NCBI RefSeq assembly: GCF_000424445.1
Contig: NZ_AUJX01000006.1
Coordinates: 1 to 64,000, forward strand
DNA: 64,000 nt
Direction: 5' to 3'
Origin: Oribacterium sp. NK2B42
GTDB lineage: Bacteria > Bacillota > Clostridia > Lachnospirales > Lachnospiraceae
The notes beneath the pieces were generated by a model. The model was not told the origin of the DNA, searched no databases, and saw nothing but the letters and a program-made list of their open reading frames with translations. This document shows positions 1 through 64,000 of this stretch, in pieces. The position numbers and the translations under genes were made by a program. Within the stretch, counting starts at the first letter, position 1, and each line of letters begins with the position of its first letter.

Positions 1-138
1 TTAGAAAACGGCAGACACCACTCTACAAAAATGTGGTACTGCCGCCTCTACTGCATCATGATGTGTCAACATCTTGACGCATGGGGCAAAGCTCAATCCG
101 ATAATCCTGTCAGAGATATATTCGCACAAGCTGCCTGA
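1..138 (+). CDS. transposase, C-terminal fragment (45 residues visible)
   Basis: Frame 1 is open from the first base to a TGA at 136-138. It encodes a segment rich in His, Trp, Tyr, Cys and Met, with RHHSTKMWYCRLYCIMMCQH at residues 5-24 followed by LDAW. Runs such as HSTKMWY and CQHLDAW resemble the C-terminal tails of DDE-type transposases found in many copies in Lachnospiraceae genomes. This is recalled similarity and not a search result. The catalytic DDE residues would lie upstream, outside the window. The fragment reads toward the truncated HAD gene. Confidence 0.5.
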   Translation, partial: LENGRHHSTKMWYCRLYCIMMCQHLDAWGKAQSDNPVRDIFAQAA

Positions 139-313
139 TTTTTAGTTGATCAACTGATATCATTCTACCACATTGATCCCAAAAGTCACTCAAATCAGGT
201 GCTTTGTTAAAGTACGCCTTTTTTAGAATATATCCCAGAAATACACTCATCTTCTTCTGTTTTTAGGATAGTATTCTCTTTTCAATGTTCATTCGGGGCT
301 AATCCCCTTGTTA
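1..313 (+). mobile_element. right end of an insertion sequence (5' part outside window)
   Basis: The window opens inside a reading frame that ends at 138 and resembles the C-terminus of a DDE transposase. About 175 bases of A/T-rich non-coding sequence follow and run into a HAD gene that has lost its first codons. A short GGGG-CTAAT-CCCC inverted repeat sits at 295-307, close to the junction. The exact end of the element, inferred at about 305-317, cannot be fixed because the left end and any target duplication lie outside the window. The IS family is not assigned. Confidence 0.55.
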
Positions 314-314
314 T

Positions 315-1058
315 ATGGTCAAAATCCGGTTGGATTCCGAAAGGCTATTGGAAAGCATTGAGAAGCTCAAGAACAATGATTATCTCGTGATCATCGCCTC
401 GGGCCGTGACATGAAGAACAACATGTCCATCGGATATCTCAGGGAAGTTAATCCCGATGCCCTTGTACATATGAACGGTACCATGGTTGAGGTTAAGGAT
501 AATGTCCTCATGGACCGCATCATGGATAAGGATCTGCTCAAGAGGCTCCTCACCTATTGCGCCGATGCAAATTTTCCGATAGGCTGCAGAATAAATGAAA
601 AGGATTACTTCATAAATCATGAAGAGGTTCTGTGGTTTGATAAAAACTACTACGGCATATATCAGGGAAGAGATTTCCGGGATCCCTGGGAGCTTCTGAA
701 CCTTCCCGTAAGGTCGCTGGCTTTTTACGGAAGCAGAGAAAAAAGCTTTGTCCTTCAGGAAGCATTCCCGGAGCTTAGTGTCATGCTTTTCTCGAAGAAT
801 TTCGGTGCCGATGTTGTGGAAGCTGCCTACAGCAAAGCCAGAGGAATTGAGCGCTTATGCGAACATTTCGGAATCGACAAAAAAGATACTTACGCTTTTG
901 GTGACAGCCTTAACGATATCGAAATGCTGAAGATGGTGAATGTGGGTGTTGCCATGGGTAATGCCCAGGATGAAGCAAAAGCCGTTGCGGATTACATCAC
1001 AGATAGGATCGATGAAGACGGAATAAAAAATGCTTTAGTTCATTTTGGATTAATATAA
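315..1058 (+). pseudogene. Cof-type HAD phosphatase, 5'-truncated
   Basis: The 247 residues match the Cof/YidA group of HAD-superfamily sugar- or nucleotide-phosphate phosphatases from just after motif I onward. Motif II is seen as VIIASGR (about residues 25-31), a type II cap fills the middle, and motif IV appears as FGDSLNDIEML near the C-terminus. Motif I (DxDGT), which carries the nucleophilic Asp and normally lies within the first 12-15 residues, is absent. An in-frame stop lies at 300-302, and no ribosome-binding site precedes the ATG at 315. Family members are about 265-270 residues, so roughly 20 are missing. The insertion sequence immediately upstream explains the loss. It should be catalytically dead if translated at all. 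The next gene starts 15 bases downstream. Confidence 0.75.
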
Positions 1059-1073
1059 TATGGAGAATTTTAC

Positions 1074-2897
1074 ATGAACGAACAGTTAAAAAATCTAAGA
1101 GCTGAAATGGAGAAGTCAGGTGTGGACGTATATCTGATTCCTACCGATGACTTTCATCAAAGTGAATATGTAGGAGACCACTTCCGTGCCATCCATTACC
1201 TTTCAGGCTTTACCGGAGAAGGCAATATGGTGGTAACAAAGGATAGCGCTGCCTTATTCACTGACGGAAGATATTTCATACAGGCAGAGAAGGAGATGGA
1301 GGGCAGAGACATTGACCTTATGAAAATGGGCCAGCCAGGAGTTCCAACTCTTGACTCATACCTTTTGGAGAAAACTCCTGATGGCGGTGTGCTGGGCTTT
1401 GACGGAAGATGCGTGGATTTCAAACATGGTGATTCACTTAAGAAAAAGCTTTCCGCAAAAAATGCTTCCCTCTCCACAGGAGCCGATCTGGTGGGTAATG
1501 TCTGGGCCGGAAGACCTGCACTTGCCGCATCAAAAGTATGGATACTTGAAGAAAAATATACAGGAAAAAGCGCAGGCGAAAAGCTTAAGGATTTAAGAAC
1601 CTGCATGAAGGAGCATGGAGCCGCACTCCATATCATCACAAGTCTCGATGACATTGCCTGGCTCCTTAACCTGAGAGCTGATGATATCCCCTGCAATCCG
1701 GTTTTTCTTTCATACATTATCGTTTATATGGATAATGCTGTCCTTTATGCAAACAAAGCTGACTTTGATGATACTGTACTTGGATATCTTTCAGAGATCA
1801 ATGTGTGTCTCAAGGACTATGACAGCTTCTATGAGGATGTAAAGATTCTCAGAGACATGACCGTTCTTCTCGAGAAGGGAAAAACCAATTTCGAGACCAT
1901 TTCGGATCTTCATGACAGCATGAAGATTGCAGAGGAAATGCTTCCTACCTCAAAATGGAAGGCTTGCAAAAACCCTACAGAGATTGAGAATATGAAGAAG
2001 GCCCACATCAAGGATGGCGTAGCTATCACAAAGTATCTTTACTTTATGAAGCACGCTTTTGATGAGTCCGGTGCCCTTACAGAGGAGACCCGGGAGATTC
2101 TTGGATCCGACGAACTCAATGAGTGGAACAGTGCACTTGTACTTGAAAGCTTCCGTAAAGAACAGGAGGGTTATATCGAGCCAAGCTTCACAACCATTTC
2201 CGCTTATGGTTCCAATGCAGCCCTCCCTCACTATGCACCAACCGAAACAAGCTTTTCAAAGGTTGAACCAAAGGGACTTTACCTGGTAGATTCCGGCGGA
2301 CAGTACTATGAAGGAACCACTGATATTACAAGAACCATAGCCATGGGACCTTTGACAGATGAGGAACGGAAGCATTATACCATGGTGCTTATGGCGCACC
2401 TGAGACTCGGAGATGTGAAATTCCTTGAGGGTTCTTCGGGAATAACCCTGGACCTTGCCGCAAGAGAGGTTTTCTGGAAGGAAGGTCTCAACTATAACCA
2501 TGGAACAGGTCACGGTGTGGGCTTCTGCCTGAATGTTCATGAAAGACCCAACGCCATCCGTTACCGCAAGGCTCCCGGCAGAATGGAGGATGTGGCTCTC
2601 TCAGAGGGAAACATCACTTCCGATGAACCTGGACTTTACATCGAGGGAAGTCACGGAATAAGAACCGAGAATCTTACTCTGGTAGAAAAATGGAAGACTA
2701 CTGAGTTCGGAAATTTCTTCAGGTTCAGCTTCATTACCATGGCACCCTACGACCTGGAGGCTATTGATTTTTCTATGATGGAAAAGCACGATATCGACCT
2801 GCTTAATGCCTACCACAGAACTGTGTACGAAAAGCTTTCACCTTATCTTGATGGAAAAGAGCTTCAGTGGCTGAAAGAATCGACAAGGGAAATTTAA
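1074..2897 (+). CDS. Xaa-Pro aminopeptidase (aminopeptidase P, family M24B)
   Basis: A 607-residue cytoplasmic metallopeptidase that removes an N-terminal residue preceding proline. It has two N-terminal creatinase-like domains (about 1-310) and a C-terminal pita-bread catalytic domain. The five expected metal ligands are visible: Asp406 and Asp417 (VDSGGQYYEGTTD), His480 (GTGHGVG), Glu518 (DEPGLY) and Glu532 (RTENL). The roughly 600-residue form with a C-terminal extension is the long type shared with eukaryotic XPNPEP1, as opposed to the roughly 440-residue E. coli PepP. The start is set by GGAGA at 1062-1066. The TTG-started alaX gene follows after about 10 bases, so the two are probably co-transcribed. 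Confidence 0.93.
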   Translation: MNEQLKNLRAEMEKSGVDVYLIPTDDFHQSEYVGDHFRAIHYLSGFTGEGNMVVTKDSAALFTDGRYFIQAEKEMEGRDIDLMKMGQPGVPTLDSYLLEKTPDGGVLGFDGRCVDFKHGDSLKKKLSAKNASLSTGADLVGNVWAGRPALAASKVWILEEKYTGKSAGEKLKDLRTCMKEHGAALHIITSLDDIAWLLNLRADDIPCNPVFLSYIIVYMDNAVLYANKADFDDTVLGYLSEINVCLKDYDSFYEDVKILRDMTVLLEKGKTNFETISDLHDSMKIAEEMLPTSKWKACKNPTEIENMKKAHIKDGVAITKYLYFMKHAFDESGALTEETREILGSDELNEWNSALVLESFRKEQEGYIEPSFTTISAYGSNAALPHYAPTETSFSKVEPKGLYLVDSGGQYYEGTTDITRTIAMGPLTDEERKHYTMVLMAHLRLGDVKFLEGSSGITLDLAAREVFWKEGLNYNHGTGHGVGFCLNVHERPNAIRYRKAPGRMEDVALSEGNITSDEPGLYIEGSHGIRTENLTLVEKWKTTEFGNFFRFSFITMAPYDLEAIDFSMMEKHDIDLLNAYHRTVYEKLSPYLDGKELQWLKESTREI

Positions 2898-2907
2898 GGA
2901 GACTATT

Positions 2908-4149
2908 TTGGAAAAAGAATCATTATACTATCAGGTTCCTTATGTGAAGGAATTTGACGCAAAGGTTTTGTCCTGCGTTAAAAAAGAAGATAAATATCTG
3001 GTAGAACTGGACGCACACGGTTTTTATCCTGAGGGAGGCGGTCAGCCGGCGGATAAAGGCACTATCGGAGATGCAGTTCTGTCGGATGTTCAGGAGGTTA
3101 CACTTAAGGACCCATCCACCGGCGAAAAGCTCACAGATGACCGGGGAAACATTAAGGTGAAAATACTTCACACCGTTGACAGACCCCTGCCGGAGGGTGA
3201 AACCCTTCACTGCGTCATCGACTGGGAAAACCGTATGAGAAATTCCCGTAACCATAGCGGTGAGCACATCGTTTCAGGCCTCGTTCATAAACATTTCGGC
3301 TACAACAATGTAGGCTTCCATATGAGCGATGTCATGACCATCGATTTCGACGGTATCCTCACTTTTGAGCAGCTTATGGAAATAGAAAAAGAGGCCAATG
3401 CCGTTGTCCTTTCAAATGTGCCGGTCAATACTCTCTGGCCAACACCGGAAGAACTTGAAAGGACAGATTTCCGTTCAAAAAAAGAACTTAAAGGCGATGT
3501 ACGACTTGTGGATCTGGGAGGCGCCGACCTTTGTGCCTGCTGTGGCACCCACGTCATGACCACCGGCGAAATAGGAGCCATCAAGATCCTCTCTGTCCTT
3601 GGTCATAAGGGAGGAGTTCGAGTTGAACTCTTCTGCGGAAACGATGCTCTGTCCGATTACAGAAAAAAACATGAGCAGCTGGTTCAGCTGTCCCACATGC
3701 TTTCCATATCCATAGATGAACTTGTGGAAGGCGTACAGCTGGTTCTGGATCAGAGCCGTCAGAAAGACTGGCGTATCGGTGCCATCAATCAGAGATACTA
3801 CGAAATGAAGGCAGAAACCCTGAAGGATTTCGACGGTGTTCTCACAGATATAGAAGAAGGCATGAACAATGTTGAGCTCCGAAAATGCTGCGACCATTTC
3901 ATGAAGCACACTGCATCCAAAGTAGTTGGAGTTTTCGGAAGAAAAGACGATTCCATAAACGCTCAGGATGATAATTGTCAGTGGAATTACGTCATAGGTT
4001 CATCAAACGTGGATGTCAGAAGTAAAGCCAAAGATTTCAATTCTCTCGTAAACGGCCGCGGCGGCGGACAAAAAGAAATGATCCAGGGCAGTGCCACATG
4101 TTCGGAAGCCACCCTCCGGAGAACGATGGAAGAAGTATTTTCTTGTTGA
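2908..4149 (+). CDS. alaX: alanyl-tRNA editing protein AlaX, long form
   Basis: A free-standing, trans-acting editing enzyme that hydrolyses mischarged Ser- or Gly-tRNA(Ala); 413 residues. The N-terminus resembles the AlaRS/ThrRS second additional domain, with zinc ligands His116 and His120 (HSGEH) and the CxxxH pair Cys211/His215 (CCGTH). The C-terminal part ends in a DHHA1-like segment with NGRGGGQ, which is why it is called the long form. Translation appears to start at TTG (2908), 8 bases after AAGGAG, which directly follows the aminopeptidase P stop. No ATG lies near the start of the conserved region. Confidence 0.9.
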   Translation: MEKESLYYQVPYVKEFDAKVLSCVKKEDKYLVELDAHGFYPEGGGQPADKGTIGDAVLSDVQEVTLKDPSTGEKLTDDRGNIKVKILHTVDRPLPEGETLHCVIDWENRMRNSRNHSGEHIVSGLVHKHFGYNNVGFHMSDVMTIDFDGILTFEQLMEIEKEANAVVLSNVPVNTLWPTPEELERTDFRSKKELKGDVRLVDLGGADLCACCGTHVMTTGEIGAIKILSVLGHKGGVRVELFCGNDALSDYRKKHEQLVQLSHMLSISIDELVEGVQLVLDQSRQKDWRIGAINQRYYEMKAETLKDFDGVLTDIEEGMNNVELRKCCDHFMKHTASKVVGVFGRKDDSINAQDDNCQWNYVIGSSNVDVRSKAKDFNSLVNGRGGGQKEMIQGSATCSEATLRRTMEEVFSC

Positions 4150-4258
4150 TTCAGCCAAGAATAAACAGGTAGGAGCCAGATGGCATCCATACCATATATT
4201 CCCGCCGGTAATAACACACTTCACAAATTTTTCATATATCTGTAACAGCCTCACGCTA

Positions 4259-4286
4259 TTGCGTAGCGATTTCAGTGTGTTATAAT
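4259..4286 (+). promoter_or_regulatory. sigma-A-type promoter for ddh
   Basis: TTGCGT at 4259-4264 and TATAAT at 4281-4286 are separated by 16 bases, and the -10 box has an upstream TG (TGTTATAAT, extended -10). The ddh start codon lies 52 bases downstream. A small inverted repeat (CGCTA...TAGCG) overlaps the -35 region. Confidence 0.6.
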
Positions 4287-4338
4287 ATTTGCGTATTTTG
4301 TAACGTATTGTTATAGTTTCACTCAATAGGAGATAATT

Positions 4339-5322
4339 ATGATCAGAATAGGTTTACTTGGATACGGAAATCTTTCACGCGGAATTGAAAGTGCAATAAA
4401 GCGCAACGAGGATGAAGAGCTTGTGGCTGTATTCACAAGACGTGATCCTTCAACAGTTAAGATCAATACACCGGGCGTTAAGGTAGATACCGTTGACAAT
4501 GTTTTAAATTATAAAGACGCGATCGACGTGCTCATGATCTGCGGAGGTTCAGCTACAGACCTTCCCAGGCAGACACCGGAATATGCACAGTATTTCAATG
4601 TCATCGACAGCTTTGATACACATCCGAAGGTTCCCCAGCATTTTGCAGCTGTTGATGAAGCAGCTAAAAAAGCCGGAAAGCTTGCAATGATCTCATGCGG
4701 ATGGGATCCTGGAATGTTCTCCATCGCAAGAATCTATGCAGAGTCCATACTTCCGGAAGGAAAGCATTATACTTTCTGGGGCAAGGGTGTTTCCCAGGGA
4801 CACAGTGATGCAGCCCGCCGCGTAGAGGGCGTAAAGGATGCAAGATCCTACACACTTCCTGTAGAAGATGCCATGAATGCCGTAAGAAACGGTGAACATC
4901 CGGTATTTTCAGCAAGACAGATGCATAAGAGAGAGGTATTTGTAGTTCTGGAAGATGGTGCAGATCAGACAAAGGTTGAAGAGACTATCAAGACCATGCC
5001 TGATTACTACGCAGATTACGACGTTACCATCCACTTCATTTCAGAAGATGAGATGAAGAAGGATCACGCAGAGCTTCCTCATGGCGGATTTGTTATGAGA
5101 TCCGGTGTGACAGGTGATGAAGGTCAGCACCATGAGTTCATCGAGTACAGCCTGAAGCTTGATTCAAACCCTGAGTTCACAGGCTCAGTACTTGCAGCTT
5201 ACGCAAGAGCGGTTGACCGCATGGCAAAGAAAGGTGAGAAGGGCTGTATCACAGTATTTGATGTGGCTCCTGCTTATCTCAATCCAAAGACACCTGAAGA
5301 GCAGAGACACACATTACTCTGA
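4339..5322 (+). CDS. ddh: meso-diaminopimelate D-dehydrogenase
   Basis: A 327-residue NADPH enzyme that converts tetrahydrodipicolinate, ammonia and NADPH directly to meso-diaminopimelate, the one-step branch of lysine and peptidoglycan precursor synthesis. The N-terminal Rossmann motif is GLLGYGNLSRGIE (residues 5-17), followed by FTRRDP, which is typical of Ddh. CGWDPGM and the substrate-domain segment HGGFVMRSGVTG also match the family. Length is as expected (about 325). AGGAG at 4329-4333 sets the start. The TGA overlaps an upstream ATG of the next gene. A separate dapF is present at 28187, so this strain can make both DAP stereoisomers. Confidence 0.95.
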   Translation: MIRIGLLGYGNLSRGIESAIKRNEDEELVAVFTRRDPSTVKINTPGVKVDTVDNVLNYKDAIDVLMICGGSATDLPRQTPEYAQYFNVIDSFDTHPKVPQHFAAVDEAAKKAGKLAMISCGWDPGMFSIARIYAESILPEGKHYTFWGKGVSQGHSDAARRVEGVKDARSYTLPVEDAMNAVRNGEHPVFSARQMHKREVFVVLEDGADQTKVEETIKTMPDYYADYDVTIHFISEDEMKKDHAELPHGGFVMRSGVTGDEGQHHEFIEYSLKLDSNPEFTGSVLAAYARAVDRMAKKGEKGCITVFDVAPAYLNPKTPEEQRHTLL

Positions 5323-5333
5323 TGAGGTTATAT

Positions 5334-6491
5334 ATGAAATATACAAGAAAAATGTTTATGATATCTGCCGCTTTAACAGCGGCAGTTTCACTATCCCAGA
5401 CATCCTTAGGCCTTGCGGCACAAAAAGATGATATTGCAGCTGCACTTGAGTTGCTTAATGACTCTCAAAAGGCCGAATACTATACTACCGTGGCTGATTT
5501 TTACAAAGCCAACGGGCTTGATATACCGGAAGACATTAAAACCGGTCTTGCTCTGTACAAAGGAGATACTTCAGAGTCCGGTGCTGCGGAGACTGCACCT
5601 TCCGAAAATGCATCAAGTGCAGAAACATTGGCACCAACCACAGAGACATTGGCACCGGCTGCAGAAACATTGGAATCTTCTGAAAAAGATACTTCTTCAG
5701 ATCACACCGCAATTTCAGAAACCTTATCAACGACTGAAACAGTGACAGCATCTGACGTAACAGGATTTTCTACCAGTGTAAATGACACTTCTTCTGTCTA
5801 TAAAACCGACGAAAACGGCACCACTCTTCTGTACAAGGCAGATCCCGTAACCGGAGAAGCTACTGAGCTGTATAAAAGCTGGTACACAGATGCTACCGGG
5901 GAGAAATATTATTATGAGTCCGGTAAGCTCACTGTAGGCTGGATCATTGACGACGGTAAATTTTACTACCTTGATCCATCTACAGGCACACTTGCAAAAT
6001 CCGCTCACGTAGGCAATTTTTATGTCGGAGAGGACGGTGCGGCACTGATTGATACGGTTGCTCCCGATGGAACAAAGCTAGCTTATAATGGGTCAGTGTA
6101 CAGATCAAAAGAACCTGCGGAAAAGATGAGTGACCTGACCTATATTTACAGGGATTATCTTGTAAAGAATCCTGATCTTATTGCCGAGTTTTCTGAACGC
6201 ACCTCAGGAGGCTATCAGCTTATGCCTGAAAAAGAGAACGGATTCTCCTGGTATACTTATGCTTCTATGAAGCTGTATAAACGAAAGGCAGATGGCTCCA
6301 TGGGTGAAAGGGTTTATATAGGTGACGGATGTTTAAGAACCGATGCCGTGATTGAAATAAAAGAGTCAGATGGAAGCATAAGCACCATGTCACCCTCTCA
6401 TATCATAGGATCCGGTCATGAAACCTGGATGGCAGACCATATACATATTGATCCTGCGGGTTTCGTTACCTACTCTGCAGCATGGAAGTAA
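5334..6491 (+). CDS. secreted cell-wall-binding protein with Ser/Thr-rich linker
   Basis: 385 residues with a clear Sec signal peptide: basic MKYTRK, a hydrophobic stretch ISAALTAAVSL, and likely cleavage after GLAAQ. A low-complexity Ser/Thr/Glu/Ala linker with imperfect AETLAPTTETLAPAAETLE repeats covers about 85-140. Aromatic repeats of the choline/glucan-binding type follow at about 180-225 (GEKYYYESGKLTVGWI, DDGKFYYLDPSTG). The C-terminal 120 residues are not recognised. An upstream ATG at 5322 overlaps the ddh stop, but GAGG at 5324-5327 favours the ATG at 5334. Role inferred: an exported envelope protein, probably not enzymatic. It may be translationally coupled to ddh. Confidence 0.7.
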   Translation: MKYTRKMFMISAALTAAVSLSQTSLGLAAQKDDIAAALELLNDSQKAEYYTTVADFYKANGLDIPEDIKTGLALYKGDTSESGAAETAPSENASSAETLAPTTETLAPAAETLESSEKDTSSDHTAISETLSTTETVTASDVTGFSTSVNDTSSVYKTDENGTTLLYKADPVTGEATELYKSWYTDATGEKYYYESGKLTVGWIIDDGKFYYLDPSTGTLAKSAHVGNFYVGEDGAALIDTVAPDGTKLAYNGSVYRSKEPAEKMSDLTYIYRDYLVKNPDLIAEFSERTSGGYQLMPEKENGFSWYTYASMKLYKRKADGSMGERVYIGDGCLRTDAVIEIKESDGSISTMSPSHIIGSGHETWMADHIHIDPAGFVTYSAAWK

Positions 6492-6509
6492 CTTCCAAGG
6501 GAATATAAT

Positions 6510-7418
6510 ATGACACTACAGCAGTTAAAACAGGTGATCGCGGTTGCCGACTGCGGTTCCATGAATGAGGCCGCAAAGCATCTTTTTATCACTCAGCCGT
6601 CACTTTCTGCCGCAATAAAAGAGCTTGAGAAAGAAATCGGTCTCGACATTTTTCTCAGATCCAATCGTGGTATAGTCATCACTGCGGAGGGTGAGGAGTT
6701 TCTCGGATACGCGAGACAGATCGTTGAGCAGTACCAGCTCATGGAAGACAAGTATGTCAATGCAGGCACCCGTAAAAAGAATTTTGCAGTATCAATGCAG
6801 CATTATACCTTTGCGGTTGAAGCCTTCATACAGCTTGCGAGAGAGTTTGGTATGGATACTTACGAGTTCGCTGTTAAGGAAACCAAGACCATTGAAGTCA
6901 TAAATGATGTAAAGAATCAGACCTCCGAAGTCGGGGTTATTTACATGAATGATTTCAACAACAAAGTCATCGGCAAGATACTTAGAGAAGATTCTTTGGA
7001 ATTCATACCGCTTTTTGACTGTGACATTTATGTTTTTATGAGTAAACAGAATCCCATGGCAAAAAAGCAGCTTGTGACCCTTGAGGATCTGAAGCATTAT
7101 CCCTGCCTCAGCTTTTATCAGGGGGAGCATAACTCTTTCTATTTTGCAGAGGAAGTACTAAGCACATATGATTATAAGCAGATCATAAAGTGTGATGACA
7201 GGGCCACAGCCCTGAATCTCATGGTTGGGCTCAATGGATATACAATGTGCTCAGGCATCATCTGTCAAGAACTGAACGGTGATGAATATACCACTGTAAA
7301 GCTTGATACCAACGAAAAGATGACTATAGGATATATCAAGAAGAAAAAAATCCCTTTAAGTGAACTTGGGGAACGCTATGTGGCCGAATTGAAAAAATAT
7401 TCAAAGCAGCAGCTCTGA
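6510..7418 (+). CDS. LysR-family transcriptional regulator
   Basis: 302 residues, the standard LTTR length. The N-terminal winged helix-turn-helix is MTLQQLKQVIAVADCGSMNE with AAKHLFITQPSLSAAIKELE, ending in a linker helix at about residue 90. A periplasmic-binding-like effector domain fills the rest. The effector cannot be read from sequence. The gene lies 18 bases after the wall-binding protein gene on the same strand, not divergent from an obvious target, so its regulon is unclear. Confidence 0.9.
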   Translation: MTLQQLKQVIAVADCGSMNEAAKHLFITQPSLSAAIKELEKEIGLDIFLRSNRGIVITAEGEEFLGYARQIVEQYQLMEDKYVNAGTRKKNFAVSMQHYTFAVEAFIQLAREFGMDTYEFAVKETKTIEVINDVKNQTSEVGVIYMNDFNNKVIGKILREDSLEFIPLFDCDIYVFMSKQNPMAKKQLVTLEDLKHYPCLSFYQGEHNSFYFAEEVLSTYDYKQIIKCDDRATALNLMVGLNGYTMCSGIICQELNGDEYTTVKLDTNEKMTIGYIKKKKIPLSELGERYVAELKKYSKQQL

Positions 7419-7530
7419 CAGAAAAGACTAATGAAAATATATTCATAAAAGCTCTGGGATAAGGGACTGATGAATAATACTTTTCATCACTATTTATGCC
7501 GCCGGCTGAAGGCGACGGAACGGAGACGGT

Positions 7531-7947
7531 ATGGAAAACAACAATATCCTGATCATTGCTCTGGCAGTGGCGGCTGTGATTGCTGTCATTATAGCCTACA
7601 ATGTCTACAAAAAAATTAAACGAAAAAATGCAGACAAGCTTTCTATGAAGATAGCAGAGGATGAGAAGCTGCATATCACCCTGGACAATAAAGCTGATAT
7701 GTCTGAAGTTGCAAAGATCATTCTTGAAGGTCTCGGAGGCAGCGAAAATGTCCGGGAAGTCGACCATGACGGCGGAAGGCTGAAGGTACAGATAAACGAA
7801 TACGGTGCCGTGGATGAGAAGAAGATCAGATCCGCAAAAGTCGGAGGAGTTCTTCGCCCCAGTAAAACAGCAGTACATATAATCATAGGTTCCGAAGCGG
7901 AATCCGTGGAAAATGAATTGAAAAAACATGTTACTCCGGTAGCGTGA
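7531..7947 (+). CDS. membrane-anchored PTS EIIB-like protein lacking the phospho-Cys
   Basis: 138 residues. Residues 6-24 form one hydrophobic segment followed by KKIKRK, so the protein is probably anchored with its C-terminal domain in the cytoplasm. Residues 55-130 resemble the glucose-family EIIB fold: AKIILEGLGGSENVREVDHD, GRLKVQINEYGAVDE, GVLRPSKTAVHIIIGS. In true EIIB the motif is D-H-C-x-T-R-L and the Cys is phosphorylated. Here it reads D-H-D-G-G-R-L, so Cys is replaced by Asp80. Phosphotransfer is therefore unlikely, and a sensory or scaffold role is possible. No other PTS component is nearby. A strong terminator follows. Confidence 0.65.
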   Translation: MENNNILIIALAVAAVIAVIIAYNVYKKIKRKNADKLSMKIAEDEKLHITLDNKADMSEVAKIILEGLGGSENVREVDHDGGRLKVQINEYGAVDEKKIRSAKVGGVLRPSKTAVHIIIGSEAESVENELKKHVTPVA

Positions 7948-7950
7948 CAT

Positions 7951-7990
7951 AACAGCCGGTGTTCCATAGCGGAACACCGGCTGTTTTATA
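7951..7990 (+). terminator. intrinsic terminator after the EIIB-like gene
   Basis: A perfect 15-bp stem pairs 7951-7965 with 7971-7985 around a 5-base loop. It ends in CTGTTTTAT, with a short T-run. Confidence 0.85.
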
Positions 7991-8048
7991 TCATCCATAA
8001 ATTCCGGTTATATCTACCCGTCTGTAAAGCTTTTAACGCCTCCCTTGC

Positions 8049-8077
8049 TTGATTTTACAAGGTGAGTCCGATATAAT
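8049..8077 (+). promoter_or_regulatory. promoter of ileS
   Basis: TTGATT at 8049-8054, a 17-base spacer, and TATAAT at 8072-8077. The ileS start lies about 120 bases downstream. The leader shows no T-box specifier or GGGTGGNACCGCG-type antiterminator, so tRNA-sensing control is not supported. Confidence 0.7.
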
Positions 8078-8196
8078 TAGTACGCTAAAGATCGAAGTTT
8101 ACTCATTTTTCAAAACATTGGAAAATCACGTTTAAAAACGGCAAAGGATGCTGCGGAATTTCGGTTTAATATATGATTTAAGGAGATAAGGCGCTG

Positions 8197-11100
8197 ATGT
8201 TTAAAAAAGTTGATACAAACATGAACTTCGTAGAGCGCGAGAATGAGGTTGAGGAGTTCTGGAAACAGAATCATATCTTTGAGGATTCCATCAAAGAGCA
8301 TGAGGGAGATCCTTCTTACGTGTTCTACGACGGTCCTCCTACCGCAAACGGAAAACCTCATATCGGACATGTTGAGACCCGTGCATTTAAGGACATGATC
8401 CCAAGATACCGTGCCATGAAGGGTTCTATGGTTCCCAGAAAGGCAGGATGGGATACCCACGGACTTCCTGTAGAGCTGGAAGTTGAAAAGTCCATCGGCA
8501 TCAACGGAAAAGAGCAGATTGAGAAGTATGGAGTTGCGCCTTTTATAGATTTGTGTAAGGAAAATGTCTGGAAGTATAAGGGAATGTGGGAGGATTTCTC
8601 CTACAAGGTAGGCTTCTGGGCAGATATGGACAATCCATATGTTACATATCACGATGATTTTATCGAGTCCGAGTGGTGGGCTCTTAAAGAGATCTGGAAG
8701 AAGGGTCTTCTCTATGAAGGCTTCAAGGTAGTTCCTTACTGCCCACGCTGCGGAACCCCTCTTTCCAGCCACGAAGTAGCTCAAGGCTATAAGGAGTTAA
8801 ATGAGCGTTCGGCCATCGTTCGTTTCAAGGCAAAGGATCAGGATTTCTACTTCCTTGCCTGGACAACCACACCATGGACACTTCCTTCCAATACCGCACT
8901 TTGCGTAAATCCGGATCTTGAGTATTCAAAGGTCAAGGCCGCTGACGGTTATACATATGTCATGGCTTCATCACTTCTTGACAAGGTTCTTTCACCTCTT
9001 GCAAAGGAAGGTGAGAAGGCTTATGAGGTTCTTGAGACCTATAAGGGAACGGATCTCGTAGGTATTGACTATGAGCCCCTTTATCAGTGTGCGGCAGATG
9101 TGGCAGCTAAGCAGCACAAGAGAGCTCATTACGTAGTATGTGATTCTTACGTTACAGCTGAAGACGGTACCGGTATCGTTCACCAGGCTCCTGCCTTCGG
9201 TGAAGATGATGCCCGTGTAGGTCGTGAGAATGATATGCCTCTCGTTAAGTTCGTTGATGAGAGCGGATGCATGACTGCCGAGACTCCGTTCGCAGGCATG
9301 AGATGTAAGCCTACGGAAAAGGAAATCGCAGAGGGTGCCATCAGCTGTGATCCTGAGGTATTGAAGGATCTTTCGGGAAGAAAGCTTCTCTATGATGCTC
9401 CTAAGTTCACACACTCATATCCTCACTGCTGGAGATGCGATACACCGCTTATCTACTACGCAAGAGAATCCTGGTTCATCAAGATGAGCGCTGTAAAGGA
9501 TGACCTTGTTAAGAATAATGCTACCGTTAAGTGGTATCCCGAGACCATCGGTTCAGGCCGTTTCGGTGCATGGATAGAGAATGTTCAGGACTGGGGTCTT
9601 TCACGTAACCGTTATTGGGGAACTCCTCTCAATATCTGGGTATGTAAGGACTGCGGCGAGAAGGATGCCATCGGTTCTATTCAGGAGCTGAGAGAAAGAG
9701 CATACAACTATGAAGATGTTCTTTCAGAGCTTAAGGCTTCCGGCAAGGAGGGCTACAGCTCAGATTACGTAGGTTACGAGCATATCGAGCTCCACAAGCC
9801 TTACGTTGACAAGCTTACCTGCAAGTGTCCTAAGTGCGGCGGCGACATGAAGAGAGTACCTGAAGTTATCGACTGCTGGTTCGATTCAGGCGCTATGCCA
9901 TATGCACAGCATCATTATCCTTTTGAGAACAAGGAGCTTTTTGAGGCACAGTTCCCGGCACAGTTTATCTGTGAGGCAGTTGACCAGACCAGAGGCTGGT
10001 TCTACTCACTTCTTGCAGAGAGTACAATACTTTTCAACAAGGCACCTTACGAGAACGTTCTCGTACTCGGTCATGTTCAGGACGAAAACGGACAGAAGAT
10101 GAGTAAGTCCAAGGGTAATGCTGTTGACCCTATGGAAGCATTAAAGAAGCACGGCGCAGACGCTATCCGCTGGTTCTTCTATACAAACTCGGCTCCATGG
10201 CTTCCAAACAGATTCCATGACAAGGCTGTGGTAGAAGGACAGCGTAAGTTCCTTTCCACACTTTGGAACACCTATGCATTCTTTGTGCTTTATGCGAATA
10301 TTGATGATTTTGACCCAACCAGGTATTCACTTGAATACGATAAGCTCGGGGTTATGGATAAGTGGCTTCTCAGCAAGCTCAATTCCGTAGTCAAGGCAGT
10401 AGATGACAATCTTACAAACTTCAGAATTCCTGAGGCAGCAAATGCCCTTCAGGAATTTGCAGATGACATGTCCAACTGGTATGTTCGCCGTTCGAGAGAG
10501 CGTTTCTGGGCAAAGGGTATGGAGCAGGACAAGATCAATGCTTACATGACTCTTTATACCACACTGGTTACCTTCTCAAAGATTGCGGCACCTATGGTTC
10601 CGTTCATCACAGAGTCCATCTACAGAAATCTTGTATGCACAGTTGATCCCAAGGCAAAGAAATCGGTTCACCTTTGTTCTTTCCCTAAGGCGGATGAATC
10701 AATGATAGATGCAGCTCTTGAAGAGAGCATGGATAAGGTACTCCGTATAGTTATCCTTGGTCGTGCGGCAAGAAATACAGCAGCTGTAAAGAACCGTCAG
10801 CCTATCGGTAACATGTATGTGAAGTCGGAGTCCGGTCTTGATCAGTATTACATTGACATCATCGAGGATGAGCTCAATGTAAAGAATGTTATTTTCCAGG
10901 ATGACTTAAGAGCATTTACTTCCTACACCTTCAAGCCACAGCTTAAGACTGTAGGTCCCAAGTACGGAAAGCATCTGAATTCGATACGTACATATCTTTC
11001 TGAGATCGATGGATCAAAGGCCATGGACGAGCTTGAGACCAACGGCGAAATTAAGTTTGTGGTTGATGGTGACAAAGAGGTTTCACTTACAAAGGATGAT

Positions 11101-11448
11101 CTTCTTATAGATGTATCCGAGAAGGGTGGATTTGTCACAGAAGAGGGCAACAATCTCACTGTTGTTCTCGATACAAATCTTACACCGGAGCTCATAGAAG
11201 AGGGCTTTGTAAGAGAGATCATCTCAAAGATACAGACAATGCGTAAAGAAGCCGGTTTCGAGGTTATGGATCACATAAAGGTATATGTGAAGGACAATGA
11301 TAAAATGGCTAATCTTATGCGTAAAAATGAAAGTGAGATTATAAGAGTGGTTATGGCGGACGCAATCGTGTATAATCTTACTCAGGGATACGAGAAGGCA
11401 TGGGATATCAACGGAGAGACCATGACTCTCGCTGTCGAAAAGATTTAA
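8197..11448 (+). CDS. ileS: isoleucyl-tRNA synthetase
   Basis: Class I synthetase of 1083 residues that charges tRNA(Ile). The HIGH motif is at 55-58 (GKPHIGH), the CP1 editing domain follows, and KMSKS is at 634-638. The C-terminal anticodon-binding region has SNWYVRRSRERFW. The length (about 1080 against about 940 in E. coli) and the GPPTANGKPHIGH signature resemble the long type 2 IleS, a form often less sensitive to mupirocin. That property is inferred from the family and is not visible in the sequence. AAGGAG at 8180-8185 fixes the start. Confidence 0.96.
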   Translation: MFKKVDTNMNFVERENEVEEFWKQNHIFEDSIKEHEGDPSYVFYDGPPTANGKPHIGHVETRAFKDMIPRYRAMKGSMVPRKAGWDTHGLPVELEVEKSIGINGKEQIEKYGVAPFIDLCKENVWKYKGMWEDFSYKVGFWADMDNPYVTYHDDFIESEWWALKEIWKKGLLYEGFKVVPYCPRCGTPLSSHEVAQGYKELNERSAIVRFKAKDQDFYFLAWTTTPWTLPSNTALCVNPDLEYSKVKAADGYTYVMASSLLDKVLSPLAKEGEKAYEVLETYKGTDLVGIDYEPLYQCAADVAAKQHKRAHYVVCDSYVTAEDGTGIVHQAPAFGEDDARVGRENDMPLVKFVDESGCMTAETPFAGMRCKPTEKEIAEGAISCDPEVLKDLSGRKLLYDAPKFTHSYPHCWRCDTPLIYYARESWFIKMSAVKDDLVKNNATVKWYPETIGSGRFGAWIENVQDWGLSRNRYWGTPLNIWVCKDCGEKDAIGSIQELRERAYNYEDVLSELKASGKEGYSSDYVGYEHIELHKPYVDKLTCKCPKCGGDMKRVPEVIDCWFDSGAMPYAQHHYPFENKELFEAQFPAQFICEAVDQTRGWFYSLLAESTILFNKAPYENVLVLGHVQDENGQKMSKSKGNAVDPMEALKKHGADAIRWFFYTNSAPWLPNRFHDKAVVEGQRKFLSTLWNTYAFFVLYANIDDFDPTRYSLEYDKLGVMDKWLLSKLNSVVKAVDDNLTNFRIPEAANALQEFADDMSNWYVRRSRERFWAKGMEQDKINAYMTLYTTLVTFSKIAAPMVPFITESIYRNLVCTVDPKAKKSVHLCSFPKADESMIDAALEESMDKVLRIVILGRAARNTAAVKNRQPIGNMYVKSESGLDQYYIDIIEDELNVKNVIFQDDLRAFTSYTFKPQLKTVGPKYGKHLNSIRTYLSEIDGSKAMDELETNGEIKFVVDGDKEVSLTKDDLLIDVSEKGGFVTEEGNNLTVVLDTNLTPELIEEGFVREIISKIQTMRKEAGFEVMDHIKVYVKDNDKMANLMRKNESEIIRVVMADAIVYNLTQGYEKAWDINGETMTLAVEKI

Positions 11449-11473
11449 TATATTACTGACCAGATAGGAACCC

Positions 11474-11505
11474 CCTTATGGAAACATATATTTGTTTCCA
11501 TAAGG
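11474..11505 (+). promoter_or_regulatory. 13-bp perfect hairpin in the ileS-glgP gap
   Basis: CCTTATGGAAACA (11474-11486) pairs exactly with TGTTTCCATAAGG (11493-11505) around a 6-base loop. No T-run follows, so it is a poor intrinsic terminator. It ends about 40 bases before the glgP start and may be an operator, an mRNA stability element or a weak attenuator. Confidence 0.5.
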
Positions 11506-11545
11506 ATTCGAAATCTTAATTTTGAGAAAGGAAAAGGATAGGATA

Positions 11546-14002
11546 GTGGAGAAGTTCGATAAGGAGTTATTCAAAAAAGAGGTTAAGAGCAGTGCCCGCA
11601 AGCTTTATCGCAGATCACTTGATGAGCTCACAACAAAAGAAGCATTTCATGCAGTTGCATATGCCGTGCAGAACACCATCATTGATGACTGGATGGAAAC
11701 TCAGAAGGTAACTGAGAAAAAGGATGCCAAGAGAGTGTATTATCTTTCAATGGAATTCCTCATGGGAAGGGCTCTCGGTAACAACATCATAAATCTTTCC
11801 TGCCGTGATGAGATAAAGGAAGCTCTTGAGGAGCTTAATCTTGACCTTAATGCCATTGAGGATGAGGAACCTGACTGGGCTCTCGGAAACGGCGGTCTCG
11901 GAAGACTTGCAGCATGCTTCCTTGACTCTCTTGCAACTCTTGGATATTGTGCATGCGGTTGCGGCATACGTTATAAATACGGTATGTTCAAGCAGCAGAT
12001 TGTTAACGGATATCAGAAGGAAGTACCTGATGACTGGCTTAAAGATGGAAATCCATTTGAGCTTCGCCGTTCAGAGCTAGCAAAGGAAGTTAAGTTTGGC
12101 GGATGGGTAGAATCCGTGAACCACAACGGAAAGCTTAAATTCGAGCATAAGGGATATCAGTCAGTTATTGCTATTCCATATGATACACCTGTTGTAGGCT
12201 ACAACAATCATGTGGTAGATACTCTTCGTGTATGGGATGCTCAGGCAAAGGAAACTTTCCGCCTTGATGAGTTTGATAAGGGTAATTATGAGGCTGCTGT
12301 TGAAAATGAAAACATGGCCCGTAACATAGTTGAGGTTCTTTATCCAAATGACAATCACTATGCAGGTAAGGAGCTTCGTCTTCGCCAGCAGTATTTCTTT
12401 ATCTCAGCTTCCGTGCAGACAGCTGTAAAGGATTATGTTGACAGACACAACGGAGACATTAAGCATCTCTATGAGAAGGTTGCTTTCCAGTTAAATGATA
12501 CACACCCTACAGTTGCGGTAGCAGAGCTTATGAGAATCCTTATGGACGATTATGAGCTTTCATGGGATGAGGCATGGGAGATAACCAAAAAGACCTGTGC
12601 ATATACAAACCATACCATTATGGCTGAGGCGCTTGAGAAATGGCCTATCGAGCTTTTCTCAAAGCTTCTTCCACGTATTTATCAGATCGTTGAGGAGATT
12701 AACCGACGCTTCTGTGAGTATATCCGTACTAATTATCCTGAGAATGCAGAGTATAAAATCAAAAAGATGGCTATCATATATGACGGACAGGTTAAGATGG
12801 CACATCTTGCTATCGTTGGCGGACATGCAGTAAATGGTGTTGCAGAGCTTCATACAGAGATTCTCAAGAAAGAAACTCTCAAGGATTTCTATGAGTTGTA
12901 TCCTGAGAAGTTCTCAAGCAAGACAAACGGTATCACACAGCGCAGATGGCTTCTTCATGCAAACCCTGAGCTTGCCGCATGGATTTCTGATAAGATCGGA
13001 AATGGATGGATCACAGATCTCTCCAAGATTAGCAAACTGGCTGTATATGCAGATGATGAAAAGTGTCAGGCCGAGTTTATGGCTATCAAGCGCCACAACA
13101 AGGAGCGCCTTGCAAAGTACATCCTTGAGCATAATGGCATAGAGGTTTCAACCGAAGCTATCTTTGATGTCATGGTTAAGAGACTTCACGAGTATAAGAG
13201 ACAGCTTCTGAACATACTTCATGTAATGTATGTTTACAATCAGCTCAAAGATCATCCGGAGATGAAGTTCCATCCTCATGTTTATATCTTTGGCGCAAAG
13301 GCGGCAGCAGGCTACAAGACAGCAAAGCTTACCATAAAGCTTATCAACAATGTTGCCAATGTTATAAACAACGATGATTCCATAAACGGAAAGATCAAGG
13401 TTGTTTTTATCGAGGATTACAGAGTATCCAATGCCGAGCTTATCATCCCGGCTGCAGATATCTCAGAGCAGATTTCAACAGCTTCAAAGGAAGCTTCCGG
13501 AACCTCAAACATGAAGCTTATGCTTAACGGTGCTCTTACACTTGGAACGATGGATGGTGCCAATGTTGAGATCGTTAAGGAAGTAGGTCATGAGTATGCC
13601 TTCACCTTTGGATTGTCATCTGATGAGGTTATCGCTCTTGAGCATAATCATCAGTACAATCCTATGGAGATTTTCAACCATAATCAGGAAATCAGAAGAG
13701 TCCTTATGCAGCTTGTAAACGGATATTACAGCCCTGAGAATCCTGAGCTGTTCCGTCCGCTTTATAACTCACTTCTCAATACACATGAATCAGATGTGGC
13801 TGACCGTTACTTCATACTTAAGGATTTCGCTGCCTATGACGAAGCTCAGAGAAGAGCCTGCGAGCAGTACGAGGATGAGTCCTGGTGGGCTAAAGCTGCA
13901 ATTCTCAATACTTCACATGCCGGTAAGTTCTCATCTGACAGAACTATCGAAGAGTATGTGGAAGATATTTGGAAGCTTGACAGGATTAAGATTAAGGTTT
14001 AA
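11546..14002 (+). CDS. glgP: glycogen/starch/alpha-glucan phosphorylase
   Basis: GT35 enzyme, about 818 residues, that releases glucose-1-phosphate from alpha-1,4-glucans. EDEEPDWALGNGGLGRLAAC near the N-terminus and the pyridoxal-phosphate site EASGTSNMKLMLNGALTLGT (Lys657 in NMK) are diagnostic. A TTG at 11522 is in frame, but the GTG at 11546 sits 8 bases after AAGGAAAAGG and is the better start. It is alone between a hairpin and a terminator, with no glg neighbours. Confidence 0.95.
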   Translation: MEKFDKELFKKEVKSSARKLYRRSLDELTTKEAFHAVAYAVQNTIIDDWMETQKVTEKKDAKRVYYLSMEFLMGRALGNNIINLSCRDEIKEALEELNLDLNAIEDEEPDWALGNGGLGRLAACFLDSLATLGYCACGCGIRYKYGMFKQQIVNGYQKEVPDDWLKDGNPFELRRSELAKEVKFGGWVESVNHNGKLKFEHKGYQSVIAIPYDTPVVGYNNHVVDTLRVWDAQAKETFRLDEFDKGNYEAAVENENMARNIVEVLYPNDNHYAGKELRLRQQYFFISASVQTAVKDYVDRHNGDIKHLYEKVAFQLNDTHPTVAVAELMRILMDDYELSWDEAWEITKKTCAYTNHTIMAEALEKWPIELFSKLLPRIYQIVEEINRRFCEYIRTNYPENAEYKIKKMAIIYDGQVKMAHLAIVGGHAVNGVAELHTEILKKETLKDFYELYPEKFSSKTNGITQRRWLLHANPELAAWISDKIGNGWITDLSKISKLAVYADDEKCQAEFMAIKRHNKERLAKYILEHNGIEVSTEAIFDVMVKRLHEYKRQLLNILHVMYVYNQLKDHPEMKFHPHVYIFGAKAAAGYKTAKLTIKLINNVANVINNDDSINGKIKVVFIEDYRVSNAELIIPAADISEQISTASKEASGTSNMKLMLNGALTLGTMDGANVEIVKEVGHEYAFTFGLSSDEVIALEHNHQYNPMEIFNHNQEIRRVLMQLVNGYYSPENPELFRPLYNSLLNTHESDVADRYFILKDFAAYDEAQRRACEQYEDESWWAKAAILNTSHAGKFSSDRTIEEYVEDIWKLDRIKIKV

Positions 14003-14086
14003 TGACTACATTCGAATAGGGAAAAAACTCCCGGATCATGTGCGTTTGTACAGGTACACCGCACGTGTGAAGGCTTTATCGCAAAA

Positions 14087-14117
14087 AGGCGCAGGTGGGA
14101 TACCACCTGCGCTGTTT
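14087..14117. terminator. terminator between glgP and the converging GNAT gene
   Basis: GCGCAGGTGG (14089-14098) pairs with CCACCTGCGC (14103-14112) around GATA, followed by TGTTTTT. A-rich sequence precedes the stem, so it could also serve the minus-strand gene. The GNAT stop codon lies at its right edge. Confidence 0.8.
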
Positions 14118-15035
14118 TTATACCATCATATATACGATTCTTTCGGTCTCCACATATCCAAGACCTTCATATAGATTATGAGCTATTACATTATTGCTTG
14201 AAACCTGCAAAAGTATCTTTTTATACTTCCCGGGTTTTTCGTAGTTTTCAACGGCTTTCATAAGAGCTTTTCCGTGGCCTTTGCCAAGGTACTTGTCATA
14301 TACCAGAAGTCCGTAAAGATAAAGCGTTTCCTTGTCATAGCCTGTGAGGTGGACCTCACCGTATTTACAGCATAGATCATCTCCCGGGTCCGCAATAGGG
14401 TGATCCAGAACCTTTTCCATAAGGAGCTCGTCATAAACATGAACAGCACTTATAGCCGTGAGAGTCTCGTAGGTATCCGGTATCACAAAAGGAACCGGAG
14501 CTTTGATTCTGAATGGCTTTTCCCCGTTTTGATCCTCTGATCCACCATGGAAAGCACCCTGACAGAGGGAACTATCTGATTCTGATCCATTATGAGAATC
14601 ACACTCACAGAGGAAACCTTCTGTTTCTGATTCATCATCGGAATCAAAATTTATATGCTCATATGAGACATCATCGAATCCGAAAAGCGGTTTCTTTATC
14701 ATGAATTTTATCTTAACGTCCCTGAAATCATCCCTCAGACTGTTATAACACATGGAAAAGAAGCCTATTCCCCTCATTACAGGATGGGTAAAGGCTTCTA
14801 CTTCAATTACTTTTTTTCCATCTATTGTCTCACCGAGAAAGTAGCCTGACAGAACAGCAATAAGCTCAGAATCAATTCCGCTTTCTTCCTTATCATCATT
14901 TCTGACAATATAATAAAAATCCCCGTCCAGATCCGTATCATAGTTCGTATGATCTGCGAGATTACATTCATTGACGAGCTCACATACAGCGGCTCTGTCA
15001 TTATCTTCCAATTCTTTAAATAATTCAGCTTCCAT
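14118..15035 (-). CDS. GNAT-family N-acetyltransferase with two GNAT-like halves
   Basis: 305 residues from the ATG at 15035. The C-terminal half is a recognisable GNAT fold with the acetyl-CoA loop LGKGHGKALMKA and a terminal NNVIAHNLYEGLGYVETER. The N-terminal half looks like a degenerate GNAT copy (VIEVEAFTHPVMRGIGFF). An acidic Ser-rich linker near the middle (SDDESETEGF, SESDSSLCQG) joins them. An extended frame reaches 15149 but has no ribosome site. TGTTATAAT ends 7 bases before the 15035 ATG, so transcription could begin at the start codon itself. Substrate unknown. Confidence 0.7.
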   Translation of the reverse strand: MEAELFKELEDNDRAAVCELVNECNLADHTNYDTDLDGDFYYIVRNDDKEESGIDSELIAVLSGYFLGETIDGKKVIEVEAFTHPVMRGIGFFSMCYNSLRDDFRDVKIKFMIKKPLFGFDDVSYEHINFDSDDESETEGFLCECDSHNGSESDSSLCQGAFHGGSEDQNGEKPFRIKAPVPFVIPDTYETLTAISAVHVYDELLMEKVLDHPIADPGDDLCCKYGEVHLTGYDKETLYLYGLLVYDKYLGKGHGKALMKAVENYEKPGKYKKILLQVSSNNVIAHNLYEGLGYVETERIVYMMV

Positions 15036-15042
15036 AGAGAGA

Positions 15043-15051
15043 ATTATAACA
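15043..15051 (-). promoter_or_regulatory. extended -10 box abutting the GNAT start codon
   Basis: Read on the minus strand, TGTTATAAT is followed by TCTCTCT and then ATG. With initiation 7 bases after the hexamer the mRNA would begin at the A of ATG, and no Shine-Dalgarno sequence is available. No convincing -35 box is present, as is common for extended -10 promoters. Confidence 0.5.
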
Positions 15052-15067
15052 AACACATTAACAAAAT

Positions 15068-15110
15068 TCCACCGGGATGGTTCTCGTCGATGAGAAGTAT
15101 CCCCGGTGGA
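15068..15110. repeat. dispersed hairpin repeat, GGTTCTC family, copy 1
   Basis: Arms TCCACCGGG and CCCGGTGGA flank an apex GGTTCTCGTCGATGAGAA. The same apex with different but still pairing arms occurs at 36547, 42124 and 59675. This copy is the least perfectly paired. It lies between the GNAT gene and the small membrane protein gene, which are divergently transcribed. Confidence 0.7.
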
Positions 15111-15209
15111 TACGGTTCTGTTGTCCCGAAAATCATCATTTTTTGACACCTACAGCCCATTATGATAAAATACATTAGCCTTTATAGAAATCAGTTAAAA
15201 GGAGATATC

Positions 15210-15359
15210 ATGGAGAAGATTTATAAAACAATGAGAGATACCGGAGCCGGCTCCATCGCTCTCGGAATAGTGATCCTTGTTGCAGGAATAACAGTTGGCA
15301 TTATTTCCATCATAAACGGAACCGTACTTTTAAAGCGTAAGAACGAACTCACTTTCTAA
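15210..15359 (+). CDS. small single-span membrane protein (49 residues)
   Basis: MEKIYKTMRD is followed by a strongly hydrophobic segment (about residues 12-37, GSIALGIVILVAGITVGIIS) and a short polar tail KRKNELTF. AAGGAGAT at 15199-15206 identifies the ATG at 15210 as the start. The 5' extension to 15162 has no ribosome site. Family not recognised. It lies 2 bases before the vanZ-like gene and is probably the first cistron of a membrane/envelope operon reaching to 20706. Confidence 0.6.
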   Translation: MEKIYKTMRDTGAGSIALGIVILVAGITVGIISIINGTVLLKRKNELTF

Positions 15360-15361
15360 AA

Positions 15362-15841
15362 ATGGCAAAGCATTCAACCAGAAACCAGAAGATTGGTTGG
15401 ATCCTTTTCGTACTTTATCTGGCTGCTCTTCTTTATCTCATGTTTTTCTCTGAGATGGAACAGAGAGGAGTAGGCGCAAAAACAGAATACACCTATAATC
15501 TCACACCCTTTGTAGAGATCAGCAGATACCTTTTTTCCGGAAATCAGATAGGGCTGAGAGGAGTTTTACTGAACCTCTACGGAAACATTCTCGGCTTTAT
15601 GCCCTTTGGTTTTATACTGGGTGTGATCAGCTCAAGATGCAGGGAGCATTGGTACAATGCCGTGATCTGTACTTATCTCCTGAGCTTCGGTATCGAGATG
15701 ATCCAGCTTGTACTGCGTGCAGGAAGCTGTGATGTGGACGATATCATACTTAATACTCTGGGAGGCACTTTAGGTTATGCTGTTTTCTGTTTTGTGCAGC
15801 ACATAAGAAAAGTAAATTATTTTAAACGTCATCCGGAATGA
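15362..15841 (+). CDS. VanZ-family membrane protein
   Basis: 159 residues with four predicted membrane spans. It shows the VanZ-like pattern: YNLTPFVEI, then LRGVLLNLYGNILGFMPFGF, then SFGIEMIQLVLRAGSCDVDDII with NTLGGTLGY. VanZ proteins are linked to teicoplanin tolerance, but most members outside van clusters have no assigned function. Its stop overlaps the start of the next gene. Confidence 0.85.
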   Translation: MAKHSTRNQKIGWILFVLYLAALLYLMFFSEMEQRGVGAKTEYTYNLTPFVEISRYLFSGNQIGLRGVLLNLYGNILGFMPFGFILGVISSRCREHWYNAVICTYLLSFGIEMIQLVLRAGSCDVDDIILNTLGGTLGYAVFCFVQHIRKVNYFKRHPE

Positions 15842-16185
15842 CGTCATGGATCCAGAGGCATTTAGTGGCTAATAAAAAAAGATATAATTATATACGTAAA
15901 AAGATTGTACCCGGTACTTGGTTCAGAGTGATGACCGCCATAATATCCTTTGTTTTACTTGTGTCCTGTATCGTGATCTCCACCTGTATGGAGGGACAGG
16001 GACCATTGTTTGTAGGCGCCCTGGGCATAAGTTCCATCATTATGGCTGTTTATACAGTTTTTAATTCCATGGTTTTTGAAAAGGATCCCGAGTGCAATTA
16101 CATACCTTTACACGTTGCAGGTATCGCAGCAGGAATCATAGTGATCCTATGGGTCATCCTGCTTCTTTTAGGTTTGTTTTTTTGA
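15838..16185 (+). CDS. conserved integral membrane protein, unknown function
   Basis: 115 residues: a basic N-terminal 25 residues (NKKRYNYIRKKIVPG), then three hydrophobic segments at about 31-50, 57-78 and 91-114. It resembles small DUF6142-type membrane proteins of Lachnospiraceae, though that name is from memory. The ATG overlaps the vanZ-like stop (ATGA), implying translational coupling. No catalytic motif is visible. Confidence 0.55.
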   Translation: MTSWIQRHLVANKKRYNYIRKKIVPGTWFRVMTAIISFVLLVSCIVISTCMEGQGPLFVGALGISSIIMAVYTVFNSMVFEKDPECNYIPLHVAGIAAGIIVILWVILLLLGLFF

Positions 16186-16191
16186 GGTAAT

Positions 16192-18279
16192 ATGGAACGA
16201 TATAACGATGCTATAGAGCGCATCAGAGAAATCCCGGAAGAAAAGGCTGTGCCGGAAACTTTCCGGGATTATTTCATTACATGCGCAAGATTCATCATAA
16301 TGCTTGATGATTTTATAAAAGAAACTGAACATACAGATCTGTCCGGATATTCTTTGTTAAAAGACAGCCATTCCGGTAAAGATGTAAACATTGACCTTCG
16401 TAAATGGAATAAGCTGCTGTATGAGGATATGGTAAGGGATTACGAGAACTCATACCTTAATCCGGCTTACGCCGAAAAGAAACTTTCCCCCTATGGAAAT
16501 ATCCTTTCGGTACTTCTTATGGAAATCGAGAACCTTATTCAGAGTGCCTATGAGAAGGATCTTATTGATATAACTAATGTCCTGGAAACCTTTATTCAGG
16601 TATATTGCCTTTTCACTTCTGATTACAGAGCTTCAGAGGTTAATGCTGACGCACAATCACTTCCCGAGGTTCAGACAGTAAAGGATGTTCTGTATTCCTA
16701 TGCTTATGATTACTCCATGGACTTCCTGAAGAAGCAGATGGACGGACAGTTTATAGCTTCAGACACCTATACAAAAAAAGTCCTGTCATCACATGATTTT
16801 AAAAACGTTGATGACATATATCTTTACGGAGCTTATATATCAGATACAGCATACAAAACAGCAGAGTTTACCGCTTCTCTTACAGATGAAGAGGTGGACC
16901 GTATGGCTTACACCTGGTACAAAGGCTTCAAAGACGGATTTTTGAGCCAGGGAAAGCCTTATGATAAAAAATCTCTTATTGAATTTAGATTCCATATAGG
17001 TTTCGAAAGAGTGGTAAAACGTGCAGCGGAGTACTTTAAGGAAGATGGTTATGATTACACTGTTCCGGTGAGATCCTCTCACTTCCTTACCAGATCTCCC
17101 CAGGGAGCCGGCTTCCTTTATGAGAGCCCCAACCGGCAGATGGACTATGATCACAGCTATGATCTTTCTCTTGTAATGGGAGATCGCATATCATCCCGTA
17201 TGCTTGAGGAAACGGATCAGATATTCCGTTCCTATGATTCGGAGATAAAACGTTATGCCGGGCCCGTTGTTATGGAAACCTTTGGAGAGCCCGGGTTCGA
17301 GCCCGTGGAGAAGTCCGAGAAGCTAAGCTTCAATGATCATCAGAAGGAGGTTTACGGAAAATACAGAAGTGACCTCCAGAATACCGTATATAAGTATATA
17401 GATGCCGAGGAACGTTCCTTCACAATTATTGCATGGCCACTGCCTACCATCGGACCTGATTTTCAGGAAATCTTCCGGGAGACAATTGCCATCAACACTC
17501 TGTCTTCGGAAACCTATATGCCGGTACAGGCAAAGCTTATAGAAGCTCTCGATAAAGCGGATTATGTGCTTGTTAAAGGCCGTGGAAATGATACCGACAT
17601 GAAGGTGATGCTTCATTCCCTTACTGATCCCGGGAAACAGTCAAACTTTGAAAACTGTCTGTCCGATGTAAACATTCCTCTCGGGGAAGTATTTACATCC
17701 CCTGTACTTACAGGCACAAAAGGTATACTGAACGTTAAATCGGTATTTATAGGCGGCATACAATTCCAAGACTTAAGGATAGTTTTCGAAAACGGAAGAG
17801 TGACTGATTACAGCTGTAAAAACTTTGAGGATCCGGAAGCCTCAAGAGCACTTATCCGCCGCGTGATCTTCGGAGAGAAGGAAAACCTTCCCATAGGAGA
17901 ATTCGCCATCGGAACAAATACTCTTGCTTACAAAATGATCGATAAATACGGGATCGGTGCAAGGATGCCCATCCTCATTGCAGAGAAAACAGGGCCTCAT
18001 TTTGCCGTTGGCGATACCTGTTACTCCTTTATTGAGGAAATGCATCTGTTTAACCCTGACGGAAAAGAGCTCATTGCCAAAGACAATGAGTGTTCCATCC
18101 TCAGAAAAACAAATCCCGATAAAGCATATTTTGCCGTTCATACGGATATAACAATCCCGTATCATGAACTTGAGTCCATAGAGGCTGTTACCGGTCAGGG
18201 CGAACATATATACATCATTTCCGGTGGCAGGTTTGTTCTTGAGGGCACGGAGGTACTGAATGATCCACTTGACGCTTAA
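16192..18279 (+). CDS. M29-family (aminopeptidase T-like) metallopeptidase
   Basis: 695 residues, much longer than classical M29 enzymes (about 410). The N-terminal 280 residues are an unrecognised helical region. The C-terminal 400 match M29: VLVKGRGNDTDMKV, NIPLGEVFTSPVLTGTKG, LPIGEFAIGTNTLAYK, GPHFAVGDTCYSF and AYFAVHTDI. These contain the conserved Glu and the His/His-x-Asp residues that bind the two metals. It probably acts in the cytoplasm, as no signal peptide is seen. It overlaps the next gene by 20 bases. Confidence 0.75.
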   Translation: MERYNDAIERIREIPEEKAVPETFRDYFITCARFIIMLDDFIKETEHTDLSGYSLLKDSHSGKDVNIDLRKWNKLLYEDMVRDYENSYLNPAYAEKKLSPYGNILSVLLMEIENLIQSAYEKDLIDITNVLETFIQVYCLFTSDYRASEVNADAQSLPEVQTVKDVLYSYAYDYSMDFLKKQMDGQFIASDTYTKKVLSSHDFKNVDDIYLYGAYISDTAYKTAEFTASLTDEEVDRMAYTWYKGFKDGFLSQGKPYDKKSLIEFRFHIGFERVVKRAAEYFKEDGYDYTVPVRSSHFLTRSPQGAGFLYESPNRQMDYDHSYDLSLVMGDRISSRMLEETDQIFRSYDSEIKRYAGPVVMETFGEPGFEPVEKSEKLSFNDHQKEVYGKYRSDLQNTVYKYIDAEERSFTIIAWPLPTIGPDFQEIFRETIAINTLSSETYMPVQAKLIEALDKADYVLVKGRGNDTDMKVMLHSLTDPGKQSNFENCLSDVNIPLGEVFTSPVLTGTKGILNVKSVFIGGIQFQDLRIVFENGRVTDYSCKNFEDPEASRALIRRVIFGEKENLPIGEFAIGTNTLAYKMIDKYGIGARMPILIAEKTGPHFAVGDTCYSFIEEMHLFNPDGKELIAKDNECSILRKTNPDKAYFAVHTDITIPYHELESIEAVTGQGEHIYIISGGRFVLEGTEVLNDPLDA

Positions 18280-19168
18280 AGATTTTGATCTGACTGCCAT
18301 AGCAGAATCGGGCCAATGTTTCCGCATGACTTCAGTGGGAAACATTAACGAAAAATATCCCGTATATAAAATCGTAGCCTCAGGCAAATGTCTTCTTATC
18401 TCAAGAGACCCTGAAGGTGGACAGGATTCGTATCTCGCAAGCTGCACCGAATCTGAGTGGGAGGACTATTATAAACATTATTTCGATCTCACAACAGATT
18501 ACGAAAGCTACAGAAGCTATGCAGATCCTTCAGATGAATTTCTGAAATCCTGCATGGATTATGGAACCGGCATCCGTATACTTAATCAGGATCCCTGGGA
18601 AATGCTCATAAGCTTTATCATTTCTCAGAGAAAATCCGTGCCTGCCATACGTACAACAGTTGAAAAGCTTTGTGCTCTTGCAGAAGAGGAATGCTTTATT
18701 GACAGCTCTGAGTGGCATGCATTAACCCACGGAATACCGGAAAAGACAACATATTATCCTTTTCCCGATGCAGAGACTCTGGCAGGACTTGATGATCGGG
18801 AGATAGGCTCCACCGGAACGGGCTACCGTACCGGTTACATAATGGAAGCCGCAAGAAAGGTGTCAACTGGAGAGATTGACCTAAAAGCACTTTCCGAAGC
18901 TTCCGATGAAGTGCTCCTGGAAGAATTATTGAAGATTCACGGAGTCGGTATAAAGGTCGCCTCCTGTACAGCACTTTTCGGCTTTCACAGATTATCCCTT
19001 TGTCCGGAGGATGTGTGGATGAAGAGAGTAAAAGAGCAGTTTTACAGAGGCACCTGGCCGGAAAGCTATAAACCGGTCCTCGGAGTGCTCCAGCAATACA
19101 TGTTTTACTATGCAAGACTTGAACATGAAAAAGACAAAATAAAAAGAACCGGAAGAGAGAAACAATGA
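18260..19168 (+). CDS. 8-oxoguanine DNA glycosylase / AP lyase (OGG1 type)
   Basis: 302 residues of the HhH-GPD superfamily, removing 8-oxoguanine opposite C. SGQCFRM (residues 17-23) is the OGG1 base-recognition signature. The helix-hairpin-helix reads LLKIHGVGIKVASC with catalytic Lys232, and the catalytic Asp is Asp251 in CPEDVWMK. The 19-residue Lys-Asp spacing equals that of human OGG1 (249/268). It starts within the M29 gene by a 20-base overlap and overlaps the next gene by 4 bases, so it is translationally coupled on both sides. Confidence 0.9.
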   Translation: MIHLTLKDFDLTAIAESGQCFRMTSVGNINEKYPVYKIVASGKCLLISRDPEGGQDSYLASCTESEWEDYYKHYFDLTTDYESYRSYADPSDEFLKSCMDYGTGIRILNQDPWEMLISFIISQRKSVPAIRTTVEKLCALAEEECFIDSSEWHALTHGIPEKTTYYPFPDAETLAGLDDREIGSTGTGYRTGYIMEAARKVSTGEIDLKALSEASDEVLLEELLKIHGVGIKVASCTALFGFHRLSLCPEDVWMKRVKEQFYRGTWPESYKPVLGVLQQYMFYYARLEHEKDKIKRTGREKQ

Positions 19169-20706
19169 CCAGAAAGAAGCATGGTGGAATACGGTTTTTA
19201 ACCGTGCTCGCCACACTGACAATTTTAATATGTAACCTCATCACGCCTCTTAGTGCCATCAAAGCGTACGCAGCATGGAATTTTCCGTATGTGGAGATCA
19301 ATGCTGAAGCCGGCATCGTTATGGACGCAGATACGGGAGCTGTGCTTTTTCAGAAGAATGCACATACAAAAGAGTACCCGGCTTCCATCACAAAGGTCCT
19401 GACTGCACTGGTAGTGCTGGATAATTGCAAACTTGATGATATGGTCACCTTTTCACATGACGATGTTTACAATGTTGACGCAGGATCCTCCAACGCCCAG
19501 ATAGAAGAGGGCGATACTCTTTCGGTTGAAGACTGTCTCCACGCACTTCTTCTGAAATCTGCCAACGAGGCAGCCAATGCTCTGGCCTGTCATGTCGCAG
19601 GCTCCAGGGAAGCATTTGCGGAAATGATGAATCAAAAAGCTGCAAAGCTTGGATGCACAGACAGCCATTTCACAAATCCTTCAGGTCTTTTTAACGAGAA
19701 TCACTATACAAGCGCCTATGACATGGGTCTTATAGGCATAGCTGCCATGAAAAATGAAGCCTTCATGGAGATCGATTCCCACCTTTCCTATAAGCTGGCA
19801 AGCACCATCCGTAATCCGGATGGCCATACAGTTTATATGGAACACAAAATGCACCGTGATGATACAAAGTACTCCGACAACAGAGTCATTGCAGGAAAAA
19901 CCGGTTATACCATGGATTCCGGCAATACTCTCATCACCATGGCCAGTGAAAACGACAGAAATCTTGTAGCCGTTGTTCTTAAAGATAAGAACCCTGCTCA
20001 CTATACCGATACAAAAGCCATGCTGGACCTCGGTTTCTACAGTACGGAAAACCAGCTTCTGGATCCATCACTCTTCAACATAGAGGATATAAAGAACCGT
20101 CTGATCGCAGATACTATTGTGGATTCCGGATGCACAGCTTCAGACCTTTCCGTAAAGGAACCCATGTATGTGTCATTACCGGTCGGCTCCTCTCAGGAAG
20201 GACTTACCTACAGACTGAACTATAACCTGCCGGATTATGTTTCCGCACACACCATAGCTGAAATAGAATATCTTGCAGACGGTCTCCCCGTGGGAAGATA
20301 TTCTATCGAAAAAGAACCGACAGTCGCCATAGAAACCAGCTCTCAGGAATCCTCCGCTGCGGACGAACAGCCTAAGGAAGCCCTGACCTCCATAAGCGTG
20401 ACCGCAATTGCCGGCGTTGTCGGTGTTGCCATTTTAGCCACATTCGCCGCTCTCGGCATAAAACGTGTGAGAGATTCCCGGAAAATGGCCAGATACATGC
20501 ATGACCGCCGCACCGAACGCCTCAAAGACCTGGACATGTCCGAAGAGGAATTCATGGAAGTCCTTCAGATCCGCAGATCCCAAAAGAACCAAAACCACAA
20601 CAATCACAATACAAATTTCAATAACAATCGTTACGACCACTACGACCAAAATAATATAACCAATCGCAAAAACATCAGCCGTGGCCGTAAAGACCATCGG
20701 ATGTAA
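19165..20706 (+). CDS. D-alanyl-D-alanine carboxypeptidase (S11, PBP5/DacA type)
   Basis: 513 residues. It trims the terminal D-Ala of peptidoglycan stem peptides. A signal/anchor segment lies at about 9-35. The active-site triads are Ser74-x-x-Lys77 (ASITK), Ser132-Ala-Asn134 and Lys245-Thr-Gly. A beta-rich C-terminal domain is followed by a membrane span (about 410-432) and a cytoplasmic tail ending in an Asn/His-rich low-complexity stretch (NQNHNNHNTNFNNN). The single-span C-terminus, in place of an amphipathic helix, and the Asn-rich tail are unusual for PBP5. Last gene of the 15210-20706 run. Confidence 0.92.
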   Translation: MTRKKHGGIRFLTVLATLTILICNLITPLSAIKAYAAWNFPYVEINAEAGIVMDADTGAVLFQKNAHTKEYPASITKVLTALVVLDNCKLDDMVTFSHDDVYNVDAGSSNAQIEEGDTLSVEDCLHALLLKSANEAANALACHVAGSREAFAEMMNQKAAKLGCTDSHFTNPSGLFNENHYTSAYDMGLIGIAAMKNEAFMEIDSHLSYKLASTIRNPDGHTVYMEHKMHRDDTKYSDNRVIAGKTGYTMDSGNTLITMASENDRNLVAVVLKDKNPAHYTDTKAMLDLGFYSTENQLLDPSLFNIEDIKNRLIADTIVDSGCTASDLSVKEPMYVSLPVGSSQEGLTYRLNYNLPDYVSAHTIAEIEYLADGLPVGRYSIEKEPTVAIETSSQESSAADEQPKEALTSISVTAIAGVVGVAILATFAALGIKRVRDSRKMARYMHDRRTERLKDLDMSEEEFMEVLQIRRSQKNQNHNNHNTNFNNNRYDHYDQNNITNRKNISRGRKDHRM

Positions 20707-20712
20707 CGATAT

Positions 20713-20757
20713 AAAAACAGCTTCGGTACTGCTAATCATCGCCGAAGCTGTTTTTTC
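20713..20757 (+). terminator. terminator after the carboxypeptidase gene
   Basis: AAAAACAGCTTCGG (20713-20726) pairs with CCGAAGCTGTTTTTT (20742-20756). Stem of about 13 bp and six terminal T residues. Confidence 0.9.
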
Positions 20758-20807
20758 TATCATCCTCTACTGCTATATTAAAATTATCTGGTAAATAGCC
20801 AAAATCA

Positions 20808-20962
20808 GAAAATGCAAGGGATGTGCGGCTAGGCTTGCGAGTTGAAAGAACAGACGGTACAGAATTGTCCGAACAGAATGCACGTCAGTGCATACTGGGC
20901 GAACAATTCTGTGCCGGATGTACTTTCAATCTCGTGGGCCGTCGCGCATCCCTTGCATTTTC
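20808..20962. ncRNA. structured repeat element, copy 1 (155 nt), undescribed family
   Basis: The outer stem is 16 bp and perfect (20808-20823 with 20947-20962). The conserved 5' core is GCGGCTAGGCTTGC, GAG, TTGAAAG, AACA. The 3' core is TGTA, CTTTCAA, T, CTCG, TGGGCC, GTCGCG. CGAG-TTGAAAG pairs with CTTTCAA-T-CTCG around a one-base bulge. The central hairpin (CGGTACAGAATTGT with ACAATTCTGTGCCG) carries a tip ATGCAC-GTCA-GTGCAT. Copies at 46504 and 52460 share the core but not the arms. It could be a small RNA or a hairpin-type mobile element. Strand not determined. Confidence 0.65.
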
Positions 20963-20993
20963 GTCCGGCTTGATATAACATATAGAGGACAGC

Positions 20994-21030
20994 AACGGAG
21001 CTGCCGCGCATGCGGTAGCTCCGTTTTTTT
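20994..21030 (+). terminator. strong intrinsic terminator
   Basis: AACGGAGCTGCCGC (20994-21007) pairs with GCGGTAGCTCCGTT (21012-21025) around a 4-base loop, followed by seven T residues. It lies just downstream of the structured element on the plus strand, as expected if that element were transcribed from the plus strand. Confidence 0.9.
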
Positions 21031-21104
21031 GCGTCAAGTCATAACCCGCAGTTGTCATAAACATTCTATCATTAACATTGAGTAATATTTTAGCCTTAAA
21101 TATG

Positions 21105-21132
21105 TTGAAATAATCCTTAAAAGTGATAGAAT
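21105..21132 (+). promoter_or_regulatory. candidate promoter of the liv operon
   Basis: TTGAAA (21105-21110), a 16-base spacer, and TAGAAT (21127-21132). The resulting leader of about 150 bases contains a hairpin TTGACT-AACG-AGTCAA at about 21262-21277, just before the AGGAGG site of the first gene. Confidence 0.5.
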
Positions 21133-21292
21133 AATCACAAATGTTTGTGCATGAAACACACTTGTTTTTCCCGGACGGACAAAATAAGCAGATTGTACAA
21201 AAACAAATAACGGATATAAGTCAGCTTCAGCGTGAAAGCGAAGCCAGCATATATCGACTTTTGACTAACGAGTCAACACTTAGGAGGGAAAA

Positions 21293-22486
21293 ATGAAACT
21301 GAAGAAAATCTTATCATTAGGTCTTGCTGCAGCAATGACTGCATCACTTGCTGCCTGCGGTGGAGCATCAGCAGGCGGAAATTCAGGAAGCGGTGCAAGT
21401 GCAGGGGGAGACGTTATCAAGATCGGTGTATTTGAGCCCACAACCGGTGAGAACGGCGGCGGCGGATTCCAGGAGGTGCTTGGTATTCGTTATGCAAACG
21501 AAACTCACAAGACAGTCAAGATCGGTGACAAGGAGTATACAATCGAACTTGTAGAGGTAGATAACAAGTCAGATAAGACTGAGGCAGTAAATGCAGCCAA
21601 CAAGCTTATGGGCGAGAAGGTTTCCGTAGTTTTAGGTTCTTACGGTTCAGGTGTTTCCATAGCAGCCGGACAGATCTTTGCGGATGCCAAGGTTCCTGCC
21701 ATAGGATGCTCATGTACAAACCCTCAGGTTACTCAAGGAAATGAATATTACTTCAGAGTATGCTTCCTGGATCCGTTCCAGGGTACTGTAATGGCTAACT
21801 ACGCTATGCAGAACGGCTATAAGAGCGCAGCCGTGCTTACACAGCTTGGAGATGACTATTCATCAGGTCTCGGTTCCTACTTTAAGACTGCTTTCACAGA
21901 GCTTGGAGGAACAGTAGTTGATGAGGAGCAGTTCCAGACAAACCAGACAGATTTCAAGGCGGTTCTTACAAACATCAAGGCTGCAAATCCTGACGTAATA
22001 TTCGCTCCTTCATCCATTACTACAGCACCTCTCATCATCAAGCAGGCAAGAGAGCTTGGTATCACAGCTCTTATCGCCGCAGGTGATACATGGGAGAACT
22101 CAACCATCATTGAGAACGCAGGAGCCGACGCAGAGGGCGTAGTACTTTCAACCTTCTTCGATGAGGCTGAACCTGCCAATGCAGAGGCCGAGTCATTTAT
22201 CAAGGGCTTCAAGGAGTACTTAAAGTCAAATGATCAGTCAGACATCATCCCTGCAGTATCCGCTCTCGGATATGACGCTTACCTTGCAGCATACAATGCC
22301 ATCGAGAAGGCACAGTCAACAGACGGCGAGGCTATAAAGGATGCTCTCAAGACTGTATCATTTGACGGTGTTACAGGTGCTGTTTCTTTCAACGAAGAGG
22401 GTGACGCAAACAAGGATATGGCATTTATCAAGACCATCCAGGATGGTGCATTTAAGTTCCTTACAACCACAACCATTAACAGCTGA
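21293..22486 (+). CDS. livJ: branched-chain amino acid ABC transporter, substrate-binding lipoprotein
   Basis: 397 residues, type I periplasmic-binding fold. A lipoprotein signal peptide is clear: MKLKK, a hydrophobic run, and lipobox SLAAC with Cys22, followed by a Gly/Ser-rich tether. IKIGVFEPTTGENGG and DNKSDKTEAVNAANKLM are typical of LivJ/HAAT proteins. It captures Leu/Ile/Val (or a related amino acid) outside the membrane and delivers it to the permease genes downstream. AGGAGG precedes the start. Two hairpins lie between it and the permease gene, consistent with high expression of the binding protein. Confidence 0.93.
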   Translation: MKLKKILSLGLAAAMTASLAACGGASAGGNSGSGASAGGDVIKIGVFEPTTGENGGGGFQEVLGIRYANETHKTVKIGDKEYTIELVEVDNKSDKTEAVNAANKLMGEKVSVVLGSYGSGVSIAAGQIFADAKVPAIGCSCTNPQVTQGNEYYFRVCFLDPFQGTVMANYAMQNGYKSAAVLTQLGDDYSSGLGSYFKTAFTELGGTVVDEEQFQTNQTDFKAVLTNIKAANPDVIFAPSSITTAPLIIKQARELGITALIAAGDTWENSTIIENAGADAEGVVLSTFFDEAEPANAEAESFIKGFKEYLKSNDQSDIIPAVSALGYDAYLAAYNAIEKAQSTDGEAIKDALKTVSFDGVTGAVSFNEEGDANKDMAFIKTIQDGAFKFLTTTTINS

Positions 22487-22507
22487 TCATAAAATAGTTT
22501 GTTGATG

Positions 22508-22657
22508 GAAACCGGTTTTCTCCGGAGATCCTGTTTCCCATATTCATTCAAACCCGGATCAGTCTCTGAAAGTCCAATGTAGGCTTTCTAAAAAAGCCGC
22601 CAGAATCATTCAATCTAAAAGGCGTTATATGAGGGGACATCCTTAAAGATGTCCCTT
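22508..22657 (+). promoter_or_regulatory. two intercistronic hairpins between livJ and livH
   Basis: The first is an ATGGAAAC...GTTTCCCAT stem around 22505-22543. The second is AGGGGACATC (22632-22641) with GATGTCCCTT (22648-22657). Neither is followed by a long T-run. Such hairpins often protect the 3' end of binding-protein mRNA or partly terminate transcription, lowering permease expression. That role is inferred. Confidence 0.5.
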
Positions 22658-22719
22658 CAATCTTTGTAAGACCCTATGGTCAAAACAAAATCTATTCTTT
22701 CAATAAGGGGAATTGTCTT

Positions 22720-23601
22720 ATGTCTCTTACAACATTCCTGCAGCAGTGTCTGACAGGTATTTCACTGGGTGGTGCCTATGCACTGATAGCCATTGGTTAC
22801 ACCATGGTTTACGGTATACTCAGACTTATCAATTTCGCGCATGGTGACATCTTCATGATGGCAGGATATTTCATGATATTTGCCATGGCATCCTTTCCAT
22901 GGTTTATAGCCCTTCCGGTTGTTCTCATCGTAACAACTGTTCTCGGTGTGGGCATCGAGAGAGTAGCCTACAAGCCCCTCCGTTCCGCACCCAGAATGTC
23001 TGTCATGATCTCAGCCATCGGTGTATCATACCTGCTCCAGAATCTTGCAACCTATCTTTTCACGGCGCTGCCCATGGGATACCCTGAAATCCCGGGTCTC
23101 AAAAAGGTATACCAGCTTGGAGGTCTTTCAGCCTCCTTCGTAACCTTTCTGACACCGGTGCTCACCATCATACTTGTATATCTTCTTATGACTCTTATAC
23201 AGCATACAAAGATGGGTATGGCCATGAGAGCGGTATCCAAGGACTATGAGACAGCTTCTCTTATGGGTATCGATATCAACCGTACAATTTCCATAACCTT
23301 TGCAATAGGTTCACTTCTTGCGGCTGTAGGTTCCATTCTTTATTTTACAGACCGTATGACAGTATTCCCGTTCTCGGGCTCACTTCCGGGAATGAAATGT
23401 TTCGTTGCTGCGGTTTTCGGAGGCATTGGTTCCATCCCCGGAGCAGTTGTGGGCGGATTCCTTATAGGAATAGGTGAGACAGCACTGGTTGCTGCCGGTC
23501 AGTCCACCTTCTCGGATGCATTTACCTTTGTTATCCTGATAGTTATTCTCCTTGTCCGCCCTACCGGAATTTTTGGTGAGAAGACTACCAACAAGGTTTA
23601 A
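22720..23601 (+). CDS. livH: branched-chain amino acid ABC transporter, permease LivH
   Basis: 293 residues with about eight hydrophobic segments. LTGISLGGAYALIAIGYTMV and YGILRLINFAHGDIFMMAGY at the N-terminus are hallmark LivH sequence. The cytoplasmic coupling loop is seen in MRAVSKDYETASLMGID, and GMKCFVAAVFGGIGSIPGAV is at the C-terminal side. It pairs with LivM to form the membrane channel. The start is preceded by AAGGGG. An AGGAGG site spans the end of this gene and the 10-base gap to livM. Confidence 0.94.
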   Translation: MSLTTFLQQCLTGISLGGAYALIAIGYTMVYGILRLINFAHGDIFMMAGYFMIFAMASFPWFIALPVVLIVTTVLGVGIERVAYKPLRSAPRMSVMISAIGVSYLLQNLATYLFTALPMGYPEIPGLKKVYQLGGLSASFVTFLTPVLTIILVYLLMTLIQHTKMGMAMRAVSKDYETASLMGIDINRTISITFAIGSLLAAVGSILYFTDRMTVFPFSGSLPGMKCFVAAVFGGIGSIPGAVVGGFLIGIGETALVAAGQSTFSDAFTFVILIVILLVRPTGIFGEKTTNKV

Positions 23602-23611
23602 GGAGGAAAGG

Positions 23612-24718
23612 ATGAGTCCAAACAGAATGATCAATAAAGAAAAACGAAGAAACTGCATATGCACACTTATACTTATAGCTGTGGTTCTTTTGATATGCGG
23701 TTATCTTGAAGCAAATAAATACAGCTACAGCTATGCGATCTCCATCATTGAAAGATCCATGGTTTACGCTGTGGTTGCGGTTTCCATGAATCTGGTTAAT
23801 GGTTTCACCGGTCTGTTCTCACTTGGTCAGGCAGGCTTCATGGCATTGGGTGCTTATGTAACAGCTGTTTTTACCATCCCTGTAAGTCAGAGAGCTTCTG
23901 TATATTATATTTCCGGAATTAATCCTGCCATTGCGGGAATTCAGCTCCCGATCATTGTGGCACTGATCCTTGGAGGACTGGTTGCTGCAGGTGTTGCAGC
24001 TCTTATCGGTTTCCCGGTTCTCAGACTCAAGTCTGACTACCTTGCCATAGCAACTCTTGGATTTGCAGAGATCATCCGTGCATGTATCGCTGCACCTCAG
24101 TTCGATACCATCACAAACGGATCATACGGTCTTAAGTCCATTCCCGGATTTACCAGTATTTTCCAGCCCTTGGCATTATCCGTTATATGCATCGGACTTA
24201 TGGTGCTTCTCATCAATTCTTCCTATGGAAGAATGTTTAAAGCCGTCCGTGAGGATGAGATAGCGGCGGAGGCCATGGGCATCAATCTTTTCAAGACCAA
24301 GGAGCTTTCCTTCGTTATCTCTTCATTCTTTGCCGGAATAAGCGGCGGAATGCTTGCCATGTTCATGAGATCAATTGACAGTAAGACCTTCCAGGTTGCC
24401 CTTACCTACGATATCCTTCTCATCGTTGTTATCGGTGGTATCGGCTCCGTTACAGGTTCTGTTATCGGTGCTTTCATCGTTACCGCAGGAAGAGAGCTTC
24501 TGAGATTCTTCGATGAGCCACTCATGCTCGGAGGAGTTCAGGTACCGCTTTTCAGACCGGGATTCCGTATGGTCATCTTCTCCATACTTCTCATGATCGT
24601 AGTTCTTTTCTACAGAAAGGGACTCATGGGAACAAATGAATTCAGCTGGAACGGAATATTTGATTTCTTTAAACATCCGTTCAAAAAGAAAAGTAAAAAG
24701 ATGGAGGGCAAGGCATAA
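23612..24718 (+). CDS. livM: branched-chain amino acid ABC transporter, permease LivM
   Basis: 368 residues, multi-spanning. VNGFTGLFSLGQAGFMALGA and ALIGFPVLRLKSDYLAIATL are LivM signatures, and FKAVREDEIAAEAMGIN is the coupling helix. The start at 23612 is chosen over an in-frame ATG at 23552 inside livH because AAGGAGGAAAGG lies directly upstream. The stop overlaps the start of the next gene by one base. Confidence 0.94.
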   Translation: MSPNRMINKEKRRNCICTLILIAVVLLICGYLEANKYSYSYAISIIERSMVYAVVAVSMNLVNGFTGLFSLGQAGFMALGAYVTAVFTIPVSQRASVYYISGINPAIAGIQLPIIVALILGGLVAAGVAALIGFPVLRLKSDYLAIATLGFAEIIRACIAAPQFDTITNGSYGLKSIPGFTSIFQPLALSVICIGLMVLLINSSYGRMFKAVREDEIAAEAMGINLFKTKELSFVISSFFAGISGGMLAMFMRSIDSKTFQVALTYDILLIVVIGGIGSVTGSVIGAFIVTAGRELLRFFDEPLMLGGVQVPLFRPGFRMVIFSILLMIVVLFYRKGLMGTNEFSWNGIFDFFKHPFKKKSKKMEGKA

Positions 24719-25497
24719 TGAACGATCACACACAGAATGTCCTCAGTATGCAGAATGTTGTCATGCAGTTCGGAGGAGTAAGAGCCATAGACAATCTTTC
24801 TCTTGATGTAAATAAGGGTGAGATCGTTGCTCTCATCGGCCCTAACGGTGCAGGTAAGACAACTGCATTTAACTGTATCACAGGAATCTACACACCTACT
24901 TCCGGGATGGTCAGCTTTAATGGTAAGAATCTGAAGGGAAACTCCCCGGACGAGATCACAAGGCTCGGTATCGCACGAACCTTCCAGAATATAAGACTTT
25001 TCTCAAATCTTACTGTTTTTGATAATGTTCTCATCGCAAAGCATCTCCGTGCAAAGGATAATGTTTTCACCGCGACACTTAGACTAAATCGTGCTGAAGA
25101 GAAGCACATGAGAGAAGAGACCACACAGCTTCTTAAGGAGCAGGGTCTCTATGAGCTAAAGGATGAGATCGCATCTTCACTTCCTTACGGTCTCCAGAGA
25201 CATCTTGAGATTGCAAGAGCACTTGCGACACAGCCTGAGCTTCTGCTTCTGGATGAGCCGGCTGCCGGCATGAACCCTCAGGAGACTCAGGAGCTTACTG
25301 ATTTCATCGTAAAGATCCGTGATCAGTACAAGCTCAGTATCTTCATGATAGAGCATCATATGGATCTGGTAATGCAGATTTCAGAACGCATCTATGTTCT
25401 TAATTTCGGAAAGCTCATCGCTCAGGGAACTCCTGATGAGATCCAGAGCAATCCTGAAGTAATCGAAGCTTATCTGGGAGGTTCTGAGGATGCTTAA
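24718..25497 (+). CDS. livG: branched-chain amino acid ABC transporter, ATPase LivG
   Basis: 259 residues. Walker A is GPNGAGKTT (about residues 40-48) and Walker B is LLLLDEPAAGMNP. The signature motif is LPYGLQRHLEIARAL, where the usual LSGGQ is replaced by LPYGLQ, as is normal for LivG. The switch His is in IEHHMDLV. It powers transport with LivF. Confidence 0.95.
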   Translation: MNDHTQNVLSMQNVVMQFGGVRAIDNLSLDVNKGEIVALIGPNGAGKTTAFNCITGIYTPTSGMVSFNGKNLKGNSPDEITRLGIARTFQNIRLFSNLTVFDNVLIAKHLRAKDNVFTATLRLNRAEEKHMREETTQLLKEQGLYELKDEIASSLPYGLQRHLEIARALATQPELLLLDEPAAGMNPQETQELTDFIVKIRDQYKLSIFMIEHHMDLVMQISERIYVLNFGKLIAQGTPDEIQSNPEVIEAYLGGSEDA

Positions 25498-26197
25498 AGT
25501 AGATAATCTTAAAATACACTATGGTGGAATCGAAGCGGTTAAGGGCATCAGCTTTGAGGTTCCGGATCATTCCATCGTAACTCTCATAGGAGCAAACGGC
25601 GCAGGAAAGTCTTCGACCCTTCGTACAATTGCAGGTCTTGTTAAGGCCAGCGAGGGGACCATCAATCTTGACGGCGAAGACATTACCAACATGCCATCAG
25701 CAAAAAGAGTGGGAAAGGGCATCGTGCTCTGCCCCGAGGGAAGAAGAGTATTCCCCGACATGACCGTTCTTGAGAACATAAAGATCGGCGCATATTTAAG
25801 AAACGATGATCTCACAGCAGACATAGAGAATGTTTATAATCTGTTCCCGAGACTTAAGGAACGTAACTGGCAGCTTGCCGGAACTCTTTCCGGTGGTGAG
25901 CAGCAGATGCTTGCGGTAGCGAGAGCGCTCATGTCCAATCCTGAGATCATGATGCTGGATGAGCCCTCCCTCGGTCTTGCACCCATAGTTGTGCAGGAAA
26001 TCTTCTCCATCATCAAGAAGATCAACAAGGAACGCGGCACCACCATTCTCCTCATCGAGCAGAATGCGAATATGGCCCTGAAGGTTGCCGACAAGGCCTA
26101 TGTCATGGAGACAGGCCGCATCACACTTTCAGGCACAGGTGCAGAACTCCTTGCAAACGATGATATCAAGGCAGCTTATCTCGGGAAGAAAAAATGA
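25490..26197 (+). CDS. livF: branched-chain amino acid ABC transporter, ATPase LivF
   Basis: 235 residues. Walker A is GANGAGKSS, the signature is LSGGEQQMLAVARALM, Walker B is MMLDEPSLGLAP, and the switch region is LLIEQNAN. CPEGRRVFPDMTVLENIKIG is a LivF hallmark. It overlaps livG by 8 bases. Last gene of the operon, followed by a terminator. Confidence 0.95.
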   Translation: MLKVDNLKIHYGGIEAVKGISFEVPDHSIVTLIGANGAGKSSTLRTIAGLVKASEGTINLDGEDITNMPSAKRVGKGIVLCPEGRRVFPDMTVLENIKIGAYLRNDDLTADIENVYNLFPRLKERNWQLAGTLSGGEQQMLAVARALMSNPEIMMLDEPSLGLAPIVVQEIFSIIKKINKERGTTILLIEQNANMALKVADKAYVMETGRITLSGTGAELLANDDIKAAYLGKKK

Positions 26198-26251
26198 ACC
26201 CGGGGAACAGGGTTCATGTCCCATTTCAGATAATCCCACAACTTTTTTAAC

Positions 26252-26295
26252 AAAAAATGACATCTAATGTACAATACAACAGATGTCATTTTTTA
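26252..26295 (+). terminator. terminator of the liv operon
   Basis: AAAAAATGACATCT (26252-26265) pairs exactly with AGATGTCATTTTTT (26281-26294) around a 15-base loop. The A- and T-runs make it potentially bidirectional. Confidence 0.88.
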
Positions 26296-26382
26296 TTATC
26301 TTTTAGTATGTGCTAAAATAGTAGATGATCATTATTTTTATGTCTTCCCTTAGGTGAAGAACAGGCAAGGAATCACAGGTAT

Positions 26383-27843
26383 ATGGATAGAGATACGATT
26401 TTAGACAGCCTAGATAACGGTATAGGTAAGTTTAATACTGAAGAAAGCACTCTATTGGACGATATGGTGCCTTTATTTGATGTGGAACAATATCCAAAGG
26501 AGCAGCAGCAGCTCATAATTGAATGTAACAAAAGAATAGAAGAGGCAAACACCAAATGCAGAGTTGCCAGAATAAGAGAGGATATGTTCTCTAAAGGGCT
26601 TAAAGCCGGTATGTATTACTGTACCTTTGATCGTGATGAAAACATGCTGAGCTTTGAGTTCAATGAAGAAGCCCGGAAGCTGTTGGGATATGACGGACTT
26701 GATGACCTTCCTAATGAGTTTGACAGCTGGGTAAAAACCCTTATTCCTGAAGAACGGGATGGTCTGGTCAAGCTTTTCTGGGATACAGTTCGCATTCACC
26801 GCAGGTTACCTGATATAACACATGCCACCTATCGTATGCGCAAAAAGGATGGCAGCATTATATGGGTCACCGGAGCAGGAAGATTTGTAAGACGTCCTGA
26901 TGACGGCTCCTTAGAGATATATATGGGCTGTTATCGTGACATCACGGCGCAGCAGGAGCTGGAGGAGTACCTGAAAATCATTGAGGCTATGGGGCAGATC
27001 TTCAATTTCTCCTTATTCATCGATGTGAGCGATATGAGCTACCGCATAATCAGCACCAATGAATACGTGGAAATGGCTCCGAAAGATCCTGATGCTTTTA
27101 GATTTCTTATGAATAATGTGAAAACCACTGTAGCGGAGAGCTTCCGTAAGAGCTTTGAAAACTGGCTGCAAAAAGACAAAATACTTTCAGCTATCGAAGA
27201 ACATGGATCCACAAGTCTTGAGTTTTACAGCGAAAGTGCAAAGCGTTGGTTCAACGGAGTATTTTTGGTGGGTGACCGGGATAAGGATGGAAAAATCACC
27301 CACATAGTTTATGGTTGTTTAGACATTACGGAAACCAAGCTGCAGCATCTTGCACAACAGAAAAAAATATCTGATTTTGAAACGGAAATCTATATTGATT
27401 CTCTTTCCAAAATAAGAAACAGAAAGTTTCTTGATGAAAAGATCGTGTATCTCCCTTGCGAAGCTGTGGTAATGGCTGATATCGATTTCTTTAAAATGAT
27501 CAATGATAAGTACGGTCACCAATGCGGTGATGAAGCCATCAGGAAGGTTGCGGAAATCCTTGAACAGTCTGTCCGAAAGGATGATGTAGTCATTCGCTAT
27601 GGCGGAGACGAATTTACCATTGTTTTCTTTGATATCAAAAAAGAAGACCTGGAAAGCAAGCTTACATACCTTGAGTCAGAGCTTGAGGGAATCACTCTTG
27701 TGGATTACCCGGAGGTTCACATCACTATGAGCTTTGGTGCAGCATTAGGCACGGAGCTTGTGAGCAATCTCATAGGAATTGCGGATAAGGCACTGTATGA
27801 AGCCAAAAAGAGCAGAGCTACATACACTTTGATAGAAATATAA
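26383..27843 (+). CDS. PAS-GGDEF diguanylate cyclase
   Basis: 486 residues, no membrane segment, so likely a soluble sensor. A PAS_3-type domain at about 70-190 (YRMRKKDGSIIWVTGAGRFV, YMGCYRDITAQQE) is followed by a second PAS-like region (about 200-320, ending VYGCLDITETK). The GGDEF domain (about 325-486) has an intact catalytic motif RYGGDEF with GGDEF at 407-411. An intact RxxD product-inhibition site, RKDD, is at 398-401. It therefore should make c-di-GMP with feedback control. The PAS ligand is unknown. The ribosome site is weak. Confidence 0.93.
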   Translation: MDRDTILDSLDNGIGKFNTEESTLLDDMVPLFDVEQYPKEQQQLIIECNKRIEEANTKCRVARIREDMFSKGLKAGMYYCTFDRDENMLSFEFNEEARKLLGYDGLDDLPNEFDSWVKTLIPEERDGLVKLFWDTVRIHRRLPDITHATYRMRKKDGSIIWVTGAGRFVRRPDDGSLEIYMGCYRDITAQQELEEYLKIIEAMGQIFNFSLFIDVSDMSYRIISTNEYVEMAPKDPDAFRFLMNNVKTTVAESFRKSFENWLQKDKILSAIEEHGSTSLEFYSESAKRWFNGVFLVGDRDKDGKITHIVYGCLDITETKLQHLAQQKKISDFETEIYIDSLSKIRNRKFLDEKIVYLPCEAVVMADIDFFKMINDKYGHQCGDEAIRKVAEILEQSVRKDDVVIRYGGDEFTIVFFDIKKEDLESKLTYLESELEGITLVDYPEVHITMSFGAALGTELVSNLIGIADKALYEAKKSRATYTLIEI

Positions 27844-27916
27844 ATCAACAAGAGAAAATGACAAAGAACCTGCTTCCAATGACAAAAAACACACCTGCAA
27901 AATAATAAAAATATAT

Positions 27917-27962
27917 AAAAAGACATCCGGTAACCCCATATAAGGGAATCGGATGTCTTTTT
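27917..27962. terminator. bidirectional terminator after the GGDEF gene
   Basis: AAAAAGACATCCG (27917-27929) pairs with CGGATGTCTTTTT (27950-27962), a 13-bp perfect stem with A- and T-runs on either side. Confidence 0.88.
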
Positions 27963-28186
27963 CCATTATCATCAATTTCCTAAGAGAATCCTGATAGTAG
28001 CAGTGAACCAAACCATTACCTTTTGTTTACATAAAAATTCATTTTATGTATATTATTTATATTGTGCCTGGACCCGATTTTTGATATTATATTGAAAATT
28101 TGAACAAACGGGGTTCTGAAGTAAAGCTCGTGAAGCACTTCATGTTTCAAACTTCTGACCTCGTGACACTAAAAAAAGGAAAGCCT

Positions 28187-29023
28187 ATGAAATTTACAAA
28201 GATGCAGGGTTGCGGAAACGACTATGTATATGTAAATTGCTTTTCGGAGAAAGTGACGGATCCTTCATCCCTCGCGGTGAAGATCGCCGACAGGCACTAC
28301 GGTGTGGGCGGCGACGGACTCATCCTCATCGAACCCTCCGATAAGGCAGATGCGTATATGCATATGTTCAATCTGGACGGATCCGAAGGTAATATGTGTG
28401 GCAACGGCATACGTTGCGTAGCGAAATACATATATGATCACGGCATTATTCCAAGTGACCGTGATGAAGCAGTCATCGATACCAAATCGGGACTTAAGAA
28501 AATTAAGCTTTATACAGACAACGGTAAAATGACCCACGCAACAGTTGATATGGGAATTGCGAAACTCACTTCCGAGCTTCCTGAAGATATCACTGTTCAT
28601 GGGATGCATTTACGTTTTATCGGCATAAACGTCGGTAATCCTCATGCGATTTATTTCCTGTCCGATAATCCTGAGCTTAATGTTTCTAAGGTCTCTGATT
28701 TGGATTTTCTTTTATATGGACATGATTTCGAGACTCATGGAAGATTCCCCGAGAAAGTGAATTCAGAGTTCATCAGGATCATCTCCCCTACCGAAATTGA
28801 TTTCAGGGTATGGGAGAGAGGCTCGGGCGAGACATTAGCCTGCGGAACCGGAGCAACAGCCTCTGTTGCCGCGGGATGCATGGCAAAGAAGCTTCAGCCT
28901 GACACAGAGGTTACGGTTCACCTTATAGGTGGCGATTTGAAAATTAAATATGAATCCGCCACAGGACATTGCTTCATGACAGGACCTGCGGTGGAGGTCT
29001 TCAGCGGAGATTTCCCCGATTAA
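28187..29023 (+). CDS. dapF: diaminopimelate epimerase
   Basis: 278 residues. Interconverts L,L- and meso-diaminopimelate by a two-cysteine, cofactor-free mechanism. Catalytic Cys71 (GNMCGNGIRC) and Cys219 (ACGTGA) are both present, and the N-terminal KMQGCGNDYVYV is typical. The open frame extends upstream to 28100, but only the ATG at 28187 has a ribosome site (AAGGA at 28176) and matches family N-termini. It is monocistronic here. Because ddh makes meso-DAP directly, dapF implies that L,L-DAP is also made by an aminotransferase route elsewhere. Confidence 0.95.
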   Translation: MKFTKMQGCGNDYVYVNCFSEKVTDPSSLAVKIADRHYGVGGDGLILIEPSDKADAYMHMFNLDGSEGNMCGNGIRCVAKYIYDHGIIPSDRDEAVIDTKSGLKKIKLYTDNGKMTHATVDMGIAKLTSELPEDITVHGMHLRFIGINVGNPHAIYFLSDNPELNVSKVSDLDFLLYGHDFETHGRFPEKVNSEFIRIISPTEIDFRVWERGSGETLACGTGATASVAAGCMAKKLQPDTEVTVHLIGGDLKIKYESATGHCFMTGPAVEVFSGDFPD

Positions 29024-29065
29024 TAAGATACAGCTTATGATTTCAATCATATCTGATCAATGAAA

Positions 29066-29094
29066 TTGAAATATTCGCGACCAAATTATATATA
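29066..29094 (+). promoter_or_regulatory. promoter of carAB
   Basis: TTGAAA (29066-29071), a 17-base spacer, and TATATA (29089-29094). Transcription would start near 29101, inside the palindrome that follows, giving a leader of about 60 bases. Confidence 0.6.
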
Positions 29095-29118
29095 GGAGAT
29101 GCATTCATATGCATCTCC
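29095..29118. promoter_or_regulatory. palindrome at the carAB start site (operator candidate)
   Basis: GGAGATGCAT (29095-29104) pairs exactly with ATGCATCTCC (29109-29118) around TCAT. It begins right after the -10 box, so it covers the predicted transcription start and fits a repressor operator better than an attenuator. Two copies of TCGCGAC flank the promoter (in the spacer and at about 29132). Confidence 0.5.
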
Positions 29119-29163
29119 ATTTATAAGGCTTCGCGACAGATTTTTACAACAAAAGGAGAAACA

Positions 29164-30273
29164 ATGGACGCATTTCTGATTCTTGAAGATGGAACAGTTT
29201 TCAAAGGTACGTCGATAGGCGCTGTGAAGGAGGTCATTTCCGAAGTGGTATTCAACACTTCCATGACCGGTTATCTTGAGGTCTTAACCGACCCTTCTTA
29301 TGCAGGACAGGCAACTGTCATGACTTATCCTTTGATCGGTAATTATGGTATCTGTTATGACGATATGGAGTCGGAACGTCCATGGCTGGACGCATTTATA
29401 GTTCGTGAGCTATCACGCATACCCTCCAATTTCAGATCTGAAAATACAATCCAAAACTTTTTAAAGAAAAACGATATACCGGGAATCGCCGGAATAGACA
29501 CCAGAGCCCTGACAAAGATACTTCGTGATAAGGGAACCATGAACGGTATGGTCACCACGAAGCGTTACAAGGGTTCGGAGCTTTCCTCCATCCTTGAGAA
29601 GATCAAGGCTTACTCCGTTACAGGTGTAGTTGCAAAGACCACCACAAAGAGCGTCTATGTGGCTCAGGCTCAGAATCCGGACGGAAGCCGCTACACAGGC
29701 GATAAGGAGCCGAAGCGAGTTGCATTCATCGATGTTGGCGCCAAGAGAAACATTATCCGTTCTCTTCAGAGACAGGGCTGTGATGTGACTGTATATCCTG
29801 CGGACACAACAGCAGAGACAATACTTAGCCAGAATCCCGACGGCATCATGATCTCCAACGGTCCCGGAGACCCTAAGGAAAATGTTTCCATCATAAAGGA
29901 AATCAAAAAGCTTTATGATTCGGAGGTTCCGATCTTCGCAATCTGTCTCGGACACCAGCTTATGGCTCTTGCCACAGGCGCAGATACCTTCAAGCTCAAG
30001 TACGGTCACCGCGGAGGAAACCATCCGGTAAAGGATCTTTCAAACGGTCGTGTTTATATCACCTCACAGAACCACGGATATGCAGTTGACCCCAAATCAC
30101 TGGATCCAAAGGTTTGCGAGGAAGCCTTTGTCAATGTTAATGACGGCACCAACGAAGGGCTTAAATATGTAGGCAAGAACATCGTTACGGTACAGTACCA
30201 TCCGGAGGCCTGCCCGGGACCTAAGGACAGTGCATATCTGTTCGAGCGTTTTATGAAGATGATGGAGGCATGA
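29164..30273 (+). CDS. carA: carbamoyl-phosphate synthase, glutaminase (small) subunit
   Basis: 369 residues. It hydrolyses glutamine and channels ammonia to CarB for pyrimidine and arginine synthesis. The N-terminal CPSase domain begins with LILEDGTVFKG. The class I glutamine amidotransferase triad is Cys261 (ICLGHQ), His346 and Glu348 (YHPEA). AAGGAG precedes the ATG. carB follows after 4 bases. Confidence 0.96.
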   Translation: MDAFLILEDGTVFKGTSIGAVKEVISEVVFNTSMTGYLEVLTDPSYAGQATVMTYPLIGNYGICYDDMESERPWLDAFIVRELSRIPSNFRSENTIQNFLKKNDIPGIAGIDTRALTKILRDKGTMNGMVTTKRYKGSELSSILEKIKAYSVTGVVAKTTTKSVYVAQAQNPDGSRYTGDKEPKRVAFIDVGAKRNIIRSLQRQGCDVTVYPADTTAETILSQNPDGIMISNGPGDPKENVSIIKEIKKLYDSEVPIFAICLGHQLMALATGADTFKLKYGHRGGNHPVKDLSNGRVYITSQNHGYAVDPKSLDPKVCEEAFVNVNDGTNEGLKYVGKNIVTVQYHPEACPGPKDSAYLFERFMKMMEA

Positions 30274-30277
30274 GAGA

Positions 30278-33200
30278 ATGAAGGACAACAGCATTAAAAA
30301 AGTATTGATGATCGGTTCGGGACCTATAGTTATAGGTCAGGCCGCAGAGTTTGACTATGCAGGAACCCAGGCCTGCCGTTCTCTTAAGGAGGAAGGCATC
30401 GAGGTCGTTCTTCTCAACTCAAATCCTGCAACTATCATGACAGACAAGGATATCGCGGATCATGTATACATTGAGCCCCTGACCATACAGGTTCTGGAGA
30501 GACTTATAGAGAAGGAGAAGCCGGATTCCATCCTTCCCACCCTCGGCGGACAGGCAGGTCTTAACCTTGCCATGGCTCTCGACGAGTCAGGCTTCCTTAA
30601 GTCTCACAATGTAAGACTTATCGGTACAACAGCTCTTACCATCAAAAAGGCAGAGGATCGTCTCATGTTCAAGGAGACCATGGAAAAGATCAATGAGCCT
30701 GTGGCCCCTTCAGAGGTTGTTCACTCGGTTGAGGATGGTCTCAGAGTCGCTGAAGAGATCGGCTACCCTGTTGTTCTCCGTCCTGCTTATACCCTTGGAG
30801 GCTCCGGCGGCGGTATCGCCGAGAACCGCGAGCAGTGCACCGAGATTCTTGAAAACGGTCTGAGACTTTCAAGAGTTCACGAGGTACTGGTTGAGAAGTG
30901 CATCGCCGGCTGGAAGGAAGTCGAGTACGAGGTTATCCGTGATTCTGCGGGTAATGTTATCACCGTATGTAACATGGAGAACATTGACCCTGTGGGCGTA
31001 CATACAGGTGACTCCATCGTAGTTGCTCCTTCACAGACTCTCGGTGACAAGGAATACCAGATGCTGAGAACTTCAGCTCTAAACATTATCACAGAGCTGG
31101 GAATCACCGGTGGATGTAATGTTCAATATGCCCTTCACCCGGAGAGCATGGAGTACTGTGTTATCGAGGTTAACCCGAGAGTTTCCCGTTCATCGGCTCT
31201 TGCTTCAAAGGCAACCGGATACCCAATCGCAAAGGTGGCTGCAAAGATCGCTCTCGGCTACACCCTGGATGAAATAAAGAATGCCGTAACCGGAAAGACC
31301 TACGCTTCCTTCGAGCCCATGCTTGACTATGTGGTAGTTAAGATGCCGCGTCTTCCTTTCGATAAATTTATAACCGCCGAGCACACTCTGGGAACCCAGA
31401 TGAAGGCCACCGGTGAGGTTATGGCCATCGCCAATAACTTCGAGGGAGGTCTCATGAAGGCCATCCGTTCACTGGAGCAGCATGTGGATTCACTTATGTC
31501 CTATGACTTCTCAGATCTTGATGACCATGACCTTCAGAAGCTTCTTCACAGAGTTGATGACCGCCGAATCTGGGTTATCGCTGAGGCGCTGCGCCGCGGC
31601 TACAGTTACCAGGAGATCCACAACATCACAAAGATTGATGAGTGGTTTATCGATAAGATCAAGATTCTCATTGACATGGAGAACCGCTTAAAGAGCGAGT
31701 CCATGAACGAGACTTTACTTCGTGAAGCCAAGAGGATTGAGTTCACGGATAATGTTATCGCCCGTCTCACAGGCTATGAAGAGTCAGAGATAGCTGAGAT
31801 GCGTGACAAGTGGGATATAAAGGCTGCCTTCAAGATGGTTGATACCTGCGCTGCGGAGTTTGAGGCTGAGACGCCTTACTATTACAGCGTTTTCGGTTCC
31901 GAAAATGAATCAACCGGTGCCTTCCGTGATCCGGAAAAGAAGAAAAAGGTTCTGGTTCTGGGCTCCGGTCCTATCCGTATCGGCCAGGGTATCGAGTTCG
32001 ATTTCTGCTCGGTTCACTGTACATGGCAGTTTAAAAAAGAGGGCTATGAAACTATAATTATAAATAACAACCCTGAGACGGTTTCAACAGACTTCGATAT
32101 AGCAGACAAGCTTTATTTCGAGCCTCTGACACCGGAGGATGTGAAGAATGTAGTTGATATAGAAAAGCCGGACGGAGCAGTGGTCCAGTTCGGTGGTCAG
32201 ACCGCCATCAAGCTTGCGGATGCCCTTGAGAAAATGGGTGTGCCTATCCTTGGAACCCAGCAGGATGACGTGGATGCCGCAGAGGACCGTGAGAGATTCG
32301 ATGCCATCCTTCAGGAGACCGGATGCCAGCGTGCCGCAGGTAAGACCGTATTCACTTCGGAGGAAGCAAAGGAAGCTGCCAACGAGCTTGGCTATCCTGT
32401 GCTTGTGCGTCCATCCTACGTACTTGGTGGCGCGGGAATGCGTATCGCCATCTGTGATGAGGATATCGACGAGTACATAGGAGAGATCAACCAGATCGCC
32501 CAGGAGCACCCGATCCTGGTAGATAAGTACATCCGCGGAACAGAACTTGAAGTTGATGCAATATGTGACGGCAAAGACATTCTCATCCCGGGAATTATGG
32601 AGCATATAGAGCGTACCGGTATCCACTCCGGAGACTCCATCTCCATATACCCAGAGAGAAGTCTCACCGCAACCGCAAAGCAGAGAGTCATCGATTACAC
32701 GGAGCGTCTTGCCAAGGCCCTTCACGTTATCGGTATGGTTAATGTTCAGTTCATTGCAGACGGTGACGAGGTTTACATTATTGAGGTTAACCCGCGTTCC
32801 TCAAGAACGGTACCTTACATCAGCAAGGTTACGGGAATTCCGATTGTTCCTCTTGCCACAAAGATCATCTGCGGACACACCATAAGAGAGCTTGGCTACG
32901 AGCCGGGTCTTCAGAAGGAAGCCGCATACTACGCTATAAAGATGCCTGTATTCTCCTTCGAGAAGATAAAGGGCGCCGACATTAGCCTGGGACCTGAAAT
33001 GAAGTCCACCGGCGAATGTCTCGGTATCGCAAAATCCTTTAACGAAGCTCTTTACAAGGCCTTCCAGGGTGCGGGAATCCAGCTTCCCAAGTATAAGAAC
33101 ATGGTTATCACAGTTAAGGATGAGGACAAGGCAGAAATTGTTCCTATCGCAAAGCGTTTTGAAGCTCTCGGATACCGTATCTTCGCAACCCTCGGAACCC

Positions 33201-33493
33201 AGAAGGCTCTTTCGGAAGGCGGAGTAAAGTGCTTCCAGGTACGTAAGGTGGAGCAGGAGTCTCCAAACATTCTCGACCTGGTTCTCGGACATGAGCTTGA
33301 TATAGTCATAGACATACCTAAGGAAGGGGCAGAGGCAGGAAAGGACGGTTTCGTCATCAGAAGAAATGCGGTTGAGACCGGTGTTAATGTTCTTACCGCC
33401 ATTGATACCGCAAAGGCTCTTGCAACTTCACTTGAAAACAAGTCATCAGAAATCACTCTTGTTGATATAGCCAAATTGGATGAAGAGAACTGA
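30278..33493 (+). CDS. carB: carbamoyl-phosphate synthase, large subunit
   Basis: 1071 residues, full length. Two homologous ATP-grasp halves are visible: GSGPIVIGQAAEFDYAGTQA near residue 13, and GSGPIRIGQGIEFDFCSVH in the second half. The oligomerisation domain lies between them and a C-terminal allosteric MGS-like domain is present (ALGYRIFATLGTQKAL). It makes carbamoyl phosphate from bicarbonate, two ATP and CarA-derived ammonia. A carbamate-kinase-like gene follows about 190 bases downstream. Confidence 0.97.
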   Translation: MKDNSIKKVLMIGSGPIVIGQAAEFDYAGTQACRSLKEEGIEVVLLNSNPATIMTDKDIADHVYIEPLTIQVLERLIEKEKPDSILPTLGGQAGLNLAMALDESGFLKSHNVRLIGTTALTIKKAEDRLMFKETMEKINEPVAPSEVVHSVEDGLRVAEEIGYPVVLRPAYTLGGSGGGIAENREQCTEILENGLRLSRVHEVLVEKCIAGWKEVEYEVIRDSAGNVITVCNMENIDPVGVHTGDSIVVAPSQTLGDKEYQMLRTSALNIITELGITGGCNVQYALHPESMEYCVIEVNPRVSRSSALASKATGYPIAKVAAKIALGYTLDEIKNAVTGKTYASFEPMLDYVVVKMPRLPFDKFITAEHTLGTQMKATGEVMAIANNFEGGLMKAIRSLEQHVDSLMSYDFSDLDDHDLQKLLHRVDDRRIWVIAEALRRGYSYQEIHNITKIDEWFIDKIKILIDMENRLKSESMNETLLREAKRIEFTDNVIARLTGYEESEIAEMRDKWDIKAAFKMVDTCAAEFEAETPYYYSVFGSENESTGAFRDPEKKKKVLVLGSGPIRIGQGIEFDFCSVHCTWQFKKEGYETIIINNNPETVSTDFDIADKLYFEPLTPEDVKNVVDIEKPDGAVVQFGGQTAIKLADALEKMGVPILGTQQDDVDAAEDRERFDAILQETGCQRAAGKTVFTSEEAKEAANELGYPVLVRPSYVLGGAGMRIAICDEDIDEYIGEINQIAQEHPILVDKYIRGTELEVDAICDGKDILIPGIMEHIERTGIHSGDSISIYPERSLTATAKQRVIDYTERLAKALHVIGMVNVQFIADGDEVYIIEVNPRSSRTVPYISKVTGIPIVPLATKIICGHTIRELGYEPGLQKEAAYYAIKMPVFSFEKIKGADISLGPEMKSTGECLGIAKSFNEALYKAFQGAGIQLPKYKNMVITVKDEDKAEIVPIAKRFEALGYRIFATLGTQKALSEGGVKCFQVRKVEQESPNILDLVLGHELDIVIDIPKEGAEAGKDGFVIRRNAVETGVNVLTAIDTAKALATSLENKSSEITLVDIAKLDEEN

Positions 33494-33686
33494 TGTGATA
33501 TAAGTTTCATAAGTTCATCTCTAAAGTATGCTTGCACAGACTCCCGGGATGAACTTAGAGACCCGCTCCAGGTGACCGGTGTCAGATTAAGTGAGAATCC
33601 GGCATATAATACCGGCCATCGCGAAGCGGTCCGACATCAACTGTTGACATTCACGTTCTTAGGAATCTCGAAAAGGAGACAATTAT
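33494..33686 (+). promoter_or_regulatory. structured leader upstream of the carbamate-kinase-like gene
   Basis: This 193-base gap has several pairings. AAGTTCATC (about 33511) pairs with GATGAACTT (about 33548). CCGG-CATATAATA-CCGG forms a hairpin at about 33599-33615. TCAAC-T-GTTGA is at about 33639-33649. A TATAAT lies at 33605-33610 without a good -35. It matches no riboswitch class that I can recognise. AAGGAGA precedes the gene. Confidence 0.4.
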
Positions 33687-34622
33687 ATGAGTAAAAAGCG
33701 TATGGTTATCGCTCTCGGTCACAAGGACCTGGGCTTTACACTTCCGGAGCTTAAGGCTGCAACAGAAAAAACAGCCGTTATGATCGCGGATTTTGTTGAA
33801 AACGGATATCAGGTGGCATTGGTCTTCTCCAATGCTCCTCAGGTAGGTATGATCCATACTGCCATGAAAAACCTTGCAGAGGAGTACCCGGATCAGTATG
33901 TAAATACTCCTTTAAGCGTATGCTCGGCGATGAGCCAGGGTTTGATCGGTTATGACCTTCAGAGCTCGGTAAGGGCAGAGCTCGTAAAAAGAGGAATCTA
34001 TAAAACAGCTTCTACAATCCTCACCCAGGTGCTTGTGGATCCATACGATGAGAGTTTTTACAATCCTATCAAAAAGGTTGGAAAGATAATGAATGCCGAA
34101 GAGGCCAGGAGGGAAGAGGATAACGGAAATCACGTAACCATGATCTCCGAAGGAAAGTTCCAGCGTATAGTTTCAGCGCCGATTCCGAAATCCATCGTTG
34201 AGATCGATGCCATCAAGGCTCTACTGGATGCGGATCAGGTGGTCATCGCCTGCGGCGGTGGTGGAATCCCGGTTCTCAGGCAGGGAAACAACCTTAAAGG
34301 CGCAGCTGCTGTTATAGAGAAGGACAGAACTGCAGGACTTCTTGCAAAGGAGATAGACGCAGACATTCTACTCATCACAACAGCTGTGGATCATGTATCC
34401 CTTAATTTCGGACAGCCGGATGAAAAGGCTCTCGATAAGATGTCCATTGAAGAAGCAAAGCAGTACATCAAGGACGGACACTTCGAGTTTAAGTCCATGC
34501 AGCCGAAGGTCGAAGCGGGAATCGATTTCGTAGAGGCAGGCAACGGACGCCGCGCCATCATTACCTCTATGGAACTTGCCGAAAAGGCAGTTGCGGGACT
34601 TGCGGGAACGACTATAGCATGA
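33687..34622 (+). CDS. carbamate kinase, divergent active-site type
   Basis: 311 residues, amino-acid-kinase fold, usual carbamate kinase length. It reversibly transfers phosphate between ATP and carbamate. Family landmarks include NAPQVGMIHTAM, PLSVCSAMSQGLIGYDLQ, IACGGGGIPV and LLITTAVDHVSLNFG. The usual N-terminal ALGGNAL reads ALGHKDL, and the usual HGNGPQVG reads FSNAPQVG. I recall similar variants in other Lachnospiraceae, so this may be a lineage form and not a broken enzyme. Position after carAB suggests carbamoyl-phosphate metabolism. No arcA or arcB is nearby. Confidence 0.75.
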   Translation: MSKKRMVIALGHKDLGFTLPELKAATEKTAVMIADFVENGYQVALVFSNAPQVGMIHTAMKNLAEEYPDQYVNTPLSVCSAMSQGLIGYDLQSSVRAELVKRGIYKTASTILTQVLVDPYDESFYNPIKKVGKIMNAEEARREEDNGNHVTMISEGKFQRIVSAPIPKSIVEIDAIKALLDADQVVIACGGGGIPVLRQGNNLKGAAAVIEKDRTAGLLAKEIDADILLITTAVDHVSLNFGQPDEKALDKMSIEEAKQYIKDGHFEFKSMQPKVEAGIDFVEAGNGRRAIITSMELAEKAVAGLAGTTIA

Positions 34623-34712
34623 TAATTCCGTCATGATATGTGAAGGCGACGTGTACTAATATCGCTTAAACCGGCAAAGCATTTTTGTAAGCATATATTA
34701 ACTTGAAAATAT

Positions 34713-34748
34713 AGCTACGTGGGGTTAAAATTTTCACGTAGCTTTTTA
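34713..34748 (+). terminator. terminator after the carbamate-kinase-like gene
   Basis: AGCTACGTG (34713-34721) pairs with CACGTAGCT (34735-34743), followed by TTTTTATT. Confidence 0.8.
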
Positions 34749-34808
34749 TTATTCATAATTTTTGATTTTGTCTTATGCTTAGACATTATCATAAAAAATA
34801 TGTACACA

Positions 34809-34868
34809 AAAAAGCAGTTTTCCCTTCCCGAATAAACGATCGAAAGAGATTAACTGCTTTTATTTTGA
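34809..34868 (+). promoter_or_regulatory. terminator-like hairpin in the glycosyltransferase leader
   Basis: AAAGCAGTT (34811-34819) pairs with AACTGCTTT (34852-34860), followed by TATTTTG and then the GAGGAAATATC ribosome site only a few bases on. A terminator shape placed directly before a start codon suggests attenuation, or read-through control of the glycosyltransferase. The loop of about 32 bases contains a TCGAAAGA stretch. Confidence 0.5.
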
Positions 34869-34877
34869 GGAAATATC

Positions 34878-35897
34878 ATGAAATTAGTTAGTTTTGCTAT
34901 CCCATGTTACAACTCAGCAGCTTATATGGGAAAGTGTATCGAATCAATCCTTGTAGGAGGAGACGAAGTTGAGATCATAGTCGTTGATGACGGATCCCAG
35001 AAGGACAATACCTTTGAAATTGCAAAGGAATATGAAGAAAAGTATCCCGGTATCGTAAAGGCTGTTCATCAGGAAAACGGCGGTCATGGTGAAGCCGTAA
35101 ATACAGGACTTAAGAATGCAACAGGTCTTTTTTATAAAGTTGTGGATTCAGATGACTGGCTCGATGAGGAGGCTCTTCCCAAGGTCCTCACCAAGCTCCG
35201 TGAGCTGGTTATGGCGGGAACTCCTGTGGATATGTTTGTCTGCAACTTCATTTATGATAAGGTGGGACAGACCCATAAAAAGGTGATGAAGTATACCACC
35301 GCACTTCCTCAGGACAGGATTTTTACCTGGAACGAAGTTAAGCATTTCCATATCGGACAGTATATACTTATGCATTCGGTCATCTATCGTACACAGATGC
35401 TGAGAGACTGTAATCTGGTTCTTCCCAAGCATACTTTCTACGTAGACAACATCTTTGTATATCAGCCACTGCCATCAGTTAAGACTATCTACTACATGAA
35501 CACAAATCTTTACCACTATTTCATCGGAAGAGATGATCAGTCGGTAAATGAGACCATCATGATAAGCCGTATAGACCAGCAGCTGAGAGTAAACAGGATA
35601 ATGCTTGAATGCTGTGATATCAATAAATTGCCGAGCCGCAAGTTAAGAAATTACATGTTCAATTATCTTCAGATAATTACAACTGTTTCATCTGTACTTG
35701 CAATTAAATCCGGCACGGAAGAGAACATGGCCAAAAAGAAGGAGCTTTGGAACTATATCAAGGAATCCAACTTCCCCGTATGGCTACGTATGAGAGCTTC
35801 CTTTATGGGACAGGGCATGAACTTCAACAGCAAGGCAGGAAACAAGCTTACCATCCTATGCTACAAGCTGGCACGGAAGTTCTACGGGTTTAACTAA
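34878..35897 (+). CDS. family 2 glycosyltransferase
   Basis: 339 residues, GT-A fold, inverting. The N-terminal signature is VSFAIPCYNSAAYMGKCIES, with EIIVVDDGSQKDNT, VHQENGGHGEAVNTGLKNAT and the metal-binding DxD as VVDSDDWLD. No membrane span is evident, so it is likely cytoplasmic and acts on a lipid-linked or wall glycan. Donor and acceptor cannot be inferred. Monocistronic, without other glycan genes next to it. Confidence 0.9.
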   Translation: MKLVSFAIPCYNSAAYMGKCIESILVGGDEVEIIVVDDGSQKDNTFEIAKEYEEKYPGIVKAVHQENGGHGEAVNTGLKNATGLFYKVVDSDDWLDEEALPKVLTKLRELVMAGTPVDMFVCNFIYDKVGQTHKKVMKYTTALPQDRIFTWNEVKHFHIGQYILMHSVIYRTQMLRDCNLVLPKHTFYVDNIFVYQPLPSVKTIYYMNTNLYHYFIGRDDQSVNETIMISRIDQQLRVNRIMLECCDINKLPSRKLRNYMFNYLQIITTVSSVLAIKSGTEENMAKKKELWNYIKESNFPVWLRMRASFMGQGMNFNSKAGNKLTILCYKLARKFYGFN

Positions 35898-35985
35898 ATA
35901 ACGCCTTCCGGTTTCGGGCAGATTACACATATATTCCGGTATCAGATATATACCGGAGCTGTAGTTCCTAATATAAAGAAACCTC

Positions 35986-36021
35986 TAAAGCACATTGAAT
36001 AAATACTTTCAATGTGCTTTA
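35986..36021 (+). terminator. terminator-like hairpin after the glycosyltransferase gene
   Basis: TAAAGCACATTGAA (35986-35999) pairs exactly with TTCAATGTGCTTTA (36008-36021). The following sequence is not T-rich, so efficiency is uncertain. A second stem CCGGTAT/ATACCGG lies just upstream, near 35937-35956. Confidence 0.55.
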
Positions 36022-36090
36022 GCTATAAGTTCGGCAAATTGCTTTAATAATTATTTATACGGATTATTTTGATTTTTTTGTCAAAGTTTG

Positions 36091-36119
36091 TTGACAACAA
36101 AAGATTGATTTAGTAATAT
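36091..36119 (+). promoter_or_regulatory. strong promoter of the tRNA cluster
   Basis: Consensus -35 TTGACA (36091-36096), a 17-base spacer, and TAATAT (36114-36119), about 44 bases before the first tRNA. Confidence 0.8.
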
Positions 36120-36162
36120 ATACGAGTCGCCGAAAGAAAGAATTTTCCGAAAGGTGATAGAC

Positions 36163-36235
36163 GGGGTCTTAGCTCAGCTGGGAGAGCATCTGCCTTACAA
36201 GCAGGGGGTCACAGGTTCGAGCCCTGTAGGCCCCA
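36163..36235 (+). tRNA. tRNA-Val (UAC)
   Basis: 73 nt with a complete cloverleaf. The acceptor stem pairs GGGGTCT with AGGCCCC. The anticodon loop TTACAAG reads anticodon TAC, and the T arm is CACAGGTTCGAGCCCTGT. The 3' CCA is not encoded. Confidence 0.95.
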
Positions 36236-36286
36236 CGTCTTCGGTCTGGACTGCGCTTTATGCGCGGCCTGGGTCGAGAATTATAT

Positions 36287-36360
36287 GGCGAGATAGCTCA
36301 GTTGGCTAGAGCACACGGTTCATACCCGTGGTGTCGAGGGTTCAAATCCCCCTCTCGCTA
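36287..36360 (+). tRNA. tRNA-Met (CAU), elongator type
   Basis: 74 nt. The acceptor stem pairs GGCGAGA with TCTCGCT. The anticodon stem CACGG/CCGTG encloses TTCATAC, anticodon CAT. It lacks the three G-C pairs next to the anticodon loop that mark initiators. A tRNA-Ile with lysidine-modified CAT cannot be excluded by eye, but elongator Met is preferred. Confidence 0.85.
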
Positions 36361-36370
36361 TTAAGGGCTC

Positions 36371-36397
36371 AGAGCGTTGGATTAAATCCAACGCTCT
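36371..36397 (+). terminator. hairpin between tRNA-Met and tRNA-Ser
   Basis: AGAGCGTTGGAT pairs with ATCCAACGCTCT around a 3-base loop. It is followed by TATAACTT, so the T-run is weak. It could be a partial terminator or a processing structure within the tRNA transcript. Confidence 0.5.
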
Positions 36398-36415
36398 TAT
36401 AACTTAAAAGAATAT

Positions 36416-36501
36416 GCAGAGGTATCGAAGTGGTCATAACGAGGCGGTCTTGAAAACCGTTTGTCCGCAAGGGCACGTGGGTTCGAACCCCACCCTCTGC
36501 G
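36416..36501 (+). tRNA. tRNA-Ser (UGA)
   Basis: 86 nt with a long variable arm (TTTGTCCGCAAGGGCAC), as required for serine. The acceptor stem pairs GCAGAGG with CCTCTGC, and the anticodon loop CTTGAAA reads anticodon TGA. CCA is not encoded. Confidence 0.95.
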
Positions 36502-36507
36502 CTCCGT

Positions 36508-36547
36508 AACAGGCAGGAAAGTCAACAGGCTTTCCTGCCTGTTTTTT
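36508..36547 (+). terminator. terminator of the tRNA cluster
   Basis: AACAGGCAGGAAAG (36508-36521) pairs with CTTTCCTGCCTGTT (36530-36543) and is followed by a T-run. Confidence 0.9.
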
Positions 36548-36590
36548 CCACCGGTGAAGGTTCTCGCCGTCGAGAACTATCACCGATGGA
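36547..36590. repeat. dispersed hairpin repeat, GGTTCTC family, copy 2
   Basis: Arms TCCACCGGTGA and TCACCGATGGA pair with one mismatch. The apex is GGTTCTCGCCGTCGAGAAC. It directly abuts the tRNA terminator. Confidence 0.75.
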
Positions 36591-36717
36591 ATTCTTCCAT
36601 TAGTCTTCACTGAAAGACTTCCATTAAAATAACTCCTTTTCGTCAAAACAATTATCTTTATCATAAAACCTGTCGACAACCTCTTTGGGAATCTATATAC
36701 GATGAGGTATCGTTAGT

Positions 36718-39700
36718 ATGAAATCAATCACTGATATCACAAATATATCTAACGCAAGTAAATATATCCTTGATAATCTTGCCAGGCAGTCCGGCAGTAT
36801 TTTGATTTTTAAAGCTGACTGGGATAAGGAAGAGCTGGTTTATGCAAATAAGTCCTTAATTAAACTGTTAGGCTATGAAGATGAAACTGATTTTCTGGAA
36901 TTGACCGGCAACTCTTTTAAGGGAATCGCTTATTCTGAAGATTATGATACGGTACGAAACAACCTTCATATGCGTTTGTCATCTTCAGATGAACTTTTCG
37001 TCCAGAAAAATTTCAGAATGAGCACCAAAGGCGGCAAGCCTATTTATGTAGTCTGTTACTGCAATTATCTTGATGCGGCAGGCGAAGGCGAAACGCCTGT
37101 TGTTTTGATGTTTGTTAATCAATATAAGTATTCAACCGAATCTCTCACAGGACTAACCAGGAGACGCAGTTTTTTCAATCTTGCAAATGACTACGCCGCA
37201 GAACTCCTTGAGAAGAACATGACCCCTGTTATCATAGCTCTTAACCTCATCGCCATGAAACGTTTCAATAAACGTTACGGGATGGAGGAAGGTGACAAAC
37301 TGCTTATTTCCTTTGCCCAGCTTCTGGTAAAATGCTTCGGACTTAAACATTGTTCTCGTTTTGGCGAAGACCACTTTTATGTATATACCGATAAAGAGAG
37401 TCTTCAGGACAAACTGGACAGTATCATAAATGAACTAAAGGAGCTTAATGACGGTAAAACTCTGTCTGTAAGGATGGGGCTTTCCCTTTATGGAGACGAT
37501 GTGAGTGCAGAAACAGCCTGTGACAATGCAAAAGTCGCGGCAGATACATTATCCTCAGCAGTAAATTCCACCTACGTCTGGTATGACAATGATATCGAAC
37601 ACTCCATATCCAAAAAGAACTATATTCTGACAAATATTGACAGGGCTGTCTCAGAAGGATGGATAGAGCCTTTTTATCAGCCTGTCATCAGAACCTATAC
37701 CGAGCAGATATGCGGATATGAAGCATTGGCAAGATGGATAGATCCGGAACACGGATTCTTATCTCCCGGAGATTTTATCCCGATTCTTGAGGACAATGGT
37801 TTTTCTTATAAGCTTGATATGTACATCGCAAGAAGAGCCATTACCATGCTGCAGCAAAGACAGAAGACAGGTCTTCCCACAGTTCCTGTCTCTGTTAACA
37901 TATCCAGATCCGATTTCGATTACTGCGACCCGGTAGAAATCATTTCAAACGAATGTGATATACATGGAGTCGGAAGAAATCTTATCTGTATAGAAATAAC
38001 GGAAACTGCGATCATGACAGACCGGGAACAGATACGTGAAGCTATAAGCAAATTCCATGCTGCAGGTTTCGAAGTGTATATGGATGATTTCGGAAGCGGT
38101 TATTCTTCATTAAACATACTGAAGGATTTTGATTTTGACGAAATCAAGATAGATATGGGTTTCCTCAGGAACTTTAACGAAAAGTCCAAAACCATTGTTA
38201 CCATGGCAGTGAAAATGGCCAAAAATCTGGGCATGCATACACTTGCCGAAGGTGTGGAAACAAAGGAACATGCGGATTTCCTGAGGGATATAGGCTGCGA
38301 ACGCATCCAGGGATACTATTATGGTAAACCCATGCCTTACGGCGAAGCAGAAAAGTTCCGCGAAGAAAAGGGTATGCTCATGGAAACCAGAGAGCTTTAT
38401 TCTCTTTATCAGAAAGCAGGAATGATCGATGTGGTTTCGTCCTTACCGCTTGCTTTATACTTTTATGACGGACAGGATTTTTCTGTTGTATATAAAAATA
38501 CTGCCTATATCGAGCATGTTGCCGACATTTCATTTACTTCCACCGGAACCATTGATAAAGGCACATCTCTCAGCAAAGATACGGTATATCATATTTTCCA
38601 GAATCTGGCTGATAAAGTCATATCGAGCGGAAAAATGGATATGACGACATTTGTATACAATGGCAGATATTTTCTGTTATCCTTTGAGGCTGTAGCCGCA
38701 TCCCGTGAAGGACATATTTTATCAGCCACCATCAGCAGCGAAATATATGAGAAGCTGGAGGAGGCAAACCAGTCCGACAGAGATCTCAGAAACCTGGCAG
38801 CTATGTATGATAATGTCTATGTACTGGATATGACAAATGACAGTGTCAATGTATTAACCTCCAATATCGTCGGTGAGTCAATGGGACAAAGGTACGATTC
38901 TTTAAATATGTTGAAGGAACTCTCCGTTAAACTTAATGTTTACACCGATGATCTTGAAAAATGGCATCAATTCTCTGAAAAGGATTATCTGCTCAGCAGA
39001 ATCAAAAAATCAGACAGAGGTTTCTTCTCGGAAATCTTTTTAGTAAAGAACTCTGACGGAAACTATTCCTGGATAGAAACACTTGTGGAAAAGATCAGTG
39101 ATTCCCAATGCGAAAAGCTGCTTCTCTGCATTAAGCCCGCCTATATAGACCAGCTGGATTCCCAAGAGAAAAAGGATTACGTCAGACGTATACTTGACTA
39201 TGGATATCTGAAGCTTAATGATAACGACGATTTTAACTCGGACATCTGGGCTTCCTTTATCAATGAGGGTAATCTGAAGCTGTTCTGGAAGGATACAAAC
39301 AGGAGATTCCTGGGGGCAAGCAAAGCCTTTTATAATTATTACGGATTCCGTTCCAGGGAAGATATTATAGGAAAAACCGATGAGGAATTAGGCTGGCATC
39401 TTAACGATACCCCCTTTGAGTCTGACGAGCATGAACTCCTTTCAAAAGGTTATGCTATATACAATAAATCTACCATTAATATAATTAATGGCAGATCTCA
39501 CAATATCGTTGCTTCCAAGATACCTATCTATCATGACAACAAGATCGTGGGTCTGGTGGGATATTTTGTAGATGCCGATGAAGATATCATAGCCGATGGT
39601 GCATCGAGAGATGACAGATCTCTGGATCCGGTAACAGGTGTTATGAATACCCTGGGCTTGCAGGCTGCCATCTATGAACTTGAAAATAACTACAAAACAA

Positions 39701-40446
39701 ACGGAGAAGAGTATTGTTATACGTCAATTTTTGTGGAAGGTTACAACGCTGTACTCCATGATTACGGAGAAACAGTAGCTCATAAATTATTGGTTAAACT
39801 TTCCGATACGATCAAAGCCGCCTTCGGAAAAACTGCCGTTATTTCAAGAAATGAAGGTTCCGCCTTTGGTATTTGCGAAAAAGGACTCACCATCAGCGAG
39901 GTTTTGGATCGTGTTGCTAATTGTGTGACACAGATAAACAAAATCACAGAAATAGACGGCCGCAGCTGCAGGCTGGTAGCTCATTACGGAACAACTTCCT
40001 CATCAGAAAAGGATGCATTCGAGAATATCGTTGAGCTGACCAATCAAAAATTACACACCGGACAGAAGGGAAGAGATTCCAACGCAAGAATGAAGATGGA
40101 GATAGTTCCGGATCCCTACAGTGATATCCCGTTCCCGGGCTTCATGGCAACTCCGAAATACACCGAAGGAAGCACTGAGCCAACTGATATCATCTATATA
40201 TTTGTTAACAAAGCGTATTGTGAGCTGACGGGTAAAACCAGGGAACAGCTCTTGGGAAAGGGCTATTACGAGATATTCCCGAATACGGATAAAAAGTGCT
40301 TAAGCCTTATCTCAAGAGCAGCAAGAGGAGAATACATCAGGGCCAAAATCTATGATGGTGCCTCCTACCAGTGGATGAACATTACGGCTTCACCGACAGA
40401 TATACCCAATACCTGTTTTGTACATTGCGAAGTAGTAAATAAGTGA
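36718..40446 (+). CDS. c-di-GMP phosphodiesterase with PAS, two degenerate GGDEF and one EAL domain
   Basis: 1242 residues, no signal or membrane segment. In order: N-terminal PAS (about 20-140); a degenerate GGDEF (the motif position reads FGEDHF, 215-220); an EAL domain (about 300-560) with EAL at 335-337, the metal-site ETAIM segment and DDFGSGYSSL starting at Asp456, all consistent with active hydrolysis; a long PAS-like middle (about 570-970); a second degenerate GGDEF (NEGSAF, 1045-1050); and a C-terminal PAS (about 1120-1240). Both GGDEF domains should be non-catalytic and may sense GTP or dimerise. GAGG upstream sets the start. It likely counteracts cyclases such as the one at 26383. 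Confidence 0.9.
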   Translation: MKSITDITNISNASKYILDNLARQSGSILIFKADWDKEELVYANKSLIKLLGYEDETDFLELTGNSFKGIAYSEDYDTVRNNLHMRLSSSDELFVQKNFRMSTKGGKPIYVVCYCNYLDAAGEGETPVVLMFVNQYKYSTESLTGLTRRRSFFNLANDYAAELLEKNMTPVIIALNLIAMKRFNKRYGMEEGDKLLISFAQLLVKCFGLKHCSRFGEDHFYVYTDKESLQDKLDSIINELKELNDGKTLSVRMGLSLYGDDVSAETACDNAKVAADTLSSAVNSTYVWYDNDIEHSISKKNYILTNIDRAVSEGWIEPFYQPVIRTYTEQICGYEALARWIDPEHGFLSPGDFIPILEDNGFSYKLDMYIARRAITMLQQRQKTGLPTVPVSVNISRSDFDYCDPVEIISNECDIHGVGRNLICIEITETAIMTDREQIREAISKFHAAGFEVYMDDFGSGYSSLNILKDFDFDEIKIDMGFLRNFNEKSKTIVTMAVKMAKNLGMHTLAEGVETKEHADFLRDIGCERIQGYYYGKPMPYGEAEKFREEKGMLMETRELYSLYQKAGMIDVVSSLPLALYFYDGQDFSVVYKNTAYIEHVADISFTSTGTIDKGTSLSKDTVYHIFQNLADKVISSGKMDMTTFVYNGRYFLLSFEAVAASREGHILSATISSEIYEKLEEANQSDRDLRNLAAMYDNVYVLDMTNDSVNVLTSNIVGESMGQRYDSLNMLKELSVKLNVYTDDLEKWHQFSEKDYLLSRIKKSDRGFFSEIFLVKNSDGNYSWIETLVEKISDSQCEKLLLCIKPAYIDQLDSQEKKDYVRRILDYGYLKLNDNDDFNSDIWASFINEGNLKLFWKDTNRRFLGASKAFYNYYGFRSREDIIGKTDEELGWHLNDTPFESDEHELLSKGYAIYNKSTINIINGRSHNIVASKIPIYHDNKIVGLVGYFVDADEDIIADGASRDDRSLDPVTGVMNTLGLQAAIYELENNYKTNGEEYCYTSIFVEGYNAVLHDYGETVAHKLLVKLSDTIKAAFGKTAVISRNEGSAFGICEKGLTISEVLDRVANCVTQINKITEIDGRSCRLVAHYGTTSSSEKDAFENIVELTNQKLHTGQKGRDSNARMKMEIVPDPYSDIPFPGFMATPKYTEGSTEPTDIIYIFVNKAYCELTGKTREQLLGKGYYEIFPNTDKKCLSLISRAARGEYIRAKIYDGASYQWMNITASPTDIPNTCFVHCEVVNK

Positions 40447-40455
40447 TCATGTTTT

Positions 40456-40485
40456 CGGGCAGGGGTTTCCCCTGCCCGTCGTTTT
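40456..40485 (+). terminator. terminator after the phosphodiesterase gene
   Basis: CGGGCAGGGG (40456-40465) pairs with CCCCTGCCCG (40469-40478) around TTT, followed by TCGTTTTT. Confidence 0.9.
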
Positions 40486-40616
40486 TCGAAGATATCATTC
40501 CTTACAATTTGCACACAATACGTAATGATCCGTCATGACAATTAAATCTTTTTAATTAATAATATTTATAGTAATATGCAAAAAAATGTATAATATTTAT
40601 ATTATTATTTTTATAG

Positions 40617-40644
40617 TTGAATAATATTTTTTTAACGATATAAT
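40617..40644 (+). promoter_or_regulatory. promoter of the 65-residue protein gene
   Basis: TTGAAT (40617-40622), a 16-base spacer, and TATAAT (40639-40644), embedded in about 100 bases of very A/T-rich sequence resembling an UP element. Confidence 0.6.
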
Positions 40645-40704
40645 AGGGAATGTTTTTTGGGGATTAGTAAATATAACATGTGTGTATAAGGAGAGAAAAG
40701 AGTA

Positions 40705-40902
40705 ATGACTAAGTTATTGTACAGAGGCGCAAGCTTTGCAAACGGACTTACAAACGGTAAGGCTTATGAAGTTGAGGACATGAATCAGTTCTGTGTATCA
40801 GTTATTGATGACAGCGGAAAGCAGCATTTCTATTCAAAGGTTAATCCATGCAAATTCGGTTCCATCGGCATGAAGGGTTCATGGTCAGAGGTTACCAGGT
40901 AA
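40705..40902 (+). CDS. small soluble protein of unknown function (65 residues)
   Basis: Begins MTKLLYRGASFANGL. No signal peptide, membrane span or known motif. Alternating hydrophobic residues suggest a small all-beta fold, perhaps SH3-like (GKAYEVEDM, FCVSVIDDSG, KQHFYSKV). It has its own promoter, a strong AAGGAG site and its own terminator, so it is a real and probably well expressed monocistronic gene. Family not recognised. Confidence 0.7.
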   Translation: MTKLLYRGASFANGLTNGKAYEVEDMNQFCVSVIDDSGKQHFYSKVNPCKFGSIGMKGSWSEVTR

Positions 40903-40924
40903 TACTTGCATTATATAGATTATG

Positions 40925-40979
40925 AAGAAGTTTATGTTTTTCTCCGGAGCATCCGGATAGACATAGGCTTCTTTTTTTG
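40925..40979 (+). terminator. terminator after the 65-residue protein gene
   Basis: AAGAAGTTTATGT pairs with ACATAGGCTTCTT (two G-U pairs). An inner TCCGG-type hairpin is present, and seven T residues follow. Confidence 0.8.
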
Positions 40980-41136
40980 TATGTGTTCAATATCCGACGG
41001 AAGTGAAATGAAAACCGTAGCTTTACAAGTTTCAGATTAATATTTTTCACCAATTTCTCCATATATCTGATATGATGGAAATATCTAAAAAACTCTTCTA
41101 TAACATATCTTATATCTGACCAAAGGAGGTCAAGTT

Positions 41137-41460
41137 ATGTATGATTCCAAAGCTGTTCTCGGATGGGTTTCACCTGATGGCACCTTTACCCAATACGATT
41201 GGGGCGAGCACACTACCGGAGCCGAAGAAATAATCCGGTCAAAGGGCTGGTATCATGAATTCTGCGAAAGATACTGCGCAAATGAGCGTGACTTTCTTTG
41301 TGATAAAGGGTATTGCCTCATACATGATCCCGGAAAGCAGGAAATCTCCGCAACCCATATCAGACCGTTAACGAATCGTCAGAGAGACTTCCTATATGAT
41401 TATTTCATACAACTTGGAGATCATAAAAAAGCCAATCGTATGCTTACTGAAGAGTTTTAA
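41137..41460 (+). CDS. hypothetical protein, 107 residues
   Basis: Begins MYDSKAVLGWVSPDGTFTQY. Soluble, with several aromatic residues and Cys (FCERYCANERDFLCDKGYC). An N-terminal GWVSPDGTF and a C-terminal helical LTNRQRDFLYDYFIQLGDHK are visible. A near-perfect AAGGAGGT site precedes the ATG. I recognise no family. It is 86 bases upstream of the DUF5662-like gene on the same strand and may be co-transcribed with it. Confidence 0.65.
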   Translation: MYDSKAVLGWVSPDGTFTQYDWGEHTTGAEEIIRSKGWYHEFCERYCANERDFLCDKGYCLIHDPGKQEISATHIRPLTNRQRDFLYDYFIQLGDHKKANRMLTEEF

Positions 41461-41546
41461 CTTATTAATTCGCAATAGGCGCCTGCTGTAAAATATTGTT
41501 AATTACTACCTGTGCGCCGAATCAAAAAGCGGAATGGGGCGTTTAT

Positions 41547-42110
41547 ATGAATTATTTCAGAAATGCGTTAAAACACTTCAAAACCATAAACAAGCACAAA
41601 CTGGAAGTAATGAAAAACTGTTTCAGAGTTGGGCTTTATAAGCAGGGCCTGCTTCATGACCTTTCCAAATACACCTGGACAGAATTTAAGACGGGCATCT
41701 TTTATTATCAGGGCAACAGAAGTCCGAATACTGCAGAAAGACTTGAAACCGGAGTTTGTGAAGCATGGCTTCATCATAAGGGCCGTAACAAACACCATTT
41801 TGAATACTGGTGCGATTATGACATAGAAAAAAAAGGCTTCATGGTGGGCTGCCGAATGCCCTACAGATACGTTGCAGAAATGTTCTGTGACCGTGTTGCG
41901 GCAGCAAAGGTGTACAAAGGAAAAGACTATAACGACGGTTACCCATGGGAATACTTTCTTCCTACGAAGGACTCCCTCCTCTTAGAAAACGAAACCAGAA
42001 AAGAAATCAGTGAGCTTCTGTGGATGCTCAAAACAGAAGGAGAAGAGAAGACCTTTTCCTATCTGAAAAAAGAAATACAGCGTAGAAAAAAGGCACATGA
42101 TCACTTTTGA
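41547..42110 (+). CDS. DUF5662-like protein (HD-type motif)
   Basis: 187 residues from the ATG at 41547. The 17-codon extension to 41496 is unlikely because the conserved region begins MNYFRNALKHFKTINKHKLE. LLHDLSKYTWTEF contains an HD pair, and AWLHHKGRNKHHFEYW is His-rich, suggesting a metal-binding helical domain. The DUF5662 name is from memory of similar Lachnospiraceae proteins. Reaction unknown. Confidence 0.65.
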   Translation: MNYFRNALKHFKTINKHKLEVMKNCFRVGLYKQGLLHDLSKYTWTEFKTGIFYYQGNRSPNTAERLETGVCEAWLHHKGRNKHHFEYWCDYDIEKKGFMVGCRMPYRYVAEMFCDRVAAAKVYKGKDYNDGYPWEYFLPTKDSLLLENETRKEISELLWMLKTEGEEKTFSYLKKEIQRRKKAHDHF

Positions 42111-42123
42111 TCAGGTGCCTTTA

Positions 42124-42167
42124 TCCAATGGGTAAGGTTGTCGTCGGCGAGAACCTTATCCATTGGA
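42124..42167. repeat. dispersed hairpin repeat, GGTTCTC family, copy 3
   Basis: TCCAATGGGTAAGGTT pairs with AACCTTATCCATTGGA (one G-U). The apex is GTCGTCGGCGAGAA. Arms are unlike copies 1, 2 and 4, but the TCC...GGA ends and the apex are shared. It lies between the DUF5662-like stop and tRNA-Arg and could act as a terminator for converging genes. Confidence 0.75.
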
Positions 42168-42197
42168 ATAAATGTAGATTTCCGCATAACGAAGTAC

Positions 42198-42233
42198 AAA
42201 AAAACCGAACCGCCAAAAGCGATTCGGTTTTTA
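42198..42233 (-). terminator. terminator of tRNA-Arg
   Basis: AAAACCGAACCGC pairs with GCGATTCGGTTTT (one mismatch). On the minus strand it ends in a run of seven T residues, immediately after the tRNA 3' end. Confidence 0.8.
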
Positions 42234-42307
42234 TGCGTGCGACAGGATTCGAACCCACGACCTTCTGGTCCGTAGCCAGACGCTCTATCCAGCTGAGCTA
42301 CGCACGC
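42234..42307 (-). tRNA. tRNA-Arg (ACG)
   Basis: 74 nt on the minus strand. The acceptor stem pairs GCGTGCG with CGCACGC. The anticodon stem TCTGG/CCAGA encloses CTACGGA, anticodon ACG (read as ICG after deamination). The D arm and T arm (GTGGGTTCGAATCCTGT) are standard. CCA is not encoded. Confidence 0.95.
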
Positions 42308-42455
42308 ATCTCACTGTCTCTCAGAAGTCTTTCTTAGAGACGTGTGTAATAATACTCAATTAAAAGATGAAAGTCAAGAATAAAATGAATTTTGTTTCGA
42401 TAAACGTGAAAATTTTTTTAATCCATAAGATTAATCAATCTAATGTCAAAAATAG

Positions 42456-42490
42456 TGATGAACCACTAACCCCGTCCCCATGGTCCATCA
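42456..42490. repeat. palindrome with GGGGACGGGGTTAGTGGT core (REP-like)
   Basis: TGATGAACCA (42456-42465) pairs with TGGTCCATCA (42481-42490) around CTAACCCCGTCCCCA. The loop sequence is shared with the stem of the large palindrome at 61175-61255. It lies just beyond the stop of the Rrf2 gene, whose 3' end it may shape. Confidence 0.65.
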
Positions 42491-42495
42491 GAGTT

Positions 42496-42906
42496 TTAAA
42501 TCTTATCATTAACCAGATCATACAGGGTGTATTTATTCACAACCTCATAAATCGCCTCGTCTATCTTCTTATATAAAGGAAATTTGAGACAATTGGCAGC
42601 CTTTGAGCAGGAAGAGGATCCGCTGACACAATTCACCGGTGCAAGAGTACCTTCTGCGGCATCAAGAATTTCACCTACTTTGATCTCATTTGTCGGGCGG
42701 GTAAAAAGATATCCCCCTTTCGCACCGCGTATGGACTTTAACAAACCACCCTTAACCATAAGAGAAATGATCTGTTCAAGATATTTTATGGAAATCCCCT
42801 GACGTTCTGAAATTTCCTTGATACTTACAGGTGTCACTCCATCATAGTTCTGGGCAATGTCTATCAGAGTCGAAAGTGCATAACGACCCTTAGTTGAAAT
42901 CATCAT
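42496..42906 (-). CDS. Rrf2-family regulator with Fe-S-type cysteines
   Basis: 136 residues. Winged helix-turn-helix MISTKGRYALSTLIDIAQNY with SIKEISERQGISIKYLEQII. Three cysteines at 93, 100 and 106 (CVSGSSSC, then NC) match the cluster-binding triad of IscR/NsrR-type members. It probably senses oxidative, nitrosative or Fe-S status. GGAGG 9 bases upstream selects the ATG at 42906, 8 codons inside the open frame. Divergent from pflBA across about 400 bases, so it is a candidate regulator of that operon or of itself. Confidence 0.85.
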   Translation of the reverse strand: MMISTKGRYALSTLIDIAQNYDGVTPVSIKEISERQGISIKYLEQIISLMVKGGLLKSIRGAKGGYLFTRPTNEIKVGEILDAAEGTLAPVNCVSGSSSCSKAANCLKFPLYKKIDEAIYEVVNKYTLYDLVNDKI

Positions 42907-43308
42907 ATACAAAAACCTCCGTAGTTGCAAAAGGCATAGCTTATACCTATAGCCAAAATAATCCTAGCACATCACTAGGCATTATTCAAGAAAGGTAAAA
43001 TGATTGTTTTTAAGCAAAGACAAAAAATCCGGAAAGAAAAAATCCTATTGTTTTTATAGGTAAACATCCTTGATATGAACTTTTACTGTATTGACTAATT
43101 ATTGTCAAAATAATATACTTTCGGTGCTTGAAGCAAATACGTATCTTGTATGCAAAATTCATTTTTTGTTGCAGCAGCAACGTTTTTTGTTTCAGCAAGG
43201 GGTTAATATTGATCTATCAGATAGAGGAGGAGTCCGGAGGGAAGAACACAGCCGACGGAAAAAAGGGTCTGATAATCAAAAAGCAATTATAATATTGGAG
43301 GAAAAGAC
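42907..43308. promoter_or_regulatory. divergent Rrf2/pflB control region, A/T-rich
   Basis: No gene is seen in these 402 bases. The pfl promoter has TTGACT (43091-43096), a 17-base spacer and TATACT (43114-43119). An inverted repeat TTGAC-N8-GTCAA (43091-43108) overlaps the -35 box, 18 bases long like Rex-type sites. Nearer the Rrf2 gene, palindromic CCTAG...CTAGG and GCATAGCTTATACCTATAGC could be an autoregulatory operator. The pflB leader is about 180 bases, with two AGGAGG-like sites. Confidence 0.6.
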
Positions 43309-45555
43309 ATGAGAGAGGAATGGAGAGGCTTTAATGCCGGACACTGGACAAGCGATGTTAACGTTCGTTCTTTTATCCAGAACAACTATACACCATATGA
43401 TGGTGATGCAAGCTTCCTGCAGGGACCTACAGAGGCAACAAAGGATCTCTGGAATGAGGTTCAAGGATTACAGAAGGAAGAAAGAGCCAAGGGCGGCGTT
43501 CTCGATATGGAAACAAAGGTGGTTTCCGGTATCACAGCTTATGACGCTGCTTATATTACCGCTGATTCAAAAGATAAAGAGAAGGTAGTAGGTCTTCAGA
43601 CTGACAAACCTCTTAAGAGAGCATTTATGCCATATGGCGGTATCAAAATGGCAGAGCAGGCTTGTACAACTTATGGTTACACTCCCGATCCTCTTCTTCA
43701 TAAAATATTTACAGAGTACCATAAGACACATAATCAGGGCGTATTTGATGCTTATACACCTGAGATGAAAAAAGTTCGTCATGCCCATATCCTCACAGGT
43801 CTTCCCGACACATACGGCCGTGGACGTATCGTTGGCGACTATAGAAGAATCGCTCTTTACGGTATCGACTTCCTCATCGAAGAGAAAAAGAAGGATTTTG
43901 ATAACTGCGGCGACGGAACCATGACAGACAATGTTGTCCGCCAGAGAGAAGAAATCGCAGATCAGATGAGAGCTCTCCGTCAGATGAAGGAGATGGCTGC
44001 ATCCTACGGTTATGACATTTCCCTTCCCGCAAAGAACGCAAGGGAAGCTGTACAGTGGCTCTACTTCGGTTACCTCGCTGCCATCAAGACACAGAACGGT
44101 GCCGCAATGTCAGTAGGCCGTGTGTCAACCTTCCTTGATATATACATTAACAGAGATCTTACAGAAGGAACTCTCACAGAGCAGGAAGCTCAGGAGCTCA
44201 TCGATCACTTCGTAATGAAGCTTCGTATGGTTAAGTTCGCCAGAATTCCTTCATACAATCAGCTCTTCTCCGGTGACCCTGTCTGGGCTACACTTGAGGT
44301 TGCAGGTATGGGTCAGGACGGCCGTTCAATGGTTACAAAGAACGATTTCCGTTTCCTTCACACTCTGGAAAACATGGGACCTGCACCGGAACCAAACCTT
44401 ACAGTACTTTATACAAAAAGACTTCCCGAGAACTTCAAGAAGTATGCCGCAAAGATCTCTGTCACAACATCTTCCATCCAGTATGAGAACGATGATGTTA
44501 TGAGACCTGTATGGGGCGATGACTACTCGATCTGCTGCTGTGTATCAGCTACACAGACCGGTAAGGAAATGCAGTTCTTCGGAGCTCGTGCAAACCTTGC
44601 AAAGTGCCTTCTTTACGCTATCAACGGCGGTGTGGATGAGAAGTTAAAGGAGCAGGTAGGACCTGAGTACAAGCCTATCACTTCAGAGTATCTTGACTAT
44701 GATGAGGTTTGCCGCAAGTATGATCAGATGATGGACTGGCTTGCAGGAGTTTACGTAAACGTTCTTAACCTTATTCAGTACATGCATGACAAATACTTCT
44801 ATGAGGCTGCTGAAATGGCTCTCATCGATACAGATGTACGCCGTACATTCGCAACAGGTATCGCCGGCTTCTCACATGTAGTTGATTCACTTTCTGCCAT
44901 CAAGTACGCCAAGGTTAAGACTGTACGTGACGAGGATGGCCTCGTAATTGATTACGAAGTGGAAGGTGACTTCCCTAAGTATGGTAATGATGACGACCGT
45001 GCAGATGATATAGCAGTTAACCTTTTGAAGACCTTCCTGACAAAAATAAAGAAGCACCACACCTATAGAGATTCAGAGCCTACAACCTCTATCCTTACCA
45101 TCACTTCAAACGTAGTGTATGGAAAGGCAACAGGTGCTATGCCTGACGGACGTCCTGCCGGCGCTCCGCTTTCACCGGGAGCAAATCCAAGCTACGGTGC
45201 AGAGAACTCAGGACTTCTTGCATCCCTTAACTCTGTAGCAAAACTGCCATACGAGTACGCTCTTGATGGTATTTCCAATACCCAGACCATCAATCCTGCA
45301 GCACTCGGACACAGCGAGGATGAGCAGGCTACAACACTTGTAAGAGTTATGGACGGCTATTTCGCAAAGGGTGCTCACCATGTTAATGTCAATGTCTTCG
45401 GCGTTGAGAAACTGAAGGATGCCATGGAACACCCCGAGAAGCCTGAATACGCTAACTTTACCATCCGCGTATCAGGTTATGCCGTTAAGTTCATTGACCT
45501 TACCAGAGAGCAGCAGCTTGACGTAATCTCAAGAACAGAGCACAAGGCACTTTAA
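43309..45555 (+). CDS. pflB: formate C-acetyltransferase (pyruvate formate-lyase)
   Basis: 748 residues, full length. Glycyl-radical enzyme splitting pyruvate with CoA into acetyl-CoA and formate under anaerobiosis. The radical Gly723 lies in RVSGYAV near the C-terminus. The active-site cysteines are 410-411 within [20 protein letters not shown], where a third Cys (409) precedes the usual pair. GGAGG sets the start. Followed by a terminator-like hairpin and then pflA. Confidence 0.97.
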
Positions 45556-45576
45556 TTCACATATTACCTTGAAAAT

Positions 45577-45609
45577 AAACCGCCGCTTTCTCAGGAAGTG
45601 GCGGTTTTT
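45577..45609 (+). terminator. terminator-like hairpin between pflB and pflA
   Basis: AAACCGCCGCTT pairs with AAGTGGCGGTTT and is followed by TTTG. It probably terminates most pflB transcripts, so pflA would be made at lower level by read-through or from its own promoter. Confidence 0.8.
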
Positions 45610-45626
45610 GTTTTCACAATAAAGCT

Positions 45627-45658
45627 TTCACATGTGATTTTACAAACCCACATGTGAA
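45627..45658. promoter_or_regulatory. inverted repeat TTCACATGTG upstream of pflA
   Basis: TTCACATGTG (45627-45636) and CACATGTGAA (45649-45658) are exact inverted copies 12 bases apart, 62 bases before the pflA start. Each contains the 8-bp palindrome CACATGTG, giving a tandem operator-like arrangement as well as a hairpin. Confidence 0.5.
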
Positions 45659-45720
45659 GGTCTACACAGAATCGATTATGGACTATACTCGATTTGCACA
45701 TCCAATTTGGAGGTAAAATC

Positions 45721-46458
45721 ATGGCAGAAGCAATCAAAGGCGCGATCCACAGCATTGAAACCTTCGGATCTGTAGATGGTCCCGGAGTAAGATATATAGT
45801 ATTCCTAAAAGGCTGCAATATGCGTTGCCGCTATTGCCATAATCCCGATACCTGGGATTTCACAAGCGCTGATATGCGAACAGCAGACGAAATCCTTAAC
45901 AATGCTGTTCGCTACCGTGAATACTGGGGAGAAGATGGCGGCATCACAGTAAGCGGCGGAGATCCGCTGGTACAGATAGACTTTGTCATTGACCTGTTCG
46001 AAAAAGCCAAAGCCATGGGCATATCCACCTGCCTTGACACCTCCGCCCAGCCCTTTACAAGAGAAGAACCCTTCTTCAGTAAATTCAACCGCCTCATAAA
46101 AGTCACCGACACAGTCCTTTTCGACATCAAAGAAATCGATGACGAAAAACACAAAAAGCTCACCGGTCATACCAACAAAAACATCCTTGACTGCTGTACC
46201 TACCTTAGCGAGCAGGGAGTCGACCTATGGATACGCCACGTCCTCGTCCCAGGCCTCACCGATTCCGACGAAGAACTCATTGCCACCAAAGCCTTCATCG
46301 ACACCCTGAAAACCGTAAAAAAAGTCGAAATCCTCCCTTACCACACCCTGGCGCTCTACAAATACGAAAAGCTCGGCCTGAAATACACCCTTGCCGACAC
46401 CCCCACTCCGAGTCCTGACCTTATAAATCACGCCGAAGAAATACTTGGTATAAAGTAA
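45721..46458 (+). CDS. pflA: pyruvate formate-lyase activating enzyme (radical SAM)
   Basis: 245 residues. Generates the glycyl radical on PflB using S-adenosylmethionine and a [4Fe-4S] cluster bound by Cys32-x3-Cys36-x2-Cys39 (CNMRCRYC). GSVDGPGVRYIVFLKGC and VSGGDPLVQ are typical of PflA. AATTTGGAGG upstream selects the ATG at 45721; the open frame extends 9 codons further. The 3' third is noticeably C-rich at third positions (AACACCC-type codons) compared with neighbours. Confidence 0.96.
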   Translation: MAEAIKGAIHSIETFGSVDGPGVRYIVFLKGCNMRCRYCHNPDTWDFTSADMRTADEILNNAVRYREYWGEDGGITVSGGDPLVQIDFVIDLFEKAKAMGISTCLDTSAQPFTREEPFFSKFNRLIKVTDTVLFDIKEIDDEKHKKLTGHTNKNILDCCTYLSEQGVDLWIRHVLVPGLTDSDEELIATKAFIDTLKTVKKVEILPYHTLALYKYEKLGLKYTLADTPTPSPDLINHAEEILGIK

Positions 46459-46503
46459 ATTTCAAAGGTACTTCATAATTACCTTCCGGTAGCGAAAACG
46501 GAA

Positions 46504-46658
46504 GAAAATGTAAGGGATGTGTGGCTAGGCTTGCGGCTTGAAAGAACATCGAAAGCAAAAATCCGTGCAGAACGAACGCGTAAGCGTCCGAGCTGCACGG
46601 ATTTTTGATTGAGATGTACTTTCAACGCCGTGGGCCGCCACGCGTCCCTTGCATTTTC
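46504..46658. ncRNA. structured repeat element, copy 2 (155 nt), undescribed family
   Basis: The outer stem GAAAATGTAAGGGATG pairs with the 3' arm ending GCATTTTC and continues through GTGTGGC with GCCACGC; U-G pairs replace C-G pairs of copy 1. The core is CTAGGCTTGC, GGC, TTGAAAG, A, ACAT, matched by ATGT, A, CTTTCAA, C, GCC. The central stem is 15 bp and perfect (CAAAAATCCGTGCAG with CTGCACGGATTTTTG). Its tip is ACGC-GTAA-GCGT, a GNRA-type loop. It sits between pflA and the ATPase gene. Confidence 0.68.
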
Positions 46659-46733
46659 TGTACCATTTCACCACCCTCCGTGATAAAATAGTTATTAGTT
46701 ATTTCAGTGAATTTCAATCATGGGGAGGAACAT

Positions 46734-48293
46734 ATGCTATATAACAACACCATCTGGGCCGGCCTTGACATGGATACCAACGAAAAAGTATGTATACTGC
46801 CGCGCATGGCCAACAGACACGGACTCATCGCCGGAGCCACCGGCACAGGCAAGACGATAACATTAAAGGTACTTGCCGAATCATTCAGCAACATGGGCGT
46901 TCCGGTATTTCTTTCCGACATAAAAGGCGATCTTTCCGGAATGATCAAGCCCGGAGTTGACAACGCAAACATGCAGGAACGCATTCAGTATTTCGGCCTT
47001 GATAAAGAAGGCTTTACATATCAGAACTTCCCTACACAATTCTGGGATATAAGCGGCAAAAAAGGTCTGCCCCTGAGAACCACCGTAAGTGAATTCGGAC
47101 CCACTTTACTTTCCCGTATCCTTGGGCTCACAGATCTTCAGACCAATATCCTCACAATCATTTTCCGTATTGCAGATGAAGAAAACCTTCTTTTGCTGGA
47201 TACCAAGGATCTTCGCTCCATGGTTCAGTATGTAGCCCAGAACAACAAAAAATACAGCTCACAGTACGGCAACATGACCACCGCTTCCCTTAACGCCATT
47301 CTCAGATCCATCGTAGCACTGGAAACAGCAGGAGCGGATAAATTCTTCGGTGAGCCCGCTATCGATATTCATGATTTCTTCAGACAGGACAGCGACGGAA
47401 GAGGAATGATCAATATCCTTGAAGCAGAAAGCACCGTACAGAATCCTGTGATTTACGCAACCTTCATGCTCTATATGTTATCCGAGCTTTTTGAGCAGCT
47501 TCCGGAGGTAGGAGACCGGGATAAGCCTAAGATGGTTTATTTCTTTGACGAGGCTCATTTATTGTTTAATGATGCCCCCAAGGCTCTTGTGGATAAGATC
47601 GAGCAGGTTGTTAAGCTCATACGTTCTAAGGGTGTAGGTATCTTCTTTATCACCCAGAATCCAAGTGATGTTCCTGACTCCGTTCTGGCACAGCTCGGAA
47701 ATAAGATCCAGCATGCATTGCATGCCTATACACCGTCCGAAGAAAAGAAGGTAAAAGCAGCTGCAGATTCATTCAGAGTGAATAAGAACTTCAATACAGT
47801 CGAAGTTCTCCAGAACCTGGGAACCGGAGAAGCCCTTATTTCATTCCTGGATGAAGACGGTAAACCTGACAATGTAAGACGCTGCCGTGTATTGCCTCCT
47901 CAGTCGCTGATGGGACCTGCTGATGATTCATCAAGACTCATGGTCATGAATTCTTCTGATTTTGCAGAAAAGTACAGTGAAGAAGTTGACAGAGATTCTG
48001 CCTATGAATTCTTCAAGAGACTTACCGATGAAGCAACTGCGGAAGCTGCCAGAATCGAAGCGGAGAAGCAGGCTGAAAAGGATGCGGAAGCCCTTGCAAA
48101 GGCACAGGCAAAGGCAAACAAAGAGAAAATGACCGCTGTCAAGTCCGTCGGTCGTTCAACAGCCGGAACCCTGGGAAGAGAAGCCGGCGGAGCCATCGGA
48201 AAAACCTTCCTGGGCACCTTCGGAAAGCGAGTAGGCGGCAATATCGGAGCTGCTCTCGGAAGAGGCCTTCTGGACACATTCTTTAAAAGCTGA
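46734..48293 (+). CDS. HerA/YjgR-like ATPase (DUF853)
   Basis: 519 residues. FtsK/HerA-type P-loop ATPase: Walker A GATGTGKT at 34-41, Walker B VYFFDEAHLLF, sensor segment GIFFITQNPSDVPDSVLAQL. The length and LSDIKGDLSGM match YjgR/DUF853 proteins, proposed DNA-translocating ATPases of unclear role. The C-terminal 70 residues are an Ala/Lys/Glu coiled segment, then a Gly-rich tail (GREAGGAIGKTFLGTFGKRV). GGGGAGGAA precedes the ATG at 46734. No nurA or mre11 partner is nearby. Confidence 0.88.
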   Translation: MLYNNTIWAGLDMDTNEKVCILPRMANRHGLIAGATGTGKTITLKVLAESFSNMGVPVFLSDIKGDLSGMIKPGVDNANMQERIQYFGLDKEGFTYQNFPTQFWDISGKKGLPLRTTVSEFGPTLLSRILGLTDLQTNILTIIFRIADEENLLLLDTKDLRSMVQYVAQNNKKYSSQYGNMTTASLNAILRSIVALETAGADKFFGEPAIDIHDFFRQDSDGRGMINILEAESTVQNPVIYATFMLYMLSELFEQLPEVGDRDKPKMVYFFDEAHLLFNDAPKALVDKIEQVVKLIRSKGVGIFFITQNPSDVPDSVLAQLGNKIQHALHAYTPSEEKKVKAAADSFRVNKNFNTVEVLQNLGTGEALISFLDEDGKPDNVRRCRVLPPQSLMGPADDSSRLMVMNSSDFAEKYSEEVDRDSAYEFFKRLTDEATAEAARIEAEKQAEKDAEALAKAQAKANKEKMTAVKSVGRSTAGTLGREAGGAIGKTFLGTFGKRVGGNIGAALGRGLLDTFFKS

Positions 48294-48294
48294 C

Positions 48295-48334
48295 AAAACG
48301 CTTCGGCAGATAACCATCTCTGCCGAAGCGTTTT
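48295..48334. terminator. bidirectional terminator between converging genes
   Basis: AAAACGCTTCGGCAGA (48295-48310) pairs exactly with TCTGCCGAAGCGTTTT (48319-48334), a 16-bp stem usable from both strands. Confidence 0.9.
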
Positions 48335-48338
48335 CCTG

Positions 48339-49205
48339 TTAACCCGTTATACTGAAAAGAGTAATCACTACAAAAAGTATCGTAACAACAATAACCGAAA
48401 AAGTAGTGAACCAAAGCTTATACATATGTCCCAGGGAAGGCTCCTCACTTAGATTCCGGAGGAATACCTTGAAGTTCCTGATAACAGAAATCACCAGAAG
48501 CAGTGCTCCGCCGAAGAGCAGAAAAAAATATGCTACGTCAATAACTATAGAATCCCCTTTATAAAGATAAGGCAAAAGAGCAACAGAATTGTTGGCCATA
48601 TGCATCAGAATGGAATACTTCATCCCATATGTCTCTCTTATCCAGGCAAATACGATACCTATAAACATTGCAGCTATAAACTGAACCAGATTAAAATGCA
48701 TGAGTCCGAACAGAAATGAGGTTATGGTTATGGCGAAAATCTTTCCGTATTTTCTGAAATGTCCGTACAAAATCCCGCGGAAGAAGCATTCTTCCAGAAG
48801 CGGCGCCATGATAACGGCATAAACTATGGCCCAGAACCCCTTAATGTCGGAGCCTGTGGCGAGGTCTCTGGCATTATCAAGAGAATATCCCAGTTCTCCC
48901 AGAATATTCTGTAAGGGATCGATGATGTATTGGGATAAATATTGGATACCATATATCAGAAGCAGGAGATAGATAAAGGTACATATATTAAACTTTTTGT
49001 ATCTTACATGAATGTTTTCGGTCCCCAGCATCAAAAGCGATACCGTAAGTGAAATGAAGCCTGCGATCATCATAGAGAAATTCTCATTTCTGTATATGTT
49101 GGACCCATATTCCACCATGAATGATCCGCCTACCTGAAATATGATCTCATATAGCAGCATGGTAATGGCGATTTTTGAAAACAATCTCTTAACCGGATAA
49201 GTCAT
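48339..49205 (-). CDS. CPBP-family intramembrane glutamic endopeptidase
   Basis: 288 residues with about eight membrane spans. CPBP (CAAX protease / bacteriocin-processing) motifs are complete: EECFFRG (motif 1, catalytic Glu and Arg), FGLMHFNLVQF (motif 2 His) and HMANNSVALL (motif 3). Substrate unknown; members process prenylated or bacteriocin-type peptides or act as immunity proteins. The open frame continues 80 codons upstream into recJ antisense, but GGAGA before the ATG at 49205 marks the true start. Divergent from recJ. Confidence 0.88.
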   Translation of the reverse strand: MTYPVKRLFSKIAITMLLYEIIFQVGGSFMVEYGSNIYRNENFSMMIAGFISLTVSLLMLGTENIHVRYKKFNICTFIYLLLLIYGIQYLSQYIIDPLQNILGELGYSLDNARDLATGSDIKGFWAIVYAVIMAPLLEECFFRGILYGHFRKYGKIFAITITSFLFGLMHFNLVQFIAAMFIGIVFAWIRETYGMKYSILMHMANNSVALLPYLYKGDSIVIDVAYFFLLFGGALLLVISVIRNFKVFLRNLSEEPSLGHMYKLWFTTFSVIVVTILFVVITLFSITG

Positions 49206-49283
49206 ATAATATAGTTCTCCAACTTTTATTGTGATATACTCTACAAGGTTTTCATTAAACATTATACCATAAAAGGATTCAAT

Positions 49284-51035
49284 ATGAAAAAATGGTTTCT
49301 TTACAATAAAAAGGCCGATTTCAAGGCTATTGCAGATAAATACGGCATCGATCAGGTTACCGCAAGAATACTCAGAAACAGAGACATTAACTCGGATAAA
49401 CAGATTGAACAGTTTCTTCACGGTTCCCTTGAAGAGGATCTTCATTCACCTCTTTACCTTCCTGATGCCATTAAATGTATGAATCAGCTAAACAGGGCTA
49501 TAAAAGAGGGAAAACATATCAGGGTAGTGGGAGACTATGATGTTGACGGAGTTTGTGCAACCTACATTCTCGTTAAAGGTCTGAAACGACTTGGTGCAGT
49601 TGTGGACTACGTTCTTCCGGATCGAATAAAGGACGGCTACGGCATCAACATCCATATCATCGATAAGGCAAAAGAAGACGGAGTTGATGTTATTCTTACC
49701 TGTGACAACGGTATCGCCGCCATAGAGGAGCTAAAACACGCAAGAGACATGGGCCTCACGGTCCTTGTTACGGATCATCATGATGTAAGGCAAAGACAGG
49801 ATGAGGACTATGGCTGCGAATCCAAAGACATTCTTCCTCCTGCAAGTGCTGTGGTGGATGCAAAAAGAGAAGACAGCCGTTATCCTTTTCCGGATATATG
49901 CGGTGCAGTGGTTGCATGGAAGATCATCATCATGCTTTACCAGAACCACACCATCCCTGAAGAAGAGTACTATGATTTCCTGGAGTTTGCCGCCATTGCA
50001 ACGGTTTGTGATGTAATGGATCTACGGGACGAGAACAGAACCATAGTAAAATTCGGACTTCAACAAATCAAACAGACCGGTAATGCAGGTTTAAGAGCAC
50101 TCCTTAAAGTCCAGGATCTTATGGCGCAGGAACACCTTAACACCTATCATATCGGATTTATCATAGGTCCATGTATCAATGCCGGCGGCCGTCTCAGATC
50201 CGCAGAGCTGGCTCTGGATCTCTTCTTTACCACGGATGAAGAGAAGGCGTTTATGAAAGCCGTAAAGCTTAAAGAACTGAATGAATCCCGTAAAGCCATG
50301 ACCATAGAGGCCACCAACAAAGCCATTGAAATGGTGGAAAAAAACTATTTAAATCAGTCTGTGCTGGTAATATATCTGCCGGAGCTCCACGAAAGTCTGG
50401 CCGGTATCGTGGCAGGAAGATTAAGGGAAAGGTTTTCAAGACCGGCATTTGTCATAACAAAGGCTGAAGGTGCCGAAGCCGGTGAAGCTCTTTCAAAGGG
50501 CTCCGGCAGAAGCATTGACGGTTATAACATGTCCGAGCATCTCCAGGAAGTAAGCGAACTTCTGGTCAAATGGGGCGGACACCCGATGGCCGCCGGATTC
50601 ACTCTTTTGGAAAAAGATATCGATGAATTCAGAACCAGACTTAACACTCTTTGCAACCTAAGTCCGGACCAGCTCATTGACAAAATCTGGATAGACGTCC
50701 CTATGCCGATTGATTATATTTCATATAACCTTATCCGCGACTTTGAAAAACTGGAGCCCTTTGGAAAAGGAAATGAAAAACCCTGTTTTGCTACAAAAAA
50801 CCTTAGAATTACGGACTGCCGGGTCCTGGGAAAAAATAGAAATGTGGTAAAAATGAGACTTCAGTCAGAAACCGGCTTATTAATGGACGGGCTGATATTT
50901 ACAAACGGTGATGATTTTTTAAGAGGCAAGAGAGCCTGCACAAAAATAGATGTGGTTTACTATCCACAGATTAATGAATATAATGGAACACAGAGTCTTC
51001 AAATAATCATAGACGATTATCAGTTGAAGCCTTAG
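49284..51035 (+). CDS. recJ: single-stranded-DNA-specific 5'-3' exonuclease RecJ
   Basis: 583 residues, DHH/DHHA1 superfamily. [13 protein letters not shown] (motif I, metal-binding Asp), [19 protein letters not shown] (DHH motif) and [13 protein letters not shown] with [10 protein letters not shown] in the DHHA1 half are all present. It acts in recombination and mismatch/base-excision repair. AAGGA is upstream of the ATG. glyA follows after about 25 bases. Confidence 0.95.
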
Positions 51036-51060
51036 TAAATCATGTCTTATGGAGGTAACT

Positions 51061-52314
51061 ATGATCAAGGAAGTGATGAACTATATAACCCAGGCAGATC
51101 CTGAGGTTGGAAAGTTGATTGCTATGGAGTATGACCGTCAGCAGAACAACATCGAGCTTATAGCGTCTGAAAACATTCTGTCAGACACATCCATGCTGGC
51201 TATGGGCACGATCCTTACAAACAAATATGCTGAAGGATACCCCGGAAAACGTTATTACGGCGGCTGCGTACACGTAGATGATATCGAGACCATCGCTATC
51301 GAAAGAGCCAAGAAGCTTTTTAACTGCGAGTATGCCAATGTTCAGCCCCATTCAGGTGCTCAGGCAAATATGGCAGTAACCATGGCAATCTGTAAGCCGG
51401 GCGACAAGATCCTCGGCATGTCACTGGATGCCGGAGGACACCTTACTCATGGTTCACCTGCAAACTTCTCAGGCAGTTTCTTCAATATCATTCCTTATGG
51501 TGTTAATGATGACGGCTTCATAGATTATGACGAGCTGGAGGCTACAGCTCTCCGTGAGAAGCCAAAGATGATCATTGCCGGAGCTTCTGCTTATCCCAGA
51601 ATCATTGATTTCAAGAGATTCCGTGAGATTGCAGATAAGTGCGGTGCTGTATTATGGGTTGATATGGCTCATATCGCAGGTCTTGTGGCAGCCGGAGTTC
51701 ATCCGTCACCTATTCCTTATGCTCATGTAGTTACCACTACAACCCACAAGACTCTCCGAGGACCAAGAGGAGGTCTCATCCTTTCAAACGAAGAGATCGC
51801 AAAGCAATACAACTTCAACAAGGCTGTTTTCCCCGGATGCCAGGGCGGTCCTCTTGAGCATGTTATCGCTGCCAAGGCTATCTGCTTCGGCGAAGCATTA
51901 AAGCCTGAGTTTAAGACTTATCAGGAGCAGATCGTTAAAAACTGTAAGGCTCTTGCAGAGGCTATGGTTGCCCAGGGCTTCAAGCTTGTTTCAGGCGGCA
52001 CAGACAACCACTTAATGCTTGTTGACCTCACAAATATTCCTGAGCTTACCGGCAAGGTTCTCCAGAACAACTGCGACGAGGTTCACATCACTCTTAACCG
52101 TAATGCTATTCCTAACGATCCTCGTTCACCTTTCGTTACTTCCGGTGTCCGTATCGGTACAGCTGCCGTTACCACCAGAGGTTTCAAGGAGGAGGACATG
52201 AAGCCTATCGCTGAGTGCATCTGGAAGGTTGCCACCGACTTCGAGAACTCCCGCGACGAGGTCATCGCCAAGGTTGCCGAGCTCACCAGGAAGTACCCGA
52301 TTTACGAGGGCTAA
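51061..52314 (+). CDS. glyA: serine hydroxymethyltransferase
   Basis: 417 residues, PLP enzyme that interconverts serine and glycine with tetrahydrofolate. The PLP Lys is Lys230 in [16 protein letters not shown]-terminal [11 protein letters not shown] and [16 protein letters not shown] are invariant features. GGAGGT immediately before the ATG at 51061 is preferred over an in-frame ATG 4 codons upstream that overlaps it. Third-position codon use is biased, as expected for a highly expressed gene. Confidence 0.97.
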
Positions 52315-52459
52315 AGGCTGTCTCCACTGTCTTTCTCTCCCTATACGAAGTACATTTTTATTTATTTGAAAGCTGATGCGAGAAGTTACCAGAGAACCTA
52401 AAACTGAGAATTATGCACAGGCGTAGAGGTACTTATACTTTCCGCCCTACACAACGTAA

Positions 52460-52618
52460 AGAATTCGGTGCATGGGTGTGGCTAGGCTTGCTGCTTGAAA
52501 GAACATGGAGCAAAAAAAGTCCGCCAGAGATGAACACGTAAGTGTCCAGCTCTGGCGGACTTTTTTTGCGGAATGTACTTTCAACGCCGTGAGCCGTCAC
52601 GCCCGTGCACCGAATTCT
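52460..52618. ncRNA. structured repeat element, copy 3 (159 nt), undescribed family
   Basis: The outer arms (AGAATTCGGTGCA with TGCACCGAATTCT) are unrelated in sequence to copies 1 and 2 but pair perfectly, then continue TGGGTGTGGC with GCCGTCACGCCCG. The core is CTAGGCTTGC, TGC, TTGAAAG, A, ACAT, matched by ATGT, A, CTTTCAA, C, GCC, GTGAGCC. The central stem is 20 bp and perfect, with runs of seven A and seven T. Its tip is ACAC-GTAA-GTGT. It sits between glyA and the converging activator gene and may also terminate both. Confidence 0.68.
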
Positions 52619-52636
52619 GACCGGGGAGCCAACGCC

Positions 52637-55600
52637 TTACGCCTGCTCCTTCAGCTTATTCTGCGCAACAGTGAGCATCAGCTTGATACGGTTAAGCTGA
52701 TTGACTTCGGAGGCTCCTGCATCGTAGTCTACGGCGATTATATTGGCGTCAGGATTGTGCTTCTTCAGCTCCTTGATGACACCCTTTCCGACGATGTGGT
52801 TCGGCAGACATCCGAAAGGCTGGGTACAAACGATGTTGTTTACTCCTTCATCCATGAGCTCCAGCATCTCACCGGTAAGGAACCAGCCCTCGCCGGTCTG
52901 GTTGCCGATGGAAACATATTCTCTGGCCATCTTTGCAAGCTCTTTGATCTCTCCGGGAGGAGTGAATCTCTTGGACTTGGCAAATTCCTTACGGGCCGTT
53001 TTTCTGAAATACTCCAGAAGGTTTATGGCACAGTTACAAAGTGCCTTGCCCTTCCAGCCGGCGCCCAGATTCTCATATTTGAAGTTCTGATTATAGAAGC
53101 AGTAAAGCAGGAAATCCATAAGATCCGGCATTACAGCTTCAGCGCCTTCTTTTTCAAGAAGTTCAACAATATGGTTATTGGCAAGAGGGGAGAACTTAAC
53201 AAGTATCTCACCGACAATGCCTACCTTAGGTTTAACAACACCTTCCTTTAATGGAAGATTATCAAAGTCTCTTATGATCCTCTTTACATTCTTTGAGAAG
53301 AGGTACATAGAGGTTGTCTTCTTTGAGACAGCCGCCTTGCATACCTTAAGCCACTTCTGGTGTAATGCTTCTGCAGAACCGGGAACCGCTTCGTATGGCC
53401 TTGTGGCATACAAGGCTCTCATAAATACGTCTCCGTAAACCACCGCCTGCATGGCTCTGGTCAGAAGCGGGAGAGTAAGCTTGAATCCCGGGGTTGACTC
53501 CATGCCGTTGGTATTGAGGGAAATAACAGGTATCTGTGACATTCCCGCATGTTCAAGGGCACGGCGTATAAATCCTATGTAGTTTGATGCACGACATCCG
53601 CCTCCTGTCTGGGTCATTATGACAGCAGTTTCATCAGGATTGTACTTTCCTGAGTTAAGAGCCTCCATGATCTGTCCCACAACTATGATGGAAGGATAGC
53701 AGGCATCATTATTTACATACTTAAGTCCTGTGTCTATGGCTGAACGGTTAGCATTATTCAATACTATAAGGTTATAGCCTGCGGCACGGAAGGCTGCTTC
53801 AACAATCTCAAAATGTATAGGAGACATCTGAGGACAGAGGATGGTATAGTTCTTTGCCTTCATCTCCTTGGTGAAGAGTCTTCTCTCATAATTTGCCGGA
53901 CGGACATTACGTACGTAATTTCTTTCGTCCCTTACTCTGATGGCTGCGATAAGGGATCTTACTCTTATACGTGCAGCACCGAGGTTATTAACCTCATCAA
54001 TCTTAAGGACAGTGTAAATCTTATCAGATCCTGTGAGAATGTCTCTGACCTGATCCACCGTCACGGCATCAAGTCCGCATCCAAAGGAATTGAGCTGTAT
54101 AAGGTCAACGTCTTCTCTTTGTTTTACAAACTCGGCAGCTCTGTAAAGTCTTGTGTGATACATCCATTGGTCTGTAACGATGATGGGACGCTCCACCTGT
54201 CCGAGATGGGATACGGAATCTTCCGTAAGCACCGCAAAATCATAGCTGGTGATAAGCTCCGGAATTCCATGGTTTATCTCGGGATCCACATGATAAGGTC
54301 TTCCTGCAAGAACTATTCCCCTGTGTCCGGTTTCCTTCATCCAGTGAAGAGTTTCCTCACCCTTTTTCTGCATATCCTCATGGGCACGCTCAAGTTCAAG
54401 CCATGCTTCATGGGCTGCAGCTCTGACTTCATCCTCAGTGATATTCCATGATCTAAACTGTTCTATGATCTTGTCTTCAGTAAGCTCACCCACAGGGCGG
54501 ATGGAATGCTCCATATCGTCGCCATGTATGAAGATCCTTACCAGCTGATCGGTACAGATTTTCTCGTCCGTAAAAGCCAGGAAAGGCTTCATGAACATAA
54601 CAGAGTTATCCTCCAGGCCTTCTACATTATTTTTGATGTTCTCGGCATAGGAGGTAACCATGGGGCAGTTATAGTGATTTCCTGCATCAGGAGTTTCATT
54701 ACGTTCATAAGGTATGCATGGATAGAATATGAATTTCTGTCCGTTTCTTATGAGCCATTCGATATGTCCGTGAACGATCTTTGCAGGATAGCACTCGGAT
54801 TCCGAAGGTATACTCTCTATTCCAAGCTCGTAAATCTTTCTGGTACTTGCAGGAGAGAGAACAGTTCTGAACTTTAATTCTCTGAAGAAGGTAGCCCAGA
54901 AAGGATAGTTCTCATACATATTGAGAACCCTCGGTATACCTACTTCACCGCGCACTGCGATATCCTGAGGCAGCGGCTCATAGTCGAACATTCTCTTAAG
55001 CTTGTATTCGTAAAGATTCGGAATATCCCTCTTAATCTTGGTTTTTCCGAGACCTCTTTCACAGCGGTTTCCGGAAATGTAATTACGACCGGCACCGAAC
55101 TGATTAACTGTCAGAACGCAGTGGTTGTTGCAGCCCTGGCAGCGGGTCATCTTTGTTGTGTATTTAAGGTTAATGATTTCGTCCAGTGGCAGCATGGTAG
55201 TCTGAACACGGCCGTAAGCTGTACGGGGAACCTTTATTTCCTCTGTAGGCTTCATCTTTTTGATCTTTTCATTTGCCATGTGATATCTTTCACGGGCAAT
55301 GAGAGCGGCACCAAAGGCACCCATGATTCCGGCGATGTCAGGTCTTACCACATTAGCTCCCAAAAGATTCTCAAAAGCACGGAGCACCGCATCATTGTAG
55401 AAGGTTCCGCCCTGAACAACGATGTGTTCGCCCAGATCCTTGGCTTCTGTAACCTTTATAACCTTAAAAAGGGCATTCTTGATAACTGAGTATGCAAGAC
55501 CTGCGGAGATATCATTAACAGTTGCACCTTCCTTCTGTGCCTGTTTTACGTTGGAATTCATGAAAACAGTACATCTGGAACCAAGATCCGTAGGATTTTC

Positions 55601-57019
55601 GGCAAAAAGCGCAGCATGGGCAAAATCTATAACCGAATAGTCCAGGGATTTTGCAAATGTCTCCAGGAAGGAACCGCAGCCGCTGGAGCAGGCCTCGTTA
55701 AGCTGTACGGAATCAACTGTGCCATCCTTGATGCGGATGCACTTCATGTCCTGTCCGCCGATATCCAGTATGCAGTCCACCTTAGGATCAAAGAATGAAG
55801 CGGCATAGTAGTGGGAAATGGTCTCTACCTCCCCCTCGTCCAGCTGGAAGGCAGCCTTAAGCAGGGCTTCACCGTATCCTGTGGAGCAGCTGTAGGCGAT
55901 GCGGGCATCTTTCGGAAGGAGATCCCGTATCTCTTTCATGGATTCTATCGCTGTTGCGATAGGAGATCCGTTGTTGTTTCTGTAAAATCTGTAAAGAAGT
56001 TCACCCTCTTCGGATACAAGGGCAAGCTTTGTGGTAGTGGAGCCCGCATCTATACCGAGATAAACATTACCATGGTACTGTGAAAGGTCGGCAGTCCGTA
56101 CCTTTGCTTTGTCATGACGGGCGCTGAACTTCCTGTATTCTTCCTCATTCCCGAAGAGAGGCTCCATTCTCTTTATCTCTGCATCCATCTTGATTCCGTT
56201 ACGGAGCATATTGATAAGCTGAGAGACAGATTCTTCCTTTGCATCTTCAGGGCAGTTAAGACAGGAGCCTATGGCAGCAAAAAGATGGCTGTTTTCAGGC
56301 TCTATAATTTCGTCACCCTGGAGATTCAGAGTACGTATAAATGCTTTTCTTAATTCAGGCATGAAATGAAGAGGACCGCCTAAAAATGCAACGTGTCCTC
56401 TGATGGGCTTACCCTGGGCAAGACCCGATATGGTCTGATTCACCACCGCCTGGAAAATAGATGCGGCAAGATCCTCACGGGCTGCACCTTCATTTATAAG
56501 CGGCTGAATGTCGGTTTTTGCAAAAACGCCACATCTTGCGGCGATAGGATATATCATCTGATAGTCCTTTGCGAGAACATTAAGCCCTGCAGCATCTGTA
56601 TGAAGAAGCGATGCCATCTGGTCAATGAAGGAACCCGTTCCTCCTGCACAAATTCCGTTCATTCGCTGGTCGATTCCACCCTTAAAATAAATGATCTTGG
56701 CATCCTCTCCACCAAGCTCTATAGCCACATCCGTATCCGGCCGGTAAGCCTTCAATGCTGTCGCAACGGCCACAACCTCCTGACAGAAGGCTGCATCCAT
56801 ATGTTTACTGAGAGTAAGTCCTCCGGACCCCGTAACCACTGTAGAAAGGCTCATCTCTCCCAACTGCTTTTTTGCTTCCTCAAGGATATCCGCAAGAGTC
56901 CCCTGAATATCCGCATGATGACGACGATAATCAGAAAACAGGAGCTTCTCATCCTGATCCATGATCGCAATCTTGACAGTTGTCGAACCTATATCAATTC
57001 CAAGTCTGTTTTTCTGCAT
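52637..57019 (-). CDS. 2-hydroxyacyl-CoA dehydratase activator/reductase fusion (BadF-type x2, DUF2229, D-component)
   Basis: 1460 residues. Domain 1 (about 5-255) is an ASKHA ATPase, [10 protein letters not shown], with candidate cluster Cys124 ([10 protein letters not shown]) and Cys163 ([10 protein letters not shown]). Domain 2 (about 318-580) repeats it: [14 protein letters not shown], Cys444/448 (ACSSGCGSF) and Cys483 (SRCTVF). A Cys-rich segment follows (CQGCNNHC, 627-634, and Cys653), then a DUF2229-like domain with KIVHGHIEW, and a C-terminal region like the dehydratase D-subunit ([16 protein letters not shown]). Such fusions use ATP to push electrons at very low potential. The substrate is unknown. 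A GGGG-type ribosome site precedes the ATG. Confidence 0.9.
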
Positions 57020-57515
57020 ATATTAAAACCCCATTTAAAACATCCCTTTATCCGGAAAATGTCTCACGGTAACTCCGGCCGCGTAAAAACAGTCAGGTCA
57101 TAAACATTACCGGATAGTATCAAAAACGGCCTTAGTGAGATAACTCATTCTCCTTATACGCCGGTTCAGATATATCTGATTTCTACATAATTATAAAAGT
57201 ACAAATCAAAAAGTTATATTAACATTTCGGAATGAGCCATTCAACCGTGATAATGTAAAACTTTTGTGAATAAATGTCTTTTTTGTCTTGAAAAACACCC
57301 AAAGTGCTTATATACTGTATTGAAATTTTTTTGCAATAAAGAGTGTGTTCTTCTTATAAAAATAGTAAACTTATAAGAGATATAAATGAGGACGCACACT
57401 AAATGCAGGTGTTTCCCAAAAAGAAACAAAATACACTTTAAGGAACCGGATAGATCTGCATCTGTATGTCAGAGATAAACGGTAAAAATCTTACATTTAC
57501 AGAGGAGAATGAGAG
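57020..57515. promoter_or_regulatory. divergent A/T-rich control region (activator gene / rhomboid-pyk)
   Basis: 496 bases without a long gene. For the minus-strand activator: TATAAT on the minus strand at 57190-57195, followed by the perfect palindrome TCAGATATATCTGA (57166-57179) near the likely start site, an operator candidate. For the plus strand: a consensus-like promoter TTGAAA (57288-57293), a 17-base spacer and TATACT (57311-57316), giving a leader of about 195 bases. A TCTTATAA/TTATAAGA hairpin lies near 57352-57379. Confidence 0.6.
57386..57478 (+). CDS. possible 30-residue leader ORF
   Basis: Within the rhomboid-pyk leader, ATG at 57386 opens a frame to TAA at 57476-57478. It begins MRTHTKCRCFPK and is basic, with three Cys. 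AAGAGA lies 8-14 bases upstream. It could be a leader peptide or chance; nothing else supports translation. Confidence 0.2.
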   Translation: MRTHTKCRCFPKRNKIHFKEPDRSASVCQR

Positions 57516-58163
57516 TTGACATTTTATCAAAAGCTTGAAAGAAAACTCGGGAAATATGCCATCCCCGATCTCATGAAATACATCTGCGTTATCTACGTAG
57601 TGGGGTTTATTATCCAAATGTTTAATCCGCTGCTGTATTACTATTATCTGGATCTTGATCCGGAAGCCATACTTCACGGACACATCTGGCGTATAGTAAC
57701 TTTTCTGTTTTACCCGCCTTCCACTTCACCTATATGGATGGTCATAGCTGTATTTGTTTATTACAGCCTCGGTTCCACCCTGGAGAGATTGTGGGGAACA
57801 TTTAAATATAACTTCTTTTATTTTACCGGAGTCCTGATGCTGGTAGTGACATCACTGCTTTTCTACATTGTTACAGGTATACCTCTCCAGCTTTACCCGA
57901 CGTATATGACCTTCAGTATATTCCTGGCATATGCGCTTACTTTTCCGGACAGTGTATTCTATCTGTATTTTTTCATACCGATAAAAGCACAGTGGCTCGC
58001 CATAGCAGAAGTGGTGCTCTACCTTTTCATATTTATATCCACACCGGATTTCAGCACCAAGGTAGCCATCGCATTATCACTTTTGAATGTGGCATTGTTT
58101 TTCTTTCTTACCAATCAGAGACCAAAGAATAACAATGTTTTCCATATAAATGATTTTAGATAA
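57516..58163 (+). CDS. rhomboid-fold membrane protein lacking the catalytic serine
   Basis: 215 residues, about six membrane spans. GHIWRIVTFLFYPPS and YYSLGSTLERLWGTFKYNFF match the rhomboid WR motif and L1/TM2 region. The GxSG active-site segment expected before the fourth span is replaced by YPTYMTFSIFLAYALTF, with no Ser in place and no catalytic His seen, so it is a pseudoprotease comparable with iRhoms or derlins. It starts at TTG (57516), 8 bases after GAGGAG. pyk follows after 19 bases on the same transcript. Confidence 0.75.
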   Translation: MTFYQKLERKLGKYAIPDLMKYICVIYVVGFIIQMFNPLLYYYYLDLDPEAILHGHIWRIVTFLFYPPSTSPIWMVIAVFVYYSLGSTLERLWGTFKYNFFYFTGVLMLVVTSLLFYIVTGIPLQLYPTYMTFSIFLAYALTFPDSVFYLYFFIPIKAQWLAIAEVVLYLFIFISTPDFSTKVAIALSLLNVALFFFLTNQRPKNNNVFHINDFR

Positions 58164-58182
58164 ATATTCCAGGAGGATTTTA

Positions 58183-59613
58183 ATGAGAAAGACTAAAATT
58201 GTATGTACACTTGGACCTAATGAAAATGATTACAATATCCTTAGAAAGCTTGCCGAGAACATGGACGTAGCACGTTTCAACTTCTCACACGGCAGCCATC
58301 AGGAGCACCTTGAAAGACTTACACTTCTTAAGGAAGCAAGAAAAGACAGCGGACGAGAGATAGCAGCTCTTCTTGATACAAAGGGACCTGAAATCCGTAC
58401 AGGCGAACTTGAGGATCACAAGAAGGTTACTCTGGAAACAGGAGCATCCATCATCCTCACAACAGAAGAGTGCATTGGAACCAAGGATAAGGTTTATATC
58501 AACTATGACGGACTCAACGAAGATGTCAAGGAAGGTAATGTTATCCTTATCGACGACGGTCTCATCGGTCTCGTTGTAAAGAAGGTTGAAGGAGCTGATA
58601 TTCATTGCGAAGTTACTAACGGTGGTGAGCTTGGCGAGAAGAAGGGCGTAAATGTACCGAACGTAAGCATTAAGCTCCCGGGACTTACAGATAAGGATAT
58701 CGCTGACATCAAGTTTGGTCTTGAGGTTGGATTCGACTTCGTTGCGGCATCTTTCGTTCGTAATGCAGAGACCATCCGTCAGATCCGTGAGATCATTGAC
58801 AATGCCGGTTCAACCATGAAGATCATCGCAAAGATCGAGTCACAGGAAGGTCTCGATAATCTTGATGAGATCATCGAAGCCGCTGACGGTATCATGGTTG
58901 CACGTGGTGACCTTGGTGTTGAGATCGAGGCAAAGCGTCTTCCACAGCTTCAGAAGGAAATGATCAAAAAGTGCAACTATGCAGGAAAGCTTGTAATCAC
59001 CGCAACTCAAATGCTGGATTCCATGATCCGTAATCCACGTCCTACAAGAGCCGAGGTTACAGACGTTGCCAATGCAGTATATAACGGCACAGATGCGGTA
59101 ATGCTTTCAGGCGAGACCGCTGCAGGTAAGTATCCTGTGGAAGCTCTTGAGATGATGGCTTCCATCGTTGAGTATACAGAGCAGTTCCTTGACTACAGCG
59201 CTTATAAGAACCGTAAGGTTGATCAGAGCACCTATGCTAATATCTCCAACGCTGTTTGTGCGGCTTCCGTAACAACTGCTTCAGAGCTAAACGCAAAGGC
59301 ACTTATAGTTCCTTCACTTACAGGTTCAACCGCAAGACTTATTTCTAAGTATCGTCCTGCAACACCTATATATGCAATGTCACCAAGCCAGGCAACAGTT
59401 CGTCAGATGATGCTCCTCTGGGGCGTTACTCCTATCTGGGCAAAGAGATCCGATACAACCGACGAGCTCTTTGAGAACTCCATGGATGAGCTCCGCAGCC
59501 GCGGAATCGTTGAGAAGGGTGACATTTGCGTAATCACAGCGGGTATCCTTTCAAGACTTACACGCAACCAGCCGGTTACTCCTACAAATATCATGCGGGT
59601 AATGGGAGCATAA
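58183..59613 (+). CDS. pyk: pyruvate kinase
   Basis: 476 residues. Converts PEP and ADP to pyruvate and ATP. MRKTKIVCTLGPN, ARFNFSHGSH, LLDTKGPEIRTG, the catalytic Lys segment IIAKIESQEGLDN, GIMVARGDLGVEI and TQMLDSMIRNPRPTRAE are invariant. It has A, B and C domains only, without the C-terminal PEP-utiliser extension of Bacillus-type enzymes. AGGAGG at 58171 selects the ATG at 58183. Co-transcribed with the rhomboid-like gene. Confidence 0.97.
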   Translation: MRKTKIVCTLGPNENDYNILRKLAENMDVARFNFSHGSHQEHLERLTLLKEARKDSGREIAALLDTKGPEIRTGELEDHKKVTLETGASIILTTEECIGTKDKVYINYDGLNEDVKEGNVILIDDGLIGLVVKKVEGADIHCEVTNGGELGEKKGVNVPNVSIKLPGLTDKDIADIKFGLEVGFDFVAASFVRNAETIRQIREIIDNAGSTMKIIAKIESQEGLDNLDEIIEAADGIMVARGDLGVEIEAKRLPQLQKEMIKKCNYAGKLVITATQMLDSMIRNPRPTRAEVTDVANAVYNGTDAVMLSGETAAGKYPVEALEMMASIVEYTEQFLDYSAYKNRKVDQSTYANISNAVCAASVTTASELNAKALIVPSLTGSTARLISKYRPATPIYAMSPSQATVRQMMLLWGVTPIWAKRSDTTDELFENSMDELRSRGIVEKGDICVITAGILSRLTRNQPVTPTNIMRVMGA

Positions 59614-59674
59614 ACTAAAAATTATTTTAACTTTTGCACGATATGAGTTATCATTTAACGCAAAAGGTCAAAAA

Positions 59675-59720
59675 ATCCGGAGGGGACGGTTCTCACCGGC
59701 GAGAACCGTCCCCTCCGGAT
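59675..59720. repeat. dispersed hairpin repeat, GGTTCTC family, copy 4
   Basis: A 20-bp perfect stem pairs ATCCGGAGGGGACGGTTCTC (59675-59694) with its exact complement (59701-59720) around ACCGGC. It is the most perfect copy. GGGGACGGTTCTC resembles REP-like palindromes found across Clostridia. It lies 60 bases after the pyk stop. Confidence 0.8.
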
Positions 59721-59770
59721 AAAATAAAAGCAGACAGAGTAGACTCTTTCCTGCATACCAATGTTAATAC

Positions 59771-59809
59771 AAGGCCTCACAGATATTCTTATTTGTGAGG
59801 CCTTTTTTT
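59771..59809 (+). terminator. terminator upstream of lysA
   Basis: AAGGCCTCACA (59771-59781) pairs with TGTGAGGCCTT (59794-59804), with seven T residues at the end. Confidence 0.9.
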
Positions 59810-59895
59810 AAACAATCGCTGAGCCGAAGAGACCTGAACAAGTATGTCAGATATATACGTCGGGAAACCAGCATTTTTAGATGAGGAGAATTCAT

Positions 59896-61161
59896 ATGAA
59901 AAAAGCCTACGCAACTCTTGAGCAGATTCAGAAGATAGCTGAAACCTATGACACACCTTTTTATCTTTACGATGAAAAGGGCATCCGTGAGAATGCACGA
60001 AAGGTACAGAAGGCCTTCAGCTGGAACAATGGCTTTAAGGAATATTTTGCGGTAAAGGCATGTCCTAACCCTTCTATACTGAAAGTCTTAAAGGAAGAGG
60101 GCTGCGGAACCGACTGCAGTTCACTTACAGAGCTTCAGATGTCAGATGCCTGCGGTTTTTCCGGTCATGATATAATGTTTTCTTCCAACGAAACACCTCT
60201 TTCCGAGTATGTTTTCGCTGACAAGCTTGGAGGCATCATAAATCTCGATGACTTCACAAATATCGAAGAGCTTGAAGAGACACTGGGTTCTTTTCCGGAG
60301 ACCATGTCACTCCGTTACAATCCGGGCGGATACTTCCAGATCGCCAATACCATCATGGACAGCCCTCAGGATGCCAAATACGGAATGACCACAGACCAGA
60401 TCATCGAAGGCTTCAAGATCCTTAAATCAAAAGGTGTAAAGCATTTTGGAATGCATTCCTTCCTTGCCTCCAATACAGTAACCAATGATTATTATCCAAC
60501 ACTTGCAAAGCAGCTGTTTGAGCTTGCCGTAAGGATCAAAAACGAAACCGGAGTTGAGCTTAACTTCATCAATCTTTCCGGCGGTGTAGGCATACCTTAC
60601 AAGCCTGACCAGGAGGGCAATGACATTGAAGTCATCGGTGCCGGTGTACATAAGGTTTTTGACGAGGTACTGGTTCCAAACGGCCTGGGAGACATCAGTA
60701 TCTTTACAGAGATGGGAAGATTCATGACAGGCCCTTACGGCGCTCTCATCACAAAGGTCATCCACTTCAAGCACACCTACAAGGAGTACGCCGGAGTTGA
60801 TGCCTGCGCAGTTAACCTTATGAGACCTGCCATGTACGGTTCATACCATCACATCACCGTTCTCGGAAAAGAAAATGCACCCGCAGACAAGGTCTACGAT
60901 GTTGTAGGTTCACTTTGCGAAAACAACGACAAGTTTGCCATCGACCGTGAACTTCCGGAGCTTGAGAAGGGAGATTACCTCTTCATTCACGATGCCGGAG
61001 CACACGGTTTCGCCATGGGCTACAACTACAACGGAAAGCTCTGGTCCGCCGAGCTTCTCTTAAGAGAAGACGGTTCGGTAAAGCTTATCCGCCGCGCCCA
61101 GACCCCTCAGGACTACTTTGCAACCCTTGATATAGACGACACAATGAAGAAATATCTTTGA
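59896..61161 (+). CDS. lysA: diaminopimelate decarboxylase
   Basis: 421 residues, alanine-racemase-fold PLP enzyme that decarboxylates meso-DAP to lysine. The PLP Lys is in EYFAVKACPNPSIL, with CSSLTELQMS, FGMHSFLASN, LSGGVGIPY and the tail MGYNYNGKLWSAELLLRE. It belongs to the branch with FAVKACPNP and not the E. coli-like FAVKAN-type. GAGGAG selects the ATG at 59896 over one 5 codons upstream. No lysine riboswitch is seen in the leader. Confidence 0.92.
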   Translation: MKKAYATLEQIQKIAETYDTPFYLYDEKGIRENARKVQKAFSWNNGFKEYFAVKACPNPSILKVLKEEGCGTDCSSLTELQMSDACGFSGHDIMFSSNETPLSEYVFADKLGGIINLDDFTNIEELEETLGSFPETMSLRYNPGGYFQIANTIMDSPQDAKYGMTTDQIIEGFKILKSKGVKHFGMHSFLASNTVTNDYYPTLAKQLFELAVRIKNETGVELNFINLSGGVGIPYKPDQEGNDIEVIGAGVHKVFDEVLVPNGLGDISIFTEMGRFMTGPYGALITKVIHFKHTYKEYAGVDACAVNLMRPAMYGSYHHITVLGKENAPADKVYDVVGSLCENNDKFAIDRELPELEKGDYLFIHDAGAHGFAMGYNYNGKLWSAELLLREDGSVKLIRRAQTPQDYFATLDIDDTMKKYL

Positions 61162-61174
61162 TAGAAGCTTTTCA

Positions 61175-61255
61175 GCCGGTGGACCAGGGGGACGGGGTTG
61201 GTGGTTCATTTTCTCCGGAAAATGGACCACCAACCCCGTCCCCCTGGTTCACCGG
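61175..61255. repeat. large near-perfect palindrome (81 bases), REP/MITE-like
   Basis: GCCGGTGGACCAGGGGGACG, GGGTTGGTGGT and TCATTTTC form one arm. The other arm mirrors it with about three mismatches around a CCGG-centred tip. The GGGGACGGGGTT core also occurs at 42456-42490. It lies between lysA and hisS and could itself stop transcription. Confidence 0.8.
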
Positions 61256-61280
61256 CCGAATTGTTTCCTTTGAATCACAG

Positions 61281-61310
61281 GACCTCCGTTCAAATATGAC
61301 CGGAGGTCTT
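61281..61310 (+). terminator. hairpin between the palindrome and hisS
   Basis: GACCTCCG (61281-61288) pairs with CGGAGGTC (61301-61308), with only a short T-run, so a modest terminator. Confidence 0.55.
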
Positions 61311-61328
61311 GCGGTACTTATGGAATAT

Positions 61329-61337
61329 TGATATAAT
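61329..61337 (+). promoter_or_regulatory. extended -10 promoter of hisS
   Basis: TGATATAAT at 61329-61337 has both the TG extension and a perfect TATAAT. No -35 match is evident. The leader is only about 30 bases, so a T-box is excluded. Confidence 0.55.
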
Positions 61338-61373
61338 AATTGACCGTAAATTTATTGATATTGAGGTATGGAA

Positions 61374-62645
61374 ATGGCATTAAAGAAAAAGCCTGTAACA
61401 GGCATGAAGGATATCCTTCCCCGTGAGATGGAACTCCGCCAGTATGTTCTCTCAGAGATCAGAAGAACATATAAGGAATTTGGTTTTACAGAGATCGAAA
61501 CCCCGGTTGTGGAGCATATAGAAAACCTCCTCAGCAAGCAGGGCGGTGACAATGAAAAGCTCATATTCAAGGTGATGAAGCGCGGCGACAAGCTTGAGTC
61601 AGCCTATCAGAACGGCAGCCTCGACGATCTCAGCGATTCAGGCCTCAGATATGACCTTACACTTCCTTTAAGCCGTTTTTATTCCCAGAATCAGGCACAG
61701 CTCCCAAACCCCTTCAAGGCGCTTCAGATCGGGCCTGTATTCAGAGCAGACCGTCCTCAGAAGGGACGTTTCCGTGAGTTCGTACAGTGCGATATAGACA
61801 TTTTCGGTGATGGTTCCAATGTCTCCGAAATCGAGCTTATCCTTGCGATCTCAACGCTTCTTAACCGCATAGGTTTTGGTGAGAAGTACAACTTCAAGAT
61901 CGTTATCAATGACCGTGAAATCCTTCGCGGCATGCAGGCATATGCCGGCTTCCCCGAGGAGGATTTCGAGAAGGTTTGCATAAGCCTCGATAAGGCAGAC
62001 AAGATCGGAAACGAGGGTGTGAAGGAAGAGCTTCTTTCACTCGGATATAAAGAGGAATTCATCGACAGGTATCAGACACTTCTCGAAAGCATCGGTACAG
62101 AAGCTAAGGACATCCGTTCACTTGGCGAGAAGCTGAAAGACGTTCTTCCCGAAAGCGTAACAAAGAACCTTGCCGAGATAGTAGAAGCAGTTGCAAAGGT
62201 AAAGAGTGTTAAGGTTAATGTTGAATTCGATCCTACTCTCGTTCGCGGTATGGGCTACTATACCGGACCTATCTTCGAGATCCGTGCCGAAGGCTTCGGC
62301 GGTTCAGTTGGCGGCGGCGGAAGATACGACAAGATGGTAGGAAAGTTTACAGGACAGGATACACCGGCTGTCGGATTCTCCATCGGTTTCGAGCGTATCA
62401 TCACAATCATGCTGGATGCAGACGAGCATGTTCCGGGAGAGAACAGGAAGACCGCATTCCTTCTTGACAAAAACCTTGATGCAGAGAAGACTGCCGAGGC
62501 TCTCAATGAAGCCATGGAGCTTCGCGCTAAGGGTGAGACAGTTCTGGTTTCCCGTATGAACAAGAACAAAAAGTTCCAGAAGGAACAGCTCACACAGGAA
62601 GGCTACACAGAGTTCAGGGAGTTTTACCGGGACGCTCTTAATTAA
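61374..62645 (+). CDS. hisS: histidyl-tRNA synthetase
   Basis: 423 residues, class II synthetase. N-terminal VTGMKDILPREMELRQYV, motif 2 FKALQIGPVFRADRPQKGRF with REFVQCDID, the histidine-binding YYTGPIFEI, GGSVGGGGRYDKMVG, and motif 3 VGFSIGFERI are all present, followed by an anticodon-binding domain. ATG at 61368 directly abuts the GAGGT site, so the second ATG at 61374 with 6-base spacing is chosen. aspS follows about 175 bases on, the common hisS-aspS order. Confidence 0.95.
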   Translation: MALKKKPVTGMKDILPREMELRQYVLSEIRRTYKEFGFTEIETPVVEHIENLLSKQGGDNEKLIFKVMKRGDKLESAYQNGSLDDLSDSGLRYDLTLPLSRFYSQNQAQLPNPFKALQIGPVFRADRPQKGRFREFVQCDIDIFGDGSNVSEIELILAISTLLNRIGFGEKYNFKIVINDREILRGMQAYAGFPEEDFEKVCISLDKADKIGNEGVKEELLSLGYKEEFIDRYQTLLESIGTEAKDIRSLGEKLKDVLPESVTKNLAEIVEAVAKVKSVKVNVEFDPTLVRGMGYYTGPIFEIRAEGFGGSVGGGGRYDKMVGKFTGQDTPAVGFSIGFERIITIMLDADEHVPGENRKTAFLLDKNLDAEKTAEALNEAMELRAKGETVLVSRMNKNKKFQKEQLTQEGYTEFREFYRDALN

Positions 62646-62821
62646 AAGCACCTATTAAATCGTTTTTTGCTTTATTGTTTAAATGTCATCCCGCATATCG
62701 TTTTATGCGAGGTACCAATTTAACAGATAGTACTGTCGTCTAAACCGGGCGGCATTTACATAGATGAGAAGCCTGAACATTGGACAACTCATCATTAATT
62801 AATAATACAGAGGTAATACTT

Positions 62822-64000
62822 ATGGCAGAGTCAATGAAAGGTCTGCACAGAACGTGCAGATGTACAGAGCTTGATGAATCATTTATCGGAAAAGAAGTGA
62901 CCATGATGGGCTGGGTTCAGAAATCCAGAAACAAGGGTGGTCTTATCTTCACAGATCTTCGTGATCGTTCCGGAATCTTACAGATCATTTTTGAGGAAGC
63001 AGACTGCGGCAAAGAGGTATTTGAGAAGGCAGCAAAGCTTCGTTCAGAGTTCGTAATTGCAGTAACCGGTATCGTTCGTTCCCGTGGCAAGGACGCCAAC
63101 AAGGACATGAAGACCGGTTCCATCGAAATCTCAGCAAGATCACTTCGTATCCTTTCCGAATCAGAGACTCCGCCATTCCCTATCGAGGACGGAATCACAA
63201 CAAATGAGAATGTCCGTCTCAAGTACAGATATCTCGACCTCAGAAGACCTGAGCTTGCACAGCGTATCATGACCCGTGCGAAGCTTGCCTTCTGCATCCG
63301 TAAGTTCATGATGGATAACGGCTTCCTTGAGATCGAGACTCCAACACTTATCAAGTCAACACCTGAAGGCGCAAGAGATTTCCTTGTACCTTCACGTATG
63401 CACCACGGTTCTTTCTACGCTCTTCCGCAGTCACCGCAGCTTCTTAAGCAGCTTCTCATGGTATCCGGCTTTGACCGTTACTTCCAGCTTGCAAGATGCT
63501 ATCGTGACGAGGATCTCCGTGCAGACCGTCAGCCGGAGTTCACACAGGTAGATATGGAGCTTTCCTTCGTAGACGTTGATGACGTTATCGAAGTAAATGA
63601 GAGACTCCTTCAGTACATCTTTAAGGAGATCTGCAATGTAGACATTGAGCTTCCTATCCGCCGCATGAAGTGGATAGATGCCATGAACAGCTACGGTTCA
63701 GACAAGCCTGATATGCGTTTCGAGATGCTTCTTCAGGATGTTACCGAGGCTGTTAAGGATTGTGGTTTCGCCGTATTCGCAAACTGCGCTAAGGACGGCG
63801 GTGTGATCAAGGGTCTCAATGTTAAGGGCCAGGCAAAGATGCCTCGTAAGCAGATTGACAAGTACACAGAGTTCGTTAAGGGCTATGGCGCAAAGGGTCT
63901 TGCTTACCTTGCAATCAACGAGGATGGTACTTACAAGTCCTCCTTCGCAAAGTTCATGACAGAAGAAGAGCTTAAGGCTCTTGTTGATGCAATGGGCGGT
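62822..64000 (+). CDS. aspS: aspartyl-tRNA synthetase (3' end outside window)
   Basis: The first 393 residues of an expected 590-600. The N-terminal OB-fold anticodon domain has MGWVQKSRNKGGLIFTDLRD. Class II motif 1 (KLAFCIRKFMMDNGFLEIET) and motif 2 (YFQLARCYRDEDLRADRQPE) follow, with the bacterial-type GAD insertion domain starting near residue 300. AGAGGTAATACTT precedes the ATG at 62822. The preceding 176-base gap holds a small CGCATA/ATGCG hairpin but no clear promoter or T-box. Confidence 0.93.
   Translation, partial: MAESMKGLHRTCRCTELDESFIGKEVTMMGWVQKSRNKGGLIFTDLRDRSGILQIIFEEADCGKEVFEKAAKLRSEFVIAVTGIVRSRGKDANKDMKTGSIEISARSLRILSESETPPFPIEDGITTNENVRLKYRYLDLRRPELAQRIMTRAKLAFCIRKFMMDNGFLEIETPTLIKSTPEGARDFLVPSRMHHGSFYALPQSPQLLKQLLMVSGFDRYFQLARCYRDEDLRADRQPEFTQVDMELSFVDVDDVIEVNERLLQYIFKEICNVDIELPIRRMKWIDAMNSYGSDKPDMRFEMLLQDVTEAVKDCGFAVFANCAKDGGVIKGLNVKGQAKMPRKQIDKYTEFVKGYGAKGLAYLAINEDGTYKSSFAKFMTEEELKALVDAMGG

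What the first reader, a model, noticed from the sequence alone, without database searches (positions are those of the whole stretch)
46504..46658. Three-copy 155-159 nt structured element with covarying stems: candidate undescribed RNA or mobile hairpin family
Copies at 20808-20962, 46504-46658 and 52460-52618 share a core, 5' GTGYGGCTAGGCTTGC then TTGAAAG-A-ACA, and 3' TGTA-CTTTCAA then GTGRGCCGYC. The outer arms, the stem beside the core (CGAG/CTCG against CGGC/GCCG), the central stem and the tip stem (ACGC/GCGT against ACAC/GUGU) differ in sequence but still pair, often through G-U intermediates. Conserved loops with compensatory stem changes are the hallmark of a selected RNA or ssDNA structure. 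All three lie between genes in an otherwise ordinary core region. Function and family are unknown to me.
Basis: partly seen in the sequence, partly recalled or inferred. Interest (0 to 1): 0.85.

Follow-up and report, generated by a model that had tools for sequence, protein, structure and literature searches.

The report
Nested hairpin repeats in Oribacterium
The three hairpins belong to a family of about 160-base folded repeats, not described as far as I could find, that is scattered through the genomes of some Oribacterium bacteria, keeps its fold while its sequence changes, and nests copies inside one another; it is most likely a mobile DNA parasite whose mover is unknown.

Summary
The window lies in an Oribacterium genome (Lachnospiraceae) with at least 23 intact dispersed copies, plus nested and broken ones. 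A covariance model finds the family in 9 of 17 genomes of the genus and 0 of 24 other relatives. In 64 distinct copies, 44 of 61 pairs change on both sides (524 cells against 141 in shuffles); no Rfam family matches. One strand carries the fold: G-U 317 cells against A-C 27. The element is modular: the inner hairpin can be a terminator-like stem, be replaced by another copy, or by a second structured repeat ("X"), which within the genus occurs in the same nine genomes. At some orthologous sites the inner helix is swapped on both arms at once. The window copies show no promoter; copies in this genome show no bias to gene or GC-skew direction. Best reading: a non-autonomous mobile palindromic element of REPIN-like kind that acts as a folded single strand, some copies probably serving as terminators. 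Y1 (IS200/RAYT) transposases do not track with it, so the mover is unknown. A discrete RNA is possible but unsupported. Movement itself is not shown: no clean empty site with a target duplication was found.

The parts
20807..20966 (+). copy 1, between a D-Ala-D-Ala carboxypeptidase-like gene (19165-20706) and a periplasmic binding protein gene (21293-22486)
   Evidence: model R1 155 bits; sequence; flanking genes by Pfam
46503..46662 (+). copy 2, between a pyruvate formate-lyase activase gene (45694-46458) and a HerA-like ATPase gene (46734-48293)
   Evidence: model R1 128.8 bits; fold z = -15.85; genes by Pfam and NCBIfam
46503..46525 (+). copy 2, outer left arm; pairs with 46637-46659
   Evidence: fold, consensus pairs
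46526..46527 (+). copy 2, TA bulge in the core
   Evidence: fold; alignment A3
46528..46534 (+). copy 2, GGCTTGC; forms U-G, U-G, G-U against GTGGGCC at 46630-46636
   Evidence: A3 columns 31/141 UG 49 of 64, 32/140 UG 64 of 64, 33/139 GU 64 of 64
46538..46548 (+). copy 2, TTGAAAG-A-ACA, base of the inner hairpin; pairs with 46615-46625
46554..46609 (+). copy 2, inner hairpin with a terminator-like A-run, stem, T-run
   Evidence: sequence, by eye; one terminator-like scan match inside it at 46586-46602 (shuffles of the region give 0.5 on average)
46637..46659 (+). copy 2, outer right arm
52460..52621 (+). copy 3, between convergent genes: glyA (51049-52314, +) and an acyl-CoA dehydratase activase-like gene (52637-57019, -)
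   Evidence: model R1 131.7 bits; genes by Pfam and NCBIfam
52510..52569 (.). copy 3, central stem with A-run and T-run, readable by eye as a terminator in both directions
   Evidence: sequence; related core at the orthologous site in G011, G014, G016, G010 and G015; the simple scan (loops up to 8) called no terminator here

Best explanation
The three hairpins are copies of a non-autonomous, dispersed palindromic DNA element. Shown: it is a composite of an outer hairpin (A) and an inner hairpin (B); it folds best on one strand; pairing is kept although sequence changes; copies and a second repeat nest in one another; at some fixed sites the inner hairpin differs wholesale between species. Inferred: it spreads when its + strand is single-stranded and folded and is handled by an enzyme supplied in trans; the conserved wobble run, the bulge and the TTGAAAG-A-ACA / TGTA-CTTTCAA base are the recognised parts, while the rest of the stem only has to pair. 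Homologous exchange across the conserved bases, or repeated insertion there, swaps inner hairpins. Some copies have a terminator-like stem as core and probably end transcription for neighbouring genes.
For: At least 23 intact dispersed copies in the genome. A match in 9 of 17 genus genomes, none in the other 8. 44 of 61 pairs with double changes, 524 such cells against shuffled mean 141, 0 of 500 shuffles as high; slid structures give 89-108. G-U 317 against A-C 27 of 4073 cells; 140 against 27 of 3881 without the three conserved wobble pairs. + strand folds better in 64 of 64 with RNA and with DNA parameters. No gene-orientation bias among tandem contexts, 10 against 7. X inside A-B and a whole copy inside older arms at two G013 loci. 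At the C3:72472 site 11 of 12 changed pairs are double changes, G000 against G013. Tip loops C(GNNA)G in 36 of 64, third base pyrimidine in 24, and C(GNA)G in 5, which suits DNA better than RNA GNRA loops (loop preference recalled; not found).
Against: No clean empty site with a target duplication: of the five differing sites aligned, three are palindrome deletions that leave arm stumps, one (C33:23244 in G013) has a plain terminator-like hairpin instead, one (C4:113788 in G013) is rearranged. Several sites are shared between species, so recent movement is not shown. No mobilising enzyme identified; Y1 transposases do not co-occur and no other enzyme family was tested. Over all twelve orthologous comparisons double changes (45) hardly exceed the rest (42), and C3 supplies 25 of the 45. 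G-U pairs and tandem G-A would suit RNA too.
Confidence: 0.55

Rival explanations
1. A structured RNA family: the hairpins act as RNA, as small RNAs or 3' UTR parts bound by a protein or cut by RNase III, and spread by duplication.
For: Single-strand polarity, U-G/G-U run with two invariant pairs, tandem G-A/A-G in place of Watson-Crick pairs in 22 of 64, some copies close to gene 3' ends.
Against: No sigma-70-like site at the window copies, no preferred orientation to genes, copy 1 lies between two terminator-like hairpins, tip loops not limited to GNRA. Single-strand polarity does not separate RNA from single-stranded DNA.
Confidence: 0.2
2. Host elements for ending or protecting transcripts: large bidirectional terminators, duplicated for that use.
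For: Copies 2 and 3 have terminator-like cores by eye; a related core stands at the glyA site in five other genomes; at the C33:23244 site G013 has a plain terminator-like hairpin instead. 21 of 23 intact copies adjoin at least one gene 3' end, but any tandem gap does, so this is weak.
Against: The common core type has no T-run in the inner stem (alignment); copy 1 sits beside other terminator-like hairpins; does not explain the conserved wobble run, bulge, nesting or patchy presence in the genus. The scan called a terminator inside copy 2 only, not in copies 1 and 3.
Confidence: 0.12
3. No selection on structure: long palindromes kept perfect by template switching or by exchange between arms and between copies.
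For: Wholesale double changes at the C3 site, an inverted core at the glyA site and arm deletions show that such events happen.
Against: Copying one arm onto the other would erase the conserved wobble pairs and the unpaired core bases, and would not give G-U over A-C on one strand.
Confidence: 0.08

Closest known systems
REPINs (paired REP sequences thought to be moved by RAYT / TnpA-REP)
   Same: Dispersed intergenic elements folding into one long hairpin in single-stranded DNA, variable middle with compensatory changes (PMC3116915; abstract and passages seen).
   Different: About 160 bases against 71 bases between the two 16-mers of a GI REPIN; a complex conserved interior; GT[AG]G near the foot in only 4 of 64 copies; carriers G009, G010, G015, G016 have no Y1 match and G014 none with an open frame over 151 aa.
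Nested palindromic repeats of Volvox organelle genomes
   Same: Short palindromes inserted into each other, making larger composite repeats (PMC2670323, passages seen).
   Different: Eukaryotic organelles, single palindromes of 11-79 bases; no conserved interior of this kind in the passages seen.
BOX elements of pneumococcus
   Same: Modular boxA/boxB/boxC intergenic repeats with stem-loops (modularity recalled; PMC3049150 seen only as a listing with the start of its abstract).
   Different: No comparison with BOX was made here.
MITEs
   Same: Non-autonomous, inverted ends, many copies (definition recalled).
   Different: No target duplication shown; outer arms differ in sequence between copies, for example copy 3 and C16:33198.
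Integron attC sites
   Same: Recognised by fold rather than sequence (recalled).
   Different: Not tested: cassette arrays, attC motifs and integron integrases were not looked for.

Membership tests
REPIN | long hairpin of inverted repeats, dispersed between genes, compensatory changes | tested here: met
REPIN | GTAG or GTGG tetranucleotide 0-2 nt 5' of the hairpin foot (definition from PMC6006769 passages) | tested here: not met
   GT[AG]G close to the foot in 4 of 64 copies on the + strand and 1 of 64 on the other
REPIN | RAYT (Y1 transposase) in the same genome | tested here: not met
   PF01797: no match in carriers G009, G010, G015, G016; matches in carriers G000, G007, G011, G013, G014 and in non-carriers G001, G005, G008, G012
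MITE moved by a DDE transposase | constant terminal inverted repeats and target site duplication | tested here: inconclusive
   arms are inverted but vary in sequence; no clean empty site among five aligned
any Rfam family | score above gathering threshold | tested here: not met
   window: only 4 tRNAs; permissive search round copy 2: six matches, all far below gathering; 14 loci with element, X or G253 hairpins: only an RNase P neighbour
intrinsic terminator | GC stem followed by a T-run, ending transcription | tested here: inconclusive
   terminator-like cores by eye in copies 2 and 3; the scan calls one within copy 2 and none within copies 1 and 3; termination itself not testable here
attC site | recombined by an integron integrase as a folded strand | not tested
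   no search made
IS110 bridge RNA | adjacent IS110 recombinase | tested here: not met
   the gene beside copy 2 is HerA-like; the gene beside copy 3 has a borderline IS110-domain match (29.3 against 29 bits) in an acyl-CoA dehydratase activase-like protein; the genes beside copy 1 have none; genes beside other copies were not scanned

The most novel reading that the evidence does not exclude
A new class of modular mobile element whose unit is a folded single strand: hairpin cassettes (A, B, X and the further insert Y) that are recognised by shape at their bases, plug into and replace one another, and so build larger composites, moved by an enzyme that is neither an IS200 nor a RAYT transposase; with relatives in at least one other Lachnospiraceae genus.
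Probability: 0.25. Interest if true: 0.85.

Novelty: new variant of a known kind. Interest (0 to 1): 0.6.

Why it matters
I know of few bacterial repeat families (recalled) that show conserved pairing, single-strand polarity and nesting together. Within the genus the same nine of 17 genomes carry both A-B and X, so a trans-acting factor could be sought by comparing gene content, and the orthologous hairpin differences are a natural record of how folded repeats exchange. If it moves without an IS200 or RAYT enzyme, it would extend the REPIN kind beyond its known mover.

Tried and rejected
IS110 bridge RNA: the gene beside copy 2 is HerA-like. Y1 transposase as mover: PF01797 does not track with the element; G009 and G011 are only 73% and 77% complete. 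Phage or plasmid origin: A-B has no match in plasmids or phages, X none in phages (X was not searched in plasmids), and exact patterns have none in IMG/VR. Relatives outside the genus: the genome contigs pattern scan gave 23 stretches, 13 Oribacterium and 10 scattered; the 10 have no model match (0 of 10, against 3 of 3 Oribacterium loci given to the same call), so they are taken as chance. Among 397 family genomes (an even sample, only 7 candidates scored in each) three matched: our own; G106, a long hairpin without the core, probably false; and G253 (34 bits), kept as a lead. GC-skew direction as a proxy for replication: 10 of 23 positive, no bias. X in front of A-B: 1 of 39 copies examined, besides the mutS sites of G015 and G016. 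A target duplication for X: TTTGGTGA stands on both sides in G010 at the mutS site, but its left copy reads as the end of the upstream gene and the site is rearranged in relatives, so it is not claimed. A tRNA joined to the half copy in L022: seen by eye, but ARAGORN and Rfam find none.

Full report
OBSERVATION. The three copies are at the stated places and fold as single long hairpins; copy 2 has z = -15.85 against shuffles. Rfam has nothing above threshold in the window except four tRNAs.

COPY NUMBER AND RANGE. blastn with copy 2 gave 42 matching stretches in the 3.79 Mb genome, partial and opposite-strand ones included. A covariance model from 16 copies of that genome (R1) lists 23 intact distinct sites there and has matches in 9 of 41 genomes; all nine are among the 17 of the genus, 0 of 24 others (stricter filters). 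The genus is Oribacterium: contig lengths tie G013 to Oribacterium sp. KHPX15 and G014 to Oribacterium sp. P6A1. Of 23 pattern hits in genome contigs 13 are Oribacterium; the 10 others have no model match. A sample of 397 genomes of the family, with 7 candidates scored in each, gave our own genome, one probable false hit and one weak lead.

STRUCTURE. I aligned 64 distinct copies, the best strand of each of 65 fetched loci of which one, a deletion stump, had no match. They come from eight of the nine carriers (23 of them from our genome, 16 from G013) and are a choice from more copies. G007 was examined by eye only. With the structure predicted from the same alignment, 94.9% of cells pair (shuffled 81.0), 44 of 61 pairs change on both sides (25.4), and 524 cells are double changes (140.9), with 0 of 500 shuffles as high; sliding the partner by 1-3 columns gives 89-108. 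Relatedness can inflate the shuffle control; the slid control keeps relatedness but favours a structure derived from these sequences. On the model alignment Watson-Crick cells are 3551, G-U 317, A-C 27 and other 178 of 4073; without the three conserved wobble pairs G-U is 140 and A-C 27 of 3881. That asymmetry means that one strand, + as drawn, is the folded one. It folds more stably than its complement in 64 of 64 copies with RNA and with DNA parameters; the strand was chosen by model score, so this is not fully independent. In 22 of 64 copies G-A and A-G stand where others have Watson-Crick pairs. In a G007 copy, read on its complement, the inner base is TTCAAAG/CTTTGAA instead of TTGAAAG/CTTTCAA with much of the core kept (by eye).

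MODULES. The element has an outer hairpin A and an inner hairpin B. In L016 and L027 a second repeat, X, lies between the outer and the inner stem; in L025 it stands in place of the inner one. X has matches in 9 of 17 genus genomes, the same nine as A-B; it was not sought in genomes outside the genus. It also stands alone, for example before mutS and before 16S rRNA genes on three G015 contigs (the 16S part confirmed for one, L074). At the mutS site of G015 and G016 an A-B hairpin stands where X has its last hairpin, and a further two-hairpin insert lies inside X (by eye).

EVOLUTION AT FIXED SITES. I aligned ten orthologous sites between our genome (G000) and G011 and/or G013 and counted changed pairs in twelve comparisons, as double/single/broken or unpaired: C3 11/0/1, 5/2/1 and 9/2/2 (three comparisons); C14 7/3/1; C5:20807 6/2/2; C16:44767 3/0/4; C24 3/1/8 (G013) and 0/1/2 (G011); C1:243439 1/1/1; C9 0/4/4; C6 and C7 none. 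The sum is 45 double against 42 other, and C3 supplies 25 of the 45. So wholesale exchange of the inner helix is clear at C3, likely at C14 and C5:20807, and not clear elsewhere. At two G013 loci a whole copy sits between remnants of an older inner base, GTTAGAAAAG and TTTCAAT; both share that sequence, so they may not be independent. At the glyA site (copy 3) the core is inverted in G000 relative to G011 and G014, and G013 has half of the old core plus a new copy (by eye). At the copy 1 site G011 keeps only the right arm, next to unrelated sequence. These facts suit hairpin exchange by recombination, acting with selection on pairing.

SITES. With crude ORF calls, 23 intact copies stand as 10 tandem codirectional, 7 tandem opposite, 4 convergent and 2 divergent; some neighbouring ORFs are short and doubtful. 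Orientation to genes (10 against 7, p = 0.63) and to local GC skew (10 of 23, p = 0.68; a weak proxy for replication) shows no bias. No sigma-70-like site was found at the window copies.

FUNCTION. Copies 2 and 3 have terminator-like cores by eye; the simple scan calls one within copy 2 only. In G015 the arms at the glyA site have decayed while the terminator-like core stays; G007 has a plain terminator-like hairpin there (by eye). At C33:23244 G013 has a terminator-like hairpin instead of the element. So termination is a probable side use, not the reason for the family.

MOVER. PF01797 (Y1 transposase) has no match in carriers G009, G010, G015 and G016 and matches in carriers G000, G007, G011, G013 and G014 and in non-carriers G001, G005, G008 and G012. 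No other enzyme family was tested. The mechanism is therefore inferred from REPINs, which share the long hairpin and compensatory changes (PMC3116915, passages) but differ in foot motif and enzyme (PMC6006769, passages).

WHAT IS NOT SHOWN. Movement itself, a target duplication, any transcript, any bound protein, and whether RNA or DNA is folded in the cell. Preference for DNA rests on absent promoters at the window copies, absent orientation bias, the dispersed and nested habit, and tip loops of the C(GNNA)G and C(GNA)G type (36 and 5 of 64), whose stability in DNA I recall and did not find in print.

A LEAD OUTSIDE THE GENUS. G253, of another genus of the family, has four related loci that fold as long hairpins with a conserved interior of their own (by eye). 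One shares TTGTCCGAATGGGGCG with the B apex of the L010 copy at the same structural place. The model score is weak (34 bits) and an unrelated long hairpin scored more (G106, 79 bits), so I treat it as a lead.

LITERATURE. Searches for Oribacterium with palindromic repeats or repetitive elements, and for nested palindromes in bacteria, listed no description of this family; the library holds open-licence papers only.

Noticed in passing
L027:2013-2140 (-), L016, L025, L090, L074: X, a second multi-hairpin repeat of about 115 bases, in the same nine genus genomes as A-B; in G015 it lies beside 16S rRNA genes on three contigs.
   Followed up: partly
L265, L268, L267 (mutS upstream region): A further two-hairpin insert (Y) inside X, with differing but apparently paired stems in G009, G015 and G016 (by eye).
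   Followed up: no
L259-L262 (G253): Long hairpin family in another Lachnospiraceae genus with a repeated GTNCG / RCGNAC internal motif, possibly related to the B apex.
   Followed up: partly
G000 contig ends: Of 30 Y1 transposase matches in our genome at least 14 are cut by a contig end: an IS200-type element probably breaks the assembly.
   Followed up: no
L209, L210, L212: Stumps left by deletion of one arm and the loop of the palindrome.
   Followed up: yes
L022: 3' half of an element directly joined to a sequence that looks by eye like part of a tRNA on the other strand; ARAGORN and Rfam find no tRNA there.
   Followed up: yes
L213 (G013:C53): Repeated units (ATATGAGTCAATG..., by eye) where G000 has a copy.
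   Followed up: no
window 52637-57019 (-): Acyl-CoA dehydratase activase-like protein of 1460 aa whose N-terminus just passes the Pfam cut-off for an IS110 transposase domain (29.3 against 29 bits), perhaps a shared-fold cross-match.
   Followed up: no
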